Position numbers and translations under genes: made by a program | Notes under the pieces: model-generated | What the model was told of the DNA's origin: nothing | Database searches by the model: none | The model's input: only the letters and a program-made list of their open reading frames with translations | In this document: positions 1 through 64,000 of the stretch, in pieces | How positions within the stretch are numbered: position 1 is the stretch's first letter | Layout of the letters: each line of letters starts with the position of its first letter | From: Brevundimonas aveniformis DSM 17977 | GTDB lineage: Bacteria; Pseudomonadota; Alphaproteobacteria; Caulobacterales; Caulobacteraceae | NCBI RefSeq assembly: GCF_000428765.1 | Contig: NZ_AUAO01000001.1 | Location: 744,001 to 808,000, forward strand | DNA: 64,000 nucleotides | Direction: 5' to 3'

Positions 1-1295
1 GAAGCCGAAACGTTCTGGAAGTCGCGCGCGCCCGCCAGACTTTCGAGATGGCGGCTATCATAACGTAGCCCGCCTTCGAGGCCGAAGCGGCCGCTATCCA
101 GGCGTTGCAGGGTGTAGATGCCGGCTTCGCTGATGCGGGTTTGGGGCACATAGGCCTCATCGCCAATGGCGTCGAGGTCGCGGCGCAGGGCCTGTATGCC
201 GAAGGCTCCGCGCCAGCCGTCAACAGGACGTTGGATGAGCTCGGCACGGCCTTCCCAACCGTCGGACCGAAACTGGGTGCCCGCCTCGTCGCCCTCGAAT
301 TCGGTATGCTCATAGTCGGCATAGCCGCCCGAGAACCGGATGCGTTCGAACGGGCCGACGCTCAGGCCCCATTCGCCCCGCAGGTCGTAGCGGGTCTGTT
401 CCAGGCCAATGGTAACGAGGGCCGCGTCGGCATCAGGGTCGTGGTGGGCCTCATGGCCCGGGACGCCATAGTCCGCATCGGTGTGTCGGATTGAGAGGCC
501 GACAAACCCTTCCGGCCCGATCCAACTCAGGCCGCCGCCATAAACACTGAGGTTCGAGAAGCTGTTCTCCAGTTCGCCTCCCTGAAGCGTTTCAAGGGTT
601 TCGCCCTCGGCCTCGACCTGTCGCCGGGATTCTGCCGGGCGCGGGATGGCGTAGTCACCGGCCTCCCGCCGCTGGCCTTCCAGGGAAACGACGAAGGGGC
701 CAAACGCAGCGGACAGATCCGCTGAGGTCGACCAGCCTGCGTCGACCGATGTGGATTGGACCGAAAGGCCGCCTTCCAGGCCGTCGACCGGTCGTTCCGA
801 CGCGATGCGGTTGTCGATGACATTGACCACGCCACCGATGGCTGTGCCGCCATAGGCGAGCGTTGAGGGACCTCGCAGCACCTCTATGCGACTGGCGTCG
901 CCGGGGTCTGCGGCGACCTGATGGTCTGGTGACAGCCCGCTCGCGTCGATCAAGCCGACCCCGTTGGACAGGACCAGAACGCGCGGCCCGGCCATGCCGC
1001 GAATGACCGGGCGGCTCGCGCCGGCCCCGAAGGCGGTGCTTCGCACGCCAGGCAGGCCATTGAGGACATCACCCAGCGTTCCGGGGGGAGCCGTAGAGAG
1101 CGTCTCCTGGTCCAGCACATCCACCGCCAGCGTCGTTGCGCGGCGCGTAACGCCGTAGGGGATGCCTGTGATCACGACCTCGCCGAGATCTTCAGCGGGG
1201 GGTGCCGGCTGGGCCTGAGCCTCAGGTGACAGCAGCGGAGCCGCCGCGGCGGCAGACATCAGCAGCTTACGCAGAAGGGAACTGGATCGCATCAT
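1..1295 (-). CDS. znuD: TonB-dependent outer-membrane receptor, zinc (ZnuD-like) type, C-terminus outside window
   Basis: Partial: the reading frame runs off base 1, so most of the beta-barrel is missing. The start has two consecutive ATGs (1295, 1292), a signal peptide (MMRSSSLLRKLLMSAAAAA then AQA), and a plug domain with a TonB-box-like EVVITG segment, PGVRSTAFGAGASRPVIRGM and VLRGPSTLAYGGTAIGGVVN. A His/Asp-rich loop, GHEAHHDPDAD, falls near 430-470, as in zinc receptors. It is divergent from zur, and a Zur-box palindrome lies 5 bp upstream of the first ATG, which is good contextual support for zinc or zincophore uptake. No clear Shine-Dalgarno precedes the ATGs, so the message may be leaderless. 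The receptor class is certain; the zinc assignment is inference. Confidence 0.85.
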   Translation of the reverse strand, partial: MMRSSSLLRKLLMSAAAAAPLLSPEAQAQPAPPAEDLGEVVITGIPYGVTRRATTLAVDVLDQETLSTAPPGTLGDVLNGLPGVRSTAFGAGASRPVIRGMAGPRVLVLSNGVGLIDASGLSPDHQVAADPGDASRIEVLRGPSTLAYGGTAIGGVVNVIDNRIASERPVDGLEGGLSVQSTSVDAGWSTSADLSAAFGPFVVSLEGQRREAGDYAIPRPAESRRQVEAEGETLETLQGGELENSFSNLSVYGGGLSWIGPEGFVGLSIRHTDADYGVPGHEAHHDPDADAALVTIGLEQTRYDLRGEWGLSVGPFERIRFSGGYADYEHTEFEGDEAGTQFRSDGWEGRAELIQRPVDGWRGAFGIQALRRDLDAIGDEAYVPQTRISEAGIYTLQRLDSGRFGLEGGLRYDSRHLESLAGARDFQNVSA

Positions 1296-1300
1296 TGGGG

Positions 1301-1320
1301 TGTAATATAATAACATTACA
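1301..1320. promoter_or_regulatory. Putative Zur box between znuD-like receptor and zur
   Basis: An AT-rich near-palindrome, TGTAATATAATAACATTACA, matches its own reverse complement at 16 of 20 positions. It stands out in GC-rich DNA. It closely resembles the alphaproteobacterial Zur operator (GTAAT-N8-ATTAC type, as recalled for Agrobacterium). Its position, 5 bp before the receptor ATG and 47 bp before the zur ATG, would block receptor transcription and could also give zur autoregulation. Confidence 0.8.
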
Positions 1321-1367
1321 TTCGGTCAATCCTTGCGTCGCCCGAGCCAGATGTTTAGCTCCAGCAC

Positions 1368-1853
1368 ATGGCAACGACCTGCGATCATGATCACGGTGGA
1401 AGCGAGGGCCCGTCGGGCCCTGCATTGACCCGCGCGGTCAGCAACATCGAGGCTCGGCTGGGTTCGATGGGCGAACGCCTCACCGATCCTCGTCGCCGCG
1501 TTCTCGAACTGCTTCTGGCTGCCGGAAGGCCTGTGAAGGCCTACGACCTGATCAGCGACTATGGACGGGATGGCAGCCCGGCCAAGCCGCCGACCGTCTA
1601 CCGGGCTCTCGACTTTCTCGAGCGTACCGGTCTGGTCCACCGAATTTCGTCAATTTCGGCCTATGTGGCCTGCGCACACGGCAAGGTCGACCACACGGCG
1701 GCTTTTCTGATTTGTGACTGTTGCGGCGACACGCGCGAGATCACCACCCCGACCAAGCCCCTGATTGAGGCCAGTGCGGCGACGGCCGGATACCGGCTGG
1801 ATCGCGTGACGGTCGAGGCCCACGGACTTTGCGCGGCCTGTCAGGCGGCCTGA
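1368..1853 (+). CDS. zur: Fur-family zinc uptake regulator Zur
   Basis: 161-aa Fur-family protein. The winged helix occupies about residues 35-95 (ERLTDPRRRVLELLLAAG, PPTVYRALDFLERTGLVHR). The dimerisation and metal-binding half follows, with two CxxC pairs (C116/C119 and C155/C158) typical of the structural zinc site, plus HGKVDHTAAFLIC. The N-terminus carries a short Cys/His cluster (CDHDHG). Divergence from a zinc-type TonB receptor with a Zur box between them favours Zur over Fur. It should repress zinc acquisition genes when zinc is sufficient. The upstream ATG at 1351 is out of frame, so 1368 is taken as the start. Confidence 0.88.
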   Translation: MATTCDHDHGGSEGPSGPALTRAVSNIEARLGSMGERLTDPRRRVLELLLAAGRPVKAYDLISDYGRDGSPAKPPTVYRALDFLERTGLVHRISSISAYVACAHGKVDHTAAFLICDCCGDTREITTPTKPLIEASAATAGYRLDRVTVEAHGLCAACQAA

Positions 1854-1919
1854 TGCCAACGCTTGCTTAAGCCTCCGCCCTCATAGTTGCAGGATCGAGG
1901 GGCCGCGAGCGGGGATTGG

Positions 1920-3143
1920 GTGTCGACAAAGCTGATCAAGCTGATTGATGCCTCCGCTCTTCGCGAGGCCCTCGACGCCCATGGCCGCTATGTCCGTCGT
2001 GAACAGGGCGGGCGGCGCGCTAATCTCGCCTACCACGACCTCAGCAACTGCGCCCTTGAAGGCGTCGATCTCAGCGAAGCTGACCTGACCGGTGCCCTCC
2101 TCTGTGGCGCGGCGGCGCGGAAGGCTCATCTGGACCGCGCTATCCTGTACGGGGCAGATCTGCGTGACGCGGATCTGCGCGAGGCGAGCCTGAACAGGGC
2201 GGATTTGCGCGGGGCCTGCCTGCGGGGGGCCAATCTGGCCCGGGCGCAGATGCTGAACTGTGACCTTCGCGAAGGGCAGACGGCGATCCAGAACCGAACC
2301 GACGGCTTTCGGCTGATTCAGCATGAGAAGCGGGCCGGCGATCTGGAAAGTGCCGTCCTGACGGGGGCCGACCTGTCCGGCGCGCAACTCGGCGGTCTGG
2401 GAGGAATCGCGGCAGACTTCCGTGATGCGGTGCTAACCGGTGCCAGCCTGAACGGTGCGCGCATGCGCAATGCTCGCCTGGACGGTGCCGATATGTCCAA
2501 CTGCGACGTCTCCGGGGCTGACTTTTCAGGTGCCAGCCTCAAAGGGGCCGTGGTGGTTGGGACAAATCTTGCGAGCGCCTCGACCCGTGGAGCCGACCTG
2601 GAGGGGCTTTTGCGCGCGCCTCCTCCAATTGTCTTCATCGACGACAAACCCCTGATCGACCTGATCAGGGACCATCAGCTCTGGTGTGAGACGGGGGGGA
2701 TGGAAGGGGTCTTCTTCAGCGGGAGCGACGTTGACTTCAGGTCAGTCGGGACGCTCCGAAACGTGAGCCTGACAGCCCTCACGGCCAGGTCTGCGGTCTT
2801 CTACGGAATGGATATGACCGGGGCCGAGCTTCAGGGCGCGGATCTGACCGGGGCGGACTTGCGGGGCGTTTGTCTGCGAGGGGCCGATTTGCGAGGGGCC
2901 AAGCTGCGTGATGCCCGCCTGACCCGTGCCGATCTTTCAAATGCCAGGCTTGGCCCGCTGGATGTCGGTCAGGGTCGGGTGGTCCGGGCCGATCTCAGCC
3001 GGGCCTGTTTGCGACAGGCCGACCTGTCGGGTGCCGATCTGACCCGGGCCCGCCTGATCGAGGCCGAGCTCGATGGCGTCAAGACAGCCGGGACCAATCT
3101 GAGCCTGGCCGAATACGACGAAACGGCCATCGCGGCGGCCTAG
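1920..3143 (+). CDS. Pentapeptide-repeat protein with two capped repeat modules
   Basis: 407 aa from a GTG start at 1920, preceded by a purine-rich GAGCGGGG stretch; a TTG 11 codons upstream (1887) is possible but has no better signal. There are long runs of A(D/N)LxxA pentapeptides in two blocks. Each block is preceded by a similar helical cap (ALREALDAHGRYVRREQGG near the N-terminus and LIDLIRDHQLWCETGG near residue 250). Such proteins fold as right-handed quadrilateral beta-helices. No enzymatic motif, signal peptide or membrane segment is visible. Known relatives range from gyrase-mimicking Qnr proteins to unassigned scaffolds; nothing here selects one. It ends convergently, overlapping uppP by 4 bp. 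Confidence 0.85.
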   Translation: MSTKLIKLIDASALREALDAHGRYVRREQGGRRANLAYHDLSNCALEGVDLSEADLTGALLCGAAARKAHLDRAILYGADLRDADLREASLNRADLRGACLRGANLARAQMLNCDLREGQTAIQNRTDGFRLIQHEKRAGDLESAVLTGADLSGAQLGGLGGIAADFRDAVLTGASLNGARMRNARLDGADMSNCDVSGADFSGASLKGAVVVGTNLASASTRGADLEGLLRAPPPIVFIDDKPLIDLIRDHQLWCETGGMEGVFFSGSDVDFRSVGTLRNVSLTALTARSAVFYGMDMTGAELQGADLTGADLRGVCLRGADLRGAKLRDARLTRADLSNARLGPLDVGQGRVVRADLSRACLRQADLSGADLTRARLIEAELDGVKTAGTNLSLAEYDETAIAAA

Positions 3144-3946
3144 AGCCAGCCGGCCCCCACCGCCACCAATCCCAGGGCTCCGACAGCGATCCGCCACCAG
3201 GCGAAGGGCGCAAATCCATGCCGGCTGACGAAGTCGAGCATGGTGCGCACCACAAACAGTCCGCTGAGGAACGACACGACGAAGGCGATGGCGATTGTGC
3301 CCATGAAGTCGCCGGTGATCATGTCGCGGCTTTCCCAGAAATCCAGGGCAAAGGCTCCAACCATGGTTGGGATAGCCAGAAAGAAGGAAAACTCCGCCGC
3401 AGCGCGCTTGTCGACGCCGGACACCAGCCCCCCGACGATCGTGGCTCCGGACCGCGACATGCCCGGAATGATCGCCAGGCATTGAAACAGGCCGATCAGC
3501 CCGGCGGTCTTGAACGAGAAGGCCATTGCGTCGTCCTCCCGCGGGGCCGGTGCCCAGCGTTCCACCGCCATCAGGGCGAATCCCCCCACGATCAGGGTGA
3601 CGAAGACGATGCGGACATCGAACAGCACCGTCTTGATGAAGTCGTGCAGCAGCAGTCCGACCACCGCCGAGGGCAGGAAGGCCACCAAAACCGAAATCGC
3701 AAAGCGTCGCGCCCAGGGGTCGGGTGAGGCGAGGCCCAGAAGCACCTTCCACAGGCGCTGGAAATACAGGGCCACGACCGCCAGGATCGCACCCAGCTGA
3801 ATGAGGACAATCAGGGTGTCCCATTTGGGGTCGGTCAGGCCGAGCATCTCCTTGGTGATCAGGAGGTGTCCGGTAGAGGACACGGGGATGAACTCGGTCA
3901 GACCCTCTACGAGGCCCAGGATAATGGCGGCCAGCCAGTCAGACAT
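3140..3946 (-). CDS. uppP: Undecaprenyl-diphosphatase UppP (BacA)
   Basis: 268-aa polytopic membrane enzyme that dephosphorylates undecaprenyl diphosphate, recycling the lipid carrier for peptidoglycan and other envelope polymers. Both signature motifs are present: EGLTEFIPVSSTGH (residues 14-27) and PGMSRSG (161-167), which form the active site facing the periplasm in known structures. Length is normal for the family. It also confers basal bacitracin resistance in other bacteria. It stands alone in its direction, downstream of the HTH-citrate synthase-like gene by 20 bp, with which it may be cotranscribed. Confidence 0.95.
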   Translation of the reverse strand: MSDWLAAIILGLVEGLTEFIPVSSTGHLLITKEMLGLTDPKWDTLIVLIQLGAILAVVALYFQRLWKVLLGLASPDPWARRFAISVLVAFLPSAVVGLLLHDFIKTVLFDVRIVFVTLIVGGFALMAVERWAPAPREDDAMAFSFKTAGLIGLFQCLAIIPGMSRSGATIVGGLVSGVDKRAAAEFSFFLAIPTMVGAFALDFWESRDMITGDFMGTIAIAFVVSFLSGLFVVRTMLDFVSRHGFAPFAWWRIAVGALGLVAVGAGWL

Positions 3947-3966
3947 TTCGCGCTTTCAAGATTGAT

Positions 3967-5124
3967 TCAGATCGTGGCGGATCCGCTAGCGACATAGCGC
4001 AGTCGGGCCTGGAAGGGCGAGCCCGAACCGGCCTGCTCCATCGCGTGGCCAAGCCAGCCGACGCACCGACCCACCGCCATCAGGGCAAAGGCCGCATCGC
4101 GCGGAAGATCAAGGCTGCGGGTGGCCAGACACAGGGCCAGCGGGAAACTGGGCCCGCGACCAGTAAGCCCCTCACCCACGCGCACAATGTCCGCCAGGGG
4201 CTCGGGCAGTTTGGCTGTGGCGATCAGAGCACGGGCGCGCGGATCACCGTCCGGGTGCGACCCGGCTTCGAAGCCCGGCAGGTCACGACCTTCAGACAAT
4301 AGGGCCCGGCAAGCGGTGCGGGCATCGGTTTTGCGCGCCTCAATGACAAACGAATTCACCTGGGCCAGTCGCCCGCCGAGTTCAGGGCTCGAGAAGGCCG
4401 CCAGTCCGGCCAGGGCTGAGGCGGAAAGCGGCGCACCGGCATCGGCGGTCACCCGGGCGGCCAGCACCGAGGCATCGGGTCCATGGCCGATCGACAGGAT
4501 CAGCGCCTGGCGCAGGATTGGAGCCGACAGTTCCGACAGCTTCCAGGCCCTGGCTAGTCTCTGGTGGATGTGGAGGCGAGGGCCGGGGCCGGCCATGGCA
4601 TCCACCACCTCATTGACGATCGCCGCTGACTCACGCCGCAGCGACACAGGTGACCGACCGGTGATGGGGCCGTCTTCATCGGCGCGGCGCGCCAGACAGG
4701 CAAACGCCCGACTGCGCGGGCTGCCGGGGAAAATAACGTCAACGCGCGGGCGCTGGTCGGCGAACGGATCGTCCGCCTCTCCACCCCAGACCAGGCGCGC
4801 CGCCTGTTCGAGGGTGGCGGTTTCAGACAAGCCGATGGCATCCACGCCGCGGAATTCTACCGTTCCCGGCTCCAGACGGGACAGGCCGCTGGCGATAACG
4901 ACCCCGGCGGCCCGCTCGACAGGGCCCCGCGTCGGACGCGGGGTCGAGTGATCCTTCAGGCGTCTGATGTCCTCGGTCGAATATAGGCTTCGTCGAGGAT
5001 TGGCCGGGTCCGGCCGCGCCGCCAGATGACCCCGGCTCACATAGGCATAGAGGGTCTGGCTCTTGACCCCCAACAGAGCCTCGGCATCGGCTCGGGGTAT
5101 CCAGCTTTGCTGATCGACAGTCAT
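3967..5124 (-). CDS. Helix-turn-helix citrate-synthase-like protein, probably catalytically inactive
   Basis: 385 aa. Residues 8-55 form a MerR/excisionase-type HTH (WIPRADAEALLGVKSQTLYAYVSRG, YSTEDIRRLK). Residues from about 70 to the end follow the short bacterial citrate synthase fold, ending in a recognisable GWLGHAMEQ. Of the catalytic set only the first His is retained (H214 in IGHGPDAS). The GPLHGG loop reads SPELGG (His to Leu249), the GFGHRVY motif reads GFEAGSH (His to Ala287), and the PNVD Asp is Pro328. It therefore looks like a DNA-binding pseudo-enzyme that may bind oxaloacetate or acyl-CoA as a signal. Caulobacter carries extra citrate synthase paralogues (recalled as citB and citC) that may be related. 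Divergent from a CDF exporter. Confidence 0.85.
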   Translation of the reverse strand: MTVDQQSWIPRADAEALLGVKSQTLYAYVSRGHLAARPDPANPRRSLYSTEDIRRLKDHSTPRPTRGPVERAAGVVIASGLSRLEPGTVEFRGVDAIGLSETATLEQAARLVWGGEADDPFADQRPRVDVIFPGSPRSRAFACLARRADEDGPITGRSPVSLRRESAAIVNEVVDAMAGPGPRLHIHQRLARAWKLSELSAPILRQALILSIGHGPDASVLAARVTADAGAPLSASALAGLAAFSSPELGGRLAQVNSFVIEARKTDARTACRALLSEGRDLPGFEAGSHPDGDPRARALIATAKLPEPLADIVRVGEGLTGRGPSFPLALCLATRSLDLPRDAAFALMAVGRCVGWLGHAMEQAGSGSPFQARLRYVASGSATI

Positions 5125-5220
5125 GGACCCTCGTTAGTTGATCAATGTTGATAATCCATGACGGCGACGCCTCACAAGCTGCCGGTTGCACGAATAGGTT
5201 TAGGGGGCCACAAGACCCCC

Positions 5221-6144
5221 ATGACAGCTGAGGTCGAGATCCCGCCGCAAGACCCAGAGGCCGGTGCCCGCGCGGTCCGTCAGGTGACGCGTCTGTCGAT
5301 CTTGGCGGCCAGCCTGCTGGTGCTACTCAAGGTCTTCGGCTGGGCGGCATCGGGATCGGTGTCTCTGCTGGCCTCGCTCCTGGATTCAGGCCTCGACCTG
5401 GTCGCCTCGCTGGCGGTCTTCTTTGCCGTTCGCTGGGCGGCCCGTCCCCCCGACTGGGACCACCGACACGGTCACGGCAAGGCCGAGGCCTTCGCCGGAC
5501 TACTCCAGGCGGGGCTGGTCATGGCGTCGGCCTTGTTTGTCGGGTGGGAAGCAGTCGACCGCATTCTGACGCCACGCCCTGTCGCCAACGGCATTTGGGC
5601 GGTCGGGGTCATGGGGGTGTCGATCGTCGTCACCGTGGGTCTGGTCTGGGCGCAGACCCGGGCCATCCGACTAAGTGGCTCTTTGGCGGTCAAGGGTGAC
5701 CGGGCGCACTATTCGGCCGACCTGGCCTCTAATCTGGTGGCTCTGATCGGGGTGGCATCGGCTACCTTTCTGTCAGCGGCACCGCTGGACGCGGCGGCGG
5801 GGCTGGTGGTGGCCATCTGGCTGCTCTGGGGGGCGCTCAATGTTCTGCGGGAGGCCGCGGACCAACTGCTTGATCGAGAACTCCCCCTCGAGGATCAGGC
5901 CGCGATCACGGCGGCGGTTCTGGCCGACAAACGCATCGGCGGCGTTCACCGGCTGCGGACCCGCGCCTCGGGGGCGGTGCCCATGGTCCAGATGCACGTC
6001 GACCTCGCCCCCAATCTGACCTTGAAAAAGGTGCATGACATTCTGGACGAAGCAGAAGCGCGGATTCTCGAAATCCTGCCTCGGGCCGATGTCCTGATCC
6101 ACCCTGACCCGCGCGGGTCGTCGCCGGACGCAGCATCAAAGTGA
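5221..6144 (+). CDS. Cation diffusion facilitator metal exporter (FieF/CDF family)
   Basis: 307 aa from ATG 5221; an in-frame ATG at 5158 would leave only 33 bp to the divergent gene and adds a non-homologous leader, so the later start is preferred. Six transmembrane helices are expected, then a cytosolic CDF C-terminal domain. Metal-site residues are visible: LLDSGLDL (D55, D59) and HYSADLASN (H163, D167), the DxxxD plus HxxxD arrangement of FieF-like zinc/iron/manganese exporters. DHRHGHGKAEA follows the loop as in YiiP. The exact metal cannot be read. A short G5/C5 inverted repeat lies just before the ATG and could occlude the ribosome site. Confidence 0.92.
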   Translation: MTAEVEIPPQDPEAGARAVRQVTRLSILAASLLVLLKVFGWAASGSVSLLASLLDSGLDLVASLAVFFAVRWAARPPDWDHRHGHGKAEAFAGLLQAGLVMASALFVGWEAVDRILTPRPVANGIWAVGVMGVSIVVTVGLVWAQTRAIRLSGSLAVKGDRAHYSADLASNLVALIGVASATFLSAAPLDAAAGLVVAIWLLWGALNVLREAADQLLDRELPLEDQAAITAAVLADKRIGGVHRLRTRASGAVPMVQMHVDLAPNLTLKKVHDILDEAEARILEILPRADVLIHPDPRGSSPDAASK

Positions 6145-6185
6145 ACGCCGTCTTAAGGCTTGCCCGTTAAGGCAGATCGACGACC

Positions 6186-6872
6186 ATGGCCCAGTCCCTT
6201 CTGCTTCACCACTTCCCGCTTGATCCCGCCTCGCGTCAGGCGCGTCTGGCGCTGGGCGAAAAGAAGCTGAGCTTCGAGGAAAGACCGGTTCGCTACTGGG
6301 AATTCGATGAGGTGTTTCATGCCTTGTCGCCGACAGGCCGCACGCCGGTTCTGGAGATTGGCAAGGGCGAGGGGCGCATTCTGGCCTGTGAGCTCCTGGC
6401 GGTCCTCGACTGGATCGAAACCCAGGCTCCCAAGCCCGCGCTATTGTCGACAGATCCGGCTGAACGGGCCGAGGCCATGCGCCTGCGGACCTGGTTTGAC
6501 CGCAAGTTCGAGGTCGAGGTCGATGCCCCGATCCTCTATGAGCGAATGGAAAAACGTCTTCAGCGGCTCGGCCCGCCGGAGGCCGAACCCCTGCGTCAGG
6601 GCCGGACGGCTCTGAAAGACAACCTGACCTATATGGAAGGGCTTTTGACGCGGCGCGACTGGCTGGCGGGAACGACCATGAGCCAGGCCGACCTTGCGGC
6701 CGCGGCGCACCTGTCGGTCCTGGACTATTTCGGCGAGATCGCCTGGCGGTCGTTCCCGCACCTCAAGACCTGGTACATGCGGCTCAAGAGCCGCCCCAGC
6801 TTCCGGCCGCTTCTGGCGGATCGCCTGCCAGGGATGGCCCCGGTCGAGCACTATGCGGACCTGGATTTCTGA
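6186..6872 (+). CDS. fzlA: FzlA-like GST-fold FtsZ-binding division protein
   Basis: 228 aa with a thioredoxin-like N-half (LLHHFPLDPASRQARLALGEKKL) and an all-alpha GST C-half. Several residues I recall as functionally important in Caulobacter FzlA occur at the same numbering: W38, E119, R137 and the penultimate D227. FzlA binds FtsZ filaments, curves them and is essential for constriction in Caulobacter. Generic GSTs rarely share this length and C-terminal tail, so the assignment is fairly strong, though from memory rather than alignment. Followed closely by queG and a glycosyltransferase in one probable operon. Confidence 0.85.
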   Translation: MAQSLLLHHFPLDPASRQARLALGEKKLSFEERPVRYWEFDEVFHALSPTGRTPVLEIGKGEGRILACELLAVLDWIETQAPKPALLSTDPAERAEAMRLRTWFDRKFEVEVDAPILYERMEKRLQRLGPPEAEPLRQGRTALKDNLTYMEGLLTRRDWLAGTTMSQADLAAAAHLSVLDYFGEIAWRSFPHLKTWYMRLKSRPSFRPLLADRLPGMAPVEHYADLDF

Positions 6873-6899
6873 GCCGCCAGAACCGGCCTATAAGGCCGC

Positions 6900-7961
6900 G
6901 TGAGCCCGTCATCTCAACAGCCTCGGCCCAAAGATCCACGCCCGGGACTTCGCGCCCGCGCGCGCGACCTGGGTTTCGACGTCTGCCGGTTCGCCTCTGC
7001 GGCTGAGGCCTGGCCGGCCGGTGATCGGTTGGCCGCGTTCGTCGAGGACGGTCGGCACGGATCCATGGACTGGATGGTGACAACGCTGGATCGTCGGTCG
7101 CACCCGACCGCCATGTGGCCGGATGCCCGTAGTGCCGTGGTCTTGGGTCTCAACTATGGGCCAGAGACAGACCCGCGCGGGCTTCAGGCGTTCAGGGACC
7201 GCGCGGCCATCTCCTGCTACGCCCAAGGCGACGACTACCACGAGCTGATCAAGGGCCGGCTCAAGGAGCTGGCCGGGGCTCTCGCCCGCGACCTGGGGGC
7301 CGAGGTCAAGGTCTTCGTCGATACGGCCCCCTTGATGGAAAAGCCGCTAGCCGAACGGGCCGGGGTCGGCTGGCAGGGCAAGCACACCAATCTGGTGTCG
7401 CGCGACCTGGGGTCCTGGTTCTTCCTGGGCGTGATCCTGACGGCCGCCGAGATTGAGCCGGATGTGGCCGAAACGGACCATTGTGGGTCGTGCCGGGCCT
7501 GCCTGGATGCCTGTCCGACAGCGGCCTTTCCCGCGCCCTATCAGCTCGATGCCCGGCGCTGTCTGTCCTATCTGACCATCGAGCACGCCGGGCCGTGGCC
7601 GGAGGACCTCCGACGGGCCATGGGCAACCGGGTCTATGGCTGTGATGACTGTCTGGCGGCCTGTCCGTGGAACAAGTTCGCCCAATCGGCGTCCGAGATT
7701 CGGCTCCACGCCCGCGACGAGCTGAAGGCCCCGCGGCTGGACGAGATGGCGAGCCTTGACGATGCCGGCTTTCGCGCCCTGTTTCGCAAGTCCGCGGTCA
7801 AGCGCATCGGGCGCGATCGCTTTGTTCGCAATGTGCTGTATGCCATCGGAAATTCGGGTGACGCGACCCTGAGGCCATCGGCCCAGGCCCGTCTGGATGA
7901 CCCCGATCCGGGCGTTCGCGATGCCGCCCGCTGGGCGCTTGATCGGCTGGAGGCGGCATGA
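6900..7961 (+). CDS. queG: Epoxyqueuosine reductase QueG
   Basis: 353 aa from a GTG start with AAGG six bases upstream. It reduces epoxyqueuosine to queuosine at the wobble base of GUN-anticodon tRNAs, using cobalamin and two [4Fe-4S] clusters. Visible: VDTAPLMEK with D141 (proposed acid), the ferredoxin-like motifs C195xxC198xxC201xxxC205 and C248xxC251xxxC255 with C221, and a short HEAT-like C-terminus ([17 protein letters not shown]). Length and order of motifs are standard. Its stop overlaps the next gene by 4 bp, implying translational coupling. Confidence 0.95.
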
Positions 7962-8941
7962 CCGGGCCGAGCGTCAGCGTGATCATCGTCACCTATGAGA
8001 GCCGCGCGGTGCTGACGCGCTGTCTCGAACAGCTGAAGGCTCAATCCTTCACCGATTTCGAGGTCATCCTGGCCGACAACGGCTCGGTCGACGGGGCGGC
8101 CAAGGCGGCGGCCCGGGCTGACCCGTCGCTTGTCCTTCTGGAAAATGGGGCCAACCTCGGCTTTGCGGCGGCCAACAACCGGGCGGCACGCGTGGCGAAA
8201 GGGCGCTGGCTGGCGCTGCTGAACCCGGATGCCTTTGCGCAGCCTGACTGGCTGGCCCGGTTGATGGCGGCGACCGAGGCCCACTCTGATGACGCCTGTT
8301 TCACCTCGCTCCAGGTGGCGGCGGATGATCCGGGGCTTCTGGACGGGGCGGGCGACGCCATGACCCTGGCCGGTCTGCCCTATCGGATGGGCTACCGGCG
8401 GCCGCGCCCGCAGGCGATCCTGGCGGGCGAGGTCTTCAGCCCGTGCGGGGCGGCCATGCTGGTCCGACGCGAGACGTTTCTTGGCCTGGGCGGCTTTGAG
8501 GCCCGGTTCTTCAGCTATTGCGAGGACGTGGACTTCGGCTATCGGCTGCGCGCCGCCGGTGGCCGGACGCGGCTGGTCCCGGACGCGGTCGTGGCCCATG
8601 TCGGCTCGGCGACGCTGGGGGCGCGGTCGGATTTTGCCCAGTTCCATGGCTTCAGGAACCGGCTGTGGTGCTTTGCCCGCAACACGCCGAGCGTCTTGAT
8701 GCCGCTGGCCTTGCTGTTGCATGCCGTGGCGACGGCTGTGTCGCTCATCGGCTGTCTGGCGCGGGGCGAGGCCGGCCCGGCCTGGAAGGGCCTGATGGCC
8801 GGGATGCGCGGCTTTTGGGCCATGCGGCGTGAGCGGTCCGGCAAACGGGGCCATGCGCGTGACGTCATAGCCGCCATGACCTGGAATCCGGTCAAGTCAG
8901 CCCGGCGCGGCCTGGATGTGCGGCACGACCCACCCCAATAG
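7958..8941 (+). CDS. Family 2 (GT-A) glycosyltransferase, rhamnosyltransferase-like
   Basis: 327 aa. The N-terminal GT-A domain has SVIIVTYES, a nucleotide-binding [18 protein letters not shown] and the metal-binding region [18 protein letters not shown]-type residues ([15 protein letters not shown]) match the catalytic base segment of WcaA/WbbL-like transferases. A hydrophobic stretch near residues 240-265 ([20 protein letters not shown]) suggests membrane attachment after the catalytic domain. It probably adds a sugar to an envelope polysaccharide or O-antigen; donor and acceptor cannot be inferred. Overlaps queG by ATGA. Confidence 0.9.
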
Positions 8942-9103
8942 TGCACGGTAAATCGGGTGCAATTAGTGCAAAAGGTGCACTAAATTCGAGCCACAGAACG
9001 AACATGGCAGGATAGACGCCGGCTGTGCGACGGGCACAGATGTCCCGTCATCCCCGCGAAGTCCAAGCGAATTGAGCCGGCAGGCCTCTCGGCGAGGGAG
9101 CAT
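8942..9103. other. Convergent intergenic region with GTGCA repeats and palindromes
   Basis: This gap separates the ends of two convergent genes. It holds four GTGCA copies (8941, 8957, 8966, 8975), two of them forming a perfect 8-bp inverted repeat TTAGTGCA-AAAGG-TGCACTAA (8963-8983). Two overlapping, mutually exclusive GC stems follow (9023-9039 and 9029-9049). No T-tract follows any of them, so none is a standard intrinsic terminator. No ORF with a ribosome site is seen. Confidence 0.5.
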
Positions 9104-9622
9104 CTAGCCCTGTTGTGCGCCCGCCGGCGTGCCGCCCGGGACGGGGGCCACGTTCAACAGCTCGATCTTGAAGACCAGCACGCTGTTGGGCGGGATGGGG
9201 CCGGAGCCCTCGGCCCCATAGCCCTCAGCCGGCGGGACCCACAGGGTCCATTCGTCGCCGACGCGCATGTGCGGGATGGCCTCTTCCCAGGCCGGGATCA
9301 GCCCGTCCAGGGCAAAGGAGGCGGGCCGGCCGGCCTGATAGCTGGAATCGAATACGGTGCCGTCGGTCAGTCGGCCCTCATAGTTGACCATCACCAGGTC
9401 GTTGGAATCCGGCTGGGCCGCATCGGGCGATCCGGCGCGGTCGACGCGGTACTGAACCCCGGACGGCAGGGTTTCGACGCCGGCCTGACGACCGTTCTGT
9501 TCCATGAAGAAGGCGGCGGCCTCGGCGCTCTGGTCGTCAGAGCCGCCCATGCCTCCCGAACAGGCCGACAGGATCGACAGGGCCACCAGACCCACGAGCG
9601 CCTTACGGCTGTTTGAGGACAT
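9104..9622 (-). CDS. FKBP-type peptidyl-prolyl isomerase lipoprotein
   Basis: 172 aa from ATG 9622, preferred over an upstream extension because it begins a clean lipoprotein signal ending LSAC (C21). The mature protein has an FKBP domain: LVMVNYEGRLTDGTVFDSSYQ, IPAWEEAIPHMRVGDEWTLWVPPAEGYG and IPPNSVLVFKIELL. It should catalyse proline isomerisation of periplasmic or outer-membrane proteins, as FkpA/Mip proteins do. The start overlaps the end of the threonine ammonia-lyase gene by 20 bp, and AAAAAAGG precedes the ATG, so it is the second gene of that operon. Confidence 0.9.
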   Translation of the reverse strand: MSSNSRKALVGLVALSILSACSGGMGGSDDQSAEAAAFFMEQNGRQAGVETLPSGVQYRVDRAGSPDAAQPDSNDLVMVNYEGRLTDGTVFDSSYQAGRPASFALDGLIPAWEEAIPHMRVGDEWTLWVPPAEGYGAEGSGPIPPNSVLVFKIELLNVAPVPGGTPAGAQQG

Positions 9623-10805
9623 AGCCTTTTTTCTCCAAAGCCTTGCCGATTTCCTCGGCATGATCGTCGTCGCGGGTTTCGACCTGAATGTCGTATTCGG
9701 CCCCCTTGACGGGCACGTCGAGTGCCAACCGGTTGTGATGGATGTCGATGATATTGCCGCCCATCTTGCCGATCACGGCGGTCATGCCGGCCATCATGCC
9801 GGGCCGGTCGTCGCCGACGATCCGATAGGTGACCAGACGGTGCTCGCGCACCAGCTCACGGTTCAGAACCATGGCCAGGATACGCGGGTCAATGTTGCCG
9901 CCGCACACGACCAGCCCGACCTTCATGCCCTTGAACCGCTCGGGATAGCGAAGGAGCGCCGCCAGACCGCCGGCCCCAGCCCCCTCCACCACGGTCTTTT
10001 CAACGGTGGCATAGAAGGCGACGGCCTGTTCAAAGTCGGCCTCGTCGACGACCAGCACATCCTCGATCAGGGGGTTGCCCAGGGCGAACGGGATTTCGCC
10101 CACGGCCTTGATGGCGATGCCCTCGGCGATGGTCTGACCGCTGCATTTCGGTGGCTCTCCGGCGCGCCGGGCGGTGAAGGACGGATACATGGCCGCCTCA
10201 ACCCCGAAGATGCGAATGTCGGGCTTGAGCGCCTTGGCCGCGATGGCCGAGCCGGCGATCAGGCCGCCCCCGCCGATCGGAATGATGAGAGCGTCCAGAT
10301 CCGGCGCGTCCTCAACGAATTCCAGCCCACAGGTGCCCTGACCGGTGACGATGCCCTCGTCGTCGAAGGCCGAGACGAAGATGTAGTCATGCCTGGCCTG
10401 AAGCTCGCGGGCGTGGTTGGTGGCCTCGGTGAAGTCCGCGCCCTTGATGACCACCTTGCCGCCGTAGCGTTCGGTCTTCTCGATTTTTACGAAGGGCGTG
10501 CCCTCGGGCATGACAATGGTGACGGGGATGCCCAGTCGGCTGCCGTGATAGGCCAGCGCCGAGGCATGGTTGCCGGCCGACGCCGCCACGACGCCGCGCT
10601 TGCGCTCTTCGGGGCTGAGCTGCGACAGGCGATTACAGGCCCCGCGCTCCTTGAAGGACGACGTGTAGTGCAGATTCTCGAACTTGAGCCAGACCTCGGC
10701 CCCGGTTAGTTCGGACAGCTTGCGGGAATAACGGGTCGGGGTGCGGTCTACATGGCCGGCGATACGCTCGGCGGCGGCCTGGATGTCGGCAAAGGTGACG
10801 CTCAT
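9603..10805 (-). CDS. ilvA: Threonine ammonia-lyase with C-terminal ACT domain
   Basis: 400-aa fold-type II PLP enzyme converting threonine to 2-oxobutanoate and ammonia, the entry to isoleucine synthesis or a catabolic route. The PLP lysine is K52 in YTSSFKERGA; the phosphate-binding loop is IPIGGGGLIAG. Residues from about 320 form a single ACT domain (YRIVGDDRPGMMAGMTAVIGKMGGNIIDIHHNR), as in the shorter TIGR01127-type enzymes rather than the long two-ACT-like IlvA. Symbol ilvA is therefore approximate; tdcB-type catabolic use is possible. Confidence 0.88.
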   Translation of the reverse strand: MSVTFADIQAAAERIAGHVDRTPTRYSRKLSELTGAEVWLKFENLHYTSSFKERGACNRLSQLSPEERKRGVVAASAGNHASALAYHGSRLGIPVTIVMPEGTPFVKIEKTERYGGKVVIKGADFTEATNHARELQARHDYIFVSAFDDEGIVTGQGTCGLEFVEDAPDLDALIIPIGGGGLIAGSAIAAKALKPDIRIFGVEAAMYPSFTARRAGEPPKCSGQTIAEGIAIKAVGEIPFALGNPLIEDVLVVDEADFEQAVAFYATVEKTVVEGAGAGGLAALLRYPERFKGMKVGLVVCGGNIDPRILAMVLNRELVREHRLVTYRIVGDDRPGMMAGMTAVIGKMGGNIIDIHHNRLALDVPVKGAEYDIQVETRDDDHAEEIGKALEKKGYVLKQP

Positions 10806-10933
10806 GGGCGCGGACCCTAGAACCGAGTGCGGGCCGGCACAACGGCCTGTTTGCCGTCAGATCATTTCCCGAAACCTTGGCTTTCGCGGCGCGTTGGAGT
10901 TTGATTGCTCCCCTGTCTGAAACGGAGGCCGCC

Positions 10934-11446
10934 ATGCCCGCCCATCGTCATCTCGCCCTTGCTGCTGCCCTTGGGGCGGCTTCGATCCTCGCGGGCTGTG
11001 CGACGGGTCCAGCGCCCGCGTCCAGTGTCGCGGTCTTTGACGCGGCGGCCTTCGCCTGGTCAGCCGTTCCGGGTGACAATGCCATATCGGGCCGGGTGGC
11101 CTATGTCGGCGGGGGGCGCAGCTGGTCGTGCGCCGGCTCGGTCGGGCTGACGCCCGAGACGCCCTGGACCCGTCAGCGGTTCCAAACCCTGTACGGCTCG
11201 ACCCAGCGCGCGGCGATTCCGGCGGCGATTGTGCGGGCGCGCAGCGTCACCGAGGCCAGCGCCGACTATCAGGGGTTCGTACGGTCCGAGACGTGCGACA
11301 GCCAGGACCGCTTCCGCTTTGACAATCTGCCGGCGGGCAACTGGTTCGTCATTGTGCCGGTGACGGATGGCGGGTCCGAGCCGGTCGTGCTGATGCGGCG
11401 CGTGACGACCCGTGGGGATCAGATCACCGACGTCACGCTGGACTAG
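10934..11446 (+). CDS. Lipoprotein of unknown function with carboxypeptidase-regulatory-like fold
   Basis: 170 aa from ATG 10934, supported by GGAGG six bases upstream. The signal peptide ends in ASILAGC (C22 lipidated). The mature part contains a pattern suggesting a small beta-sandwich (AISGRVAYVGGGRSWSC, FRFDNLPAGNWFVIVPVT) and a conserved-looking Cys in SETCDSQDRF. No catalytic motif is recognised. It is divergent from the threonine ammonia-lyase gene, with a 128-bp region between. It ends 4 bp into the convergent M23 peptidase gene. Function unknown. Confidence 0.75.
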   Translation: MPAHRHLALAAALGAASILAGCATGPAPASSVAVFDAAAFAWSAVPGDNAISGRVAYVGGGRSWSCAGSVGLTPETPWTRQRFQTLYGSTQRAAIPAAIVRARSVTEASADYQGFVRSETCDSQDRFRFDNLPAGNWFVIVPVTDGGSEPVVLMRRVTTRGDQITDVTLD

Positions 11447-12054
11447 GCCCGCTCAGGGCCGCGCAGTACGAACTGACGGCCCAGATACTCCACAGGATTG
11501 AGCTTGGTGCCGCGCCGACGCACCTCGAAATGAAGGTGCGGCCCGGTTGAATAGCCGGTCGAGCCAACACGCCCGATCTGCTGGCCACCATCGACCTCGA
11601 CCCCGGCGGTCATGCCGCGGGTGATCTCGCTGAGATGACCATAGAAGGTGGTCAGGCCGTTGGGGTGGCGGATCTCGACGAAGTTGCCGTAGCCACCGTC
11701 ATAGCCGGAGCGCACGACGACCCCTTGCGCCGAGGCCAGAACCGGAGCGCCGGTCGGGGCGGCGATATCGACGCCCTGGTGCATGCGCGGGGCGGCTTCC
11801 CCGACCAGATGGCGAATGCCGTAGTTGGAGTTGATCGGCCGGTTCGCCACGGGACGTTCGAAGGTCATCACGCGAACCATCGGCGTTGGGCGCGCCACAA
11901 CGGGCGGCGCGATCGGCTGGGCGTTGTCGGGGATCACTTCCAGCTCAACGGCACTCAGGGCCTGGGGCGCGGCGGCCGTCGCCAGGGCGGCGACCATGGC
12001 GAGGGTTGAGAGTTGACCAAAGCGGTACAGCAGAGATTTAGCAGTGGAAACCAT
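11443..12054 (-). CDS. M23 (LytM-type) peptidase, exported
   Basis: 203 aa. An N-terminal signal/anchor (residues 10-34) is followed by a complete LytM domain: H92 and D96 in MHQGVD, H140 in FYGHLSEI, and H173/H175 in GPHLHFEV, all zinc and catalytic residues present. It probably cleaves peptidoglycan cross-bridges in the periplasm. There is no coiled coil or LysM. It is paralogous to the gene immediately upstream (12216-12866), with the same architecture, including the GSTG.STG.HLHFE core, so the pair arose by tandem duplication. Confidence 0.9.
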   Translation of the reverse strand: MVSTAKSLLYRFGQLSTLAMVAALATAAAPQALSAVELEVIPDNAQPIAPPVVARPTPMVRVMTFERPVANRPINSNYGIRHLVGEAAPRMHQGVDIAAPTGAPVLASAQGVVVRSGYDGGYGNFVEIRHPNGLTTFYGHLSEITRGMTAGVEVDGGQQIGRVGSTGYSTGPHLHFEVRRRGTKLNPVEYLGRQFVLRGPERA

Positions 12055-12125
12055 GGAGGAGGATCGGTCTTCTTGCGGTGACGTCGGCCCGCGATACGCA
12101 CGCAGGACGATAGCCGGGTGGGCCG

Positions 12126-12158
12126 AAAAACAGTCGGCCCCGGTGTTGCCGGGGCCGA
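12126..12158 (-). terminator. Intrinsic terminator after upstream M23 peptidase gene
   Basis: A perfect 10-bp stem, TCGGCCCCGG / CCGGGGCCGA (12134-12143 and 12149-12158) with a 5-base loop, is followed on the minus strand by a run of five T (bases 12126-12130). It lies 58 bp beyond the stop of the 12216-12866 peptidase gene, so the two peptidase genes are probably separate transcripts. Confidence 0.9.
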
Positions 12159-12215
12159 AGAGCGGCGGCTGTTAACCCATCGGTAAGGATGAATCAACCC
12201 GCAGGGGATTTTGGA

Positions 12216-12866
12216 TCAGGGCTGGAAGGCCGGGGTCAGGGTGCGGAAGGGGCCAAAGGCCACCGGCGCGCTGGCGAAAAAGGCGGGAGCGTCCCACGAG
12301 CCGTCAGCGTCGGGGGCCACGTTCTGAAGGGCAAACGACCGGCCCAGGAAATTCTCGGGATTGATCTGGCGACCTTCGCGGCGGATTTCGAAATGCAGAT
12401 GGGCCCCGGTCGAGCGACCGGTCGAGCCCACGGCCCCGATCTGATCGCCGGCGACCACGACGTCGCCTTCGCTGGCAACGATCCGGCTCATGTGAGCGTA
12501 GAAGGAGGTGACGCCGTTGGCGTGCTGGATTTCGACGAAACGTCCATAGGAGCTGGACGTGCCGGTGCGGATCACGCGCCCATCGGCGGCGGCCAGGATC
12601 GGCGTGCCGGAGGGGGCGGCGTAGTCCAGACCCTCATGCATACGGGCCCGGCGCTCGAACGAGAGGCGGCGCAGGCCAAAGCGGGAATTCGTTTGATAAC
12701 CGACCACCGGCGCAGAAAAGGCGATGGTGCGAACGGCGAGGGTTGGGGCGTCAGCGACGGTATCGGTCACTTCCGAGGCCTGGACCGGGGCGGCGAAAAC
12801 AACCGCGGCGGCGGCGAGGCCCGTTAAGGAAAATGCCTTGAAACCGTTCGAAATCAAAGAGGACAA
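12216..12866 (-). CDS. M23 (LytM-type) peptidase, exported, tandem paralogue
   Basis: 216 aa. Signal peptide to about residue 30 (AAPVQA), short linker, then a complete LytM domain: H77 and D81 in MHEGLD, H125 in FYAHMSRI, H156/H158 in GAHLHFEI. It carries a C-terminal tail of about 45 residues (NPENFLGRSFALQ and beyond) that is longer than in its neighbour. Expected to be a periplasmic endopeptidase acting on peptidoglycan. A strong terminator follows it. Paralogous to 11443-12054; the sequences have diverged outside the catalytic core, so the duplication is not recent. Confidence 0.9.
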   Translation of the reverse strand: MSSLISNGFKAFSLTGLAAAAVVFAAPVQASEVTDTVADAPTLAVRTIAFSAPVVGYQTNSRFGLRRLSFERRARMHEGLDYAAPSGTPILAAADGRVIRTGTSSSYGRFVEIQHANGVTSFYAHMSRIVASEGDVVVAGDQIGAVGSTGRSTGAHLHFEIRREGRQINPENFLGRSFALQNVAPDADGSWDAPAFFASAPVAFGPFRTLTPAFQP

Positions 12867-12926
12867 GCCCGCGCTCCGGCTGTAGTTCTAGGTCAGTCGA
12901 GTGGGGCGGAACGCTCGGGAACCGCG

Positions 12927-12951
12927 AAAAAGCCGGGAAACGTTCCCGGCT
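12927..12951 (-). terminator. Intrinsic terminator after WYL regulator gene
   Basis: A perfect 9-bp inverted repeat AGCCGGGAA-ACG-TTCCCGGCT (12931-12951) is followed on the minus strand by five T (12927-12931). It lies about 100 bp beyond the stop of the WYL-domain gene at 13050, within the 183-bp gap that also holds the promoter of the M23 gene. Confidence 0.85.
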
Positions 12952-13049
12952 CGTGGTTGTCTATGCCCGGCTGGCGACGCTGACAGAACCTGACGGAATG
13001 TCGCACCCCGGGAACCAATTGTCGCAGTTTGGATTGGCGGCCGGTAATC

Positions 13050-14039
13050 TTAAGGGCCCGGATGGGCGCGCTGGGCCGCCGCCAGCGCCTCCTGCATGGC
13101 CTGTTTCAGACGTTCCGGCTTCTCGATCCGCACACCCTCGCCCCAGGTGAACAGATGCCAGGCCAGCTCGCGCATGCCGCTGGCCGAGAACCGCACGGTC
13201 AGCGACCCATCGGGGTTGTCGCTGAGGGTCTGGGTCGGGTGGAAACGCCAGACCCGGGCCTCATCGACCGCCTGGCCTATTGGCAGGATGGTCAGCTCCA
13301 CGTCCTCGACGCTGTCCTGATAGATGCCAAAGGAGCGATTGGCGAAGGCGGTCAGGTCGAACCCTTCGGGTGGGGCGGCTGGTCGATCCATCACCTGAAC
13401 GCCCTGGACGCTGTCGAGGCGGAAGGTCTTGGGGCTGTCCGAGCCGATCTCGGCGGCCACCAGATAATTGGCCCGCCCGAACATCAGGCCACACGGGGCG
13501 ACCTCGCGCCGCTCTCCCGGACGTGAGCCGCGATTGTAGATGAAGCTGATGGCGGCCCCGGCCATGATGGCGTGGCGAATGGCGGCCAGGGTGGTTTCGT
13601 CCTCGAAGGGGCGCGGCCCAGCCTGAACGGCGATGGTTTCGGCGCGCACCAGGGCCTCCAGATCCGGGGCGATCCGGTTCAGGGCCGTCGACCGCATGGC
13701 CGAGCGAATCTTGAGCTCCAGCGTCTCAAGCGCCGTGGCGCGACCGGCCTCACCCTGACGACGCAAGCCTTCGGCGGCCTTGGACAACTCCAGCAACTCG
13801 GTCGTCGTCGGGGCCTGCTGGAAGGCAGACAGCCCATCGCGGATTCGCCAGCGTTTGGTCGGGGGATCCGACACCTCCTCGGCCTGGGGAAACAGATACA
13901 GCACCGCATCGCGCAGACGCTCGGCCGTTCGCCGCCCGACCTCCAGATCGCGGGCCATCTCGTCCAGCGTCAGGCCCTCGGCAGAGGCGGCCATGCGCCG
14001 TGCCAGGTCCAGAACAATGGCTGCCTTGTCGTGTCGCAT
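13050..14039 (-). CDS. WYL-domain transcriptional regulator
   Basis: 329 aa. Residues 1-65 form a DeoR-type winged HTH (GLTDLEMARDLEVGRRTAERLRDAV-like segment, actual GLTLDEMARDLEV). The WYL domain spans about 150-235 (AISFIYNRGSRPGERREVAPCGLMFGRANYLVAAE), followed by a WYL C-terminal extension (HLFTWGEGVRIEKPERLK). Such proteins often sense nucleic acid or nucleotides and control defence, DNA-repair or stress genes. No defence genes flank it here. It is divergent from a small ORF pair at 14109-14458, separated by 69 bp, which may be its target. Confidence 0.88.
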   Translation of the reverse strand: MRHDKAAIVLDLARRMAASAEGLTLDEMARDLEVGRRTAERLRDAVLYLFPQAEEVSDPPTKRWRIRDGLSAFQQAPTTTELLELSKAAEGLRRQGEAGRATALETLELKIRSAMRSTALNRIAPDLEALVRAETIAVQAGPRPFEDETTLAAIRHAIMAGAAISFIYNRGSRPGERREVAPCGLMFGRANYLVAAEIGSDSPKTFRLDSVQGVQVMDRPAAPPEGFDLTAFANRSFGIYQDSVEDVELTILPIGQAVDEARVWRFHPTQTLSDNPDGSLTVRFSASGMRELAWHLFTWGEGVRIEKPERLKQAMQEALAAAQRAHPGP

Positions 14040-14108
14040 GATGGAACGTCCGATTCTGTCGTGTGTTTATTCTAGGTCTGTTCTCGTTGATCGCAAGGAG
14101 AGATCGTC

Positions 14109-14360
14109 ATGGCCCATTCACTGCTTCGCTCGCTGGTGTCGCGCGGACCCCGGATCATCCGTCGCCTGGACGGTCTGGTGGTGACGCCCTGCGAAGGGCC
14201 AGATCGCGACCTGTGCGTGGTCTGGGACCCGATCGAGGAGCAGATCGTCGATGTGGTACCGGCCTCACGCGTCGGGCGCTATGCCGAAGAAGACGATCTC
14301 TGGGCCGAGGCCCGCAACTGGGGCCGTCAGGCCGAGCCCGCCTTCGCGGCCGCGGCCTGA
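14109..14360 (+). CDS. Small conserved-looking protein, function unknown
   Basis: 83 aa, soluble and acidic toward the C-terminus (VVWDPIEEQIVDVVPASRVGRYAEEDDLWAEARNWG). AAGGAGAG lies 7-14 bases before the ATG, a good Shine-Dalgarno, and the codon choice matches neighbouring genes. No domain is recognised. It is divergent from the WYL regulator, and its stop TGA overlaps the ATG of a 32-codon membrane ORF by one base (TGATG). It may be a WYL-controlled gene; that is inference from position. Confidence 0.65.
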   Translation: MAHSLLRSLVSRGPRIIRRLDGLVVTPCEGPDRDLCVVWDPIEEQIVDVVPASRVGRYAEEDDLWAEARNWGRQAEPAFAAAA

Positions 14361-14458
14361 TGGCCTATCTGATCGCTTTCGCCGTGCTTCTGATGGCGTT
14401 CGGCGGCCTGCAGACACTCATCTGGGCCATCGCTATGGCGGTCCAGATGGTGGTGTGA
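14360..14458 (+). CDS. Candidate 32-aa single-span membrane microprotein; frame continues past its TGA
   Basis: The ORF reads MAYLIAFAVLLMAFGGLQTL and then IWAIAMAVQMVV, almost entirely hydrophobic. It begins at a TGATG overlap with the preceding gene, suggesting reinitiation. After the TGA (14456-14458) the same frame stays open to a TAG at 14572 and encodes a second hydrophobic stretch plus a basic tail (LAGLAGMVWVALVDRP, VVRLWREAGDRHQ). This could be a two-helix protein split by a nonsense mutation, or simply a genuine short protein. No homologue is recognised. Confidence 0.45.
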   Translation: MAYLIAFAVLLMAFGGLQTLIWAIAMAVQMVV

Positions 14459-14556
14459 GCCGCGTCGGCCCTGGCGGGTCTGGCCGGCATGGTCTGGGTG
14501 GCCCTCGTCGATCGTCCCGCCGTCGTGCGCCTGTGGCGCGAGGCTGGGGATCGCCA

Positions 14557-14964
14557 TCAGCCGGTTGGATAGCGCGCGCGCATATCGGCGACGCTGGCCT
14601 CGACGATTTCGCGCAGCACAGCCTGGTCTACATCGGCCAGCTTCTTGATGTAGAGGCATGACACGCCGGTCGTATGCTTGCCCAGGCGCCCCATCTTCTC
14701 GTCCAGATCGGCCGAGCCCATCACATAGAGCACCATCTGCGCCTTGCGCGGTGAGAAGCCGGTGATCGGCCAGTCGCCCGTCGGGCCCTTGTAGCTGCCG
14801 TAGCCGACAATCGACGGCCCCCACATGACAGCCGTTTCGCCGGTGATCTCGTCCATCATCGCGCGCACCACCTCGGCGTCGGCGCGCCGGGTCGGGTTTT
14901 CAACGGCGGAGATGAAGTCATCGACCGAGGCGTCGGTCGGTCGGGTCTTGGGTTCGCTGGCCAT
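14557..14964 (-). CDS. DUF1801 (YdhG-like) domain protein
   Basis: 135 aa. It has the DUF1801 pattern: VDDFISAVENPTRRADAEVVRAMMDEITGE near the N-terminus, then MWGPSIVGYGSY, and ending SCLYIKKLADVDQAVLREIVEASV. The family has an SRPBCC-unrelated alpha/beta fold seen in proteins of unknown role. No signal peptide. It starts 4 bp after the acyltransferase stop, on the same strand, and may be read from that upstream transcript. Function unassigned. Confidence 0.85.
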   Translation of the reverse strand: MASEPKTRPTDASVDDFISAVENPTRRADAEVVRAMMDEITGETAVMWGPSIVGYGSYKGPTGDWPITGFSPRKAQMVLYVMGSADLDEKMGRLGKHTTGVSCLYIKKLADVDQAVLREIVEASVADMRARYPTG

Positions 14965-14967
14965 GAC

Positions 14968-16614
14968 CTATGAAGGCTGAGAACGGCGCTTCAGCCAAGC
15001 GGAAACTGCATCTCGTGCCGGGGTTTCGATGAGGCGGTAGGACAGGGACGCCAACCAGACGACAAGCCCGAGAAAGCCCAGCGTCAAAAGGTCGTTCAGC
15101 CAGACTGACCCCAGATCGATGCGCCGGTCGTGCATCAAGTCCAGCTTGCGGGCGGCGATCACCATCAGGGTGATGATGAACATGTGGATCAGATAGATGC
15201 CGTAGGAAATGTCACCCAGCTTGACCAAGGGTTCCCAGGTCAGGGCCTTGGCCACCGGACCGCGATCTCCGGCCAGAACCCAGACCAGCGGGGCAAAGAC
15301 CAGCGAAGCCAGGACCGTCCACGGCCCGACCGCGACCCAGATGAAGGCCAGGGCAGCCACGATCAGCAGGGCTTCCAGCCAGCCCCGGCCCGCCGGGGGC
15401 CGCCAGGTCCAGGCACGATAGACGATGACCCCCAAAAAGAAGCCGTAGAGCGCGCGCGCCCAACCGGTGCGCCAGGTGGTGTTCATCCACGCCGCCCAGG
15501 GCTCGGGCGGCGCATAGATGATCAGGATCGCCAGTCCGAAAGCGGCCAGGACCGCCGCCAGGACCAGGCTCCACTTGCGCCCCCACAGGATCAGGCCGGT
15601 GAAGACCACGTAACAGAGCATCTCGGCCGAGACGGCCCAGGCGGGGCCATTCCACGTCTGGCTATCCTCGGTTCCCAGGGACTGGATCATCAGAAGGTTG
15701 GTGACGATGCCGCCCGGTGCCCGGTCGCCGGTGAAGGGCGGCACGCTGTCAAAATGGGTGGTGGCGCGCACCACCTCCAGCGCCACGAACGCTCCGAGCA
15801 TGACCGCGTGCAGGGGCCAGACCCGCGCCACCCGCTTGATCAGGAAGTCGCGCGCCTGTCGCCCGTCATTGATCCGTTGCCCATAGGAATGGGCGATGAC
15901 GAAGCCGGACAGGACGAAGAAATAGTCCACCACCAGATAGCCGTGCATCACCAGCGGCAGGTCGCGCAGATGGCTGGCGACCGGCAGGTGGAACAACACC
16001 ACAAACAGCGCCAGCGCGCCGCGCAGCGCGTCTAGCGCGAGGAAACGGGGCTGGGCCGCAGCGTGGGTCATGGCACCAACTCGCGCCTCTCGGTGCTCTT
16101 GCCAAGCCCGACCGAGCTGAAACGGTCGGTGTTGGACGCCGTTCGCCGGATAAAAATCGTCAAGGAATGCAATGTAGCGCCGAATGGATGGGTTGCGATA
16201 GACGCGGGCGAATATGTAGTCCCATCGGTCTGCGTCCCTCGCGCTGAGGGTTCGGTCGAAGCCAAAACCGGCAACGTCATCGAGCAGGGAGAGCAACCGA
16301 TCAACCTTGCGCTCATCTTCGGCGGAGGCGAAGCCGTTTGCTGTATGCTCGATTGGGTACTCAAATTTACCCCATTCAATCGACAAGAAGGCCGACTGGA
16401 CATCGTCGCTGCGAAACCGCTCCCAGACCCGGAATGAGAACTCTGCCGAACGCGTTCGCGCGAGATCTAGATTCGCGCGTACGGACATGAACAGCGAAAC
16501 TAGGGCAGCGATTAGGCCAATGATCGACAGTATCTCGAAAACAGAGATACGACGGACGATCTGAAACCCTGTCGTTGGATCAAAACTGATCCAGGTCACT
16601 ACAGAAGCCAACAC
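14968..16614 (-). CDS. Acyltransferase family 3 membrane protein fused to a DUF4760-like N-terminal domain
   Basis: 548 aa from a GTG start with AAGGGA seven bases upstream. Residues 1 to about 180 carry one membrane span (ILSIIGLIAALVSLF) and a helical cytosolic segment (YIFARVYRNPSIRRYIAFLDDFY) resembling DUF4760-type proteins. From residue 182 (Met, ATG 16071) a complete acyltransferase-3 domain begins: ALDALRGALALFVVLFHL with the catalytic His, then DYFFVLSGFVIAHSY and about ten membrane helices ending YRLIETPARDA. Such enzymes O-acetylate surface polysaccharides. The N-terminal part is visibly AT-richer than its surroundings, and the gene abuts a duplicated pntB tail. It may be a fusion of two formerly separate genes, or two genes if the stop has been lost. 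Confidence 0.8.
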   Translation of the reverse strand: MLASVVTWISFDPTTGFQIVRRISVFEILSIIGLIAALVSLFMSVRANLDLARTRSAEFSFRVWERFRSDDVQSAFLSIEWGKFEYPIEHTANGFASAEDERKVDRLLSLLDDVAGFGFDRTLSARDADRWDYIFARVYRNPSIRRYIAFLDDFYPANGVQHRPFQLGRAWQEHREARVGAMTHAAAQPRFLALDALRGALALFVVLFHLPVASHLRDLPLVMHGYLVVDYFFVLSGFVIAHSYGQRINDGRQARDFLIKRVARVWPLHAVMLGAFVALEVVRATTHFDSVPPFTGDRAPGGIVTNLLMIQSLGTEDSQTWNGPAWAVSAEMLCYVVFTGLILWGRKWSLVLAAVLAAFGLAILIIYAPPEPWAAWMNTTWRTGWARALYGFFLGVIVYRAWTWRPPAGRGWLEALLIVAALAFIWVAVGPWTVLASLVFAPLVWVLAGDRGPVAKALTWEPLVKLGDISYGIYLIHMFIITLMVIAARKLDLMHDRRIDLGSVWLNDLLTLGFLGLVVWLASLSYRLIETPARDAVSAWLKRRSQPS

Positions 16615-16631
16615 TCAATCGGTCCCTTGCG

Positions 16632-16670
16632 ATCCCCTCGACCATCTTCTTGGCATCCGCGAACAGCATC
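16632..16670 (-). pseudogene. Duplicated fragment of the pntB 3' end
   Basis: 39 bases match the last codons of pntB (16699-16737) at 37 of 39 positions, encoding LFADAKKMVEGI in the same orientation. Both differences are synonymous third-position changes (Ala GCC/GCG, Asp GAC/GAT). The two copies are 67 bp apart, with 28 bp between them. The fragment sits between pntB and the atypical acyltransferase gene and supplies that gene's upstream region. This looks like a recombination or integration scar. Confidence 0.8.
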
Positions 16671-16682
16671 CCTGCGGATGCC

Positions 16683-18098
16683 TCACAGCCCCTTCACAAT
16701 CCCCTCGACCATCTTCTTGGCGTCGGCGAACAGCATCATGGTGTTGTCGCGGAAGAACAGCTCGTTCTCGACGCCGGCGTAACCCGCGGCCATGCCGCGT
16801 TTGACGAACAGGACGGTGCCGGCCTTTTCGACGTCGAGGATGGGCATGCCGTAGATGGCGCTGGTCGGATCGGTCTTGGCGGCGGGGTTGGTGACGTCAT
16901 TGGCCCCGATGACGAAGGCGACGTCGGCTGATGAGAACTCCGAGTTGATGTCCTCCAGCTCGAACACCTCGTCATAGGGCACATTGGCCTCGGCCAGGAG
17001 TACGTTCATATGGCCGGGCATCCGGCCGGCGACGGGGTGGATGGCGTATTTTACCTCGACCCCCTCCTCCTTCAGCTTGTCGGCCATTTCGCGCAGGGCA
17101 TGCTGGGCCTGGGCCACCGCCATGCCGTAGCCGGGGACGATGATGACTTTCGAGGCGTTTTTCATAATGAAGGCCGCGTCGTCGGCGCTGCCCTGCTTGA
17201 CCGGACGCGTCTCGACGTGACCCTCGCCAGCAGACCCGGCGTCGCCGCCGAAGCCACCCATGATCACCGAGAAGAAGTTCCGGTTCATTCCCTTGCACAT
17301 GATGTAGCTGAGGATGGCACCCGAGCTGCCCACGAGGGCACCGGTGATGATCAGGGCGATGTTCTCCAGCGTGAAGCCCAGGGCCGCCGCCGCCCATCCC
17401 GAATAGGAGTTCAGCATCGACACCACGACGGGCATGTCGGCTCCGCCGATCGGGACAATCAGGGTCACCCCCAGGATCAGGGCCAGGATGAACACGCCCC
17501 AGAAGGCCCAGGTGGCGGTGCCGCCCGAGCCGATCATCACACCGATCAGCAGCACCAACCCCAGCGCCAGGCCGATGTTGATCAGGTGGCGCGCCGGCAG
17601 GATGATCGGCGCGCCGGACATATTGCCGTTGAGCTTGGCAAACGCGATGACCGAGCCGGTGAAGGTGATGGCCCCGATGGCGACGCCGAGGGAAAGCTCG
17701 ATGATCGACAGGGTCTTGATGCCGCCCGACGCCGTGGCGATGTGGAAGGCCTCCGGCGCATAGACGGCACCCACCGCCACCAGACAGGCGGCCAGGCCGA
17801 CCAGCGAGTGGAAGGCGGCGACCAGTTGGGGCATCTGGGTCATGGCGACCTTGTGCGCGATCAGGGCACCGATCACGCCCCCGACCGTTACACCGCCGGC
17901 GATAAAAGCCAGGGTCGTCAAATCCAGCAACCCTTGCGCGAACAGGGTCAACAGGGTGGTGGCGATGGCGATGGCCATGCCGATCATACCGTAGAGATTG
18001 CCCTGTCGGCTCGTCTCCGGGCTCGACAAGCCGCGCAGGGACAGGATGAACAGGACGCCTGAAACCAGATAGGCCAGGGCGGCGATCGAGGCGTTCAT
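16683..18098 (-). CDS. pntB: Proton-translocating NAD(P) transhydrogenase beta subunit
   Basis: 471 aa. Residues 1 to about 270 are membrane helices (domain II). The C-terminal third is the NADP(H)-binding domain III (IVPGYGMAVAQAQHALREMADKL, HPVAGRMPGHMNVLLAEANVPYD, FVIGANDVTNPAAK, GYAGVENELFF). With the alpha subunits it drives NADPH formation from NADH using the proton motive force in the cytoplasmic membrane. Its start overlaps the stop of the upstream 97-aa membrane ORF by 4 bp. Its last codons are duplicated downstream. Confidence 0.96.
   Translation of the reverse strand: MNASIAALAYLVSGVLFILSLRGLSSPETSRQGNLYGMIGMAIAIATTLLTLFAQGLLDLTTLAFIAGGVTVGGVIGALIAHKVAMTQMPQLVAAFHSLVGLAACLVAVGAVYAPEAFHIATASGGIKTLSIIELSLGVAIGAITFTGSVIAFAKLNGNMSGAPIILPARHLINIGLALGLVLLIGVMIGSGGTATWAFWGVFILALILGVTLIVPIGGADMPVVVSMLNSYSGWAAAALGFTLENIALIITGALVGSSGAILSYIMCKGMNRNFFSVIMGGFGGDAGSAGEGHVETRPVKQGSADDAAFIMKNASKVIIVPGYGMAVAQAQHALREMADKLKEEGVEVKYAIHPVAGRMPGHMNVLLAEANVPYDEVFELEDINSEFSSADVAFVIGANDVTNPAAKTDPTSAIYGMPILDVEKAGTVLFVKRGMAAGYAGVENELFFRDNTMMLFADAKKMVEGIVKGL
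16699..16737. repeat. Direct repeat, pntB-internal copy
   Basis: The intact copy of the 39-bp repeat, lying within the end of pntB. The other copy (16632-16670) is non-coding scar sequence in the same orientation. 23 consecutive bases are identical before the first mismatch. Confidence 0.85.
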
Positions 18099-18388
18099 TC
18101 AGGACCATCCGTTTCGATATGGCTCTGGGTCCGGCTAAGCCGCCAGATGGCCAGAGGGATGTAGATCAGAGCCAGGGCGGCCAGCATCCAGTCGATGACG
18201 GTGCGCTCCGGCTGCATGGCGACGCGCGCCAGCACACTGCCGAAAATCAGGACAATGGCGGCATCGAACAGGCGCTGACGACGAATGGGGTCGGCGCGCT
18301 GCAACAGGCCGGTCACGACCAGGCCGAAACCCAGGCCGGATACGGCCCAGGTGATCCAAAGCAGCCAGTCATCAGTCGAGGCCGTCAT
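18095..18388 (-). CDS. Small membrane protein inserted in the pnt operon
   Basis: 97 aa with about three hydrophobic spans (WLLWITWAVSGLGFGLVVTGLL, FDAAIVLIFGSVLARVAM, WMLAALALIYIPLAIW). It overlaps both neighbours, pntAB and pntB, by 4-bp ATGA junctions and so is translated with them. It is not part of the canonical transhydrogenase. It could be an accessory or assembly factor, or an unrelated gene that shares the operon. No family is recognised. Confidence 0.75.
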   Translation of the reverse strand: MTASTDDWLLWITWAVSGLGFGLVVTGLLQRADPIRRQRLFDAAIVLIFGSVLARVAMQPERTVIDWMLAALALIYIPLAIWRLSRTQSHIETDGPE

Positions 18389-18708
18389 GCCTTGGGCTTT
18401 TCCTTCTTCTTGTACATGGCCAGCATGCGCTGGGTGACGAGGAAGCCGCCGAAGATGTTGACGCTGGCCAGGGCCGCCGCGACCGCGCCGGCGCCTTTGG
18501 CGATCCAGCCGTTGACGCCCTCAGCCGATCCAAGGCTGGCCGCCGCCGCGATCAGGGCCCCGACGATGATCACTGAGGAAATGGCGTTGGTCACCGCCAT
18601 CAGGGGGGTATGCAAGGCCGGCGTTACCGACCAGACGACGTAATAGCCGACGAAGATCGCCAGCACGAAGATCGCCAGGCGAAAGATGGTGGGGTCTACG
18701 GCGTCCAT
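18385..18708 (-). CDS. pntAB: NAD(P) transhydrogenase alpha-2 (membrane) subunit
   Basis: 107 aa forming the membrane segment that in E. coli is the C-terminal part of PntA: LAIFVLAIFVGYYVVWSVTPALHTPLMAVTNAISSVI is the hallmark, followed by GALIAAAA and VNIFGGFLVTQRMLAMYKKK. The split alpha subunit is typical of alphaproteobacteria. It starts one base into the stop of the 69-aa ORF and overlaps the 97-aa ORF by 4 bp. Confidence 0.94.
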   Translation of the reverse strand: MDAVDPTIFRLAIFVLAIFVGYYVVWSVTPALHTPLMAVTNAISSVIIVGALIAAAASLGSAEGVNGWIAKGAGAVAAALASVNIFGGFLVTQRMLAMYKKKEKPKA

Positions 18709-18917
18709 CAGGTCTTTCCTCGGTTGCGCGGTGCGGCGGGGTCATCAGGGGGCTCGAGGCCGAGGCGGCGAGCCAGATCGATGGCGCTCATGAAGGCGAG
18801 CCCTAACGCGCCGACAAGCAGCGTGTCGCCCTTCGCGGTCCAGTAAGCCACAGCAAAGCCGACCATGCCGGCGGCGATCGCGAGCAGGTGCAGCGGGTGG
18901 CGGAGCGCGGCCCTCAC
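18708..18917 (-). CDS. Small two-span membrane protein between pntAA and pntAB
   Basis: 69 aa: two hydrophobic helices (LLAIAAGMVGFAVAYW and TLLVGALGLAFMSAI) then a charged tail (RRLGLEPPDDPAAPRNRGKT). It overlaps the end of pntAA by 4 bp and pntAB by 1 bp, which argues for genuine translation. No known family; together with the 97-aa ORF it makes an unusual five-gene pnt operon. Confidence 0.65.
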   Translation of the reverse strand: MRAALRHPLHLLAIAAGMVGFAVAYWTAKGDTLLVGALGLAFMSAIDLARRLGLEPPDDPAAPRNRGKT

Positions 18918-20047
18918 CCCTTCACCCCCTCATGCACGATCTCGCCGCGATGGGTGACCACGGCGGCCTTGAGGATTTCGTCGTCCAGATCCAGCGCCAG
19001 CGCCCCGTCCTTGATCAACAGGCCCGAGAAGGCCTGGAGGTTGCGGGCATAGAGAGCCGAGGCATCCGCTGCGATCCGGCCTGGCAGGCTGGCCCAGCCG
19101 ACGATCTTCACCCCATTGGCGGTGGTGACGATCTGGTCGGGCTTGGAGCCCTCGACGTTGCCCCCGGCCTCGACCGCCAGATCGACGATGACCGAGCCGG
19201 GTTTCATCGAGGCGACGTGGGCGGCGGTGATCAGTCGGGGTGCGGGACGGCTGGGGATCAGGGCGGTGGTGATGACCACATCCTGTTTGACGATGTGGCT
19301 GGCCGTCAGCTCGGCCTGTTTGGCCATGTATTCGGCTGACATCTGTTTGGCGTAGCCGCCGGCCGTCTCGGCGGCCTTGAACTCTTCGTCCTCGACGGCG
19401 ATGAACTTGGCCCCCAGGCTTTCGACCTGTTCCTTGGAGGCGGGCCGCACGTCGGTGGCCGTGACCACGGCTCCCAGCCGCCGAGCCGTCGCGATGGCCT
19501 GCAGGCCGGCGACGCCCGCGCCCATGACAAAGACCTTGGCCGCCGCGATGGTGCCGGCGGCGGTCATCATCATCGGAAAGCCCTTGGTGTAGGCGTGGGC
19601 CGCCTCGATCACCGCGCGATAGCCCGCCAGATTGGCCTGGGACGACAGCACGTCCATGACCTGGGCGCGGGTGATACGCGGCACGAATTCCATGGCAAAG
19701 GACGTGATCTTGCCCTTGGCGAGAGCCTGGACCGTGTCCTTCTCGCGCCAGGCGTCGAGCATGGCCACGACGACGGCCCCCGGCTTTAGGGCCGCGATCT
19801 CGGGGGCGGTCGGGCCACGCACCTTGAACAGCACATCGGCACCGTCCAGGGCGTCGTGGACGTCCTTTACAACCGTAGCCCCTGCTTCCCGATAGGTTTC
19901 GTCAGGAATCGCCGATCCAGCCCCGGCACCCGCTTCGATGCGAACCTGAGCGCCGGCATCGACCAGCTTTTTGGCCGTCTCGGGCGTGATGGCCACGCGG
20001 GGGTCTTCCGCGCGACGCTCGCGTGTACAGGCGATGACGACAGCCAA
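18914..20047 (-). CDS. pntAA: NAD(P) transhydrogenase alpha-1 (NAD-binding) subunit
   Basis: 377 aa from a TTG start at 20047, chosen because GGGAGG lies at the right distance and the protein then begins at the family position (AVVIACTRERRAEDPRVAITPETAKKL). It contains the alanine-dehydrogenase-like domains: VVAMLDAWREKDTVQALA, the NAD-binding Rossmann loop VFVMGAGVAGLQAIATARRLGAVVTATDVRP, and VIVDLAVEAGGNVEG. It is the soluble NAD(H) domain I and the first gene of the operon. Confidence 0.94.
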   Translation of the reverse strand: MAVVIACTRERRAEDPRVAITPETAKKLVDAGAQVRIEAGAGAGSAIPDETYREAGATVVKDVHDALDGADVLFKVRGPTAPEIAALKPGAVVVAMLDAWREKDTVQALAKGKITSFAMEFVPRITRAQVMDVLSSQANLAGYRAVIEAAHAYTKGFPMMMTAAGTIAAAKVFVMGAGVAGLQAIATARRLGAVVTATDVRPASKEQVESLGAKFIAVEDEEFKAAETAGGYAKQMSAEYMAKQAELTASHIVKQDVVITTALIPSRPAPRLITAAHVASMKPGSVIVDLAVEAGGNVEGSKPDQIVTTANGVKIVGWASLPGRIAADASALYARNLQAFSGLLIKDGALALDLDDEILKAAVVTHRGEIVHEGVKG

Positions 20048-20241
20048 ACGCGCCTCCCTGATCAATCTGGCTTGTGACGTTAGGCGCGTTCGCACAGGGG
20101 CGTAAAGGGCCGTTCGGTTGGGGTGGCATTCACCATGGTGAACCCGCGATAACCGACCCTCTCAAAACGCGTTCAGTCAGCGACGGCGATTGTCAGCGCG
20201 TCGCCAAGCCGGCGATGATCCCCTTTTCTGGAACGCCCCCG
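20048..20241. promoter_or_regulatory. Divergent regulatory region between pnt operon and DUF4360 genes
   Basis: 194 bp between divergent starts. It contains a perfect 14-bp palindrome, TTCACCATGGTGAA, at 20129-20142, 81 bp upstream of the pntAA start and 99 bp upstream of the DUF4360 start. No convincing sigma-70 hexamer pair could be fixed by eye. It probably holds promoters for both directions. Confidence 0.45.
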
Positions 20242-20844
20242 ATGAAAGCCCTGATGATCTCCACCGCCGCCGTCGCGCTTGTCGCCGCCGCCGGCTCTGC
20301 CCACGCCCAGAGCGGCATTGCCCTGGGAACGCCCGCCTACGGCGGCACCGGCTGTCCGGCCGGTTCTGTCTCGGCTGCACTCAGCCCTGACAATACCTCG
20401 CTCAGCCTGCTGTTCGACCAGTATGTGGTTGAGGCCGGCCAGTCGGTCGGCCGCAGCTTCGACCGCAAGAGCTGCAACATCGCCATCCCCGTCCATGTGC
20501 CCAACGGCTACAGCGTCTCGGTCCTGGAAATCGACTATCGCGGCTACAACAGCCTGCCGCGCTCGGCCCAGTCGCAGTTCAACGTCGAATATTTCTTCGC
20601 CGGTCGTCAGGGCCCGCGGTTCACGCGCACCTTCAACGGCGCGATGGATTCGGACTTCCTGCTCAACAATACCCTGGTCGCCTCGGCGGTCACCTGGTCA
20701 GCCTGTGGCGAGGACGTGATCCTGCGCACCAACTCGTCGATGCGGGTCCAGACTCGCGGCGGAGCCGACGCGATGGCTACGGTTGACTCCCAGGATGTGA
20801 ACGCGGCCCTGGTCTATCACCTGCAGTGGCGCCGTTGCCGCTAG
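20242..20844 (+). CDS. Exported DUF4360 protein
   Basis: 200 aa from ATG 20242, which begins a clean Sec signal peptide ending AAAGSAHAQ. The mature part fits DUF4360: YGGTGCPAGSVSAALSPDNTSLSLLFDQYVVEAG, then a conserved Cys (KSCNIAIPVHVPNGYSVSV), IDYRGYNSLP and a C-terminal WSACGEDVILRTNSSMRVQ. Four or more cysteines suggest periplasmic or extracellular disulphides. The family is poorly understood and found in fungi and bacteria. A paralogue follows 62 bp downstream. Confidence 0.85.
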   Translation: MKALMISTAAVALVAAAGSAHAQSGIALGTPAYGGTGCPAGSVSAALSPDNTSLSLLFDQYVVEAGQSVGRSFDRKSCNIAIPVHVPNGYSVSVLEIDYRGYNSLPRSAQSQFNVEYFFAGRQGPRFTRTFNGAMDSDFLLNNTLVASAVTWSACGEDVILRTNSSMRVQTRGGADAMATVDSQDVNAALVYHLQWRRCR

Positions 20845-20906
20845 GGCGGTCCCTTGTTCATCGGGTCGGTGCGACCGACCGTTCTCTAGCTGGAAAGAAA
20901 CATCCC

Positions 20907-21578
20907 ATGAAACGGTCGGTCGCATTTACCGGTCTGATTGTGGTCCTGGCGGCGGCCTCGAGCGTCGCCGCACAGGGTCGCCCTGGCCAGGGCCGTCCGG
21001 CGGTCGAGGCACGTAGTGCTTGCCCCACCGGCGCCTATTCCGTGGTTCAGTCGCCCGACGGTAGCTCAGTCACGGTCCTGTTCCATGACTTTACGGCAGA
21101 GGTGGACGGCTCAGGTCCGGCGCGTGCCCGCACGACCTGCCGGATCCAGATTCCAATGGCGGTACCGACGGGATACGCCCTGAGCCTGAGCAGCGTTGAC
21201 TACCGCGGCTTTGCCTTGCTCGGACAGCGCCAGTCGGCTGATATCGTCGTGGACTATGAAGTTGGACGCGGCAATCGCGCGCCGCGTTTCCAGCGGCATC
21301 TGCAAGGTGCTCGCGAAGGTGACTTTGCTTTCACGGACCGCCTTCCGCCGGGGCGCCTCCGTCAGGCCGGCTGTGGCGCGCGCGGCGCACCGGGCCCGAT
21401 CCTGGCTATCGACGCATCTCTCACGCTCACTTCAGCCGGCGGTGAAGGCCAAGCCTTGGTCAGCCTAGATTCCGCCGACCAGACGGCGACGGGGGCTCTA
21501 CAGTACCGGTTTGTTGCCCGCCCCTGTTTGCCCCGTGGAGGCCGGCCAGGAAGCGTTGCAGAACTAACGTCCGACTAG
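20907..21578 (+). CDS. Exported DUF4360 protein, tandem paralogue
   Basis: 223 aa from ATG 20907 with GGAAAG upstream. Signal peptide to about residue 22 (AAASSVAAQ), then the same landmarks as its neighbour: RSACPTGAYSVVQSPDGSSVTVLFHDFTAEV, TTCRIQIPMAVPTGYALSL, VDYRGFALLGQ and LRQAGCGARG. It has extra Gly/Pro/Arg-rich segments near both ends. It is a diverged tandem duplicate. It overlaps the convergent cytochrome oxidase subunit gene by 4 bp. Role unknown. Confidence 0.83.
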   Translation: MKRSVAFTGLIVVLAAASSVAAQGRPGQGRPAVEARSACPTGAYSVVQSPDGSSVTVLFHDFTAEVDGSGPARARTTCRIQIPMAVPTGYALSLSSVDYRGFALLGQRQSADIVVDYEVGRGNRAPRFQRHLQGAREGDFAFTDRLPPGRLRQAGCGARGAPGPILAIDASLTLTSAGGEGQALVSLDSADQTATGALQYRFVARPCLPRGGRPGSVAELTSD

Positions 21579-21823
21579 GGCTCGATGTGCTGCGGCTTGC
21601 GCAGGAAATAGATCCCGACGGCAAGAAGCACGAAGGTGGCAAAGCCGGCTCCAAAGAAGTTGCCGCGCGGGTACAGCCACATGGTGAAGAACAAGACGAC
21701 CGCAGCGATGGCCAAGGCCAGCCACTTCGACATGCCGAGGAAGCCGAGATAGGTCTTTTCCTGCTCCTCGACGTTCATTTCGCCGCGGTGGTAGTCGCTG
21801 TCTTTTGAGGCGGGGCCGGCCAT
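21575..21823 (-). CDS. aa3-type cytochrome c oxidase subunit IV (bacterial)
   Basis: 82 aa. The cytosolic N-terminus DYHRGEMNVEEQEKTYLGFLG matches the bacterial subunit IV signature (HRGxMxxxEQxxTYxGF), followed by two hydrophobic segments (WLALAIAAVVLFFTMWLY and FGAGFATFVLLAVGIYFL). It is an accessory membrane subunit of the terminal aa3 oxidase, without cofactors. The catalytic subunits are not in this window, so the gene is detached from the main cta cluster. Confidence 0.88.
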   Translation of the reverse strand: MAGPASKDSDYHRGEMNVEEQEKTYLGFLGMSKWLALAIAAVVLFFTMWLYPRGNFFGAGFATFVLLAVGIYFLRKPQHIEP

Positions 21824-21893
21824 TGGGCGGTCTCTCCAGGGGGTCAGAATTTGCGCGGGACTATAGCGGCGGATTGCGTCGGCTCAAGCCCGG

Positions 21894-22859
21894 TCAGCTG
21901 TAGAAGCTGCGGTACCAGTCGACGAAGCGCGGAATGCCGTCCTCCAGCTTGACCTTCGGGTCATAGCCCGTGAGCGCGTGCAGGGCCGAGACATTGGCAA
22001 AGGTGGCAGTGACATCGCCGGGCTGCATGGGCTTCATGATCTTGATCGCCTCACGCCCCAGCGCCGATTCCAGGGTCGAAATCATGTCCATCAGACCGAT
22101 GGGCCGGCTGTCGCCGATGTTGAGGATTCGTGGCTGATCGCCCGGCGGGGGCCGATCCAGCACCCCGACGATGCCGTCGACGATATCCTCGACAAAGGTG
22201 AAGTCGCGCGCCATGCGGCCTTGGCCGAACACCTCAATCGGCTCGCCGGCGAGGATCTTCCGGGTAAAGCTGAAATAGGCCATGTCCGGCCGACCCCAGG
22301 GACCATAGACGGTGAAAAACCGCAAACCCGACAGCGGCAGGCCATAGAGCCGCGCATAGGAATGGCTCATCAGCTCATTGGCCTTCTTCGTCGCGGCATA
22401 GAGCGAGACGGGTGCCGAGGTCGGATCGGTTTCGGAAAAGCCCGATCCCTCCAGCGGCCGGTCGCCATAGACCGAGCTGGATGACGCGTAGACCAGGTGC
22501 TCGATCTCATTGTGCCGCGCGGCCTCGAGCACGCTGAGATGGCCGGCCAGATTGGCCTTCTGGTAGGCAAAGGGGTTCTCAATCGAATAGCGAACTCCGG
22601 CCTGGGCGGCCAGGTGGACAATCCGCTTGGCGCCGCTGTCGCTCACCAGGGCCGCCAAGGCCTCGGCGTCGGAGATGTCCATTCGGACCATGCGAAAATC
22701 GGGGCTGGCTTCCAGCCGGGCCGCGCGGGCGGGCTTGAGCGCCGGATCGTAATAGGTGTTGAAGTTGTCGACGCCGACGACGGTTTCGCCTCGATCCAGC
22801 AGGCGCTGGACGGTGTGCATACCGATGAAGCCGGCGGCCCCTGTCACAATCACGGTCAT
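21894..22859 (-). CDS. UDP-glucuronate 4-epimerase-like sugar epimerase
   Basis: 321-aa extended short-chain dehydrogenase. NAD-binding GAAGFIGMH at the N-terminus, VDNFNTYYDPALK (characteristic of the glucuronate/galacturonate epimerase group), HLAAQAGVRYSIENP, SSSSVYG and catalytic YAATKK. FFTVYGPWGRPDMAYFSFTRKIL is also typical of this group. It would convert UDP-GlcA to UDP-GalA for capsule or LPS. It is divergent from another SDR gene at 22939. Confidence 0.88.
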   Translation of the reverse strand: MTVIVTGAAGFIGMHTVQRLLDRGETVVGVDNFNTYYDPALKPARAARLEASPDFRMVRMDISDAEALAALVSDSGAKRIVHLAAQAGVRYSIENPFAYQKANLAGHLSVLEAARHNEIEHLVYASSSSVYGDRPLEGSGFSETDPTSAPVSLYAATKKANELMSHSYARLYGLPLSGLRFFTVYGPWGRPDMAYFSFTRKILAGEPIEVFGQGRMARDFTFVEDIVDGIVGVLDRPPPGDQPRILNIGDSRPIGLMDMISTLESALGREAIKIMKPMQPGDVTATFANVSALHALTGYDPKVKLEDGIPRFVDWYRSFYS

Positions 22860-22938
22860 GGCCGCTTCCTAGAGGCAAGCGGCCCCGGCGCAAAGCCCCG
22901 TGCTTGTCGTGCGGGCCGGGTGGGTCTAGCCAAGGGGT

Positions 22939-23748
22939 ATGCCGACCCTTCTGATCTATGGGCTGGGTTACCTGGGCGAGGCCGTGGCGCGACGCGCCGG
23001 TGAGGCCGGCTGGCGTTTGCGCGCCACGTCGCGCAATCCGGATCGCGGCCTGATCGACCCGACGGATGCCGATGCCCTGGGGACCGCCTTGTCAGAGACG
23101 GATGCTCTGTTGGTCACCGTCGCGCCGACATCCGAGGGCTGTCCAGCCCTGGCGACCTTGGGCCCTCTGCTGGCGGCCCATCGGCCCGGCTGGATCGGCT
23201 ATGCGTCCTCAACAGAGGTCTATGGTGATCGGGGCGGGGGCTGGGTTTTCGAGGATTCTGCCCTGAATGCGGCGTCAATCGCCGGAGCCCGCCGCGTCGC
23301 CGCAGAACGTGCGTGGGCACCTTTCGGCGCCCACCTGTTTCGACTGCCGGCCATCTATGGGCGCGGTCGATCAACCCTTGATCGACTGCGGGCGGGAACG
23401 GTGAAGCGGGTTCACAAGCCGGGCCAGGTGTTCAACCGCATCCACATCGGTGATGCCGCAGCCGGTGTGATGGCTTCGCTCGAGCGTCCGAATCCGGACC
23501 GTGCCTATAATCTGACGGATGACGACCCGTCCTCGATGGACACGGTGATTCTCGCCGCCTGCGCGCGCCTCGGGATCGAGCCGCCGCCTCAGACCGATCT
23601 GGACGACCCGACGGTGTCCGAGATCATGCGAGGCTTCTATCTTGATTCCAAACGCGTCTCGAATGCGCGGGCCAAGGCAGAACTGGGTTGGCGACCGGCT
23701 TGTCCGACCTGGCGCGAAGGGCTGGAACGGCTTTTGTCCAAGCCTTGA
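22939..23748 (+). CDS. SDR-family NAD(P)-binding protein (YeeZ-like)
   Basis: 269 aa. Rossmann motif YGLGYLGEAVARRA, then an atypical SDR layout: YASSTEVYGDRGG, AAERAWAPFGAHLFRLPAIYGRGRS and HIGDAAAGVMASL. The usual YxxxK is not obvious (ARRVAAERA replaces it), as in YeeZ-type proteins, so it may bind NAD(P) without classical dehydrogenase chemistry. Substrate unknown. It is directed toward the malic enzyme gene, 48 bp upstream of that gene's start. Confidence 0.8.
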   Translation: MPTLLIYGLGYLGEAVARRAGEAGWRLRATSRNPDRGLIDPTDADALGTALSETDALLVTVAPTSEGCPALATLGPLLAAHRPGWIGYASSTEVYGDRGGGWVFEDSALNAASIAGARRVAAERAWAPFGAHLFRLPAIYGRGRSTLDRLRAGTVKRVHKPGQVFNRIHIGDAAAGVMASLERPNPDRAYNLTDDDPSSMDTVILAACARLGIEPPPQTDLDDPTVSEIMRGFYLDSKRVSNARAKAELGWRPACPTWREGLERLLSKP

Positions 23749-23796
23749 TCATCCAGCCGGTTGAGCCTCGCGCGCGAGAGGGCTAAGCCTCGCTTC

Positions 23797-26076
23797 ATGC
23801 CCCATAGCACCGACAAGCAGTTCTTCACCGAAGACGAAGCCCTCGATTTCCATCGCCTGCCGCGTCCCGGCAAGCTGGCGGTCCAGCCGACCAAGCCGAT
23901 GGCGACCCAGCGGGACCTGTCGCTGGCCTATTCGCCGGGCGTCGCCGTACCGGTTCTGGCCATCGCCAAGGATGAGGACCTCGCCTACGACTATACGTCC
24001 AAGGGCAATATGGTCGCGGTCATCTCCAACGGGACGGCCATCCTGGGCCTGGGCAATCTGGGGGCCATGGCCTCCAAGCCGGTGATGGAGGGCAAGAGCG
24101 TCCTGTTCAAACGCTTCGCCGACGTCGACAGCTTTGACGTCGAGGTCCAGACCACCGACCCGGACGAATTCGTCACCGTGGTCAAGAACATCGGGGCCAC
24201 CTGGGGCGGGATCAATCTGGAGGACATCAAGTCCCCGGAATGTTTCGTCATCGAAAGCCAGCTCCAGGATCTGCTGGACGTGCCGGTCTTCCATGACGAC
24301 CAGCACGGAACCGCCATCATCTCGACCGCCGGCCTGATCAATGCGGTCGAGATCGCCGGCAAGAAGCTGGAAGACGTCAAGGTCGTGCTGGTCGGGGCCG
24401 GCGCGGCGGGCCTGTCGTCCATCGGCCTGATGAAATCCATTGGCGTGAAGGCTGAAAACACCGTCATCGTCGACCGCGACGGCGTCCTCTACAAGGGCCG
24501 CGCCAACGTCGACCAGTGGAAGGCCGCCCACGCCACCGACACGCCGCACCGCACGCTGGCCGAGGCGATGGTCGGGGCAGATGTGGTGCTGGGCCTGGCC
24601 GCCAAGGGTGCCATCACCAAGGAGATGGTCGCGACCATGGCGCCCAAGCCGATCATCTTCGCCATGGCCAATCCCGACCCGGAAATCACGCCCGAAGAGG
24701 TGCAGTCGGTGCGCGACGACGCCATCATTGCCACGGGCCGGTCGGACTATGCCAACCAGGTCAACAATGTGCTGGGCTTCCCCTACATCTTCCGGGGCGC
24801 GTTGGATGTGCGGGCCCGGCAGGTGAACCACGAGATGAAGATCGCCTGTGCCCGCGCCCTGGCCCAGCTGGCGCGCGAGGACGTGCCCGACGAGGTCGCC
24901 ATCGCCTACCGAGGGCGCAAGTTGAAGTTCGGACCCGAGTACATCATTCCCACGCCCTTTGACCCGCGGCTGATCTGGTACATCCCGCCGTTCGTGGCCC
25001 AGGCGGCCATGGATACCGGCGTGGCGCGCAAGCCCATCGAGGACATGGAGGCTTACCGGACCGAGCTGCGCCAGCGGGTCGATCCGTCCGCCGCCCTGAT
25101 GCAGAAGATCTCGTCCGCCGTCCGCGCCGCGCCGAACAAGCGGGTGGTCTTTGCCGAAGGCGAGGAGCCCCAGGTGATCCGCGCCGCCTACGGCTTCAAA
25201 CAGGCCAATCTGGGCACGCCGATCCTGATCGGGCGAGAGGAACTGATCCGCCGCAATGCCACCGAGGCCGGGCTGAACTTCGACGAGCTGGGCATCGAGA
25301 TCACCAATGCCAAGGTCTCTCACAAGAACGCCGTCTACACGGACTGGCTGTTCGAACGTCTGCAGCGGCGCGGCTATCTGCGCCGCGACGTCCAGCGGAT
25401 GATCAATCAGGACCGCAACTATTTCGGGGCCACGATGTGCGCCCACGGCGACGCCGACTGCATGGTCACCGGCGTGACCCGCAACTTCAACATGGCCCTG
25501 CGCGAAGTGCGGCGCGTGCTGGATGTCACCGACAGGATGATCGGCATGTCGATCGTGCTGGCCAAGGGGCGCACCCTGTTCGTCGCCGACACCTCAATCC
25601 ACGAGCTGCCGACCGCCGAGGATCTGGCCGAGATCGCCGTCAAGGCGGCCAATACGGTCAGGAAGCTGGGCCGCCAGCCGCGCGTCGCCTTCCTCTCCTA
25701 TTCGACCTTCGGCAACCCGCCGGGCGACCGGTCCGAGAAGGTTCGTGACGCCATCCGCATCCTCGACAGCATGGGCGTGGACTTCGAATATGAGGGCGAG
25801 ATGCCGCCGGAACTGGCGCTGAACCCCGAGGCGCGCGCCAACTATCCGTTCATGCGTCTGTCCAAGGATGCCAACGTCCTGGTCATGCCGGCGATCCACT
25901 CAGCCGCCATATCGACCCAGCTGGTCCAGGCCCTGGGGGCCGCGACCGTGATCGGGCCGATCCTGGTCGGCCTGGAGAAGTCGGTCCAGATCGTGCCGCT
26001 GGGCGCGTCCGTGACCGAAATCATCACCGCCGCCACGTTTGCTGCCTACGAAGAGAGCGTGGTCGAGGAGGACTAG
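23797..26076 (+). CDS. maeB: NADP-dependent malic enzyme with phosphotransacetylase-like C-terminal domain
   Basis: 759 aa from ATG 23797; a TTG at 23761 is possible. The N-terminal malic enzyme (about 1-430) has YSPGVAVPVLAI, VFHDDQHGTAI, VLVGAGAAGLSSIG and FAMANPDPEI. The C-terminal half (about 440-759) resembles phosphotransacetylase (RVVFAEGEEPQVIRAA, FGNPPGDRSEKVRDA) and in known homologues is regulatory, sensing acetyl-CoA. It decarboxylates malate to pyruvate with NADPH production, linking the TCA cycle to gluconeogenesis. Its stop overlaps the convergent AmpG gene by 4 bp. Confidence 0.94.
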   Translation: MPHSTDKQFFTEDEALDFHRLPRPGKLAVQPTKPMATQRDLSLAYSPGVAVPVLAIAKDEDLAYDYTSKGNMVAVISNGTAILGLGNLGAMASKPVMEGKSVLFKRFADVDSFDVEVQTTDPDEFVTVVKNIGATWGGINLEDIKSPECFVIESQLQDLLDVPVFHDDQHGTAIISTAGLINAVEIAGKKLEDVKVVLVGAGAAGLSSIGLMKSIGVKAENTVIVDRDGVLYKGRANVDQWKAAHATDTPHRTLAEAMVGADVVLGLAAKGAITKEMVATMAPKPIIFAMANPDPEITPEEVQSVRDDAIIATGRSDYANQVNNVLGFPYIFRGALDVRARQVNHEMKIACARALAQLAREDVPDEVAIAYRGRKLKFGPEYIIPTPFDPRLIWYIPPFVAQAAMDTGVARKPIEDMEAYRTELRQRVDPSAALMQKISSAVRAAPNKRVVFAEGEEPQVIRAAYGFKQANLGTPILIGREELIRRNATEAGLNFDELGIEITNAKVSHKNAVYTDWLFERLQRRGYLRRDVQRMINQDRNYFGATMCAHGDADCMVTGVTRNFNMALREVRRVLDVTDRMIGMSIVLAKGRTLFVADTSIHELPTAEDLAEIAVKAANTVRKLGRQPRVAFLSYSTFGNPPGDRSEKVRDAIRILDSMGVDFEYEGEMPPELALNPEARANYPFMRLSKDANVLVMPAIHSAAISTQLVQALGAATVIGPILVGLEKSVQIVPLGASVTEIITAATFAAYEESVVEED

Positions 26077-27815
26077 GTCGCCGTCTCGGCCTTTTCCGCC
26101 TCTGTCCGCGTGCGCGCCTCGGCCTCAACCGCCGGCTGACGCTTGGCGACATAGAAGGCCAGAAGGATGGCGAAGACGCCGAGCACCGTCGAATAGATAA
26201 AGAAGGTGACATAACCCGCGCCCAGGCCGGCCGGCGACACGCCGCTGGTCTGGGCGCCGGCAACCAGCGACCCCTCCGGGAGGCGCGCGAACAGGGATTT
26301 CAGGCCAGACAGAAATCCCCCCTCATCCGCCGAGCGGGCCGAGGCCTCGACGATGCGTCCGGATTGCGAGGCGATAATCTTGCCGGGCAGGGCGTAGAGC
26401 GAGGTGAACAGGGCGTATTGGGTGGCCGTAAAGCCGATGGACGTCAGACTCGACATATAGGCGATCAGGGCCGTGCCGGCGTAGCCGGTGGCGACATTGT
26501 CAACGCTGATGGCCACGAACAGGGCACTCAGATCATGTCCTTGGGTGGCGAGCCAGGCGAAGACGATATTCGAAACCGGGCTCATGAAGGCACCGATGAC
26601 CATGGTTCGGATCAGACCTAGCCGTGCCACCGACCATCCGCCGATGATGACGCCGAGGCTGGTGGCGATAACGCCGAAGACCTTACGCACCTCGGCAATC
26701 TCGATCAGGCTGAAGCCGAGGTCCTGATAGAAGGGGTTCATCAGGTTCAGGACGAAATCCGCCAGACGGTAGCAGCAGATCAGCGCCAGGATCGGCAGAG
26801 CCAGCTTCCCGAAGCGACCGAAGAAGTCTTTCAGGGGTGCCCCGAACGACCCGGCCAGATAGGCGCCCGGCCGAGTCCGATAACCGGGAAGCGGCCAGCA
26901 GGCGGCGGTCAACAGGGCGAAGCCGCTGATGACATAGACAAACTGTGTCAGAACCCCGCCCAGTTCACCGGCTTCCAGCGAGGAGGCAATCGCCGCGCGC
27001 CCGCCCTCGCCAATGACCGGCCCGATCAGCCAGATCAGAGCGTTGGCGCTGTCGGTCAGGCCCGAGCCGATGATCACTGCGGAAAAGGCGAGCAGCGCCA
27101 CCCGGATCGTCCACTCGAGGATCTCCGCCGGCGGATTGGAGGGAATATCCCCCACAGGAATAGGGCGAATTACGTGCTGCTTCTCGCGCGGAGCAAAGAG
27201 CACAGCCAAGACGCCGACCCCCATCAGGGTCGCCATCACCGCATAGGACAGGTTCCAGTTATAGAGCTGCGCCAGGACCAGCGGCACGACGCCCGCGACG
27301 ATCAAGGCGACGCGGTAGCCGAGCTGATAGGCGGCGGCCATGGCGCCCTGTTCGCTGTCGTCCGAGACCTCGATGCGCCAGGCGTCGATGGCGATGTCCT
27401 GGGTTGCACCGAAGAAGCCGACGATCAGGGCAAAGAAGGCCACCGCCGCCAGAGACGTCTGGGGGTTGGAGGCCGAGATCAGCCACAATCCCACCACGAT
27501 GAGCAACTGCGTCAGCAGCATCCACGACCGGCGGTGTCCCAGCCAGGCCGTCAGGAAGGGGATCGAGGTGCGGTCCAGCAACGGCGCCCACACGAACTTC
27601 AACGCATAGGTCAGCGTCGCCAGACCGAAGAAGGTGATGACCTCAAGGGTGATCCCCGCCTCGCGCAGCCACGCGGTCAGGGTGTCGTAGATCAGCAGGT
27701 TCGGGAGGCCTGATGCGAAGCCGAGCAACAGCATGACGAACACCTGCCGCTGGCCATAGACCTTGATGGAATCCCACCAACCTAGGCGCTCGGTGGTTCC
27801 GGTGTCGTTCGTCAT
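26073..27815 (-). CDS. ampG: AmpG-type muropeptide permease (MFS)
   Basis: 580 aa with more than twelve hydrophobic segments. The N-terminus SGLPNLLIYDTLTAWLREAGI, then LKFVWAPLLDR and GATQDIAIDAWRIE are AmpG signatures. It would import GlcNAc-anhydroMurNAc peptides from the periplasm for cell-wall recycling, and hence influence beta-lactamase induction. The protein is longer than E. coli AmpG (491 aa), with extra helices in the middle (residues 245-340) and a charged C-terminal tail. The transport substrate is inferred from family only. Confidence 0.85.
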   Translation of the reverse strand: MTNDTGTTERLGWWDSIKVYGQRQVFVMLLLGFASGLPNLLIYDTLTAWLREAGITLEVITFFGLATLTYALKFVWAPLLDRTSIPFLTAWLGHRRSWMLLTQLLIVVGLWLISASNPQTSLAAVAFFALIVGFFGATQDIAIDAWRIEVSDDSEQGAMAAAYQLGYRVALIVAGVVPLVLAQLYNWNLSYAVMATLMGVGVLAVLFAPREKQHVIRPIPVGDIPSNPPAEILEWTIRVALLAFSAVIIGSGLTDSANALIWLIGPVIGEGGRAAIASSLEAGELGGVLTQFVYVISGFALLTAACWPLPGYRTRPGAYLAGSFGAPLKDFFGRFGKLALPILALICCYRLADFVLNLMNPFYQDLGFSLIEIAEVRKVFGVIATSLGVIIGGWSVARLGLIRTMVIGAFMSPVSNIVFAWLATQGHDLSALFVAISVDNVATGYAGTALIAYMSSLTSIGFTATQYALFTSLYALPGKIIASQSGRIVEASARSADEGGFLSGLKSLFARLPEGSLVAGAQTSGVSPAGLGAGYVTFFIYSTVLGVFAILLAFYVAKRQPAVEAEARTRTEAEKAETAT

Positions 27816-27852
27816 GCGAGAAGGCCCCTCAATCAGGCGCCCCCGCGCCGTG

Positions 27853-29385
27853 TCAGGAGGCCAGCTTTACCCGACTGTCGCGGTTCGTCCAGCGGCCCAG
27901 AGCGGCGCGGAGCTGTTCGACGTCGACCGGCTTGGCCAGATGGTCATTCATCCCAGCCTCCAGACAGGCCCGACGGTCCTCGGAAAAGGCATTGGCGGTC
28001 AGGGCGATGATGGGCGTCTCATCGCCCTTTTCACGCACCACCCGCGTCGCCGTCAGGCCGTCCATGCCGGGCATGCGCATATCCATCAGCACCAGATCGT
28101 AGCGGGCGCGGGCCATGGAGGCGACGGCCTCTTCGCCGGACGCCGCCGTCTCGACCGAACAACCCTCACGTCGCAACAGGGTCTTGGCCAGCAGGGCATT
28201 GACTGGGTTGTCCTCGGCCAGGAGCACGCGCAGGCCCGCGAAGGTGGGCGAGGCTACGCGCTCATCGTCGCGGGTGGTCGTGTTGACCGGGGCGGTTCTG
28301 AGAATGGCCTGGACCCGCTCGGCCAGAGAGGCGCGGCGCAGGGGCTTGATCAGATAGCCGGCGAAACCGTGGTCGCGATACCGCTGGATCAGGTCACGAT
28401 CCTGGGGACGTAGAAGAATAATGCCGCGACCGCCGGCTGGGGCGGCTGCCAATACCGACCCTGCGACAGGTGCGTGATCGACCAGGACGACGCCGCAGCC
28501 GGCATCGTCGCCCGCCCCGATGGGTCGGGCGGTTCCGCCGCAAGCCTGGATGTGGGCCGCTGTGGCCAGGCGGACAAACGGATCTTGCGACTGCACACAG
28601 ACCTGAAGGCCATCCAGTGGCCGGCCCCGGTCGGGCTGAGAGTGGGGAGCGGCCTCGAATGCCGCCTCGACAAAAAACCGGGCCCCGCCGGCGGCCGCCG
28701 TTTCCACCCCGGCCTTTCCGCCCAGGCCGCGCGCCAGCTTGTCGACGACAGCCAGTCCCAACCCCGTGCCGCCATGCCGGACGGCATCGTCGGCCTGAAT
28801 ATGGCCGAACTGTTCGAAGATGCGCCGGCGCGCCTCGACCGGCACACCCGGCCCGCTATCCTCGACAACGAACCGCAAGATCGGTCGGTCGTCCGGCCCT
28901 CCGGCGCGTTCGATGCCGATGTGGACGCCACCGGTTTCGGTGAACTTGACGGCATTGCCGGCCAGGTTGAACAGGATCTGACGCAGTCGTCCATCATCGC
29001 CCAGCACGTCCGGCGCGTCCGGCGAGACGGTCCAGACGATCTCCAGGCCCTTTTCGTGGGCCTTGGGGCTGAGCAGTTCGGCCACGCCCTGGACCAGGAT
29101 TTCCAGATCAACCGGGGCGCTTTCAAACTCGACCTTGCCGGCCTCCAGTCGGGCGTAGTCCAGCAGGTCATTGACCAGGCCCAGCAGATGTTCGGCGCTG
29201 TCGCGGGCCGCCTGGGCATAGGCCTTCTGAGCCCCATCCAGGCGCGTGCGCGACAACAGGCCCAGCATACCGATCACGCCATTGAGCGGCGTGCGCATCT
29301 CATGGCTCATCAGGCGCAGAAACTCCGCGCCGGATTCATCCGCTTCAGCCCTGGCGGCTGTTGAGGTCTTTGCCTTTCTGGCCAT
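27853..29385 (-). CDS. Sensorless hybrid histidine kinase with degenerate and intact receiver domains
   Basis: 510 aa from ATG 29385, chosen for its strong GGGAGG site. No membrane span or PAS domain precedes the DHp helix (FLRLMSHEMRTPLNGVIG, H28). The HATPase domain follows (NLAGNAVKFTETGG, VEDSGPGVP, GGTGLGLAVV). A first receiver-like domain (about 245-365) lacks the usual acidic pair (VCVQSQDPF) but keeps VVLVDH and a KPLRR end. The second receiver is intact: AEDNPVNALL, D435 in DLVLMDMRMPG, ALTANAF, LAKPVD. It resembles Caulobacter cytosolic hybrid kinases whose pseudo-receiver can bind a ligand such as c-di-GMP (as in ShkA); whether this one does is unknown. Confidence 0.9.
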   Translation of the reverse strand: MARKAKTSTAARAEADESGAEFLRLMSHEMRTPLNGVIGMLGLLSRTRLDGAQKAYAQAARDSAEHLLGLVNDLLDYARLEAGKVEFESAPVDLEILVQGVAELLSPKAHEKGLEIVWTVSPDAPDVLGDDGRLRQILFNLAGNAVKFTETGGVHIGIERAGGPDDRPILRFVVEDSGPGVPVEARRRIFEQFGHIQADDAVRHGGTGLGLAVVDKLARGLGGKAGVETAAAGGARFFVEAAFEAAPHSQPDRGRPLDGLQVCVQSQDPFVRLATAAHIQACGGTARPIGAGDDAGCGVVLVDHAPVAGSVLAAAPAGGRGIILLRPQDRDLIQRYRDHGFAGYLIKPLRRASLAERVQAILRTAPVNTTTRDDERVASPTFAGLRVLLAEDNPVNALLAKTLLRREGCSVETAASGEEAVASMARARYDLVLMDMRMPGMDGLTATRVVREKGDETPIIALTANAFSEDRRACLEAGMNDHLAKPVDVEQLRAALGRWTNRDSRVKLAS

Positions 29386-29426
29386 GACGCCTCCCGCTCT
29401 TGAGGCCCCATGATGCACAGATGGGA

Positions 29427-30998
29427 TTAACGGGCGGTCACGGTGGCCCGAGATTCTGTGGACAGGGCCGGCGCGGTTCCCTCATGTAGCGGTCGCCGGT
29501 AGGCCAGGGCTTCGGCGATGTGGCGGCGCAGGACGCCACCGCCGCCTTCTAGATCGGCAATGGTGCGCGCTAGCCTGAGCGTGCGGGTCCAGCCCCGCGC
29601 GGTCAGGTTCCCGGCCTCCCCGGCCCGGATCAACAGGTCGCGGCCCGGCGGGTCCGGCGTAGCGATACGGTCCAGCGTCGGGCCGGAGGCGCGCGCGTTC
29701 AGGGCTTCTGAGGGATCAAGACCCAACTCCCGACCGCGTTCGGTGGCGATCTCGCGCGCGGCGGCGACGCGGGCGGCGGCCTCGGCGGTACCCTCGACCG
29801 GCGGCGGCAAGGCCATGTCGGCGGCGGTGACAGCGGGGGCCTCGACCTGCAGATCGATGCGATCCAGCAAGGGCCCGGACAGACGGCCCTGATAGTCGCG
29901 CTGGCAACGCGGGGCCTTGCCGCAATGGCCTTTGCCAACACCTCCGACTCCACATCGACATGGATTCATGGCGGCAACGAGTTGGAACCGGGCCGGGTAG
30001 CGCACATGGGCGTTGGCGCGCGCTACCGTTACCTCACCGGTTTCCAGCGGCGTTCGCAGCGAATCCAGCGCCTGGGGCGTGAATTCGGGCAGTTCATCGA
30101 GAAACAGGACGCCATTGTGGGCCAATGACACTTCGCCCGGCTTGGCCTTGAGCCCGCCGCCGGTCAGGGCGGCCATAGAGGCGGAGTGGTGCGGGCTACG
30201 AAACGGTCGGGCCGAGGTGAGGGCTCCCTTGGCGATCATCCCCGCCAGCGACCAGACCATCGAGGTTTCCAGAAGCTCCGCCGGTGTCAGCGGAGGCAAC
30301 AGCCCCGGCAAACGGGCGGCCAACATCGACTTGCCCGACCCCGGTGGCCCGACGAACAACAGATTGTGCCCGCCCGCCGCCGCCACCTCGAGGGCGCGCT
30401 TGGCCATGTCCTGACCCTTGACGTCCTTCAAGTCCGATACGGCCCCACCGGTCAGGGCCGCCCCGGGCCTGGGGGCCGTCATGATCTGGGTGCCGCGGAA
30501 ATGGTTGACGACAGAAATCAGCGAGCGCGGTGCCAGTATGGCCAGATCACCGGCCCACGCGGCTTCAGGCCCATTGGCCTCGGGACAAATCAGGCCCAGG
30601 CCCATGGCCGAGGCGGCGACCGCCGCCGGCAGGGCACCGGCGACCGGCGCGATCCGACCGTCCAGCCCCAGCTCGCCCACTGCCGCCCAGCCGTCGAGCG
30701 CATCAACCGGCAGGATGCCCATCGACGCCAACAGCGCCAGGGCGATGGGCAGGTCGAAATGGCTGCCCTCCTTGGGCAGGTCGGCCGGGGCCAGATTGGC
30801 CACCACCCGCCGCGCCGGAAAGGCCAGGCCGATCCCGGCCAGGGCCCCGCGCACCCGTTCGCGGCTCTCGGCCACGGCCTTGTCGCCCAGGCCGACGACC
30901 TGAAAGCTGCCCTGCATCCCGTGGGTCGAGGTGACCTCGACATCGACGCGCCGGGCCTCAACACCTTCAAAGGCGACCGTGACAACCTTGGCGAACAT
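29427..30998 (-). CDS. YifB/ComM-family Mg-chelatase-like AAA+ ATPase
   Basis: 523 aa from ATG 30998 (GGAG six bases upstream); a further 12 codons upstream in frame are unlikely. An N-terminal Lon-protease-like fold (about 1-170) is followed by AAA+ with Walker A GPPGSGKS, Walker B VLFLDELPEF, and a small zinc-like Cys group (CRCGVGG, CGKAPRC). In Haemophilus and Vibrio, ComM is a helicase that helps integrate transforming DNA by branch migration. The role in this organism is inferred. Confidence 0.9.
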   Translation of the reverse strand: MFAKVVTVAFEGVEARRVDVEVTSTHGMQGSFQVVGLGDKAVAESRERVRGALAGIGLAFPARRVVANLAPADLPKEGSHFDLPIALALLASMGILPVDALDGWAAVGELGLDGRIAPVAGALPAAVAASAMGLGLICPEANGPEAAWAGDLAILAPRSLISVVNHFRGTQIMTAPRPGAALTGGAVSDLKDVKGQDMAKRALEVAAAGGHNLLFVGPPGSGKSMLAARLPGLLPPLTPAELLETSMVWSLAGMIAKGALTSARPFRSPHHSASMAALTGGGLKAKPGEVSLAHNGVLFLDELPEFTPQALDSLRTPLETGEVTVARANAHVRYPARFQLVAAMNPCRCGVGGVGKGHCGKAPRCQRDYQGRLSGPLLDRIDLQVEAPAVTAADMALPPPVEGTAEAAARVAAAREIATERGRELGLDPSEALNARASGPTLDRIATPDPPGRDLLIRAGEAGNLTARGWTRTLRLARTIADLEGGGGVLRRHIAEALAYRRPLHEGTAPALSTESRATVTAR

Positions 30999-31055
30999 CT
31001 CCCGCTCCGAACCCGCCTTCGGGTTGTGGAACAAAATACGAACAACGAGGATCCG

Positions 31056-31787
31056 TCAACCCCGGTCGAGCGCGTTCCATCCGAAGTCGAGCAGGGGCCG
31101 GGCGTCGGCGGCGAAGCCGGCGATGAGGTCGGGCAGGTCGGGGGCCTGCACCTCGGCCTCGCTCAGGGGCCGTGACACGATCCAGCGGGTGCGCTTGATG
31201 GCGTCTTCGATCGATGCGCCCGCCTGATCCTCGAACCCCTTGGGCAGGCGCTTGGCCGGAGCGCCGGGATCCAGGCTGAGGCCCGCGGCTGCCAGGGCAC
31301 CCTCGACCTGACCCCAGGCCAGGGGTTCGGTGACGATGGCGCGCCGGATCGCGTCGATGTCGGCGCGCTCATCCAGGTAGAAGCCGACCGCCACGAACGG
31401 GCCATGTCCATGCGGCTCATCAGGCAGGGCGAGTGGGTCGATCCCACCCGACGGCTCCGGCTCGATGTGGATATAGGCCATGCCGGGGCTCATCCTGCGA
31501 CCGTCGCGGGTGAGGGTGCCGGAGACATGGGTCTTGTAGGGCCGCTTGTCCTTTGAGAAGCGGGTGTCGCGGTGCAGACGGAACTGGCTGGATTTCGGGT
31601 CACCGGCCAGGGGAACGCCGCGCGCCGCCATGGCCACGGAGGTTGCCGCGATCAGGGTCGCCAGCGTCGGCTTGAGCTGGTCGTCGTAGACGGCGCGGTG
31701 CCGTGTGAACCAGTCGCGGTCGTTGTGGGCGGCGAGGCCACGCAGGAAGGTGAGGCCGTCGTCTGTAAACCCGGTGAAGTCGGTCAT
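31056..31787 (-). CDS. DUF2461 (TIGR02453) family protein
   Basis: 243 aa from ATG 31787, supported by GAGAGG upstream; the frame is open a further 72 codons but that part overlaps the mutS start region and lacks a ribosome site. The TIGR02453 pattern is clear: FTDDGLTFLRGLAAHNDRDWFTRHRAVYD, FRLHRDTRFSKDKRPYKTHVS, GMAYIHIEP and a C-terminal SRPLSEAEV. The family is widespread and uncharacterised. It is divergent from mutS. Confidence 0.88.
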   Translation of the reverse strand: MTDFTGFTDDGLTFLRGLAAHNDRDWFTRHRAVYDDQLKPTLATLIAATSVAMAARGVPLAGDPKSSQFRLHRDTRFSKDKRPYKTHVSGTLTRDGRRMSPGMAYIHIEPEPSGGIDPLALPDEPHGHGPFVAVGFYLDERADIDAIRRAIVTEPLAWGQVEGALAAAGLSLDPGAPAKRLPKGFEDQAGASIEDAIKRTRWIVSRPLSEAEVQAPDLPDLIAGFAADARPLLDFGWNALDRG

Positions 31788-31896
31788 CTGAGGCCTCTCC
31801 TGTGGATGGATCGAGGTTAGCCTCCAATCCCGGCGGGCGTCAGGCCGGAATCGCTTGAGCCGCGCCGTCCGATCCGCCACGTTAGCGCCCTTCACC

Positions 31897-34569
<2,673 letters not shown>

Positions 34570-34572
34570 GCG

Positions 34573-35163
34573 TCAGAGCCCGAAATCGATCACGCATATC
34601 TGGCGGTAGACGCCATGCGGTCCACAGGCCGCACCGACGCTGGAATAGTCCCTGAAGGTGTTGGCCCGATGTCCCCGGTCCGGCACCCCGTCATCGACAA
34701 GGAGCTGGATCACGACCTCACGGGCAGAGCCGCCGCCGTAGGCGATATTCTCACCGACCCCCGTTGAGGCACCCCATCTTCGGCCCCGCTCGGTCGGTGA
34801 CGATCCGTCGCGTCCTGTGTGACCGCGCAGGCCGGCGGGGCCTTGATCTCGGACATGATCGGCGGCGGCTTCGTCCAGAGCCGGATCATGCACCAGGGCC
34901 GTGGCCGGGCTGCGGGCCAGCAGCACGAGGATCGCTTCGTCCACGGCGGCAACGCCTTCCTGGGTCCGCACATGAACGCCCTCCGGCGTGCGATACACCC
35001 GCCCTTCAAACTGGTTTCGAAAGACCTGGAGGTGTGCGGCATAGGCCGCCGGATCTGTCCTGACCGCATTGATCTCAGCGACGAGATCAGCCGAACTGGG
35101 ATAGGATTGGGTCGGCTGCGTGCTAAACGACACGATGGCGGACATGATCAGAAACGCACGCAA
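34573..35163 (-). CDS. Exported CAP (SCP/PR-1) domain protein
   Basis: 196 aa. The TTG at 35163 follows GGGAGG at good spacing and starts a signal peptide (LRAFLIMSAIVSFS); a GTG five codons upstream is possible. The CAP fold is shown by LVAEINAVRTDPAAYA, HDPALDEAAADHVRDQG, a His in LRGHTGRDG, GENIAYG and a terminal VIDFGL with ICV. The cavity His and Glu typical of CAP are present. The role of bacterial CAP proteins is unclear. It converges on mutS with a 3-bp gap. Confidence 0.85.
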   Translation of the reverse strand: MRAFLIMSAIVSFSTQPTQSYPSSADLVAEINAVRTDPAAYAAHLQVFRNQFEGRVYRTPEGVHVRTQEGVAAVDEAILVLLARSPATALVHDPALDEAAADHVRDQGPAGLRGHTGRDGSSPTERGRRWGASTGVGENIAYGGGSAREVVIQLLVDDGVPDRGHRANTFRDYSSVGAACGPHGVYRQICVIDFGL

Positions 35164-35258
35164 CCACACCTCCCTCACCCCGGTTGGCGCCAGGGTCGTA
35201 CACTACGCCATTCCGGGTGGCGGGTCTGCCCGTTCATGGCGACGGACAGGGGTTGGGC

Positions 35259-37799
35259 GTGACTGACCTCTCGGCGCTCGTACCCATCCGTGATGACCTT
35301 CAGGCGGCACGCGACAAGGCTGCCGCGCGACTGGAGGCTGGGCTGGGCGGCGTTGAGACGGCCCGCCTCTACGCCGCGGCCGCCGACCGGGCTGTCACTG
35401 CCGTCTGGGATCTGTTCGGCACCGGCGACACAGACGTCTCGGTTCTGGCGGTCGGCGGCTACGGTCGTGGCGTCCTGGCTCCGTGGTCCGACCTGGATCT
35501 GATGCTGCTGATCCCCGCCAGACTGCCGCCCGACCTGGAGGCCCGGATCGAGGCCGTGCACCATGGGCTGTGGGACTTGGGATTCAAGGTGGGTTGGGCT
35601 GTCCGCACCGAGGCGGAGGCTCTGCGCCTGGCCCGCCAGGACATGACCGTCCGCACCAGTTTGCTTGAAGCCCGCTACCTCGTCGGGGCTGCCGGTCCAG
35701 CGGATCGCTTCCTGTCGCGGTTCCGTCGGGCGGTGAAGAAGGCTGATCCGCGTCCCTTCATTGCGGCCAAGCTCGAGGAGCGGGACATCCGCCACGCCAA
35801 GGCCGGGAGCGTTCGTTATCAGGTCGAGCCCAACGTCAAGGACGGCAAGGGCGGCCTGCGGGATTTAAATACCCTGTACTGGATCGCCCGCTCCCTGGCA
35901 CCGCAGAGCGACATGGGCCGTGCCGCGCTCGAAGGCCTTTTGACCGCGCGCGAACAACGTCTGGCGGCGCAAGCCTTTGATTTCCTGTGGGCGGTTCGCA
36001 TCCATCTGCATCTTCTGGCAGGACGGGCGCAGGACAAGCTCGCCTTTGAATATCAGCCCGAAGTCGCCCGCAGGATGGGTTCAAAGGACCGCAAGGGCGA
36101 GTTGCCGGTCGAACGCTTCATGCGGCGTTATTTCGTCATTGCCCGCGATGTCGGGGCCCTGACCCGGGCGATGTCAGCCAAGCTGGAGGCTCAGCACGCC
36201 AAACAGGCCGGGGGGCTGATGCGGCTCCTGCCCTTGCCGGGTCGACGGCGGAAATCGGCGGTCGACGGCGTAGTTGAGGAAGCCGGCCGCCTGACGGTTA
36301 CGGATGCCACAGCCCTGGCGGACAATCCGGTCCGCATGTTGGAGCTGTTTCGCGAGGCGGATCGCCTCGGTCTTGACCTGCACCCCGATGCCTTCGGGGC
36401 CGTGGCCCGATCGCTGGACCGGGTCACGCCCGCCCTGCGTCGTGATCCAGAGGCGGCGCGGGCCCTGATTGATATTCTGGCGCATGGCAAACGCCCCTAT
36501 CGCACCCTCAGCCTGATGAACGAGGCCGGCCTGCTTGGGCGGTTCGTGCCGGAGTTTGCCCGGGTCGTCGGCCAGACCCAGTTCAACCGCTACCACGCCT
36601 ATACGGTCGACGAGCACACCCTTCAGGCCATCGGCATCCTCCGGGATATCGAGACGGGCACCCTCAAGGACGACCACCCGCTGTCGCATTCGATCTTTCC
36701 ACTGATCGACGACCGGGAGGCCCTTTACCTGGCCCTGCTGCTGCATGATGTCGGCAAGGGGGGAACTCGGGGGCAGCTCGAGGACGGCGCCATCGCCGCG
36801 CGGCGCGCCTGTGAGCGGATGGGTCTGGGCCATGCCCGTGCCGAGCTGGTGGCCTGGCTGGTCGAGCACCACCTGGTCCTGTCCGACTTTGCCCAGAAGC
36901 GCGACGCCGCCGACCCCGCCACCATTGCCGCCTTTGCCGAGATTGTCGGTGACCTGGAGCGCCTTAGAATGCTGCTGGTTCTGACTGCGGCGGATGTGCG
37001 CGCCGTTGGGCCGGGGGTCTGGAACGGCTGGAAGGGCCAGCTGATGCGCGACCTCTATGCCGCCACCGCGGCCCGTTTCCGTGGAGAGGACACCCCGGAT
37101 GACGTGAGCCCTGAGCCGGACGCGGCCCTGATGGCGCGCGCGGTCAAACAGGGGGCGGCGGCTGAACTGGTTCATCGCCCTGCCTGGGATACTGCCGAGC
37201 TTACCTTCGTCGCGCGTGATCGCCACGGCCTGTTCGCCGACGTCGTGGCGACCCTGGCGGCTGAGGGGGCCGATGTGTCGGGGGCGCGTGTGCATACCTC
37301 GGACGACGGCTGGGCCATCGACGTCTTCCAGCTCCAGCACAGCCAGGGCGGGGCCTATGGTGAAGGCGATCATCAGGCCAGCCGGCGTCTGCAAAAGGCC
37401 GTGGTCGATGCGGCCCTGGGTCGGCGTAAGCCGGGGGCCCCAGCCAACGCCACTCCGCGGACATCCGTTTTCGATGTGGCTCCGGTCGTGGTCTTCGACA
37501 ATCCGAACGGCGGTGACGCCACTATTCTCGAAACTTCCGGTCGGGACCGCCCGGGCCTACTGGCGGACCTGGCCGCGGCCTTGTCAGCTTCGGGGCTGAC
37601 CATCCGTTCGGCCCATATCGAAAGCCACGGGGTGCGCGCCGTCGATGCCTTCTACGTCACGACCAGGACAGGCAAGCGCCTGACGGCAAAGGCCGACCAG
37701 GCGCGTGTGCGCGAGGCGTTGCTGGCTGCCCTGAAGCCGCCGGTCGAGCCGGTCGCGCCGAAAAAGATGGCGCGGGCCCGGGCCTCTGCGGCGCGGTAA
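35259..37799 (+). CDS. glnD: Bifunctional PII uridylyltransferase/uridylyl-removing enzyme GlnD
   Basis: 846 aa from GTG 35259 with AGGGG upstream; a non-AUG start at 35184 is in frame but leaves almost no space to the divergent gene. The nucleotidyltransferase domain has VGGYGRGVLAPWSDLDLM. A conserved KDGKGGLRDLNTLYW, an HD phosphohydrolase (LLLHDVGKGG) and two C-terminal ACT domains (ARDRHGLFADVV and GRDRPGLLADLA) follow in the standard order. It uridylylates PII according to glutamine level. It is somewhat shorter than many homologues at the N-terminus. Confidence 0.95.
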   Translation: MTDLSALVPIRDDLQAARDKAAARLEAGLGGVETARLYAAAADRAVTAVWDLFGTGDTDVSVLAVGGYGRGVLAPWSDLDLMLLIPARLPPDLEARIEAVHHGLWDLGFKVGWAVRTEAEALRLARQDMTVRTSLLEARYLVGAAGPADRFLSRFRRAVKKADPRPFIAAKLEERDIRHAKAGSVRYQVEPNVKDGKGGLRDLNTLYWIARSLAPQSDMGRAALEGLLTAREQRLAAQAFDFLWAVRIHLHLLAGRAQDKLAFEYQPEVARRMGSKDRKGELPVERFMRRYFVIARDVGALTRAMSAKLEAQHAKQAGGLMRLLPLPGRRRKSAVDGVVEEAGRLTVTDATALADNPVRMLELFREADRLGLDLHPDAFGAVARSLDRVTPALRRDPEAARALIDILAHGKRPYRTLSLMNEAGLLGRFVPEFARVVGQTQFNRYHAYTVDEHTLQAIGILRDIETGTLKDDHPLSHSIFPLIDDREALYLALLLHDVGKGGTRGQLEDGAIAARRACERMGLGHARAELVAWLVEHHLVLSDFAQKRDAADPATIAAFAEIVGDLERLRMLLVLTAADVRAVGPGVWNGWKGQLMRDLYAATAARFRGEDTPDDVSPEPDAALMARAVKQGAAAELVHRPAWDTAELTFVARDRHGLFADVVATLAAEGADVSGARVHTSDDGWAIDVFQLQHSQGGAYGEGDHQASRRLQKAVVDAALGRRKPGAPANATPRTSVFDVAPVVVFDNPNGGDATILETSGRDRPGLLADLAAALSASGLTIRSAHIESHGVRAVDAFYVTTRTGKRLTAKADQARVREALLAALKPPVEPVAPKKMARARASAAR

Positions 37800-37876
37800 C
37801 TAATCCGAAGGCCGGCCCTGTTTTCCTCAGCCTAATTCGGCTCTAAGTCGAAGCCATAGCGACGCCCGAGATTTCC

Positions 37877-39520
37877 ATGACGACCGAACCCGAGATCCGG
37901 GCCACAGCCTCGACAAATCCGCCCGCACCCGAGCCGCCCAAACAGGGCGGGGTGATGAAATCCTCGGCGATCTTCTCAGGCCTGACCCTGGTCAGCCGGC
38001 TGGTGGGCTTTGCACGCGACATCGCCATCACCGCCTTTCTCGGGGCCTCGTCCGGGCCGGCGGCCGACGCCTATAATACGGCGCTCAGCTTCCCCAATCT
38101 GTTCCGGCGCATCTTCGCCGAAGGGGCCTTCGCCGCCGCCTTCGTGCCGGCCTATGCCAAGACCCTGAAGCAAAAGGGCGAGGCCGAGGCTGACCAGGTC
38201 GCCACCGACGCCCTGGCCACCGTCGCCGTCGTCACCGTCATCCTGACCATCGTGGCCCAGTTGGCGATGCCGTGGCTGATGATGGCCATCAACATCGGCT
38301 TTCTCGATGACCCGGACCGCTTCCGTCTGGCCGTCATTCTGACCCAGATCACCATGCCCTATCTGCCGTGCATGGCGATTGCCGCCCTGTTGTCGGGCGT
38401 GCTGAACGCGCGTGGGCGGTTCATCGTCTCGGGCGCCTATCCGATCCTGATGAACCTGATCATGCTGGCGGCCCTGCTGATCTGGCGGGGCGACCAGATC
38501 CAGTCCGCCTATGCGGCGGCCTGGTCGGTGCTGGTGTCGGGCGTGGCCCAGGCGGGCCTGTGCTGGTGGGGTGTGCGCAGGGCCGGGGCCAATGTGCGCC
38601 TGTCGATGCCCAAACTGACCCCGGCGGTGAAGGCCATCATCATCACCGCCATTCCCGCCGCCATCGGCAATTCCGCAACCCAGATCAACGTCTTCATCTC
38701 GGGCAATCTGGCGTCCTTCGTCGACGGCGGCCGCACCTGGCTGGCGACGGCGGACCGGCTTTATCAGCTGCCGCTCGGCCTCATCGGCGTGGCCATCGGC
38801 ATTGCGCTTTTGCCCAAGCTGTCATCGGCCATCGCCTCGGAAGATCGCGGTCAGGAACAGGCCTCGATGGACGAGGCCCTGGTGCTGTCCATGGCCCTGA
38901 CCCTGCCCGCAGCGGCGGCCATCATGGCCATGCCCCTGTTCCTCATCGACGGCCTGTTCACGCGCGGCGAGTTCCTGGCGTTCGACGCCGAGAACACCGC
39001 GCGCGCCCTGCTTCAGTTCGGCTGGGGCGTGCCGGCCTTCGTTCTTATCCGCGTTCTGGCCCCTGGCTTCTTCGCCCGTCAGGACACCAAGACCCCGATG
39101 GTCTTCGCCCTGGTTTCGGTGGCGGTGAATGCGGCCTTGGCTATCCTGCTGTTCAATATCGGTTGGGGCGTGTCCGGCATCGCCGCCGCCACCTCGACCG
39201 CGGCCTGGGTCAACGCCGGTCTTCTGGGGTTCACCCTGTTCCGGCGCGACCACTACCGCCCGGGACCGTCCGCAGTGTCGCGCCTGATCCGCGTCCTGAT
39301 CGCCTCTGCGGCGCTGGGCGCGGTGCTGGTTTTGGCCCAGATGTATCGCCCGATGATCGAGGCACCGATCGCCGCCCTGACCGAACACGGTGCCAAGGAG
39401 ATCGCCCTGATCCTGACCACCGGCGTCGGTGGGCTGGTCTATCTGGTGCTGTTGTTCGTCACCCGCGCGGTCACCATCGGCGAGATCAAGGGCCTGCTGA
39501 GACGCGAACGCCGCGCCTGA
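37877..39520 (+). CDS. murJ: Lipid II flippase MurJ
   Basis: 547-aa MOP-superfamily protein with 14 expected helices. [52 protein letters not shown] and [13 protein letters not shown] are MurJ signatures, including the Arg residues lining the cavity. It flips lipid II across the cytoplasmic membrane for peptidoglycan synthesis. A short acidic/proline-rich N-terminal leader (about 30 residues) precedes the fold. It follows glnD by 77 bp and precedes trpS, a common alphaproteobacterial order. Confidence 0.95.
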
Positions 39521-39560
39521 CGGCTTGCCGCCGGGCGCGGAAGGCTCTAGGCGCGGGGCC

Positions 39561-40598
39561 ATGTCTGACGCTTCCCCTCCCGCCTACACCGGCCCGCGCC
39601 GGATTCTCTCCGGCATCCAGGCCTCCGGTGCCCTGCATCTGGGCAACTATCTGGGCGCCCTGAAGCGGTTCGTCGCCCTTCAAGACCAGGGCGACCCCCT
39701 GTTCGTCTTCGTGGCCGATATGCACGCCATCACCGTGTGGCAGGACCCGGCGCTGTTGGCCCAACAGACGCGCGAGATCGCCGCCGCCTATCTGGCCTCG
39801 GGTCTGGACCCGGCCAAGGCGGCTATCTTCCCGCAATCGGCGGTGCCACAGCACGCCGAGCTGGCCTGGATCTTCAACTGCGTCGCCCGCCTCGGCTGGC
39901 TCGACCGCATGACCCAGTTCAAGGAGAAGTCCGGCAAGCACAAGGAACGCTCGTCGGTCGGCCTCTACACCTATCCGGTGCTCCAGGCGGCGGACATCCT
40001 GCTCTACAAGGCCACCGAGGTTCCGGTCGGCGAGGACCAGAAACAGCACCTTGAGCTGACCCGCGACATCGCCGCCAAGTTCAACAACGACTTCTCGGCA
40101 CCCGGCTTCTTTCCCCTGCCCGAGCCGCTGATCCAGGGGCCGGGCACGCGCGTGATGAGCTTGCGCGACGGCGCGGCCAAGATGTCCAAGTCCGACCCGT
40201 CGGACGCCAGCCGCATCAACCTGACCGACGATGCCGACGCCATCAGCCAGAAGATCAAGAAATCCAAGACCGACATGGGGGTGATGCCCGAGGTCGGCGC
40301 GGCGCTGGATGACCGGCCCGAGGTCAGGAACCTGATCGCCATCTACGCCGCCCTGTCGGACCAGACGCGCGATCAGGTCACCGCTGACTTCGCCGGTCAG
40401 GGCTTCGGTGCCTTCAAGCCCAAACTGGCCGAGCTGGCCGTCGAGGCCCTCGCGCCCATCACCGCCGAAATGCGCCGCCTGATGGCTGACCCGGCGGAGA
40501 TCGACCGGGTGCTGTCCGCCGGCGCCGAACAGGCGCGGAACATCGCCGCGCCGGTGGTGGCCGAAACCAAGCGGATCGTGGGGTTCTGGCGGGGCTAG
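39561..40598 (+). CDS. trpS: Tryptophanyl-tRNA synthetase
   Basis: 345 aa from ATG 39561 (an in-frame ATG 12 codons upstream is unlikely). Class I signatures: [14 protein letters not shown] (HIGH-equivalent, residues 21 onward) and [10 protein letters not shown] (KMSKS). [17 protein letters not shown] is the tryptophan/adenylate segment. It charges tRNA-Trp in the cytosol. It begins 40 bp downstream of murJ. Confidence 0.97.
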
Positions 40599-40659
40599 GC
40601 GACGTTTCAACCGCAATTTCCGGGATGAAAGCGCCCCCGCAGTCCGCCACACCGTCGCC

Positions 40660-41334
40660 ATGACCCACCCCCTCGACCGCCCCGTCTGGAACGCCTTGAC
40701 CGGCCGTCAGGCTCATCTCGCCCTCCGCGAGGGCGATGCCGTGCGGTTGCGGCCCGATGTCGGGGTGTTCGTGGCCGGCAAGGACGCCGGCTCAACCGAC
40801 GATCTTCAGGCCATCTGTGCCCGCTATCCCGGTGCCGGGTCGCTGGAGGCGGAAGGCACGCCGCTGGCCGGGTGGACGCCGCCGGGCGTCGCGCCGACGC
40901 TGAACGCCGTCCTGGCCCAGATGGTGGCCACCACGGTCACGTCCGGCCCTTCGGTCGACTGGACGGCGCTGGGTGAGGCCGATGCGAAGGACATCTACGA
41001 CCTGGCCATGCTTACCAACCCCGGCCCGTTCCGGCCCCGCACCTTCGACTTCGGCGGCTATATCGGCGTGCGTGAACACGGCCGGCTGATCGCCATGGCC
41101 GGGACCCGCCTCAGGGTCGAGGGCTTTTCCGAGGTGTCGGCGGTCTGCACCCACCCGGACCATCGCGGCCGGGGTCTGGCCAGCGCCCTGATGCGCGTGG
41201 TCATCGGGCACATTCTGGATGAGGGCGACGCCTGTTTCCTGCACGCCTTTGCGGATCGCGCGGCGACCATCAGCCTGTACCGTTCGTTGGGCTTCGAAAT
41301 CCGCCAGAGGATCGTCTACACGACCTTTGCCTGA
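40660..41334 (+). CDS. GNAT-family N-acetyltransferase (FR47-like)
   Basis: 224 aa. The C-terminal half (about 120-224) is a GNAT domain: [39 protein letters not shown] (the acetyl-CoA pyrophosphate loop, RGRGLA) and [21 protein letters not shown]. The N-terminal half looks like a separate sensing or second degenerate domain ([17 protein letters not shown]). The acceptor substrate cannot be predicted. It stands alone after trpS and converges with the hydrolase gene. Confidence 0.85.
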
Positions 41335-41342
41335 GCTGGGCG

Positions 41343-42092
41343 TCAGAGCCGATCCAGGAACGCCTCGAACCGCATCAGCGATTCCAGCGTCAGCTCCGGG
41401 TCGTGCCGCATCATCCCCAGGCCCGTCGGCTCGTCGAAGGCATGGGTGCCGCCGGCGATCCAGACCTCCACAGGGGTTCCATCGCGCGCCACCCGGTCGT
41501 GCACAGTTCGGGCGTTGGGCACGCTGGTCAGGTGATCATCACGCGCAATCACGGCCAAGGCTTGCGGATGTCGCACCCAAGGTCGTGTACGGCTCAGCGC
41601 GCCGGGTCCGACATAGGGATAGTACAGTCCCAACCCGACGACGCCGTTCAGCGCGGTGCGCGCCACTTGCGGGTCGGCCAGTCCGGCTTCACCGGAACGG
41701 TCCAACGCCATGGTCATCAGATCCATCATCGACCACGAGCCGTGGCTCCATCCGGCCAGCACCAGTTTGGCGGCATCGACATCCGGGCGCTGAGCGATGC
41801 CCCAGACGGCGGCGGCCACATCGCCCGCCCGCTCCGGCCCGCGCAGCATCATGCCGGTGCAGACCATGGCCAGGCTGAAATCGCGGCCCCAGCCGCGCGG
41901 GGCGTAGGAATCCATGACAAAGGCCCGCCAGCCAGCGTTGACCGCGGCCTCGGCATAGCGGGGCAGATGCGGCCTCAGGCCGCCGCAGCCGTGGAACAGG
42001 ATCACCGCCGGTCGGGGTGTCCCATCGTCCGGGCCGTAGGCGATGACGTGCGGCTCGAGTCGGGCCCAGCGTTCGGCGACGGTGTCGGTCAA
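41343..42092 (-). CDS. Alpha/beta-hydrolase (dienelactone hydrolase-like)
   Basis: 249 aa. Hydrolase landmarks: [27 protein letters not shown] (oxyanion region), nucleophile elbow GWSHGSW, ARDDHL (acid) and the catalytic His in GGTHAFDEP. There is no signal peptide. The family covers dienelactone hydrolases and many esterases; the substrate is unknown. Its start overlaps purH by 4 bp, placing it as the last gene of the long minus-strand run. Confidence 0.82.
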
Positions 42093-43693
42093 TGGCGGAA
42101 CACCCGGGTGCCGGTGAAGGCCATGGCGATTCCCTTTTCGTCGGCGGCGGCGATGACCTCTTCGTCGCGGATTGATCCGCCCGGCTGGATCACGCTGGTG
42201 GCCCCGGCCGCGACCGCTTCGAGCAGGCCGTCGGCGAAGGGGAAGAAGGCTTCCGACGCACAGGCAGAGCCCTGCGCCAGGGAATGATTCAGCCCCTTGG
42301 CCTCACCGGCCTCTCGCGCGCGGATGGCGGCGATGCGGGCACTGTCGCGCCTGTTCATCTGGCCGGCACCGATGCCCGCCGTCTGGCCGTCCTTGGCATA
42401 GACGATGGCATTGGACTTGACGTGCTTGGCCACGGTGAAGGCGAACAGCATGTCCTGGACCTCCTGATCGGTCGGCTGGCGCCGGGTGACGATCTTCAGG
42501 TCCTCGGGCCGGATCAGGCTGCGATCGCGCGACTGCACCAGAAAGCCGCCGGCGACCGAGCGGAACACCTCTCCGACCCCTTGCGGATCGGGCAGGCCGT
42601 CCGTGATCAGCAGGCGCAGGTTCTTCTTGGCCGCAAAGACCGCGCGCGCCTCCTCGTCGGCGCCCGGCGCGATCACGACCTCGGTGAAGATGTCGGTGAT
42701 GGCCCGCGCGTCAGCCCCGTTCAGGGGTCGGTTGACCGCAATCACTCCGCCGAAGGCCGAGACGGAATCGCACTCCAGCGCCCGCGCATAGGCCTCCGAC
42801 AGGTTCCGGCCAACGGCGACGCCGCAAGGATTGGCGTGTTTGACGATGACACAGGCCGGGGCGGTGAACTCCGCCACCAACTCATAGGCCGCATCGGCGT
42901 CGGCGATGTTGTTGTAGCCCAGCTCCTTGCCCTGAACCTGTTCGGCATGGGCGACGCCGGGCCGCGTCTCGCCGGTGCGATAAAAGGCCCCGGTCTGGTG
43001 TGGGTTCTCGCCGTAGCGCAGGGTCTGGGCCAGCGACCCGGCGATCGTCGTGCGGGCCGGAGCCTCGTCGCCGACCTGAGCGGCGAACCAGCCTGATACC
43101 GCCGCATCATAGGCCGCCGTGCGCGCAAAGGCCCGTGCCGCCAGCCGCTTTCTGAGCTCCAGGGACGTCGCCCCATCGGCCTTTAGCGCCGCCAGCGTCT
43201 CGTCCAGTCCGGCCTTGTCGACACAGACCGTGACATAGCCGTGGTTCTTGGCCGAGGACCGGATCATCGCCGGCCCGCCGATGTCGATATTCTCGACCGC
43301 GGCTTCAAAGTCGCCGCCCGACGCCACCGTCGCCTCGAACGGATAGAGGTCGATCCACACCAGGTCGATCGGTCCAATACCGTGCTCAGCCATGGCCTGG
43401 GCGTGGGTCGGGGCGTCGCGCACGCCCAGGAGACCGCCGTGCACGACCGGGTGCAGCGTCTTGACCCGTCCGTCCATCATCTCGGGAAAGCCCGTCAGAT
43501 CGGCCACATCCTTCACCGGTAGGCCAAATCCTTCGATCGCCGCGCGGGTGCCGCCGGTCGACACCAGCTCGACCCCCAGGTCGTGCAGAGCGCGTGCCGC
43601 CACCTCGAGCCCGCTCTTGTCGGACAGGGAGATCAGGGCGCGACCGGGGACCACGCGATCAGGCGGCGGCGGAAAGTCAGGGGCGGCGGGCAT
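42089..43693 (-). CDS. purH: Bifunctional AICAR transformylase/IMP cyclohydrolase PurH
   Basis: 534 aa. N-terminal IMP cyclohydrolase (MGS-like, [35 protein letters not shown]) and C-terminal AICAR transformylase ([39 protein letters not shown]-like [17 protein letters not shown]). It catalyses the last two steps of purine synthesis. The intergenic gap to the CapD-like gene upstream is only 35 bp, so it is probably cotranscribed with the envelope-sugar genes. Confidence 0.97.
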
Positions 43694-43728
43694 GGGAGGT
43701 CTGTTTCGTTTTGGGGAGGGGAAGGATG

Positions 43729-44799
43729 TCAGCGACGACTGAATTCGGGTTCGAGCGCCTCGAGGCGGGCGAGGGTCTCTGCCTCGTCCCGCGCGGCTGC
43801 GGCGGCGAGGAGCGCGTCCAGGTCAGGCTTGAGCGATTCCAGGCTCGCCGTCTCGGCGCGCGCGGCCATCACGCCATCAATACGCGTCGGGCTGACATCC
43901 TCTTCAGCGTAGAAGATTTCCTCCGTCAGCTTCTCACCGGGACGAAGATCCGTGTACTGAATTTTTATGTCCAGGTCGGGCTCGAGACCGGCCAGGCGGA
44001 TCAGCTGGCGGGCCAGATCATCGATCCGCACCGCCTCGCCCATGTCGAGCACGAAGACATCGGCCTTTCCAGCGTCAGGCAGGGTTGCCGCCTGAAGCAC
44101 CAGCTCGGCCGCCTCTCCCACCGTCATGAACCAGCGGGTCATGTCTCGGTGCGTCACCGTGACCGGCCCGCCGCGCGCGATCTGCCGCTCGAACAGAGGA
44201 ACGACGGAGCCGGTCGAGCCCAGCACATTGCCGAACCGGACGATGGCGGCCCGCGTGAGAGAATCTGCCGCCAGGGCCTGCACGACCCGCTCGCCGACCC
44301 GCTTGGTGGCCCCCATCACATTGGTTGGATTGACCGCCTTGTCGGTCGAAACAAAGACGAAGGCCTCCGACGCCTCGCGTGCCAGTTCCATCACATGCAC
44401 GACGCCACCGACATTGGTGAGGACGGCTTCGCACGGGTGCGTCTCCATCAACGGAACATGCTTGAGCGCGGCGGCGTGCAGAACGATTTCAGGGCGGTGC
44501 TGTTCGAAGACCTGCTCCAGGCGGGCGCGGTCGCGTACATCGCCCAGCGCTACCGCCCAGCTTGTGTTTGAGCCCGTCTCGGCCAGGTGTTGATCCAGGC
44601 CGTAGAGATTGAATTCCGACGCATCCAGAAGGATCAACCGTTCAGGCCCCTGGGCGGCGGCGCGTCGGGTTAGTTCGCCGCCGATTGTGCCGCCGGCTCC
44701 TGTCACCAGAACCCGCTTACCTCGAATGAGGTCGCGTGTGCGTGCCGGGTCAAGCGTTCGGGGCTTGCGTGACAGGATGGAGGTCGGGGTGGCGTTCAT
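43729..44799 (-). CDS. CapD/FlaA1-type nucleotide-sugar 4,6-dehydratase, soluble form
   Basis: 356 aa. An extended SDR with [37 protein letters not shown] and [17 protein letters not shown], the CapD/FlaA1 signatures, where the usual Tyr is replaced by Met as in that group. [17 protein letters not shown] and [13 protein letters not shown] follow. It lacks the N-terminal membrane domain of full-length CapD proteins, as FlaA1/PseB do. It likely converts UDP-GlcNAc to a 4-keto-6-deoxy sugar. Overlaps the heparinase-like gene by 4 bp. Confidence 0.9.
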
Positions 44800-46544
44800 G
44801 CCGGCGTTTCCGTCGCACCGGCGGGCTCGAGCTTCCAGCGCACACGGCTTTCGGCATCGGTGCGAACACTTCCGCGCAGGACGATCTGGACCGAGCGCCG
44901 GGTCAGGCCGTTCTCGAAACAGGCGCTGGGTTCAATGGCGACATCGGCGGCGTCGCTACGGAAGAACCAGCCCCGGCCGGACTCGCCGCGCAGAATGACG
45001 CTACGCCGGTCGCGCGCCATCGAGGCCGTCGCCCCAGGCTGGAGAAAGAAACGCACGGCATAGGGTGCCGCCAGGGCATTGACCGCCGGGCCGGTGGGAA
45101 CCAGCCGTTCCTCGCCGCGCACCTCGTCGAGCCGCTGGTCCAGATACAACCGCCGCTCGTGCCGCAGGCCATAGTCGGGAACCCAGCCGTCATGGCCGGT
45201 TTCGACCAGGATCGCGCCTTCGCCGGCTTCCCGACTGACAGTGACCTGCATCGGAGGAACCTTGAGCCGAGGCCCCAGTATCCGCTCCATCCGGCCCGAC
45301 AGAATCTCGCCGATCGAGCCTTCGCCTAAGCTCAAAGTCGAGGCGGCGGGGGTCAGACGAAAACCCTGCCGATCATGGGCGCGTTCACTCCAGCCGGAAT
45401 TGGTAATCAGGCGGTCGCGGCCACACACGATCTCAAGCGCGGCGGGCTGGGCGCAGGCGGTTTGCGGAAAGGCCGAGGCCGCCGGTGCGCCCGCGTCAAG
45501 AATGATGTGCATCATCTGACCGTCCAGCCGCTCATAACCACCCGCCATAAGGCGTTCGGCTCCGGCGGGACTTCCGGTGTCGTCGTGGGCGCGGGCCGCG
45601 GCAACGCGCTGCGGCGTCAGCATTTCTCCGCCCTGAAAGGCGGCCAGACGCCCATCGGGCAGCGTCAGGGATCGCAAGCCCGCCGTCAGCCGATCAATGG
45701 CACGCCGGACCTCCTGTGGCGGCTCTTCGCCGATCTGAAGTAGGGCATCGTCGACGCTGAGCAGATCGAACAGCAGCTCCAGCCCGGCCTCGGGATTGCG
45801 GCTGGCGTGACAGCCATCAGCCAAAACTGTGCGGGGAAGGGCCTTGCGAAGCAGGGCCAGGCCCTTGCGCAGGATGGGCCCACCTGCGGCCTCGTCCAAG
45901 GCCGCCCCAGCGAGAACCTGGGCGCAGGCGAATTCGGCCTCCTGGGCGCGAACGCCCAGTCGGGAGAGATGTCGGGCTTGCCGCGCCAGCAGGTCTGCCA
46001 GCCGGGCCCGATCCGCTTCGGAGGTGGAGGCTCCGATACGCCGGCCCCAGCAAGCGAGGTTAATCACGCGCCGGGGCAGGGTTTCAGGCCCCCAGGAGAA
46101 GGCGTTCCATTTTCCAAATACCTCCGCCCAGGCCAGGATCAGACGCAGAGCCTCACGCGGGGCGCGGTCCCCGGCGGCCATCAGGTCCGGCAGCCAGTTG
46201 AACCGATGAAGCTCGACCGCAAACCGGCGCGTCGGGCAGGGGCGATCCCAGATATCGCCCGACGAGCCGACATCGACCACCGACCCGGCGATGACGAAAC
46301 GGCCCGAGGCTGTGGATCGTCCCACAGCTGAATCCGGTGGGCGGAAGTCACGCGGCGAACAGGCGAACCCGTTGGCGCGCGGGCGGCTCAGGGTCCAGAC
46401 GTATCCGGGGGCTCCAAACAACTCAGCCGAGGCCTGCCGGCTGATGAGCCGACCGGTCGCCCGCAGCCAGGTCAGGTCCGGCATCTGGGGTGCCCTGAGA
46501 TCCGGCAGGCGGAAGCGGCTGTCGGCCGTGTCGCTCACGGTCAC
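44796..46544 (-). CDS. Heparinase II/III-family protein
   Basis: 582 aa. The N-terminal half is an alpha/alpha toroid (WGPETLPRRVINLACWGRRIG, AFACAQVLAGAAL-like segments). The C-terminal half is a heparinase II/III beta-domain (AGGYERLDGQMMHIILDAGAPAA, NSGWSERAHDRQGFRLTPAASTLSLG, GHDGWVPDYGLRHERRLYLD). GTG start at 46544 or 46538. There is no signal peptide, so it may be cytosolic or periplasmic by another route. Caulobacterales commonly carry this gene near rpe/purH; whether it cleaves a polysaccharide is unproven. Confidence 0.88.
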   Translation of the reverse strand: MTVSDTADSRFRLPDLRAPQMPDLTWLRATGRLISRQASAELFGAPGYVWTLSRPRANGFACSPRDFRPPDSAVGRSTASGRFVIAGSVVDVGSSGDIWDRPCPTRRFAVELHRFNWLPDLMAAGDRAPREALRLILAWAEVFGKWNAFSWGPETLPRRVINLACWGRRIGASTSEADRARLADLLARQARHLSRLGVRAQEAEFACAQVLAGAALDEAAGGPILRKGLALLRKALPRTVLADGCHASRNPEAGLELLFDLLSVDDALLQIGEEPPQEVRRAIDRLTAGLRSLTLPDGRLAAFQGGEMLTPQRVAAARAHDDTGSPAGAERLMAGGYERLDGQMMHIILDAGAPAASAFPQTACAQPAALEIVCGRDRLITNSGWSERAHDRQGFRLTPAASTLSLGEGSIGEILSGRMERILGPRLKVPPMQVTVSREAGEGAILVETGHDGWVPDYGLRHERRLYLDQRLDEVRGEERLVPTGPAVNALAAPYAVRFFLQPGATASMARDRRSVILRGESGRGWFFRSDAADVAIEPSACFENGLTRRSVQIVLRGSVRTDAESRVRWKLEPAGATETPA

Positions 46545-46545
46545 C

Positions 46546-47247
46546 TCAACCCTTCAAGGCCGCGATATTGGCGGCATAGGCCTCGGGGCCGCCCCGAAAC
46601 ACGGCGGTTCCTGCGACCAGGGCTGTGGCCCCCGCCGCAACGCAGGCCGCAGCGTTGTCAGCGGTGACGCCGCCGTCGACCTGGAGGATGGCCGTCGACC
46701 CGGCGCGATCCAGGAGCGCGCGCGCGCGCGCGATCTTGTCCAGGGAGGCTGGAATGAAGGTCTGGCCCCCGAAGCCGGGATTGACCGACATGATCAGAAC
46801 CAGATCGACCAGATCGGTCACCTCTTCGAGAAGGCCGATAGGCGTGGCCGGATTGAAAACGATGCCGGCCCTGGCTCCGATGGCCCTGATCTGACCCAGG
46901 GTGCGATGCAGGTGGGGGCCACTTTCGGGGTGGACACTGAGAATATCGGCCCCGGCCTTGCGGTACGCCTCCAGCCACGGATCGACCGGTGCCACCATTA
47001 GGTGCACATCGAAGGGTTTGTCCGTATGGGCGCGCAGCGCCTTCACCACGTCGGGCCCAATGGTCAGATTCGGCACGAAATGGCCGTCCATGACATCCAC
47101 ATGGATCCAGTCGGCCCCGGCGGCATCAAGGGCACGGACCTCTTCACCCAGTCGCGAAAAGTCGCTGGCCAGGATCGACGGACAGATGAGCGGCGCGGGC
47201 ATGCTTGTGGGATAGGCCGCAAGTGTGTCGGGGGCAAGGTTCATCAC
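46546..47247 (-). CDS. rpe: Ribulose-phosphate 3-epimerase
   Basis: 233 aa from the GTG that overlaps the upstream stop as GTGA (alternatives ATG 47244 and 47202; the last matches the usual family start at APLICPSILASDFSRLGEEV). TIM-barrel landmarks: HVDVMDGHFVPNLTIGP with metal-binding His/Asp, HLMVAPVDPW, SVNPGFGGQTF and QVDGGVTADNA. It interconverts ribulose-5-phosphate and xylulose-5-phosphate in the pentose phosphate pathway. The next gene starts within 8 bp. Confidence 0.95.
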   Translation of the reverse strand: MMNLAPDTLAAYPTSMPAPLICPSILASDFSRLGEEVRALDAAGADWIHVDVMDGHFVPNLTIGPDVVKALRAHTDKPFDVHLMVAPVDPWLEAYRKAGADILSVHPESGPHLHRTLGQIRAIGARAGIVFNPATPIGLLEEVTDLVDLVLIMSVNPGFGGQTFIPASLDKIARARALLDRAGSTAILQVDGGVTADNAAACVAAGATALVAGTAVFRGGPEAYAANIAALKG

Positions 47248-47774
47248 GCCAGAGCCTGAATGCGCGCCAGGGTTGGGCCGTCCAGCAACAGGCGGTGCGA
47301 CGACGGTGCCCAGAGCTGGCCCTCGACACAGACGTCCGCCAGGCCCATGCCCGCGATCAGGGTCGCGTAATAGGCATTGCTATTGGCCCCGAAGGCGGCG
47401 GGCCATGGGTAGGCGATCTCTCGTGCGTTGACCTCGGCGCGCACGGCCTCGGCTCGTCGCAAGCATCGTTCAACGTCGGCATCATCGCCGGCACCCAGAT
47501 CGGCCTGTGGAAAAGCTGGATCGTAAAACCCGGTCCAGTGATCGAACCGCTCGCCCCAGATCACCTCGCGCCGGAACGGCAGGACGCCGCCGTAGATGCG
47601 CAAAGGTGTCCCCCCGGGTCCGCGCGCGATGCCGTGCAACTCTTGCAGCAGCGCGCCGTGTGAGGAGATCACGGCGACGAAGTTGTGGGCACCGAACCAC
47701 AGGTCCCGCGCCTGGTCTCTGCGCGGCCAGCGCAGAGCGGGCGTCTGAACCTTGACCAGCCGGCGCGGTGTCAA
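47244..47774 (-). CDS. Hypothetical protein, DUF3750-like pattern
   Basis: 176 aa. Pattern similar to DUF3750: WFGAHNFVAVISSHGALLQELHGIA, then YPWPAAFGANSNAYYATLIAGMGL, where His and NSN positions recall permuted papain-like (NlpC/P60-type) folds. No signal peptide or Cys nucleophile is clear, so catalysis is unproven. It lies between rsmB (8-bp gap) and rpe (4-bp overlap). The assignment is tentative. Confidence 0.6.
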   Translation of the reverse strand: MTPRRLVKVQTPALRWPRRDQARDLWFGAHNFVAVISSHGALLQELHGIARGPGGTPLRIYGGVLPFRREVIWGERFDHWTGFYDPAFPQADLGAGDDADVERCLRRAEAVRAEVNAREIAYPWPAAFGANSNAYYATLIAGMGLADVCVEGQLWAPSSHRLLLDGPTLARIQALA

Positions 47775-47782
47775 CTGAGCGG

Positions 47783-49081
47783 TCAGGCGGTGCGTTCCAG
47801 GCGCGCCGCGAAGAAACCATCCAGCCCGCCGAGCTCAGGCCATTGGGACGGCAACAACCGGAGCCAGCCCTCCTTGCCCAGGGCCTCGACCGGTGCGCCG
47901 GCCGCCTGTGGGTCCGCGGACCCGACGCGGAAATCAGGATGACGTTTCAGGAAGGCCAGGATCTGTGTTTCGCCCTCTTCGCGTTCGAGCGAACAGACGC
48001 AATAGACCAGCCGCCCGCCCGGCTTCACCCGTGCCGCCGCCGCGTCCAGCAGCCGATGCTGAACGTCCGCCAGCTTGGCGATCTCCGCCGGTCCGAGGGC
48101 ATAGAGGGCCTCCGGGTTACGGCGCAGGGTGCCGGTGGCCGTACAGGGGGCATCCAACAGCACGGCGTCGAACTGGCGATGGTCGGCCCAGGTTTCGGCG
48201 TCCGCCACCACGACCTCGGCCTTGAGGCCGATCCGTTCCAGATTGGCGCGCAGGCGTCTCAGGCGGGGCTCGGAACGATCCAGCGCCGTCACGGTGGCCC
48301 CCGTTGCCGCCAGCTGGAGGGTCTTGCCGCCGGGGGCCGCGCACAGATCCAGCGCCGCTTCCCCGGGCCTGGCAGCAAGTAGGCGGGCCGGCACGGCTGC
48401 TGCGGCATCCTGAACCCACCAGCCGCCGTCGGTGAAGCCCGGCCATCCGGCGACATCGCCGCCACGGTGTGTCCGCAGGGACCCGCCCGGCAGAGCCTCG
48501 GCGGGCAGAGCGTCAATCAGGACCACAGGGTCTGTATCGGGCTTCAGGCTCAGGTCCGTGGCCGGCTCGACGCGGGCGTTGAGGGCAATGTGCTCAGCAT
48601 CGGCCTGGCCGAACTGGGCGACCCAGCGGGCGAACAGCCAGGGCGGAATATCGGCTTCCGGCGGAGGTTCGGCGGCGGGATCGCGGGCCAGGCCACGCAG
48701 CACGGCGTTGATCAGGGCCTTGTAGGGGCGAGTCGCGTTGTCGCGCTCGGCCAGTTTGACCGTTGTTGATACCGCCGCAAAATCCGGTGTGTCCAGATAC
48801 AGCATCTGGGCCAGGCCGATCCGTAGCAGACGGCGAACCGGCTCCGGCGGCGGGCGTTGCAGCCGCGAGTCCAACGCCCGGTCGATGGAGCCCAATCGTC
48901 TCAGAACGGCCATGGCGAGCGCCCGCGCAAAGCCGCGATCCTCAGGGCTGAGTGTGCGCAGGGTCGGCTCGTTGAGGGCGACATCCAGCCCACCCCGGCG
49001 CAAGGTGGCGGCCTCGATGAGCCGAAGAGCGGCCTGTCGGGCCGGAAGTCCGGCGTTGGCGTTCACGCGCGCTCCAGACAA
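47783..49081 (-). CDS. rsmB: 16S rRNA m5C methyltransferase RsmB
   Basis: 432 aa. N-terminal NusB-like domain (ARQAALRLIEAATLRRGGLDVALNE) followed by an RsmB/NOP methyltransferase: LDLCAAPGGKTLQLAA (SAM site), ALDRSEPRLRRL, DAPCTATGTLRRNPEA with the releasing Cys, and YCVCSLEREEGE with the catalytic Cys. It methylates C967 of 16S rRNA in E. coli. It overlaps the Gfo/Idh oxidoreductase end by 19 bp. Confidence 0.94.
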   Translation of the reverse strand: MSGARVNANAGLPARQAALRLIEAATLRRGGLDVALNEPTLRTLSPEDRGFARALAMAVLRRLGSIDRALDSRLQRPPPEPVRRLLRIGLAQMLYLDTPDFAAVSTTVKLAERDNATRPYKALINAVLRGLARDPAAEPPPEADIPPWLFARWVAQFGQADAEHIALNARVEPATDLSLKPDTDPVVLIDALPAEALPGGSLRTHRGGDVAGWPGFTDGGWWVQDAAAAVPARLLAARPGEAALDLCAAPGGKTLQLAATGATVTALDRSEPRLRRLRANLERIGLKAEVVVADAETWADHRQFDAVLLDAPCTATGTLRRNPEALYALGPAEIAKLADVQHRLLDAAAARVKPGGRLVYCVCSLEREEGETQILAFLKRHPDFRVGSADPQAAGAPVEALGKEGWLRLLPSQWPELGGLDGFFAARLERTA

Positions 49082-49992
49082 CGCAGGGCGACGTCCAGAT
49101 TGGCCAGGCCGTCCTCTCCCGTCACTGGCGGTGGTGTGCCGTTCCGTACCGCATCCAGGAAGGCGGTCAGCTCGACCTTCAGGGGCTCGTTGGGCCAGGT
49201 GTGCAGGGTACGCGTCGAGTAGGAACCGTCCTTGTCGTAGGCGAAGAATTCCTGAACCTGGCGGGTGATCAGGTCGGCCACGACGAATTTCTGCTGGGTC
49301 GCGACCTGGAGCATCCGGGCCTTGTAGGGCGTCACCCAGTTGGTGTTGATCTGGGCGATGACCCCCGTGTCCGTCTTGAACTGCAGCAGGGCGGTATCCT
49401 CACGGTCGGCGCGGGTGCGGGCCAACTGGGGTTGAACCTCGGTGATCTCCGAACCGGTCAGGTGGCGGATGATGTCGATGTCATGCACCGCCAGGTCGAT
49501 CACGACCCCGACCTCGCCCATGCGGGGTGGGAAGGGGCCGACGCGGGTGATCTGGATCGAGATGATGTCGTCGCCGGCGACCGCCTTCTTGACCGCCTCG
49601 ACCGCCGGATTGAACCGTTCGACGTGGCCAACCATCAGGACCACACCCGAGGCCCGCGCGGCGTCGATCATGCGCCGCGCCCCGGCCAGGTCGGCGGCGA
49701 TGGGTTTTTCGACCAGCACCGGAACGCCTCGCTCGAGGAGGGCGACGCCCAGCTCGGCGTGGTGCCGGTTCGGCGTGGCGACAACGGCCGCATCCAGATC
49801 CGCCTCCAGAAAGGCTTCGACCGTGGTGACAGGCACGGCGCCATAGGCGCGCGCGGCTTCGGCGGTCGGTGGGTCAGGATCAAAGGCGCAGGTCAAACGC
49901 ACGCCCCGCATATCGGAAAGGACGCGGGCATGGTTGCGCCCCATCACGCCCAGGCCGGCGACCCCGACCTTCATTAAAGGACGTTCGGTCAT
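49063..49992 (-). CDS. Gfo/Idh/MocA-family oxidoreductase (WbpB-like)
   Basis: 309 aa. N-terminal NAD-binding GVAGLGVMGRNHARVLSDM, VVATPNRHHAE, the EKPIA motif with catalytic Lys, then the C-terminal alpha/beta domain (VVIDLAVHDIDIIRHLTG). Being coupled to a DegT aminotransferase (4-bp overlap) suggests the 3-dehydrogenation step of UDP-GlcNAcA, as in WbpB/WlbA pathways to 2,3-diamino sugars. The substrate is inferred from the pairing only. Confidence 0.88.
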   Translation of the reverse strand: MTERPLMKVGVAGLGVMGRNHARVLSDMRGVRLTCAFDPDPPTAEAARAYGAVPVTTVEAFLEADLDAAVVATPNRHHAELGVALLERGVPVLVEKPIAADLAGARRMIDAARASGVVLMVGHVERFNPAVEAVKKAVAGDDIISIQITRVGPFPPRMGEVGVVIDLAVHDIDIIRHLTGSEITEVQPQLARTRADREDTALLQFKTDTGVIAQINTNWVTPYKARMLQVATQQKFVVADLITRQVQEFFAYDKDGSYSTRTLHTWPNEPLKVELTAFLDAVRNGTPPPVTGEDGLANLDVALRCLERA

Positions 49993-51146
49993 GCAAAGCT
50001 CCTGACGGCGGCGACGATCTGATCCTGGGTGGCCTCATCCAGATCGGCATGCATCGGCAGGCTGATGACCACCTTGGATTTGGCCTCGGTCACGGCCAGA
50101 CCCTGCGGTCCGACTGAATGGAGCGCATAGGCGGGCTGCTGGTGCATGGGGATCGGATAGTAGACCGCGCTCGGCACCCCTTGCGCCTTGAGGTGGGCGG
50201 CCAACCGATCCCGCTGCGGATGTTCGATCGTGTACTGAGCCCAGACGGAAACGCCGCCGTCGATCACGCCGGGGACCGCTGCGACATGGTCCTTGAGCAG
50301 GTCGTTGTAGCGCGCCGCAATCCGGTTTCTGGCGTCGATCTCGTCAGCAAACACCTTGAGTTTTTCGATCAGGACCGCCGCCTGGATAGTGTCGAGCCGC
50401 GAATTCATGCCGACCCGCATGTTGAGGTACTTCGGGTCATGGTCGAAGGAGCGGCCTTGAAGATCGGAGGCGACGGCCTTGCCGTGGACGCGAACCGAAT
50501 CGATCAGCTCAGCCAGGGCCGCATCATTGGTCAGGACCGCCCCGCCGTCGCCGTAACAGCCCAACGGCTTGGCGGGGAAGAAGCTGGTGGTGGCGATATC
50601 GGCCCAGTGGACCGGATGCTTGCCATCGAGGGTACAGCCGAAGCCCTGGGCCGTGTCGGCGATCAGCTTGAGCCCGTAGCGGTCACAGATCTCGCGGATT
50701 TTCGGATAGTCGGCGGGCTGGCCGAACAGGTCGACAGCGATCACGACGCGGGGCGTCAGACGGCCTTCGGCGATGACGGCCTGAATCGACGCCTCCAGAT
50801 GCGCCGGGTCCATGTTGTAGGTCACGGGATCAATGTCGACGAAGACGTTTTCGGCTCCGAACCAGGGCGCGACCTCTCCGGTGGCGGCGAAGGTGAAGGA
50901 GGGGCAGAAGATGGCGTCGCCGGGCCCAATGCCCCAGACCATCAACGGCAGGGCCAGGGCATCGGTGCCGTTGGCACAACCCAGGGCGTAATCTGCCTGG
51001 CCGAAAGCGGCCATGTCGGCTTCGAACTCGCGCACCTGCGGGCCCATCACCCAGGCCCCGCCCTCAACGGCGTCGAGGATGGCGCGGGTCATCGGTTCGC
51101 CGATACGACGGCGCTGAGCCTGAAGGTCAATGAACTGAATGCTCAT
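49989..51146 (-). CDS. DegT/DnrJ/EryC1/StrS sugar aminotransferase (WbpE-like)
   Basis: 385-aa PLP enzyme. MSIQFIDLQAQRRRIGEPM, GCANGTDALALPLMVWG, PSFTFAATGEVAPWFGA, and FFPAKPLGCYGDGG with the PLP lysine are hallmarks of WbpE/DegT-type enzymes. Likely aminates a 3-keto UDP-sugar made by the adjacent oxidoreductase. The glycosyltransferase upstream overlaps by 4 bp, so the three genes form a nucleotide-sugar module. Confidence 0.9.
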   Translation of the reverse strand: MSIQFIDLQAQRRRIGEPMTRAILDAVEGGAWVMGPQVREFEADMAAFGQADYALGCANGTDALALPLMVWGIGPGDAIFCPSFTFAATGEVAPWFGAENVFVDIDPVTYNMDPAHLEASIQAVIAEGRLTPRVVIAVDLFGQPADYPKIREICDRYGLKLIADTAQGFGCTLDGKHPVHWADIATTSFFPAKPLGCYGDGGAVLTNDAALAELIDSVRVHGKAVASDLQGRSFDHDPKYLNMRVGMNSRLDTIQAAVLIEKLKVFADEIDARNRIAARYNDLLKDHVAAVPGVIDGGVSVWAQYTIEHPQRDRLAAHLKAQGVPSAVYYPIPMHQQPAYALHSVGPQGLAVTEAKSKVVISLPMHADLDEATQDQIVAAVRSFA

Positions 51147-52423
51147 GGGGCGGGCCTATTAGCAGAATTGTCGACAAAGGTGGCGAAGGGCATGGCTGCG
51201 AGGGCATCCGGCGCCCAGGCCCTGGACAAGGCGTGGATGCGAGCCGGGCCAGCGGCCCCCAGGCGGGCCGCTACTTCGGGATGGTCGATCAGCTCGCGAA
51301 TGCAGGCTGCAGCGACCCCGAGATCGGGTTCAGCCCACTGCCCGGTTCTATAGGCTCCCGACGGGTCTTTTATCGGGACCAGATGGAACGGAACGAGGGC
51401 GGCGCTGTCACTATCCGCGAAATCGGTGACGCCCGACCAGCCGGTCATCACCACTGGCTTGCCCAAGGCCATGGCCTCGGCCGGGATCAAGCCGAAGCCT
51501 TCAGCTCGGTGCAGGGAGATCAACAGGTCGATACTGGCCAGCAGATCCCAGACCTCGGGGTTGGACAGGTCTGTCTCGATCAACTGAAGATCGGGGCGCT
51601 CTGACATCAGGGCATTCAACCGCCGGCGGGCGCTGGCGTCCGTATTCAAAGCGCGAACCTTGACGATGAGGTGGGCGTCTGCGCGGGGCTCGGGAAAAGC
51701 GCGCGTCCAGGCTTCGATAGCACCCCAGGGGTTTTTTCGGGCGAAGGCGGAGCGCCCATCGAACATGACCAGGGCATGCTTGATGCCGGGCTTGAGGCCA
51801 AACCGGGTCGGATCAGGACGGGCCGACGCTGGCCGTGTGACCGGGTGCGGCATGACCCTCAACTTGGCAGCCTGCTCGCCCATTCCTGCCTGCTCGAGGG
51901 TGTTTCGGATGGCATCGGCTGTGAAGTTGGAGGTCACCCAAATCTCATCCAGCCAGCGCGCGCTTCTGACCCAGGCATGAGGGGCCTGGGTCGTCTCCCA
52001 GGCCCAGTAGCCAATCCGGTATCGGGTCAGCCAATCGGCAGGATCGTGGGCCATCAGGGCGACTTCGACTTCGGGTGCATTGGCATGGATCAGCCAGACG
52101 CCTCCAGGCCTGTCCGTGAGTGCCGGCTTGCGGCTCGGCGACCACATGGCCTTCTGGGCCGGTCGCAGGGACTGTCGTTCGACGACGTATCCCGCCGCCT
52201 CCAGGGCATTGGCCGTCGCATCGGCACCCCGACCGACGCCCAGGGCCTCCCCCAGAAATCCGCTGACGATGAGGGGGCCGGCACTAAGGCTGGTCGGCAA
52301 CTCCCGCCAGTGCGGTTCGCGCAGTGTCCATGCCGTCGCCAGGGCGGCGCGGATCAGAGGCAGGCGAACCGGTAGAGGAAGCGTACGAATCAGCCCCATG
52401 GGGCGCGGATCTCCGGGCAGCAC
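51143..52423 (-). CDS. Glycosyltransferase of GT4 type
   Basis: 426 aa. The C-terminal GT-B half shows RKNPWGAIEAWTRAFP, LQLIETDLSNPEVWDLLASIDLLISLHRAEGFGLIPAEAMALGKPVVMTGWSG-like pattern (EGFGLIPAEAMALGKPVV contains the E-x7-E retaining motif). The N-terminus includes PLIVSGFLGEALGVGRGADATANALE, a nucleotide-sugar transferase start. Its donor could be the diamino sugar made by the neighbours. It begins the run of ten minus-strand genes. A 115-bp gap precedes it. Confidence 0.88.
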   Translation of the reverse strand: MLPGDPRPMGLIRTLPLPVRLPLIRAALATAWTLREPHWRELPTSLSAGPLIVSGFLGEALGVGRGADATANALEAAGYVVERQSLRPAQKAMWSPSRKPALTDRPGGVWLIHANAPEVEVALMAHDPADWLTRYRIGYWAWETTQAPHAWVRSARWLDEIWVTSNFTADAIRNTLEQAGMGEQAAKLRVMPHPVTRPASARPDPTRFGLKPGIKHALVMFDGRSAFARKNPWGAIEAWTRAFPEPRADAHLIVKVRALNTDASARRRLNALMSERPDLQLIETDLSNPEVWDLLASIDLLISLHRAEGFGLIPAEAMALGKPVVMTGWSGVTDFADSDSAALVPFHLVPIKDPSGAYRTGQWAEPDLGVAAACIRELIDHPEVAARLGAAGPARIHALSRAWAPDALAAMPFATFVDNSANRPAP

Positions 52424-52538
52424 GACGGTGCGACGCGGCGGCTCTTAGCAGACTGTTCTGTCTGGGCGTTCGAATTTCCGTCACGGATTGTTGCAGCGCC
52501 GGCCTGCGGTCGCAATGTCACGCGACGGACGAGCACGC

Positions 52539-53024
52539 CTATTGCGCCGTTGCGAACGCCTGATCGCAAAGCTCCTCGCCGAAGGCCGTCGAGAGTTGTT
52601 CCTCGCTTTCGGCCATCTCGAAGACGGCCACGCGCGCCCCGATCACCGTGTGGCCGATCTCATATTCACCGACGACCCGGCCGGTCGAAGGCTCTACCAA
52701 TCGAGCCCTGCCCCGCAGGACATTGGCCCCGCCGATGATTGCGACCTGCACAGGATTGGCTCGGTCCAGTCGGCTGATGGCGGCATCCAGGCGCAAGGGA
52801 CGCGAACCCACTGCACATTCGTCGAGGGCCGTCTGGACCCGCTCGCGGAAAATCTCGTCGAAGTCAGCCGTGGTTTCGATCTCGGGGTCGATGACAAGCC
52901 GCACCGACTGGATACGATAGCTGGCCGCTTCGCTCACGGGGGTGACGGCCGTTGAGCGGGACAGGCCGACGCAGGCCGACAAAGGTACGACCAACAGACC
53001 GGCGATGATGAGCGTGCGGATCAT
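52539..53024 (-). CDS. Lipoprotein of unknown function
   Basis: 161 aa. Lipobox LSAC (C18) after MIRTLIIAGLLVVPLSAC. The mature part has RIQSVRLVIDPEIETTADFDEIFRERVQ and ANVLRGRARLVEPSTGRVVGEYEIGH, a pattern seen in small outer-membrane-associated lipoproteins (DUF-type). No function. Separate promoter likely; 19 bp follow to the oxyR stop, so it may instead be the terminal part of that transcript in the same direction. Confidence 0.72.
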   Translation of the reverse strand: MIRTLIIAGLLVVPLSACVGLSRSTAVTPVSEAASYRIQSVRLVIDPEIETTADFDEIFRERVQTALDECAVGSRPLRLDAAISRLDRANPVQVAIIGGANVLRGRARLVEPSTGRVVGEYEIGHTVIGARVAVFEMAESEEQLSTAFGEELCDQAFATAQ

Positions 53025-53043
53025 AATCCCTCCCTTGGCCAGA

Positions 53044-53955
53044 TCAGGCTACGACAGAGGAAAACGTCGCGTCCAGCTGGAAGGTCTCTGCCAGAAGTCG
53101 GGCCTCGGCCTCCCGACTCGACCCGGTGCGCCAGGCCACAACGATCTCGCGCCGCGGGGTATCGGCAGAGATCGGGCGCACCACGACCGCGGGATTGTCG
53201 GCCAGGCCGGCCCGCACCGCCATTTCGGGCAAGAACGAAACTCCCAGACCCGATCCGACCATCTGGACCAGGGTGTGCAGACTGGTGGCGGCAAAGACAT
53301 CGTCGCCCTTGGGCGGCTCAATGTGAAAGGCGGCCAAGGCCTGATCGCGCAAGCAATGGCCGTCCTCCAGCAGGATCAGATCCTCGCTTTTCAGGGAACC
53401 GGGCCGGATCGGTCCGGGTGCCGCCAGCGGGTGACCAGCCGGTGCCGCCGCCAGGATCGCATCGTCACCAATGCGGGCGTGATCGATGCCGCTGGTCGAA
53501 TAGGGAAGGGCGATGATGGCGGCATCCAGCTGGCCGGCCTTGAGCGCCTTGATCAGGCCGGGCGTCAGGTCCTCGCGGATGAAGAGCTTGAGAGCCGGAT
53601 AGGCCGCCTTCACGCCCGGCAGTTTGGCGGGCAGAAGGAAGGGCGCGATCGTCGGAATAATGCCCAGTCGAAACCGGCCCGACAGGGGGCGACCGGCGCT
53701 TTGCGCGGCCTCGACCAGATCCTCGGTGCGAGCCAGGACATCTTCGGCCCGTTTGACGGCCTCGGCCCCGACGGCCGTTAGCTGGATGCGTCCCCGCGTG
53801 CGTTCAACGACAGGCGCGCCCAGTATTTTCTCTAGTTCCTGAACCCCAGCGGAGAGAGCCGGCTGGCTGACGAAGGCGGCCTCGGCTGCTCGCGAGAAGG
53901 AGCGGTGCTCAGCCAGGAGCTTGAGGTACTGAAGCTGGCGCAGGGTCGGAAGCAT
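53044..53955 (-). CDS. oxyR: LysR-family peroxide regulator OxyR with a single cysteine
   Basis: 303 aa. N-terminal LysR HTH (LRQLQYLKLLAEHRSFSRAAEAAFVSQPALSAGVQELEKILGAPVVER). The effector domain carries LLEDGHCLRDQA, with C201 aligning with E. coli C199. The resolving-cysteine position (C208) is F210 here, and C201 is the only cysteine in the protein. Divergent from ahpC-ahpD, a LTTR box sits 11 bp upstream of its start. It would respond to peroxide without the canonical intramolecular disulphide. Confidence 0.92.
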   Translation of the reverse strand: MLPTLRQLQYLKLLAEHRSFSRAAEAAFVSQPALSAGVQELEKILGAPVVERTRGRIQLTAVGAEAVKRAEDVLARTEDLVEAAQSAGRPLSGRFRLGIIPTIAPFLLPAKLPGVKAAYPALKLFIREDLTPGLIKALKAGQLDAAIIALPYSTSGIDHARIGDDAILAAAPAGHPLAAPGPIRPGSLKSEDLILLEDGHCLRDQALAAFHIEPPKGDDVFAATSLHTLVQMVGSGLGVSFLPEMAVRAGLADNPAVVVRPISADTPRREIVVAWRTGSSREAEARLLAETFQLDATFSSVVA

Positions 53956-53965
53956 AAGGATATCC

Positions 53966-53978
53966 TAGATGCGATCTA
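53966..53978. promoter_or_regulatory. LTTR-type inverted repeat, probable OxyR autoregulatory site
   Basis: A perfect TAGAT-GCG-ATCTA inverted repeat, of the T-N11-A form, lies 10 bases upstream of the oxyR ATG. It fits LysR-type autoregulation. Confidence 0.6.
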
Positions 53979-54038
53979 TGATTTTTCCCAGTTAGATCAA
54001 CCAGGGTTATGCCCCGGGGGTGATTCACGATGATCGAT

Positions 54039-54051
54039 TCTATGGGCTAGA
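54039..54051. promoter_or_regulatory. LTTR-type half-palindrome cluster upstream of ahpC
   Basis: TCTA-TGGGC-TAGA (T-N11-A) flanked by two ATCGAT copies (54033-54038 and 54060-54065). Located between the oxyR-proximal box and the putative ahpC promoter; a plausible OxyR activator site. Confidence 0.45.
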
Positions 54052-54086
54052 TAAGAAATATCGATGGAGAATCGCGCACTCCAAGG

Positions 54087-54109
54087 TTGACTTTGTGCGC
54101 CGCACAAAG
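54087..54109 (+). promoter_or_regulatory. TTGACT overlapping an 8-bp palindrome upstream of ahpC
   Basis: TTGACT (54087-54092) resembles a -35 box but no -10 is evident at the expected distance. It overlaps CTTTGTGC-GCC-GCACAAAG (54091-54109), a perfect 8-bp inverted repeat. This may be an operator or 5'-UTR stem for ahpC. Confidence 0.4.
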
Positions 54110-54175
54110 CACTTCGCAGGTGCAGCGTCGCTCCCCCGACGCCCCTCACTCATGTCCGTCTATAAGGAGAGCGCA

Positions 54176-54730
54176 ATGCTCGGCGTCGGCCAGAAACTGC
54201 CTGAATTCAAGATCGTCGGTGTAAAGCCCGGCTTCAACCAACACGAAGAAAACGGTGTTTCGGCCTTCGAGCCGGTAACCGAAGCCAGCTTCGACGGCCA
54301 GTGGAAGGTTATCTTCTTCTACCCGAAGGACTTCACCTTCGTCTGTCCGACCGAGATCGCCGAGTTCGCCCGTCTGAACCGCGAGTTCGCAGACCGCGAC
54401 GCCGTGGTGCTGGGCGGCTCGACCGACAATGAGTTCACCAAGCTGGCCTGGCGCCGCGACCATGCCGATCTGGACAAGCTGCCGATGTGGCAGTTCGCCG
54501 ACAACGGGGGCAGGTTCGCCCGGGCGCTCGGGGTCCTGGATGAAGACGAAGGCGTCGCTCAGCGCGCGACCTTTGTCGTCGACCCGCACAACGTCATCCA
54601 GCACGTCTATGTCACCAGCCTGAACGTCGGCCGCGCGCCGGCCGACACCCTGCGGGTGCTCGACGCCCTGCAAACCGACGAACTGTGCCCGTGTAACCGC
54701 CCGCTGGGTGGTGAGACGCTGGCGGCCTAA
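54176..54730 (+). CDS. ahpC: Alkyl hydroperoxide reductase AhpC (2-Cys peroxiredoxin)
   Basis: 184 aa from ATG 54176, fixed by AAGGAG eight bases upstream; the frame extends upstream to 54020 without ribosome sites. Peroxidatic C57 is in FTFVCPTEI; the C-terminus has C171 and C173 (CPCNRP) as resolving cysteines, as in AhpD-linked AhpC proteins. It reduces H2O2, alkyl hydroperoxides and peroxynitrite. It is followed by ahpD and divergent from oxyR. Confidence 0.96.
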   Translation: MLGVGQKLPEFKIVGVKPGFNQHEENGVSAFEPVTEASFDGQWKVIFFYPKDFTFVCPTEIAEFARLNREFADRDAVVLGGSTDNEFTKLAWRRDHADLDKLPMWQFADNGGRFARALGVLDEDEGVAQRATFVVDPHNVIQHVYVTSLNVGRAPADTLRVLDALQTDELCPCNRPLGGETLAA

Positions 54731-54746
54731 AGGCCCCAGCCGGATT

Positions 54747-54783
54747 CGGGGGCGCGCACCCCTCCTCCCCTCGCGCGCCCCCG
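54747..54783 (+). promoter_or_regulatory. Strong intercistronic hairpin between ahpC and ahpD
   Basis: A perfect 11-bp stem CGGGGGCGCGC / GCGCGCCCCCG (54747-54757 and 54773-54783) with a 15-base pyrimidine-rich loop and no T-tract. Probably stabilises the ahpC message or gives partial termination, so ahpC exceeds ahpD. Confidence 0.6.
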
Positions 54784-54821
54784 GTCCCCCCTTGTTCAGA
54801 TTTCCCAACCGGAGACAGTCG

Positions 54822-55355
54822 ATGTCGATCGACACCCTGCGTGACGCCCTGCCGTCCTATGCCAAAGACCTGTCACTGAACCTGTCGTCCCTGGCCTCTG
54901 AGACGGTCCTGTCGGACGCTCAGAAGTGGGGCTGTTTCCTGGCCTGTGCCTATGCCATCGGCGAAGCGCAGACCGTGCGGGCCTTCGAGGCTGCGGCGTC
55001 CCAGCGTCTGTCGCCTGAAGCCATGACGGCTGCCAAGTCGGCCGCGGCGATCATGGGGATGAACAACGTCTATTATCGGTCGCTGCACCTGATGCACAAC
55101 GGCGAGTACAAGACCCTGCCGGCGCGCCTGCGCATGAATATCCTGGCCAATCCTGGTGCGCCCAAGGTCGAGTACGAGCTGTGGTGTACGGCGGTCTCGG
55201 CCATCAATGGCTGCGGGGCCTGTATCGACGCCCACGAGAAAACGCTGCGCGAACATGGCGCGACCAATGTGCAGATTCAGGCGTCTCTGCGGATTGCCGC
55301 CGTCGTCAATGCGGTGAGCCGGGTGCTGGCCGCCGAAGCGGCCCTCAACAGCTAG
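54822..55355 (+). CDS. ahpD: Alkylhydroperoxidase AhpD
   Basis: 177 aa from ATG 54822 with GGAG upstream. The AhpD fold contains the active-site CxxC, C131-C134 in NGCGACIDAHEK, with H138, and EYELWCTAVSAI before it. It reduces oxidised AhpC using lipoyl groups in known homologues (with Lpd/SucB in mycobacteria). Paired with ahpC, replacing AhpF. Confidence 0.94.
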   Translation: MSIDTLRDALPSYAKDLSLNLSSLASETVLSDAQKWGCFLACAYAIGEAQTVRAFEAAASQRLSPEAMTAAKSAAAIMGMNNVYYRSLHLMHNGEYKTLPARLRMNILANPGAPKVEYELWCTAVSAINGCGACIDAHEKTLREHGATNVQIQASLRIAAVVNAVSRVLAAEAALNS

Positions 55356-55357
55356 GA

Positions 55358-57196
55358 TCAGCCGGCGATCGCCGGCGTATCGTTCTGTTCGGCGCGTGCG
55401 ATCTCGGTCGGCACGCGCGGGAGCCAGATGGCCGCTGTCGAGCCGACGCCGGGTGTGCTGCCCAGGCGCAAGGCCCCGCCGAGGGATCGTGCAAAGCCAC
55501 GCGCTTGCGCCAGTCCCAGACCTTCAGCTCCAGGCCGCGTCGTGAAGAAGGGCTCCTGCGCCCGGACCAGGACGTCGGGGTCCATGCCGGGCCCCCGATC
55601 CGAAACCGTGATCTTTACATAGTCACCGACGACGAGGTCTGGGTCGCCGTCGGCCACGCTGGCCGACTCAATCCGCACGCGGATGGGCTCGGTCGGGCCC
55701 TGAGCCTGGCGCGCATTGATCATCAAGGCCGTCAGGGCGCTTTGCAGCCGCACCGGATCAAAGCGGGCATAGGCGGCGTTCTCGGCCACCTGGACCTCAA
55801 CGGCTCCGGCCTGAATAGGAGACGGAAGGCCGCGCACGATCGTGCCGACATCCAAGGCCCGCAACGTCGTCTCGTCGCCACGGGAATAGGCTGAAAGCTG
55901 TCGCGTCAGGACCTCGCCCCGCCGTCCGGCCGTGAGGGCTGCCTCCGCAACCCGACGCACCCGCTCGGGATTATCGGCCTGGCGCCCAATCATGTCGAGC
56001 GCGCCCAGCATGAGTGTAAGAAGGGCGTTGAAGTCCGTCGCGAGGCCGCCCGTCATTCGGCCGATGTCCTCAAGGCGGCGTCCCTCGGCGGTGTTGGAAT
56101 CCTCACGACGACGGCGCGCCTCGGACGCCGCCAGGGTCTGGTTCAGAGCCGTCTGCGTTTCCTCAGCCTGAGCCTCGGCGCGAGTCCGGGCCTGTTCCGC
56201 GATGGCGAGGCGCTCGGTAAGCTCTGCCAGGGCAGCTTGGGTATCCGCCTGTTCAGTGGCGTGGGTGTCGGTTTCCTCGAAGGGCAGATCGGTGACGTCC
56301 TCTCCGACCAGAAGGACGGCGTCGATGGCATCCTCAAGCGGCAGGGGCATGGCGGTCCAGCGGACGAACCGGCGCTCCTGGCCAACGGTCAGGGATTCCT
56401 CAATCGCGCTGGCAGGGACTTCGCCGGACTGGATGACTTGCGCCGCAAAGGCGTTGACGGCTTCCCAGCGATGCTCGGGTGAAATCAACTCGGCAAAGGG
56501 CCTGCCCCGCAGTGCGTCGGCGTCAAGACCCAGCATCCGGGCGACGGCAGCATTGGCTTCGCGGACCTGGCCTTCGGCCCCGATCACAAGAACCGGATTG
56601 GGCGCGGCGTCGAACACCCGGCGGGTCAGTTCGGCCTCGGGTGAAGCGGCTGGATTCAGGCTGTCGATCTCGACGATGGCGGCACTGGAACCGATAACCT
56701 GACCCAGGCTGTTCAGGATCGGCATGGCGGTCACCGACACCAGCAACCTCCGCTTGGTGCCAGGATGAGCGATGACATGCTGGAAGCCCTTGACCGTCTG
56801 GCCGCGCAGGGCGCGCGCATTGGGCAACAGTTCCGGCGGGATGAGCCGACCGTCGGGGTAGGTGATGCCCCAGGTGGCCGAGTGGAACCTCAGGCCGATC
56901 AGTTCCTGATCCTTGCGTCCCAGAAGGTGGTGGGCGGCGCGGTTGGCGAAAATGAAGCGGCCCTGGGTGTCTGTCTCGACCAAGGCGACAGGCAGGGAGG
57001 TGAGGATCTGGTTCAGCCGGGTTTCATGGATTTCGGCTTCGGTACGGAAACGATCCCGCTCGACTGTCGCATTTCGGTACGCCCAGGCGGCGCGACTGGT
57101 CAGGAAAATGAACAGCAAGGCAATTGCCGTTGCCAGCGCCAAAGCCAGGCCCAGCACCAGAACCCAGTTGACGTCGCCTTCCATGATCATACGCAT
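55358..57196 (-). CDS. PAS-domain sensor kinase with Thr in place of the phospho-acceptor His
   Basis: 612 aa if starting at ATG 57196 (57190 or 57184 also possible; a 75-bp upstream extension is unlikely). One N-terminal transmembrane span (VLVLGLALALATAIALLFIFL), then two PAS domains (ILTSLPVALVETDTQGRFIFAN and RVFDAAPNPVLVIGAEGQVREAN), a coiled coil and a HATPase (NARQAQG, DRGPGMDPD, GLGLAQARGF). The DHp box reads GRMTGGLATDFNALLTL; in the HWE/HisKA relatives this is GxxAHDFN, so the acceptor His is T387 (codon 56036-56038). Autophosphorylation should fail; it may be a pseudokinase, or phosphorylation uses another residue. It converges with ahpD. Confidence 0.88.
   Translation of the reverse strand: MRMIMEGDVNWVLVLGLALALATAIALLFIFLTSRAAWAYRNATVERDRFRTEAEIHETRLNQILTSLPVALVETDTQGRFIFANRAAHHLLGRKDQELIGLRFHSATWGITYPDGRLIPPELLPNARALRGQTVKGFQHVIAHPGTKRRLLVSVTAMPILNSLGQVIGSSAAIVEIDSLNPAASPEAELTRRVFDAAPNPVLVIGAEGQVREANAAVARMLGLDADALRGRPFAELISPEHRWEAVNAFAAQVIQSGEVPASAIEESLTVGQERRFVRWTAMPLPLEDAIDAVLLVGEDVTDLPFEETDTHATEQADTQAALAELTERLAIAEQARTRAEAQAEETQTALNQTLAASEARRRREDSNTAEGRRLEDIGRMTGGLATDFNALLTLMLGALDMIGRQADNPERVRRVAEAALTAGRRGEVLTRQLSAYSRGDETTLRALDVGTIVRGLPSPIQAGAVEVQVAENAAYARFDPVRLQSALTALMINARQAQGPTEPIRVRIESASVADGDPDLVVGDYVKITVSDRGPGMDPDVLVRAQEPFFTTRPGAEGLGLAQARGFARSLGGALRLGSTPGVGSTAAIWLPRVPTEIARAEQNDTPAIAG
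55361..55376. repeat. 16-bp perfect palindrome between ahpD and kinase gene ends
   Basis: GCCGGCGATCGCCGGC is fully self-complementary and lies 5 bp after the ahpD stop, inside the last codons of the convergent kinase. No T-tract on either side. Could help end transcription from both directions. Confidence 0.5.
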
Positions 57197-57302
57197 CACC
57201 CCTGCGGTCGAACCCTCGAACAGGGTGGATAAAGCAAGGTCCGGGCCGCTCCGGACCGATAGCGCACGCATGACCCTGAGGCGAGTCGCGGCATCGGAAC
57301 GG

Positions 57303-57992
57303 TTAGGTGTCGTCAGGCGGGGCCGAGCGTGCTTGGTGCCGCCGGCGGGCGTCTAGGACGGCAATGCCGACGGGAATCAGCCAATAGGCAAAGCCCGGTA
57401 GCCCGTAGCGAAGGCCCTGGGGGACGACCTGGGCAAGGACCGCTGACAGGAGGCCTGATGCGGCGATCACGCACCAGGTCTGGGTCCATTCCGCCAGACG
57501 GGGGCGATCCGCGGTGCTGACACCCAAGGCGACAGCGCGAAGGGTTCCGTACCGAAACAGCCAGACATAAAGCCCGCTCAGGATCGCAAAACCCAGGCCG
57601 TAGATCGTGAAGGTCGCCTTCAGATCATCCAGGCTGGCGATCATTTCGCCGCCTGGAAGTCGCCCACCAGACAGATAGTGGGCCGCCGTATTGGCGAGCA
57701 TCTGCAGCGGCATCACATAGACGAGAGACATGAAGACAATGGCCAGGCTGATCACGACCACCATGTTGTCACGGCGCGGTACCAGGTGGCCAAAACTGCG
57801 ATGCCCAAGCCAGAACATGGTGATCAGGCCAAACCCCATGGCAAAGGCAGGCACGCGGGCTAGGCCGGCATAGAGGCCCTCCACGCTGGTCGGAGCTTCA
57901 CCGCCCGCGACGATCAGCAGGGTCACCGCAAAGGCGAAGGCCGCATCGACGAAGGCGTCCAGGCGGTGGCTGTCCCTTTCGGCTGTCTCCAA
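57303..57992 (-). CDS. TMEM175/DUF1211-family membrane channel-like protein
   Basis: 229 aa from a TTG at 57992, fixed by GGAGG; the open frame upstream runs into the tRNA-Gly gene and is not coding. Six expected helices. The first has HRLDAFVDAAFAFAVTLLIV, matching the bacterial TMEM175 pore helix (RxxAFSDAVFA), but the FSD filter motif reads FVD. Further helices: WLGHRSFGHL, VVVISLAIVFMSLVYVMPLQM. Bacterial members are K+ channels; conduction by this variant is uncertain. It is transcribed toward the PAS kinase gene. Confidence 0.82.
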   Translation of the reverse strand: METAERDSHRLDAFVDAAFAFAVTLLIVAGGEAPTSVEGLYAGLARVPAFAMGFGLITMFWLGHRSFGHLVPRRDNMVVVISLAIVFMSLVYVMPLQMLANTAAHYLSGGRLPGGEMIASLDDLKATFTIYGLGFAILSGLYVWLFRYGTLRAVALGVSTADRPRLAEWTQTWCVIAASGLLSAVLAQVVPQGLRYGLPGFAYWLIPVGIAVLDARRRHQARSAPPDDT

Positions 57993-58065
57993 GTGCTCGC
58001 CTCCGTTCTGACGGAACGAAGGTGCGGGAGTCTGTTCAGAACCACAAGTTGGGAGAGCCGGAAAC

Positions 58066-58091
58066 AAAAAGCCCGGTCGCGGGGACCGGGC
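58066..58091 (-). terminator. Intrinsic terminator after tRNA-Gly
   Basis: Perfect 8-bp stem GCCCGGTC / GACCGGGC (58071-58078 and 58084-58091), followed on the minus strand by five T (58066-58070). It lies just beyond the 3' end of the tRNA gene. Confidence 0.9.
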
Positions 58092-58108
58092 CTGATCAAA
58101 TCTTCGAC

Positions 58109-58183
58109 TGGAGCGGGCGAGGCGATTCGAACGCCCGACCCTCACCTTGGCAAGGTGATGCTCTACCCCTGAGCTACGCCCGC
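58109..58183 (-). tRNA. tRNA-Gly (anticodon GCC), CCA encoded
   Basis: 75 nt on the minus strand. Acceptor stem GCGGGCG / CGCCCGC, D-loop with AGGGGTA, anticodon loop TTGCCAA between TCACC and GGTGA, T-loop TTCGAAT, discriminator T and encoded CCA. It reads Gly GGC/GGU codons. A terminator follows. Confidence 0.96.
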
Positions 58184-58283
58184 ATTCTTGAAGGAGCCGG
58201 GGTGGGGCTCCTCAGTCGAGAGGCGGCGCTATAGCCGAACGTCCGGGCGGGACGCAAGGGGGAGAATTCATAATGGCTTCGCG

Positions 58284-58311
58284 TTGACTCTCGCGTGCCG
58301 ATCCGTATAAG
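58284..58311 (+). promoter_or_regulatory. Probable sigma-70 promoter for rplU-rpmA
   Basis: TTGACT (58284-58289) and TATAAG (58306-58311) with a 16-bp spacer, near-consensus for this GC-rich genome. It is about 85 bp upstream of the rplU ATG, divergent from the tRNA-Gly gene. Confidence 0.8.
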
Positions 58312-58322
58312 TCCGCCCTCTT

Positions 58323-58358
58323 CGCCCGCGGGTTCCCCTCGCGGGCGCGATCTTTTTT
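58323..58358 (+). promoter_or_regulatory. Terminator-like hairpin in the rplU leader (putative attenuator)
   Basis: CGCCCGCG / CGCGGGCG stem (58323-58330 and 58340-58347) with a 9-base loop, followed after five bases by six T (58353-58358). It falls between the promoter and the rplU start, so it would act on the leader RNA. It may mediate autoregulation by L21 or transcription attenuation; no alternative antiterminator was fixed by eye. Confidence 0.65.
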
Positions 58359-58395
58359 GCGTCCGCGCAAGTTTTACAAGCCTAGAGGCCAAGCC

Positions 58396-58944
58396 ATGTA
58401 CGCGGTGATCAAGACCGGCGGCAAACAGTACCGGGTTCAACCGGGCGACCTGATCGTTGTTGAAAAGCTCGCCGGTGAACCGGGCGATGAAATCAAGCTG
58501 GACCAGGTCCTGATGATGGGCGACGACGTTGGGGCCCCCCTGGTCGCCAAGGCCTTCGCCTCGGCCGTTCTGGTCGAGACCCGCAAGGGTGAGAAGGTCA
58601 AGATCTTCAAGAAAATCCGCCGCCAGGGCTATCGCCGCACCAATGGCCACCGTCAGCCTGAGAGCGTGCTGCGCGTGGTCGGCCTGACCGGCTCGGACGG
58701 CAAGGCCCACAAGTGGGACGGCAAGGCCGACCTGACGACCAAGGCCGAGCTGGATGCCCGCGCCCGCAACCTGGCCCCGCGTGTCGAGGCCGAGGCCAAG
58801 CCGGTGAAGGCTGCCAAGCCCGCCAAGGCCGAAGCCGCTGCGGAAACCAAGGCTGCGCCGAAAAAGGCCGCTGCCGCCAAGACCGAAACCAAGACCAAGG
58901 CTGCGCCCAAGAAGGCCGCCGCCAAAAAGTCTGACGAAGCGTAA
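58396..58944 (+). CDS. rplU: 50S ribosomal protein L21 with long Ala/Lys-rich C-terminal extension
   Basis: 182 aa from ATG 58396 (MYAVIKTGGKQYRVQPGDLI). The L21 core ends near residue 105; family members usually have about 103 residues. The rest (about 110-182) is a low-complexity tail of AKPxKAA/AAPKKAAA repeats, highly basic, ending KKSDEA. Binds 23S rRNA near L20. It is the first gene of the rplU-rpmA operon; the tail resembles other extended alphaproteobacterial L21 proteins. Confidence 0.96.
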   Translation: MYAVIKTGGKQYRVQPGDLIVVEKLAGEPGDEIKLDQVLMMGDDVGAPLVAKAFASAVLVETRKGEKVKIFKKIRRQGYRRTNGHRQPESVLRVVGLTGSDGKAHKWDGKADLTTKAELDARARNLAPRVEAEAKPVKAAKPAKAEAAAETKAAPKKAAAAKTETKTKAAPKKAAAKKSDEA

Positions 58945-58956
58945 GGAGCTCGACCC

Positions 58957-59223
58957 ATGGCTCACAAGAAATCCGGTGGTTCGTCGCGTAACGGTCGCGA
59001 CTCGGAATCCAAACGCCTCGGCGTGAAGCGGTTCGGCGGCGAGCGTGTGCTTGCCGGCAATATCATCGTGCGTCAGCGCGGCACCAAATTCCATCCCGGC
59101 GACAATGTCGGCATGGGACGCGACCACACGCTCTTCGCCCTTATCGCCGGCGCCGTAACCTTCACCACCAAGCGCGGTGGCCGTTGTTACGTGTCGATTC
59201 AACAGCCGCAGGCGGCAGAATAG
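58957..59223 (+). CDS. rpmA: 50S ribosomal protein L27
   Basis: 88 aa. Starts [29 protein letters not shown], the full L27 signature; its N-terminus reaches the peptidyl transferase centre. GGAG sits in the ribosome site. It begins 12 bp after rplU and is followed by an intrinsic terminator. Confidence 0.97.
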
Positions 59224-59285
59224 CGATCCGATAAGGCAGCTTTCCGGATCGCCCCCAAAAGGTGATCCGGACAGACGAGCGCAAG

Positions 59286-59316
59286 CGGGGAGTCCGGACG
59301 CCGGGCTCCCCGTTTT
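59286..59316 (+). terminator. Intrinsic terminator after rpmA
   Basis: CGGGGAG-t-CCGG / CCGG-g-CTCCCCG stem (59286-59312) followed by TTTT and further T-rich sequence. It lies 62 bp downstream of the rpmA stop. Confidence 0.88.
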
Positions 59317-59346
59317 CGTTTCACGACCGGCTTGGGAGAAGCGGTC

Positions 59347-59916
59347 ATGTGCCTGATAGAGACAAGTCCTGAAATCCAGACGCGCCGCACGGTTCTGCGT
59401 GCGCCTGAAGCGGTCGATGCCGCTCGCATTGCGGCAGTCTGTGGTGACCTTGCGGTTGCCCGTATGACGGCACGCATGCCGCATCCCTATGCCCTGACGG
59501 ATGCCGAGGGCTGGATCGGTCGCGCCCAGGGCCAGGACCCGCGCGTCGAGCGCAACTTCGTCATTGATCATGATGAGGAAGGGGTCGTGGGCATGATTTC
59601 CCTGTTCCCCAGCGAGCAGCTTGCTGATGAAGCAACGCCACCGGGCCGCTCCGCGGTTCGAACCGAGCTGGGATACTGCATCGGGGCCTCCTGGGCCGGG
59701 CGTGGACTGGCCACGGAGGCCGTGCAGGGCCTGTTGGGCTGGGCGCGTCGGGATTGGAGCCGTCGTGTCGTCTCAGCCGGGCATTTCGCCGACAACCCGG
59801 CCTCGGGCCGCGTGCTCGAGAAGGCCGGCTTCCTCTACACGGGCGAGCGCCGTTCCCTGTTCAGCCGCGCACGGGGGGCCTGGGTCGCCTCGCGCATGAT
59901 GGTCTGGCTTGCCTAG
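59347..59916 (+). CDS. GNAT-family acetyltransferase (RimJ/RimL-like)
   Basis: 189 aa from ATG 59347 with GGGAG upstream. RimJ/RimL-type pattern: IQTRRTVLRAPEAVDAARIAAVC, LGYCIGASWAGRGLATEAVQGLLGWA (acetyl-CoA site) and AGHFADNPASGRVLEKAGFLYTGER. Members acetylate ribosomal-protein N-termini or small molecules; the substrate is unknown. It follows the rpmA terminator, so it likely has its own promoter. Confidence 0.88.
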   Translation: MCLIETSPEIQTRRTVLRAPEAVDAARIAAVCGDLAVARMTARMPHPYALTDAEGWIGRAQGQDPRVERNFVIDHDEEGVVGMISLFPSEQLADEATPPGRSAVRTELGYCIGASWAGRGLATEAVQGLLGWARRDWSRRVVSAGHFADNPASGRVLEKAGFLYTGERRSLFSRARGAWVASRMMVWLA

Positions 59917-59979
59917 AGGGCGACCTGTCAGGCGCGGACGGCTTGGGATCGCGCGCCGGACGGGTTATGTGCGGATCAC

Positions 59980-61428
59980 ATGGCCGTGAACGACGACTTT
60001 GATCCGACACCTCCTGCCCCACGGCGTGGGCCGCGTCGGCGTGCCTGGATCAATGGCCTGTCGGCCCGGTTGCTGCTGCTGACGGCGGCCTTTGCCATTG
60101 CTGTAGACCTGCTGATCCTGTTTCCGGCCGCCGCCAGCTTTCACGAACGCTGGGTGACGGACCGCGTCCGCGCCGCCGAGGTGGCCTCGCTGGTGGTGGA
60201 GGCGGCCCCCTATGCGACGGTCGAGGATAGTCTGGCGGACCGCCTGCTGGTTGGGGTCGGAGCCGACACGGTGGTGCTTCAGGAGAACGGCATCCGCCGC
60301 CTGTTGCGCGGCACGCCCAAGGAAGGGGCAACGCCCCACCTGATTGATCTTCGCGAGTCTGATCTGGCGGCGCGACTGCTGGACCCGTGGCTGACGCTGC
60401 TGGGGCCGGATGATCGGCGGATTCAGGTCATAGCGGCCCCGCGCTGGCGTTCGGGTGACTTCATCGACATCGTCGCCGAAGCGGCACCCTTGAAGGCCGA
60501 ACTGCGAACCTATGTCCTGCAGATCGTGTTTGCCTCGCTGGTGATCTCGGTCCTGGCCGGGGGGCTGCTCTATGCCGGTCTGGTCATTCTGGTGCTCGAG
60601 CCGGTCCGCCGCGTCACCCAGACCATCGAGCGTTTCCGCGATGACCCGGAAGCTGACCCCCGACCCATCCGCCACGAGCGGGTCGACGAGATCGGCCGCG
60701 TCGAGGACGAGCTGAACCGCATGCAGCAGGAGGTGCGATCAGCCTTGAGGTCCCGCGCACGACTGGCGGCGTTGGGCGAGGCGGTGGCCAAGATCAGCCA
60801 TGACCTTCGCAACATGCTGACAGCGGCCCAGATGGCGTCGGATCGTCTCGCGGATTCCGGTGATCCTACCGTGACTCGCGCCCTGCCGCGTCTGGAGCGG
60901 GCGCTGGATCGGGCGTTGAACCTGGCCCAGGACGTTCTGGCCTATGGTCGTTCGGAAGAGCCTCGTCCCGACCCCCGCCCGCTGAGACTGGTCCCAGCCA
61001 TCCATGCGGCTGCGGAAGACGCCGGGCTGACAGATCAGGGCGTGCGGCTGATCCAGCGCGCGCCCTCTCGGCTGAGAGTCGAGGCGGACCCTGAGCATCT
61101 GCACCGGATTCTGGTCAATCTGATGCGCAATGCTCGTGAGGCCATTGAGGCCGATCCTGAGCGTGACGGTATCGGGCGCGTGTCCCTGTCGGCGGTGCGG
61201 ACAGGCGACAAGGTCGAGATCCGGGTGCGTGACGATGGGCCGGGCCTTCCGGCCCGCGCGCGCGAACGCCTGTTCCTGCCGTTCCAGGGATCGACCCGCC
61301 GCAATGGTGCCGGTCTGGGCCTTCCGATTGCCCGTGAGCTGGCCCAGGCTGGAGGCGGCGATCTGGTACTGGACGTCACCGGGCCGGGCGGGACGGTGTT
61401 CCTGCTGACCCTGCCGGCCCAGCACTGA
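59980..61428 (+). CDS. HAMP-domain sensor histidine kinase
   Basis: 482 aa. Two membrane helices (LLLLTAAFAIAVDLLILFPAA near 31-51 and VFASLVISVLAGGLLYAGLVILVL near 183-207) flank a periplasmic domain of about 130 residues. HAMP follows (EPVRRVTQTIERFRDDPEADPRPI), then DHp with H274 in KISHDLRN and a HATPase (NLMRNAREAIE, RDDGPGLP, GAGLGLPIARELA). The cognate response regulator is not adjacent. Caulobacterales have a similar kinase near rplU-rpmA; the signal is unknown. Confidence 0.92.
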   Translation: MAVNDDFDPTPPAPRRGPRRRAWINGLSARLLLLTAAFAIAVDLLILFPAAASFHERWVTDRVRAAEVASLVVEAAPYATVEDSLADRLLVGVGADTVVLQENGIRRLLRGTPKEGATPHLIDLRESDLAARLLDPWLTLLGPDDRRIQVIAAPRWRSGDFIDIVAEAAPLKAELRTYVLQIVFASLVISVLAGGLLYAGLVILVLEPVRRVTQTIERFRDDPEADPRPIRHERVDEIGRVEDELNRMQQEVRSALRSRARLAALGEAVAKISHDLRNMLTAAQMASDRLADSGDPTVTRALPRLERALDRALNLAQDVLAYGRSEEPRPDPRPLRLVPAIHAAAEDAGLTDQGVRLIQRAPSRLRVEADPEHLHRILVNLMRNAREAIEADPERDGIGRVSLSAVRTGDKVEIRVRDDGPGLPARARERLFLPFQGSTRRNGAGLGLPIARELAQAGGGDLVLDVTGPGGTVFLLTLPAQH

Positions 61429-61434
61429 AGCGGT

Positions 61435-63156
61435 TCATTCCGTCAGGCTGACCCCGTCGCGCCGATTGTCGGCTCCGGCATCCCAGCGGCCGTTGCGCCA
61501 GATCCCCCCATGCAGGCCGCTGGTTTCAGAGGCATTGGGACGCAGCGGTGCCCCCGAGGTCGCCAGCGCCTCGCGTATGGCCGGGCTGAACAGCTCCGTA
61601 TCGGCCCCGATACTGGACCCGCGGACAACCAGATTGGGCAGATCAAAGGCGGCCTGCATCGACAGATTCCAGTTCAGCACCCCGATCAGGGCCTTGGCGT
61701 TGTAGGCGAGGATGGAGTTGCCCCCCGGCGATCCCAGGGCTCCGACCAGCCGCCCCTGACGATCCAGGATGATCGCGGGGGCCATCGAGGATCGGGGCCG
61801 TTTCCCCGGGGCCACGGCATTGGCGGCGGGACGACCCTGGGCATCGACCGGCGAGAACGAAAAGTCGGTCATCTGATTGTTGAGGAAAAAGCCCCCGGCC
61901 ATCCGCCCGGATCCGAACAGGCTTTCGACCGTCGTGGTCATGGATACGGCGTCGCCCCATTGGTCGACGATGACGAAGTGGCTGGTCCCCGCCGGTTCGC
62001 GCGTCGCATCCGGTGCGCGCTCGCTCGGGGCACCGGGCGGCGTACCCGGCCCAACCGGTCCAGTCACCGTAGGAACCAGCGCGGCCCGGGTCGCGACGTA
62101 GTCGGCATCCAGCAGCCCGGCGACCGGAACGGCCACATGGTCGGCATCCCCCACATAGAGGTCACGATCTGCATACATCAGTCGCTGGAGCCGAGCGAAG
62201 GCCACCCAGGCTTCGGGGCTGTCGGGGCCACGGTCGATGTCGGGGGTATGCTCGGCCATGGCCAGGAGCTGAAGCAGGCCCACGCCTGAGGATGGCGGCG
62301 GCGGCACGCAGACGAGATAGACTCGATAGGCCTGACAGACAGCCTCACGGCGGACGGGTCGATAGGCGGCCAGATCGGCCAGGGTGAGCCCGCCCGGATC
62401 GTTCCCGTCCTGGACGGCCGCTACGATCTGGCGGGCCAGGTCGCCCCGGTAGAAATAGTCCGGCCCGTCGGCGGCCAGCCGCCGCACCGTCTCGGCATAG
62501 GCGCGGTTGGTCAGGACATCGCCGGCGCGTGGGCGCGTCCCGTCGGGTCGCTCGAAATAGGCGTCGGCCCAGACGGTATGCGACTGGGGCGCGGCTTCTG
62601 CCGACATATTGATGAAGGTGCCCAGGCGTGGCGGCACGACAAATCCGTCGCGAGCCAGTCGCTCGGCGTCGTTGAACAGCCCTGACCAGGCCAGACGTCC
62701 ATGATCGGCCTGCGCCATCGCCAGCATGGCCACCGCGCCGGGCGTGCCCACCGAGCGGCCCGACAGCACCGCTGAACGGAAGTCCTCAGGCCGACCGTCG
62801 CGCATGAACAGCTCCGGTGTCACCGAGGCCGGGGCGGTTTCGCGCCCGTCATAGACGGTGATCGCCCCCGTCTCGGCGTCATAGTGGACCATGAAGGCCC
62901 CGCCCCCCAGGCCCGAACTCTGAGGCTCGACCAGACCAAGCACCGCCTGAACCGCCACCGCTGCATCCACGGCCGAGCCACCCCGCCGCAGCACCGCCAT
63001 ACCGGCTTGCGCCGCCATCGGATTGGCCGCAGAGACGAAGGGGCCGTGCGCCCTTTCGGCGGGCGCGGGGATGTCCGGGCGCTGTGGCGTGGTCTGGCCG
63101 ACGCCCGAACAGGCGCAAAGGGTCAGGGCGGTGGCGAGGGCGAGGATCAAACGCAT
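61435..63156 (-). CDS. ggt: Gamma-glutamyltransferase lipoprotein
   Basis: 573 aa. Signal peptide with a lipobox-like LCAC (C16), so likely lipid-anchored in the periplasm. The small/large subunit junction is at the catalytic Thr in GTSHFVIVDQWGDAV; AANPMAAQAGMAVLRRGGSAVDAAVAVQ is the N-terminal signature, and SSMAPAIIL and GSPGGNSIL line the gamma-glutamyl site. It cleaves glutathione and other gamma-glutamyl peptides. It is expected to autoprocess into two chains. Confidence 0.92.
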   Translation of the reverse strand: MRLILALATALTLCACSGVGQTTPQRPDIPAPAERAHGPFVSAANPMAAQAGMAVLRRGGSAVDAAVAVQAVLGLVEPQSSGLGGGAFMVHYDAETGAITVYDGRETAPASVTPELFMRDGRPEDFRSAVLSGRSVGTPGAVAMLAMAQADHGRLAWSGLFNDAERLARDGFVVPPRLGTFINMSAEAAPQSHTVWADAYFERPDGTRPRAGDVLTNRAYAETVRRLAADGPDYFYRGDLARQIVAAVQDGNDPGGLTLADLAAYRPVRREAVCQAYRVYLVCVPPPPSSGVGLLQLLAMAEHTPDIDRGPDSPEAWVAFARLQRLMYADRDLYVGDADHVAVPVAGLLDADYVATRAALVPTVTGPVGPGTPPGAPSERAPDATREPAGTSHFVIVDQWGDAVSMTTTVESLFGSGRMAGGFFLNNQMTDFSFSPVDAQGRPAANAVAPGKRPRSSMAPAIILDRQGRLVGALGSPGGNSILAYNAKALIGVLNWNLSMQAAFDLPNLVVRGSSIGADTELFSPAIREALATSGAPLRPNASETSGLHGGIWRNGRWDAGADNRRDGVSLTE

Positions 63157-63204
63157 GTCGTCTTGCTAAACCAGCCGCCGCGCCGGGGCAAAGCCGACCT
63201 CGAT

Positions 63205-64000
63205 CTAGCCAAGCGTTCCGGCGATCTGGCGCATCAGGCCGAGAGCTTCTTCGAGATCATCCCAGATGACGCGAACGCGCTCGCGACCGGGTATCGACTG
63301 GAACATCGACCCGACTTCGAACCGGTCGCCGGGCGAGGCGAGCGCCACCGTCGCCTGATCGCCGGCCAGCCGTACAATGACCTTGCCGTGGGCGCTTCGC
63401 CAGGCCTTGAGCTGTTCGCGGACAACCGGATTGATCAGGGCCCGGGCCTCGTCCGGGCGGGTCGAATAGACCTCCAGACCTTGTTCGAAGGTAGGGTCAT
63501 CCTCGAAACGAACCCGTTCCATGCCCCGCCCGGGGCTGAAAAAGTTGAACAGGCCACGATCGGGGATGACGACCGTTTCGCCCTGAACCGATCGACGCGA
63601 AATGTTGAAGATCAGACCGTTGAACACATCGCGCCGGCTCTTGCCTGATCCGGATACCAGGGAGGCCTCGTAGAGGATGAACCGTCGTCCGTTGTCGTCG
63701 CCCTCGAACCGGTCGCGAAAGGTTCGCCCGCCGGGTCGGCCAAACAGGGGGTGGATGGCGTCATAGCCGTCGGCGGAGAAGCTGCCGGCCTGATGCGACA
63801 GGCCACGCGCCTGGCCGATTGCGATCAGGGCGGGTTCCTTGAGGGTCCGTGCGGCCCGGCTCAGGGGAACCGAAGCCACCATGTAGCCGACCACCAGCAC
63901 AAAGAAGAGAATGAAGGCTTTGAAGGCCAGCCCGGGAACCAGGAAGGCCGCGACCAGACCGAGGGCTCCGGCCCCGACCATGATGCATCCGAACCGCTGC
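63205..64000 (-). CDS. DUF3137 membrane protein, N-terminus outside window
   Basis: 258 aa are visible after the ATG at 63981, but the frame is open to base 64000 and DUF3137 proteins are usually longer, so the start is probably beyond the window. Two hydrophobic helices at the visible N-terminus are followed by the DUF3137 pattern: RTFRDRFEGDDNGRRFILYEASLV, DVFNGLIFNISRRS, MERVRFEDDPTFEQGLEVYSTRPDEARALINPV. Function unknown. Confidence 0.82.
   Translation of the reverse strand, partial: QRFGCIMVGAGALGLVAAFLVPGLAFKAFILFFVLVVGYMVASVPLSRAARTLKEPALIAIGQARGLSHQAGSFSADGYDAIHPLFGRPGGRTFRDRFEGDDNGRRFILYEASLVSGSGKSRRDVFNGLIFNISRRSVQGETVVIPDRGLFNFFSPGRGMERVRFEDDPTFEQGLEVYSTRPDEARALINPVVREQLKAWRSAHGKVIVRLAGDQATVALASPGDRFEVGSMFQSIPGRERVRVIWDDLEEALGLMRQIAGTLG

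Follow-up and report, generated by a model that had tools for sequence, protein, structure and literature searches.

The gene at positions 55358–57196 (minus strand) of the window, the 64,000-nucleotide stretch of Brevundimonas aveniformis DSM 17977 analyzed here, encodes a TM-PAS-PAS-coil-DHp-HATPase protein with a Thr residue in the place of the phospho-acceptor His. We propose, with a probability of about two in three, that the protein is a membrane PAS sensor whose ancestor was a hybrid histidine kinase of the HDFNN class, that its DHp helix carries no phosphate, and that it signals by PAS-controlled binding of a partner to the DHp/CA module. The His is absent here, its column has changed repeatedly across the genus, and the His+4 Asn and the receiver domain have been lost. 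The DHp scaffold and the residues of the nucleotide pocket are conserved, and the whole CA domain has been lost in Asticcacaulis. The gene thus combines the sequence features of a pseudo-histidine kinase, namely a kinase-like fold, a lost catalytic residue and purifying selection. Among the explanations put forward in an earlier note on this DNA, a pseudokinase is the best supported, and the role of allosteric partner to another kinase may also apply.

Gene and domain organization

The open reading frame extends from 57271 to 55358 and encodes 637 amino acids when counted from the first ATG. The earlier note placed the start at 57196, which agrees with the M26/M28 region that is invariant as the start region among homologues (M28 is invariant in 18 of them) and gives a protein of 612 amino acids from M26. 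All features described below lie on the minus strand. A hydrophobic stretch (WVLVLGLALALATAIALLFIFL; residues about 36–58, 57098–57166) forms the N-terminal transmembrane segment. It is followed by PAS1 (residues about 86–205, 56657–57016; LRFHSATWGITYPDGR ... ALRGQTVKGFQ; Pfam PAS_4/PAS_9), which is the most conserved part of the family as judged by the invariant columns of homologues, and by PAS2 (residues about 212–330, 56282–56638; PAS_4). A variable coiled-coil linker (residues about 331–398, 56078–56281), which has the highest dN of the protein, leads into the DHp dimerization helices (residues about 399–470, 55862–56077), which were delimited by alignment to CckA (PDB 5idj) and by the column table. 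The HATPase_c (CA) domain occupies residues about 471–620 (55412–55861) and matches the CckA CA domain (5idm) with a TM-score of 0.70–0.72.

Two PAS domains and HATPase_c (63 bits; cut-off 26.4) score above the Pfam cut-offs, and HisKA scores below (14.4 bits; cut-off 26.9), as does genuine CckA at a similarly low 18.3 bits. The NCBIfam models gave no specific family name for the protein. The AlphaFold2 model (mean pLDDT 78.5, pTM 0.39) folds into a long N-terminal helix, the PAS folds, a long helical coil running into the DHp, and the CA domain, with a domain arrangement that is not reliable. Its nearest solved structures in Foldseek are kinase cores, including CckA and a NifL-NifA complex.

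Acceptor position in relatives and in other kinases

The codon at 56036–56038 is ACG (Thr412), within the motif GGLATDFNALL, and Thr412 aligns exactly onto the phospho-acceptor His of CckA (5idj, E 3e-20). The acceptor His in the DHp by which an active HDFNN kinase is recognized is replaced, and the substitution reported in the earlier note is confirmed by both the codon and the alignment. That note had taken GxxAHDFNNLL as the expected motif, but NN after HDF is not general in this family, as nearly all close homologues read (H/Q)DFNALL.

With one genome sampled per species, the gene was detected (E ≤ 1e-60) in 80 of the 131 genomes of the genus and in 66 of the 110 good genomes, and it is therefore accessory in Brevundimonas. 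Three relatives, about 66–79% identical (individual values 79, 78 and 68%), form the closest clade, and the remaining full-length copies are 45–50% identical. Beyond Brevundimonas, the family occurs in Peiella, Asticcacaulis, two Caulobacter isolates (a separate genus group) and two MAGs. In 76 aligned Brevundimonas and Peiella homologues, the acceptor column holds His in 46, Gln in 27, Arg in two and Thr solely in this genome; the three closest relatives have Gln. Twelve Asticcacaulis sequences have Ala (5), Asn (3), Gln (3) or His (1). Since the loss of His recurs in homologues, Thr412 is not a chance substitution. The adjoining Asp413 (56033–56035) is invariant in all 76 and all 12 sequences.

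Three canonical relatives (L158, L160 and L169; 1093–1137 amino acids) have the acceptor His in an HDFNN motif, a full G2 box and a receiver domain, the last of which is absent from the protein studied here. They also have Asn at His+4, a position that serves phosphatase activity in typical HisKA kinases; this residue is Ala in 73 of the 76 Brevundimonas and Peiella sequences, including Ala416 (56024–56026). The Asticcacaulis orthologues keep the DHp helices and have neither a CA nor a receiver domain. Five of them (L183, L179, L182, L187 and L189; 584–968 amino acids) end just past the DHp helices, and most have an extra coiled coil or PAS domain. In one Brevundimonas MAG, the ORF (L166:5917-7059) ends after PAS2 and the coil, and nothing downstream of it matches the DHp or CA domain; it may be a truncated version or reflect an assembly fault at low coverage.

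As a control, CckA homologues in Brevundimonas read GGVAHDFNN in 30 of 30 cases, and the single AHDFNN match in the B. aveniformis genome is CckA (L211). We read 30 ATPase-domain loci of this genome, leaving out three further weak matches. The true kinases keep His except for the gene studied here, a DivL-like gene (L201, Tyr) and L209 (Arg). The last of these (L209:1015-2682; G000:C2, near 588752) encodes a CBS-HisKA-HATPase-receiver protein with SRELRTPL at the acceptor site. A few genes away from the putative pseudokinase gene, at 59980–61428, lies an ordinary HAMP histidine kinase with an intact acceptor (ISHDLRNML).

Evolution of the acceptor position

Trees were built with the His columns left out, and changes between His and non-His were then counted. 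The full tree requires at least nine changes, eight of them forced by supported branches. The reduced tree, which leaves out the longest rows and long branches, Asticcacaulis and the g17 lineage/L146, requires seven (bootstrap 6–8), five of them forced. One tree came from a quick search and the other was built without a mixture model, and the long branches L150, L153, L068 and L146 are unsure. These counts represent changes and not losses because His can be regained from Gln by one base; if the loss were irreversible, the full tree would be read as requiring about 14 losses.

Within the Brevundimonas portion of the tree, nine changes fall in the acceptor column. No change occurs there at G404, R405, Asp413, A424, L425, Asn519, D558, G560, G562, E573–F576, T578 or G584–L587. 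Because Asp413 is invariant also in Asticcacaulis, where the CA domain is missing, its role there must be something other than catalysis.

Strong purifying selection acts on the ATPase domain: its dN/dS against the two nearest relatives (L112 and L110) is about 0.06–0.09, values that are rough because synonymous sites there approach saturation. Among 33 disjoint pairs, the His pairs had a median CA dN/dS of 0.106 and the non-His pairs one of 0.140, which is not a significant difference (Mann-Whitney p 0.24) and thus gives no clear sign of relaxation. The summed values (0.13 for His pairs and 0.25 for non-His pairs) suggest that some relaxation in non-His pairs is possible.

These patterns bear on the explanation that the members with His are ordinary kinases and that each His-less lineage is separately a pseudokinase or a decaying copy. 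In its favor, one clade of at least 27 sequences keeps the His without exception, and some Gln pairs have a somewhat elevated CA dN/dS. As about 60% of the homologues keep the His, some constraint on it may remain, and those members could be active kinases. However, loss of the His+4 Asn, the first Gly of the G2 box and the receiver dates to the common ancestor and precedes that of the His, and the Gln lineages have intact reading frames on which purifying selection acts. We therefore regard this explanation as unlikely.

ATPase domain

The earlier note described the ATP-binding domain as complete. The HATPase_c score agrees with this description, and the N-box Asn519 (55715–55717), the G1 box DRGPG (558–562, 55586–55600) and the F box EPFFTT (573–578, 55538–55555) are retained, but the first Asn of the N box is absent and the G2 box GLGL (584–587, 55511–55522) lacks the first Gly of GxGLGL, reading AEGLGL instead of GTGLGL. 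Both residues are missing in all Brevundimonas members. Judged from these motifs, the domain is nearly, but not fully, canonical. The short ATP lid was considered as a mark of a dead kinase and rejected, because ADP-bound ZraS (9jfj) aligns with a similarly short lid.

A domain of this kind might still be active and phosphorylate the His of a partner kinase in a mixed dimer, for which CckA, the only other AHDFNN kinase found, would be the candidate. The core residues of the ATP pocket never change on the tree, CckA is both the best solved-structure relative (E 3e-20) and the carrier of the genome's single AHDFNN match, and kinase heterodimers such as RetS-GacS and ChrS-HrrS are known (PMC12189002, PMC9491836). 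Conservation of the nucleotide pocket would be equal in an active trans-kinase and in a module that signals by binding, so it is shared by both readings. Against trans-phosphorylation, the first G2 Gly and the first N-box Asn are missing throughout Brevundimonas, the Asticcacaulis orthologues retain the DHp without any CA domain, and the DHp-CA region is only 29% identical to that of CckA. We consider this activity improbable.

Two further explanations concern Thr412 itself. The earlier note had allowed that homologues might have His here and that the codon might be a sequencing error. Many homologues do have His, but His-less relatives are numerous and phylogenetically scattered. Thr is found in a single assembly, as an error or a pseudogene would predict; however, ACG differs at two bases from the CAG codon that the three nearest relatives have here, so that a read error at one base does not account for the missing His. 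Moreover, the ORF is intact with a CA dN/dS below 0.1, and non-His residues occur in many independent assemblies. We rejected both error and pseudogene as very improbable. Thr can in principle carry phosphate, but a shift of the acceptor to Thr412 is the least credible explanation and was dropped, because Thr occurs in one genome, its place is taken by Gln in the nearest relatives and by Arg, Asn or Ala in others, no non-His residue is common to the family, and we know of no HATPase-type kinase that phosphorylates Thr in the DHp. From the homologous sequences, Thr412 appears to be the endpoint of a pattern and not a new acceptor.

Gene neighborhood

In its closest clade only, the putative pseudokinase gene directly adjoins genes for a LysR-type regulator, an AhpC-like peroxiredoxin and an AhpD-like protein (53044–55355). 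On the other side, it adjoins a TMEM175/DUF1211-like membrane gene (57303–58145), and many Brevundimonas genomes have a gene of this kind close to the homologue. Most Brevundimonas copies adjoin a small membrane gene and a dihydrolipoamide dehydrogenase-like gene. Orthology is supported by neighbors 27/28, which are common to the canonical SZAS-4 gene (L169) and the Asticcacaulis orthologues, and by the TMEM175-like and small membrane neighbors, which recur between the closest clade and other Brevundimonas. No conserved operon partner was found among the neighborhoods of the homologues, and there is no obvious response regulator among the neighbors of the gene at 55358–57196.

Proposed mechanism

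In the mechanism that we favor, the protein would descend from an HDFNN-class hybrid histidine kinase and its DHp helix would be unable to take phosphate. The PAS domains would sense a signal and control the conformation of the dimeric DHp/CA module by way of the coiled coil. This module would then bind or release a candidate partner (another kinase, a response regulator or some other protein). The scheme, with ATP or ADP probably acting as a structural ligand, would resemble the way in which NifL or DivL works. The protein is expected to bind nucleotide and to work through protein contacts, and signaling probably occurs by partner binding and not by phosphate transfer. The members that still bear the His presumably do not depend on it. 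The order of losses, with the receiver and the His+4 Asn first, then the His repeatedly, and the CA domain in Asticcacaulis, while the DHp scaffold and PAS1 stayed constant, fits an output through a binding surface.

More tentatively, the whole Brevundimonas family, including its His-bearing members, might be a phosphotransfer-independent, nucleotide-gated PAS module. With the Caulobacter-type hybrid kinases and the ATPase-less Asticcacaulis proteins as its two ends, it might preserve a series of steps from a histidine kinase to a non-enzymatic sensor.

Pseudo-histidine kinases have so far been recognized in a handful of isolated examples (DivL, NifL and RocA). Here, intact, His-less and ATPase-less stages occur together in one orthologous family of closely related and largely environmental bacteria, and within one genus the catalytic residue has changed several times separately. 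The family is a natural experiment on what use a histidine kinase has once phosphotransfer is gone, and it also raises the question of whether the presence of the His safely indicates kinase activity.

Comparison with known systems

CckA is the best solved relative (5idj) and shares the HDFNN-class DHp and the CA domain. In contrast to the protein studied here, it keeps HDFNN in 30 of 30 homologues, carries a receiver and is encoded by a separate gene (L211), which scores 1046 bits with the equivalog model NF046026 (cut-off 1000), compared with 81 bits for the present protein. Action on a partner kinase has been suggested for the pseudokinases ChrS of Corynebacterium and RocA (PMC9491836, PMC7028121). 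As far as known, they belong to an unrelated sequence class, and in ChrS a frameshift that arose during laboratory evolution removed the CA domain.

DivL of Caulobacter has no kinase or phosphatase activity, binds ATP weakly, and reads DivK~P with its DHp (PMC4211667). It is also a PAS-rich, kinase-like protein of the Caulobacterales with a replaced acceptor His (Tyr550), and it is the nearest pseudo-histidine kinase by taxonomy. Its DHp is, however, of the LRTPL type with Tyr, whereas ours reads ATDFNALL; the B. aveniformis genome has a separate DivL-like gene (L201, SYELRTPL), and DivL matches the present protein weakly (4q20, E 9e-4).

NifL of Azotobacter vinelandii (PAS1-PAS2-H-GHKL) is an anti-activator of NifA without kinase activity, in which ADP bound to the GHKL domain strengthens partner binding (PMC8063818, PMC9866876), and a 1994 paper by Woodley and Drummond, which PMC8063818 cites, reports in its title that the His is redundant. 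It has the same PAS, PAS, H, GHKL order as the protein described here, and Foldseek ranks the NifL-NifA complex (9qq6) second among the matches to our model. The GHKL region of Klebsiella NifL has little similarity to that domain, none of it recognizable (PMC9866876), which resembles the Asticcacaulis orthologues without a CA domain. Unlike NifL, the present protein has an N-terminal transmembrane segment and scores 40.9 bits with TIGR02938 (cut-off 242); no NifA gene lies beside its gene, where the neighbors are AhpC/AhpD and TMEM175-like genes. By analogy, NifL would provide the nearest known way of working, and the best reading of these comparisons is that the family may work like NifL or DivL while belonging to neither.
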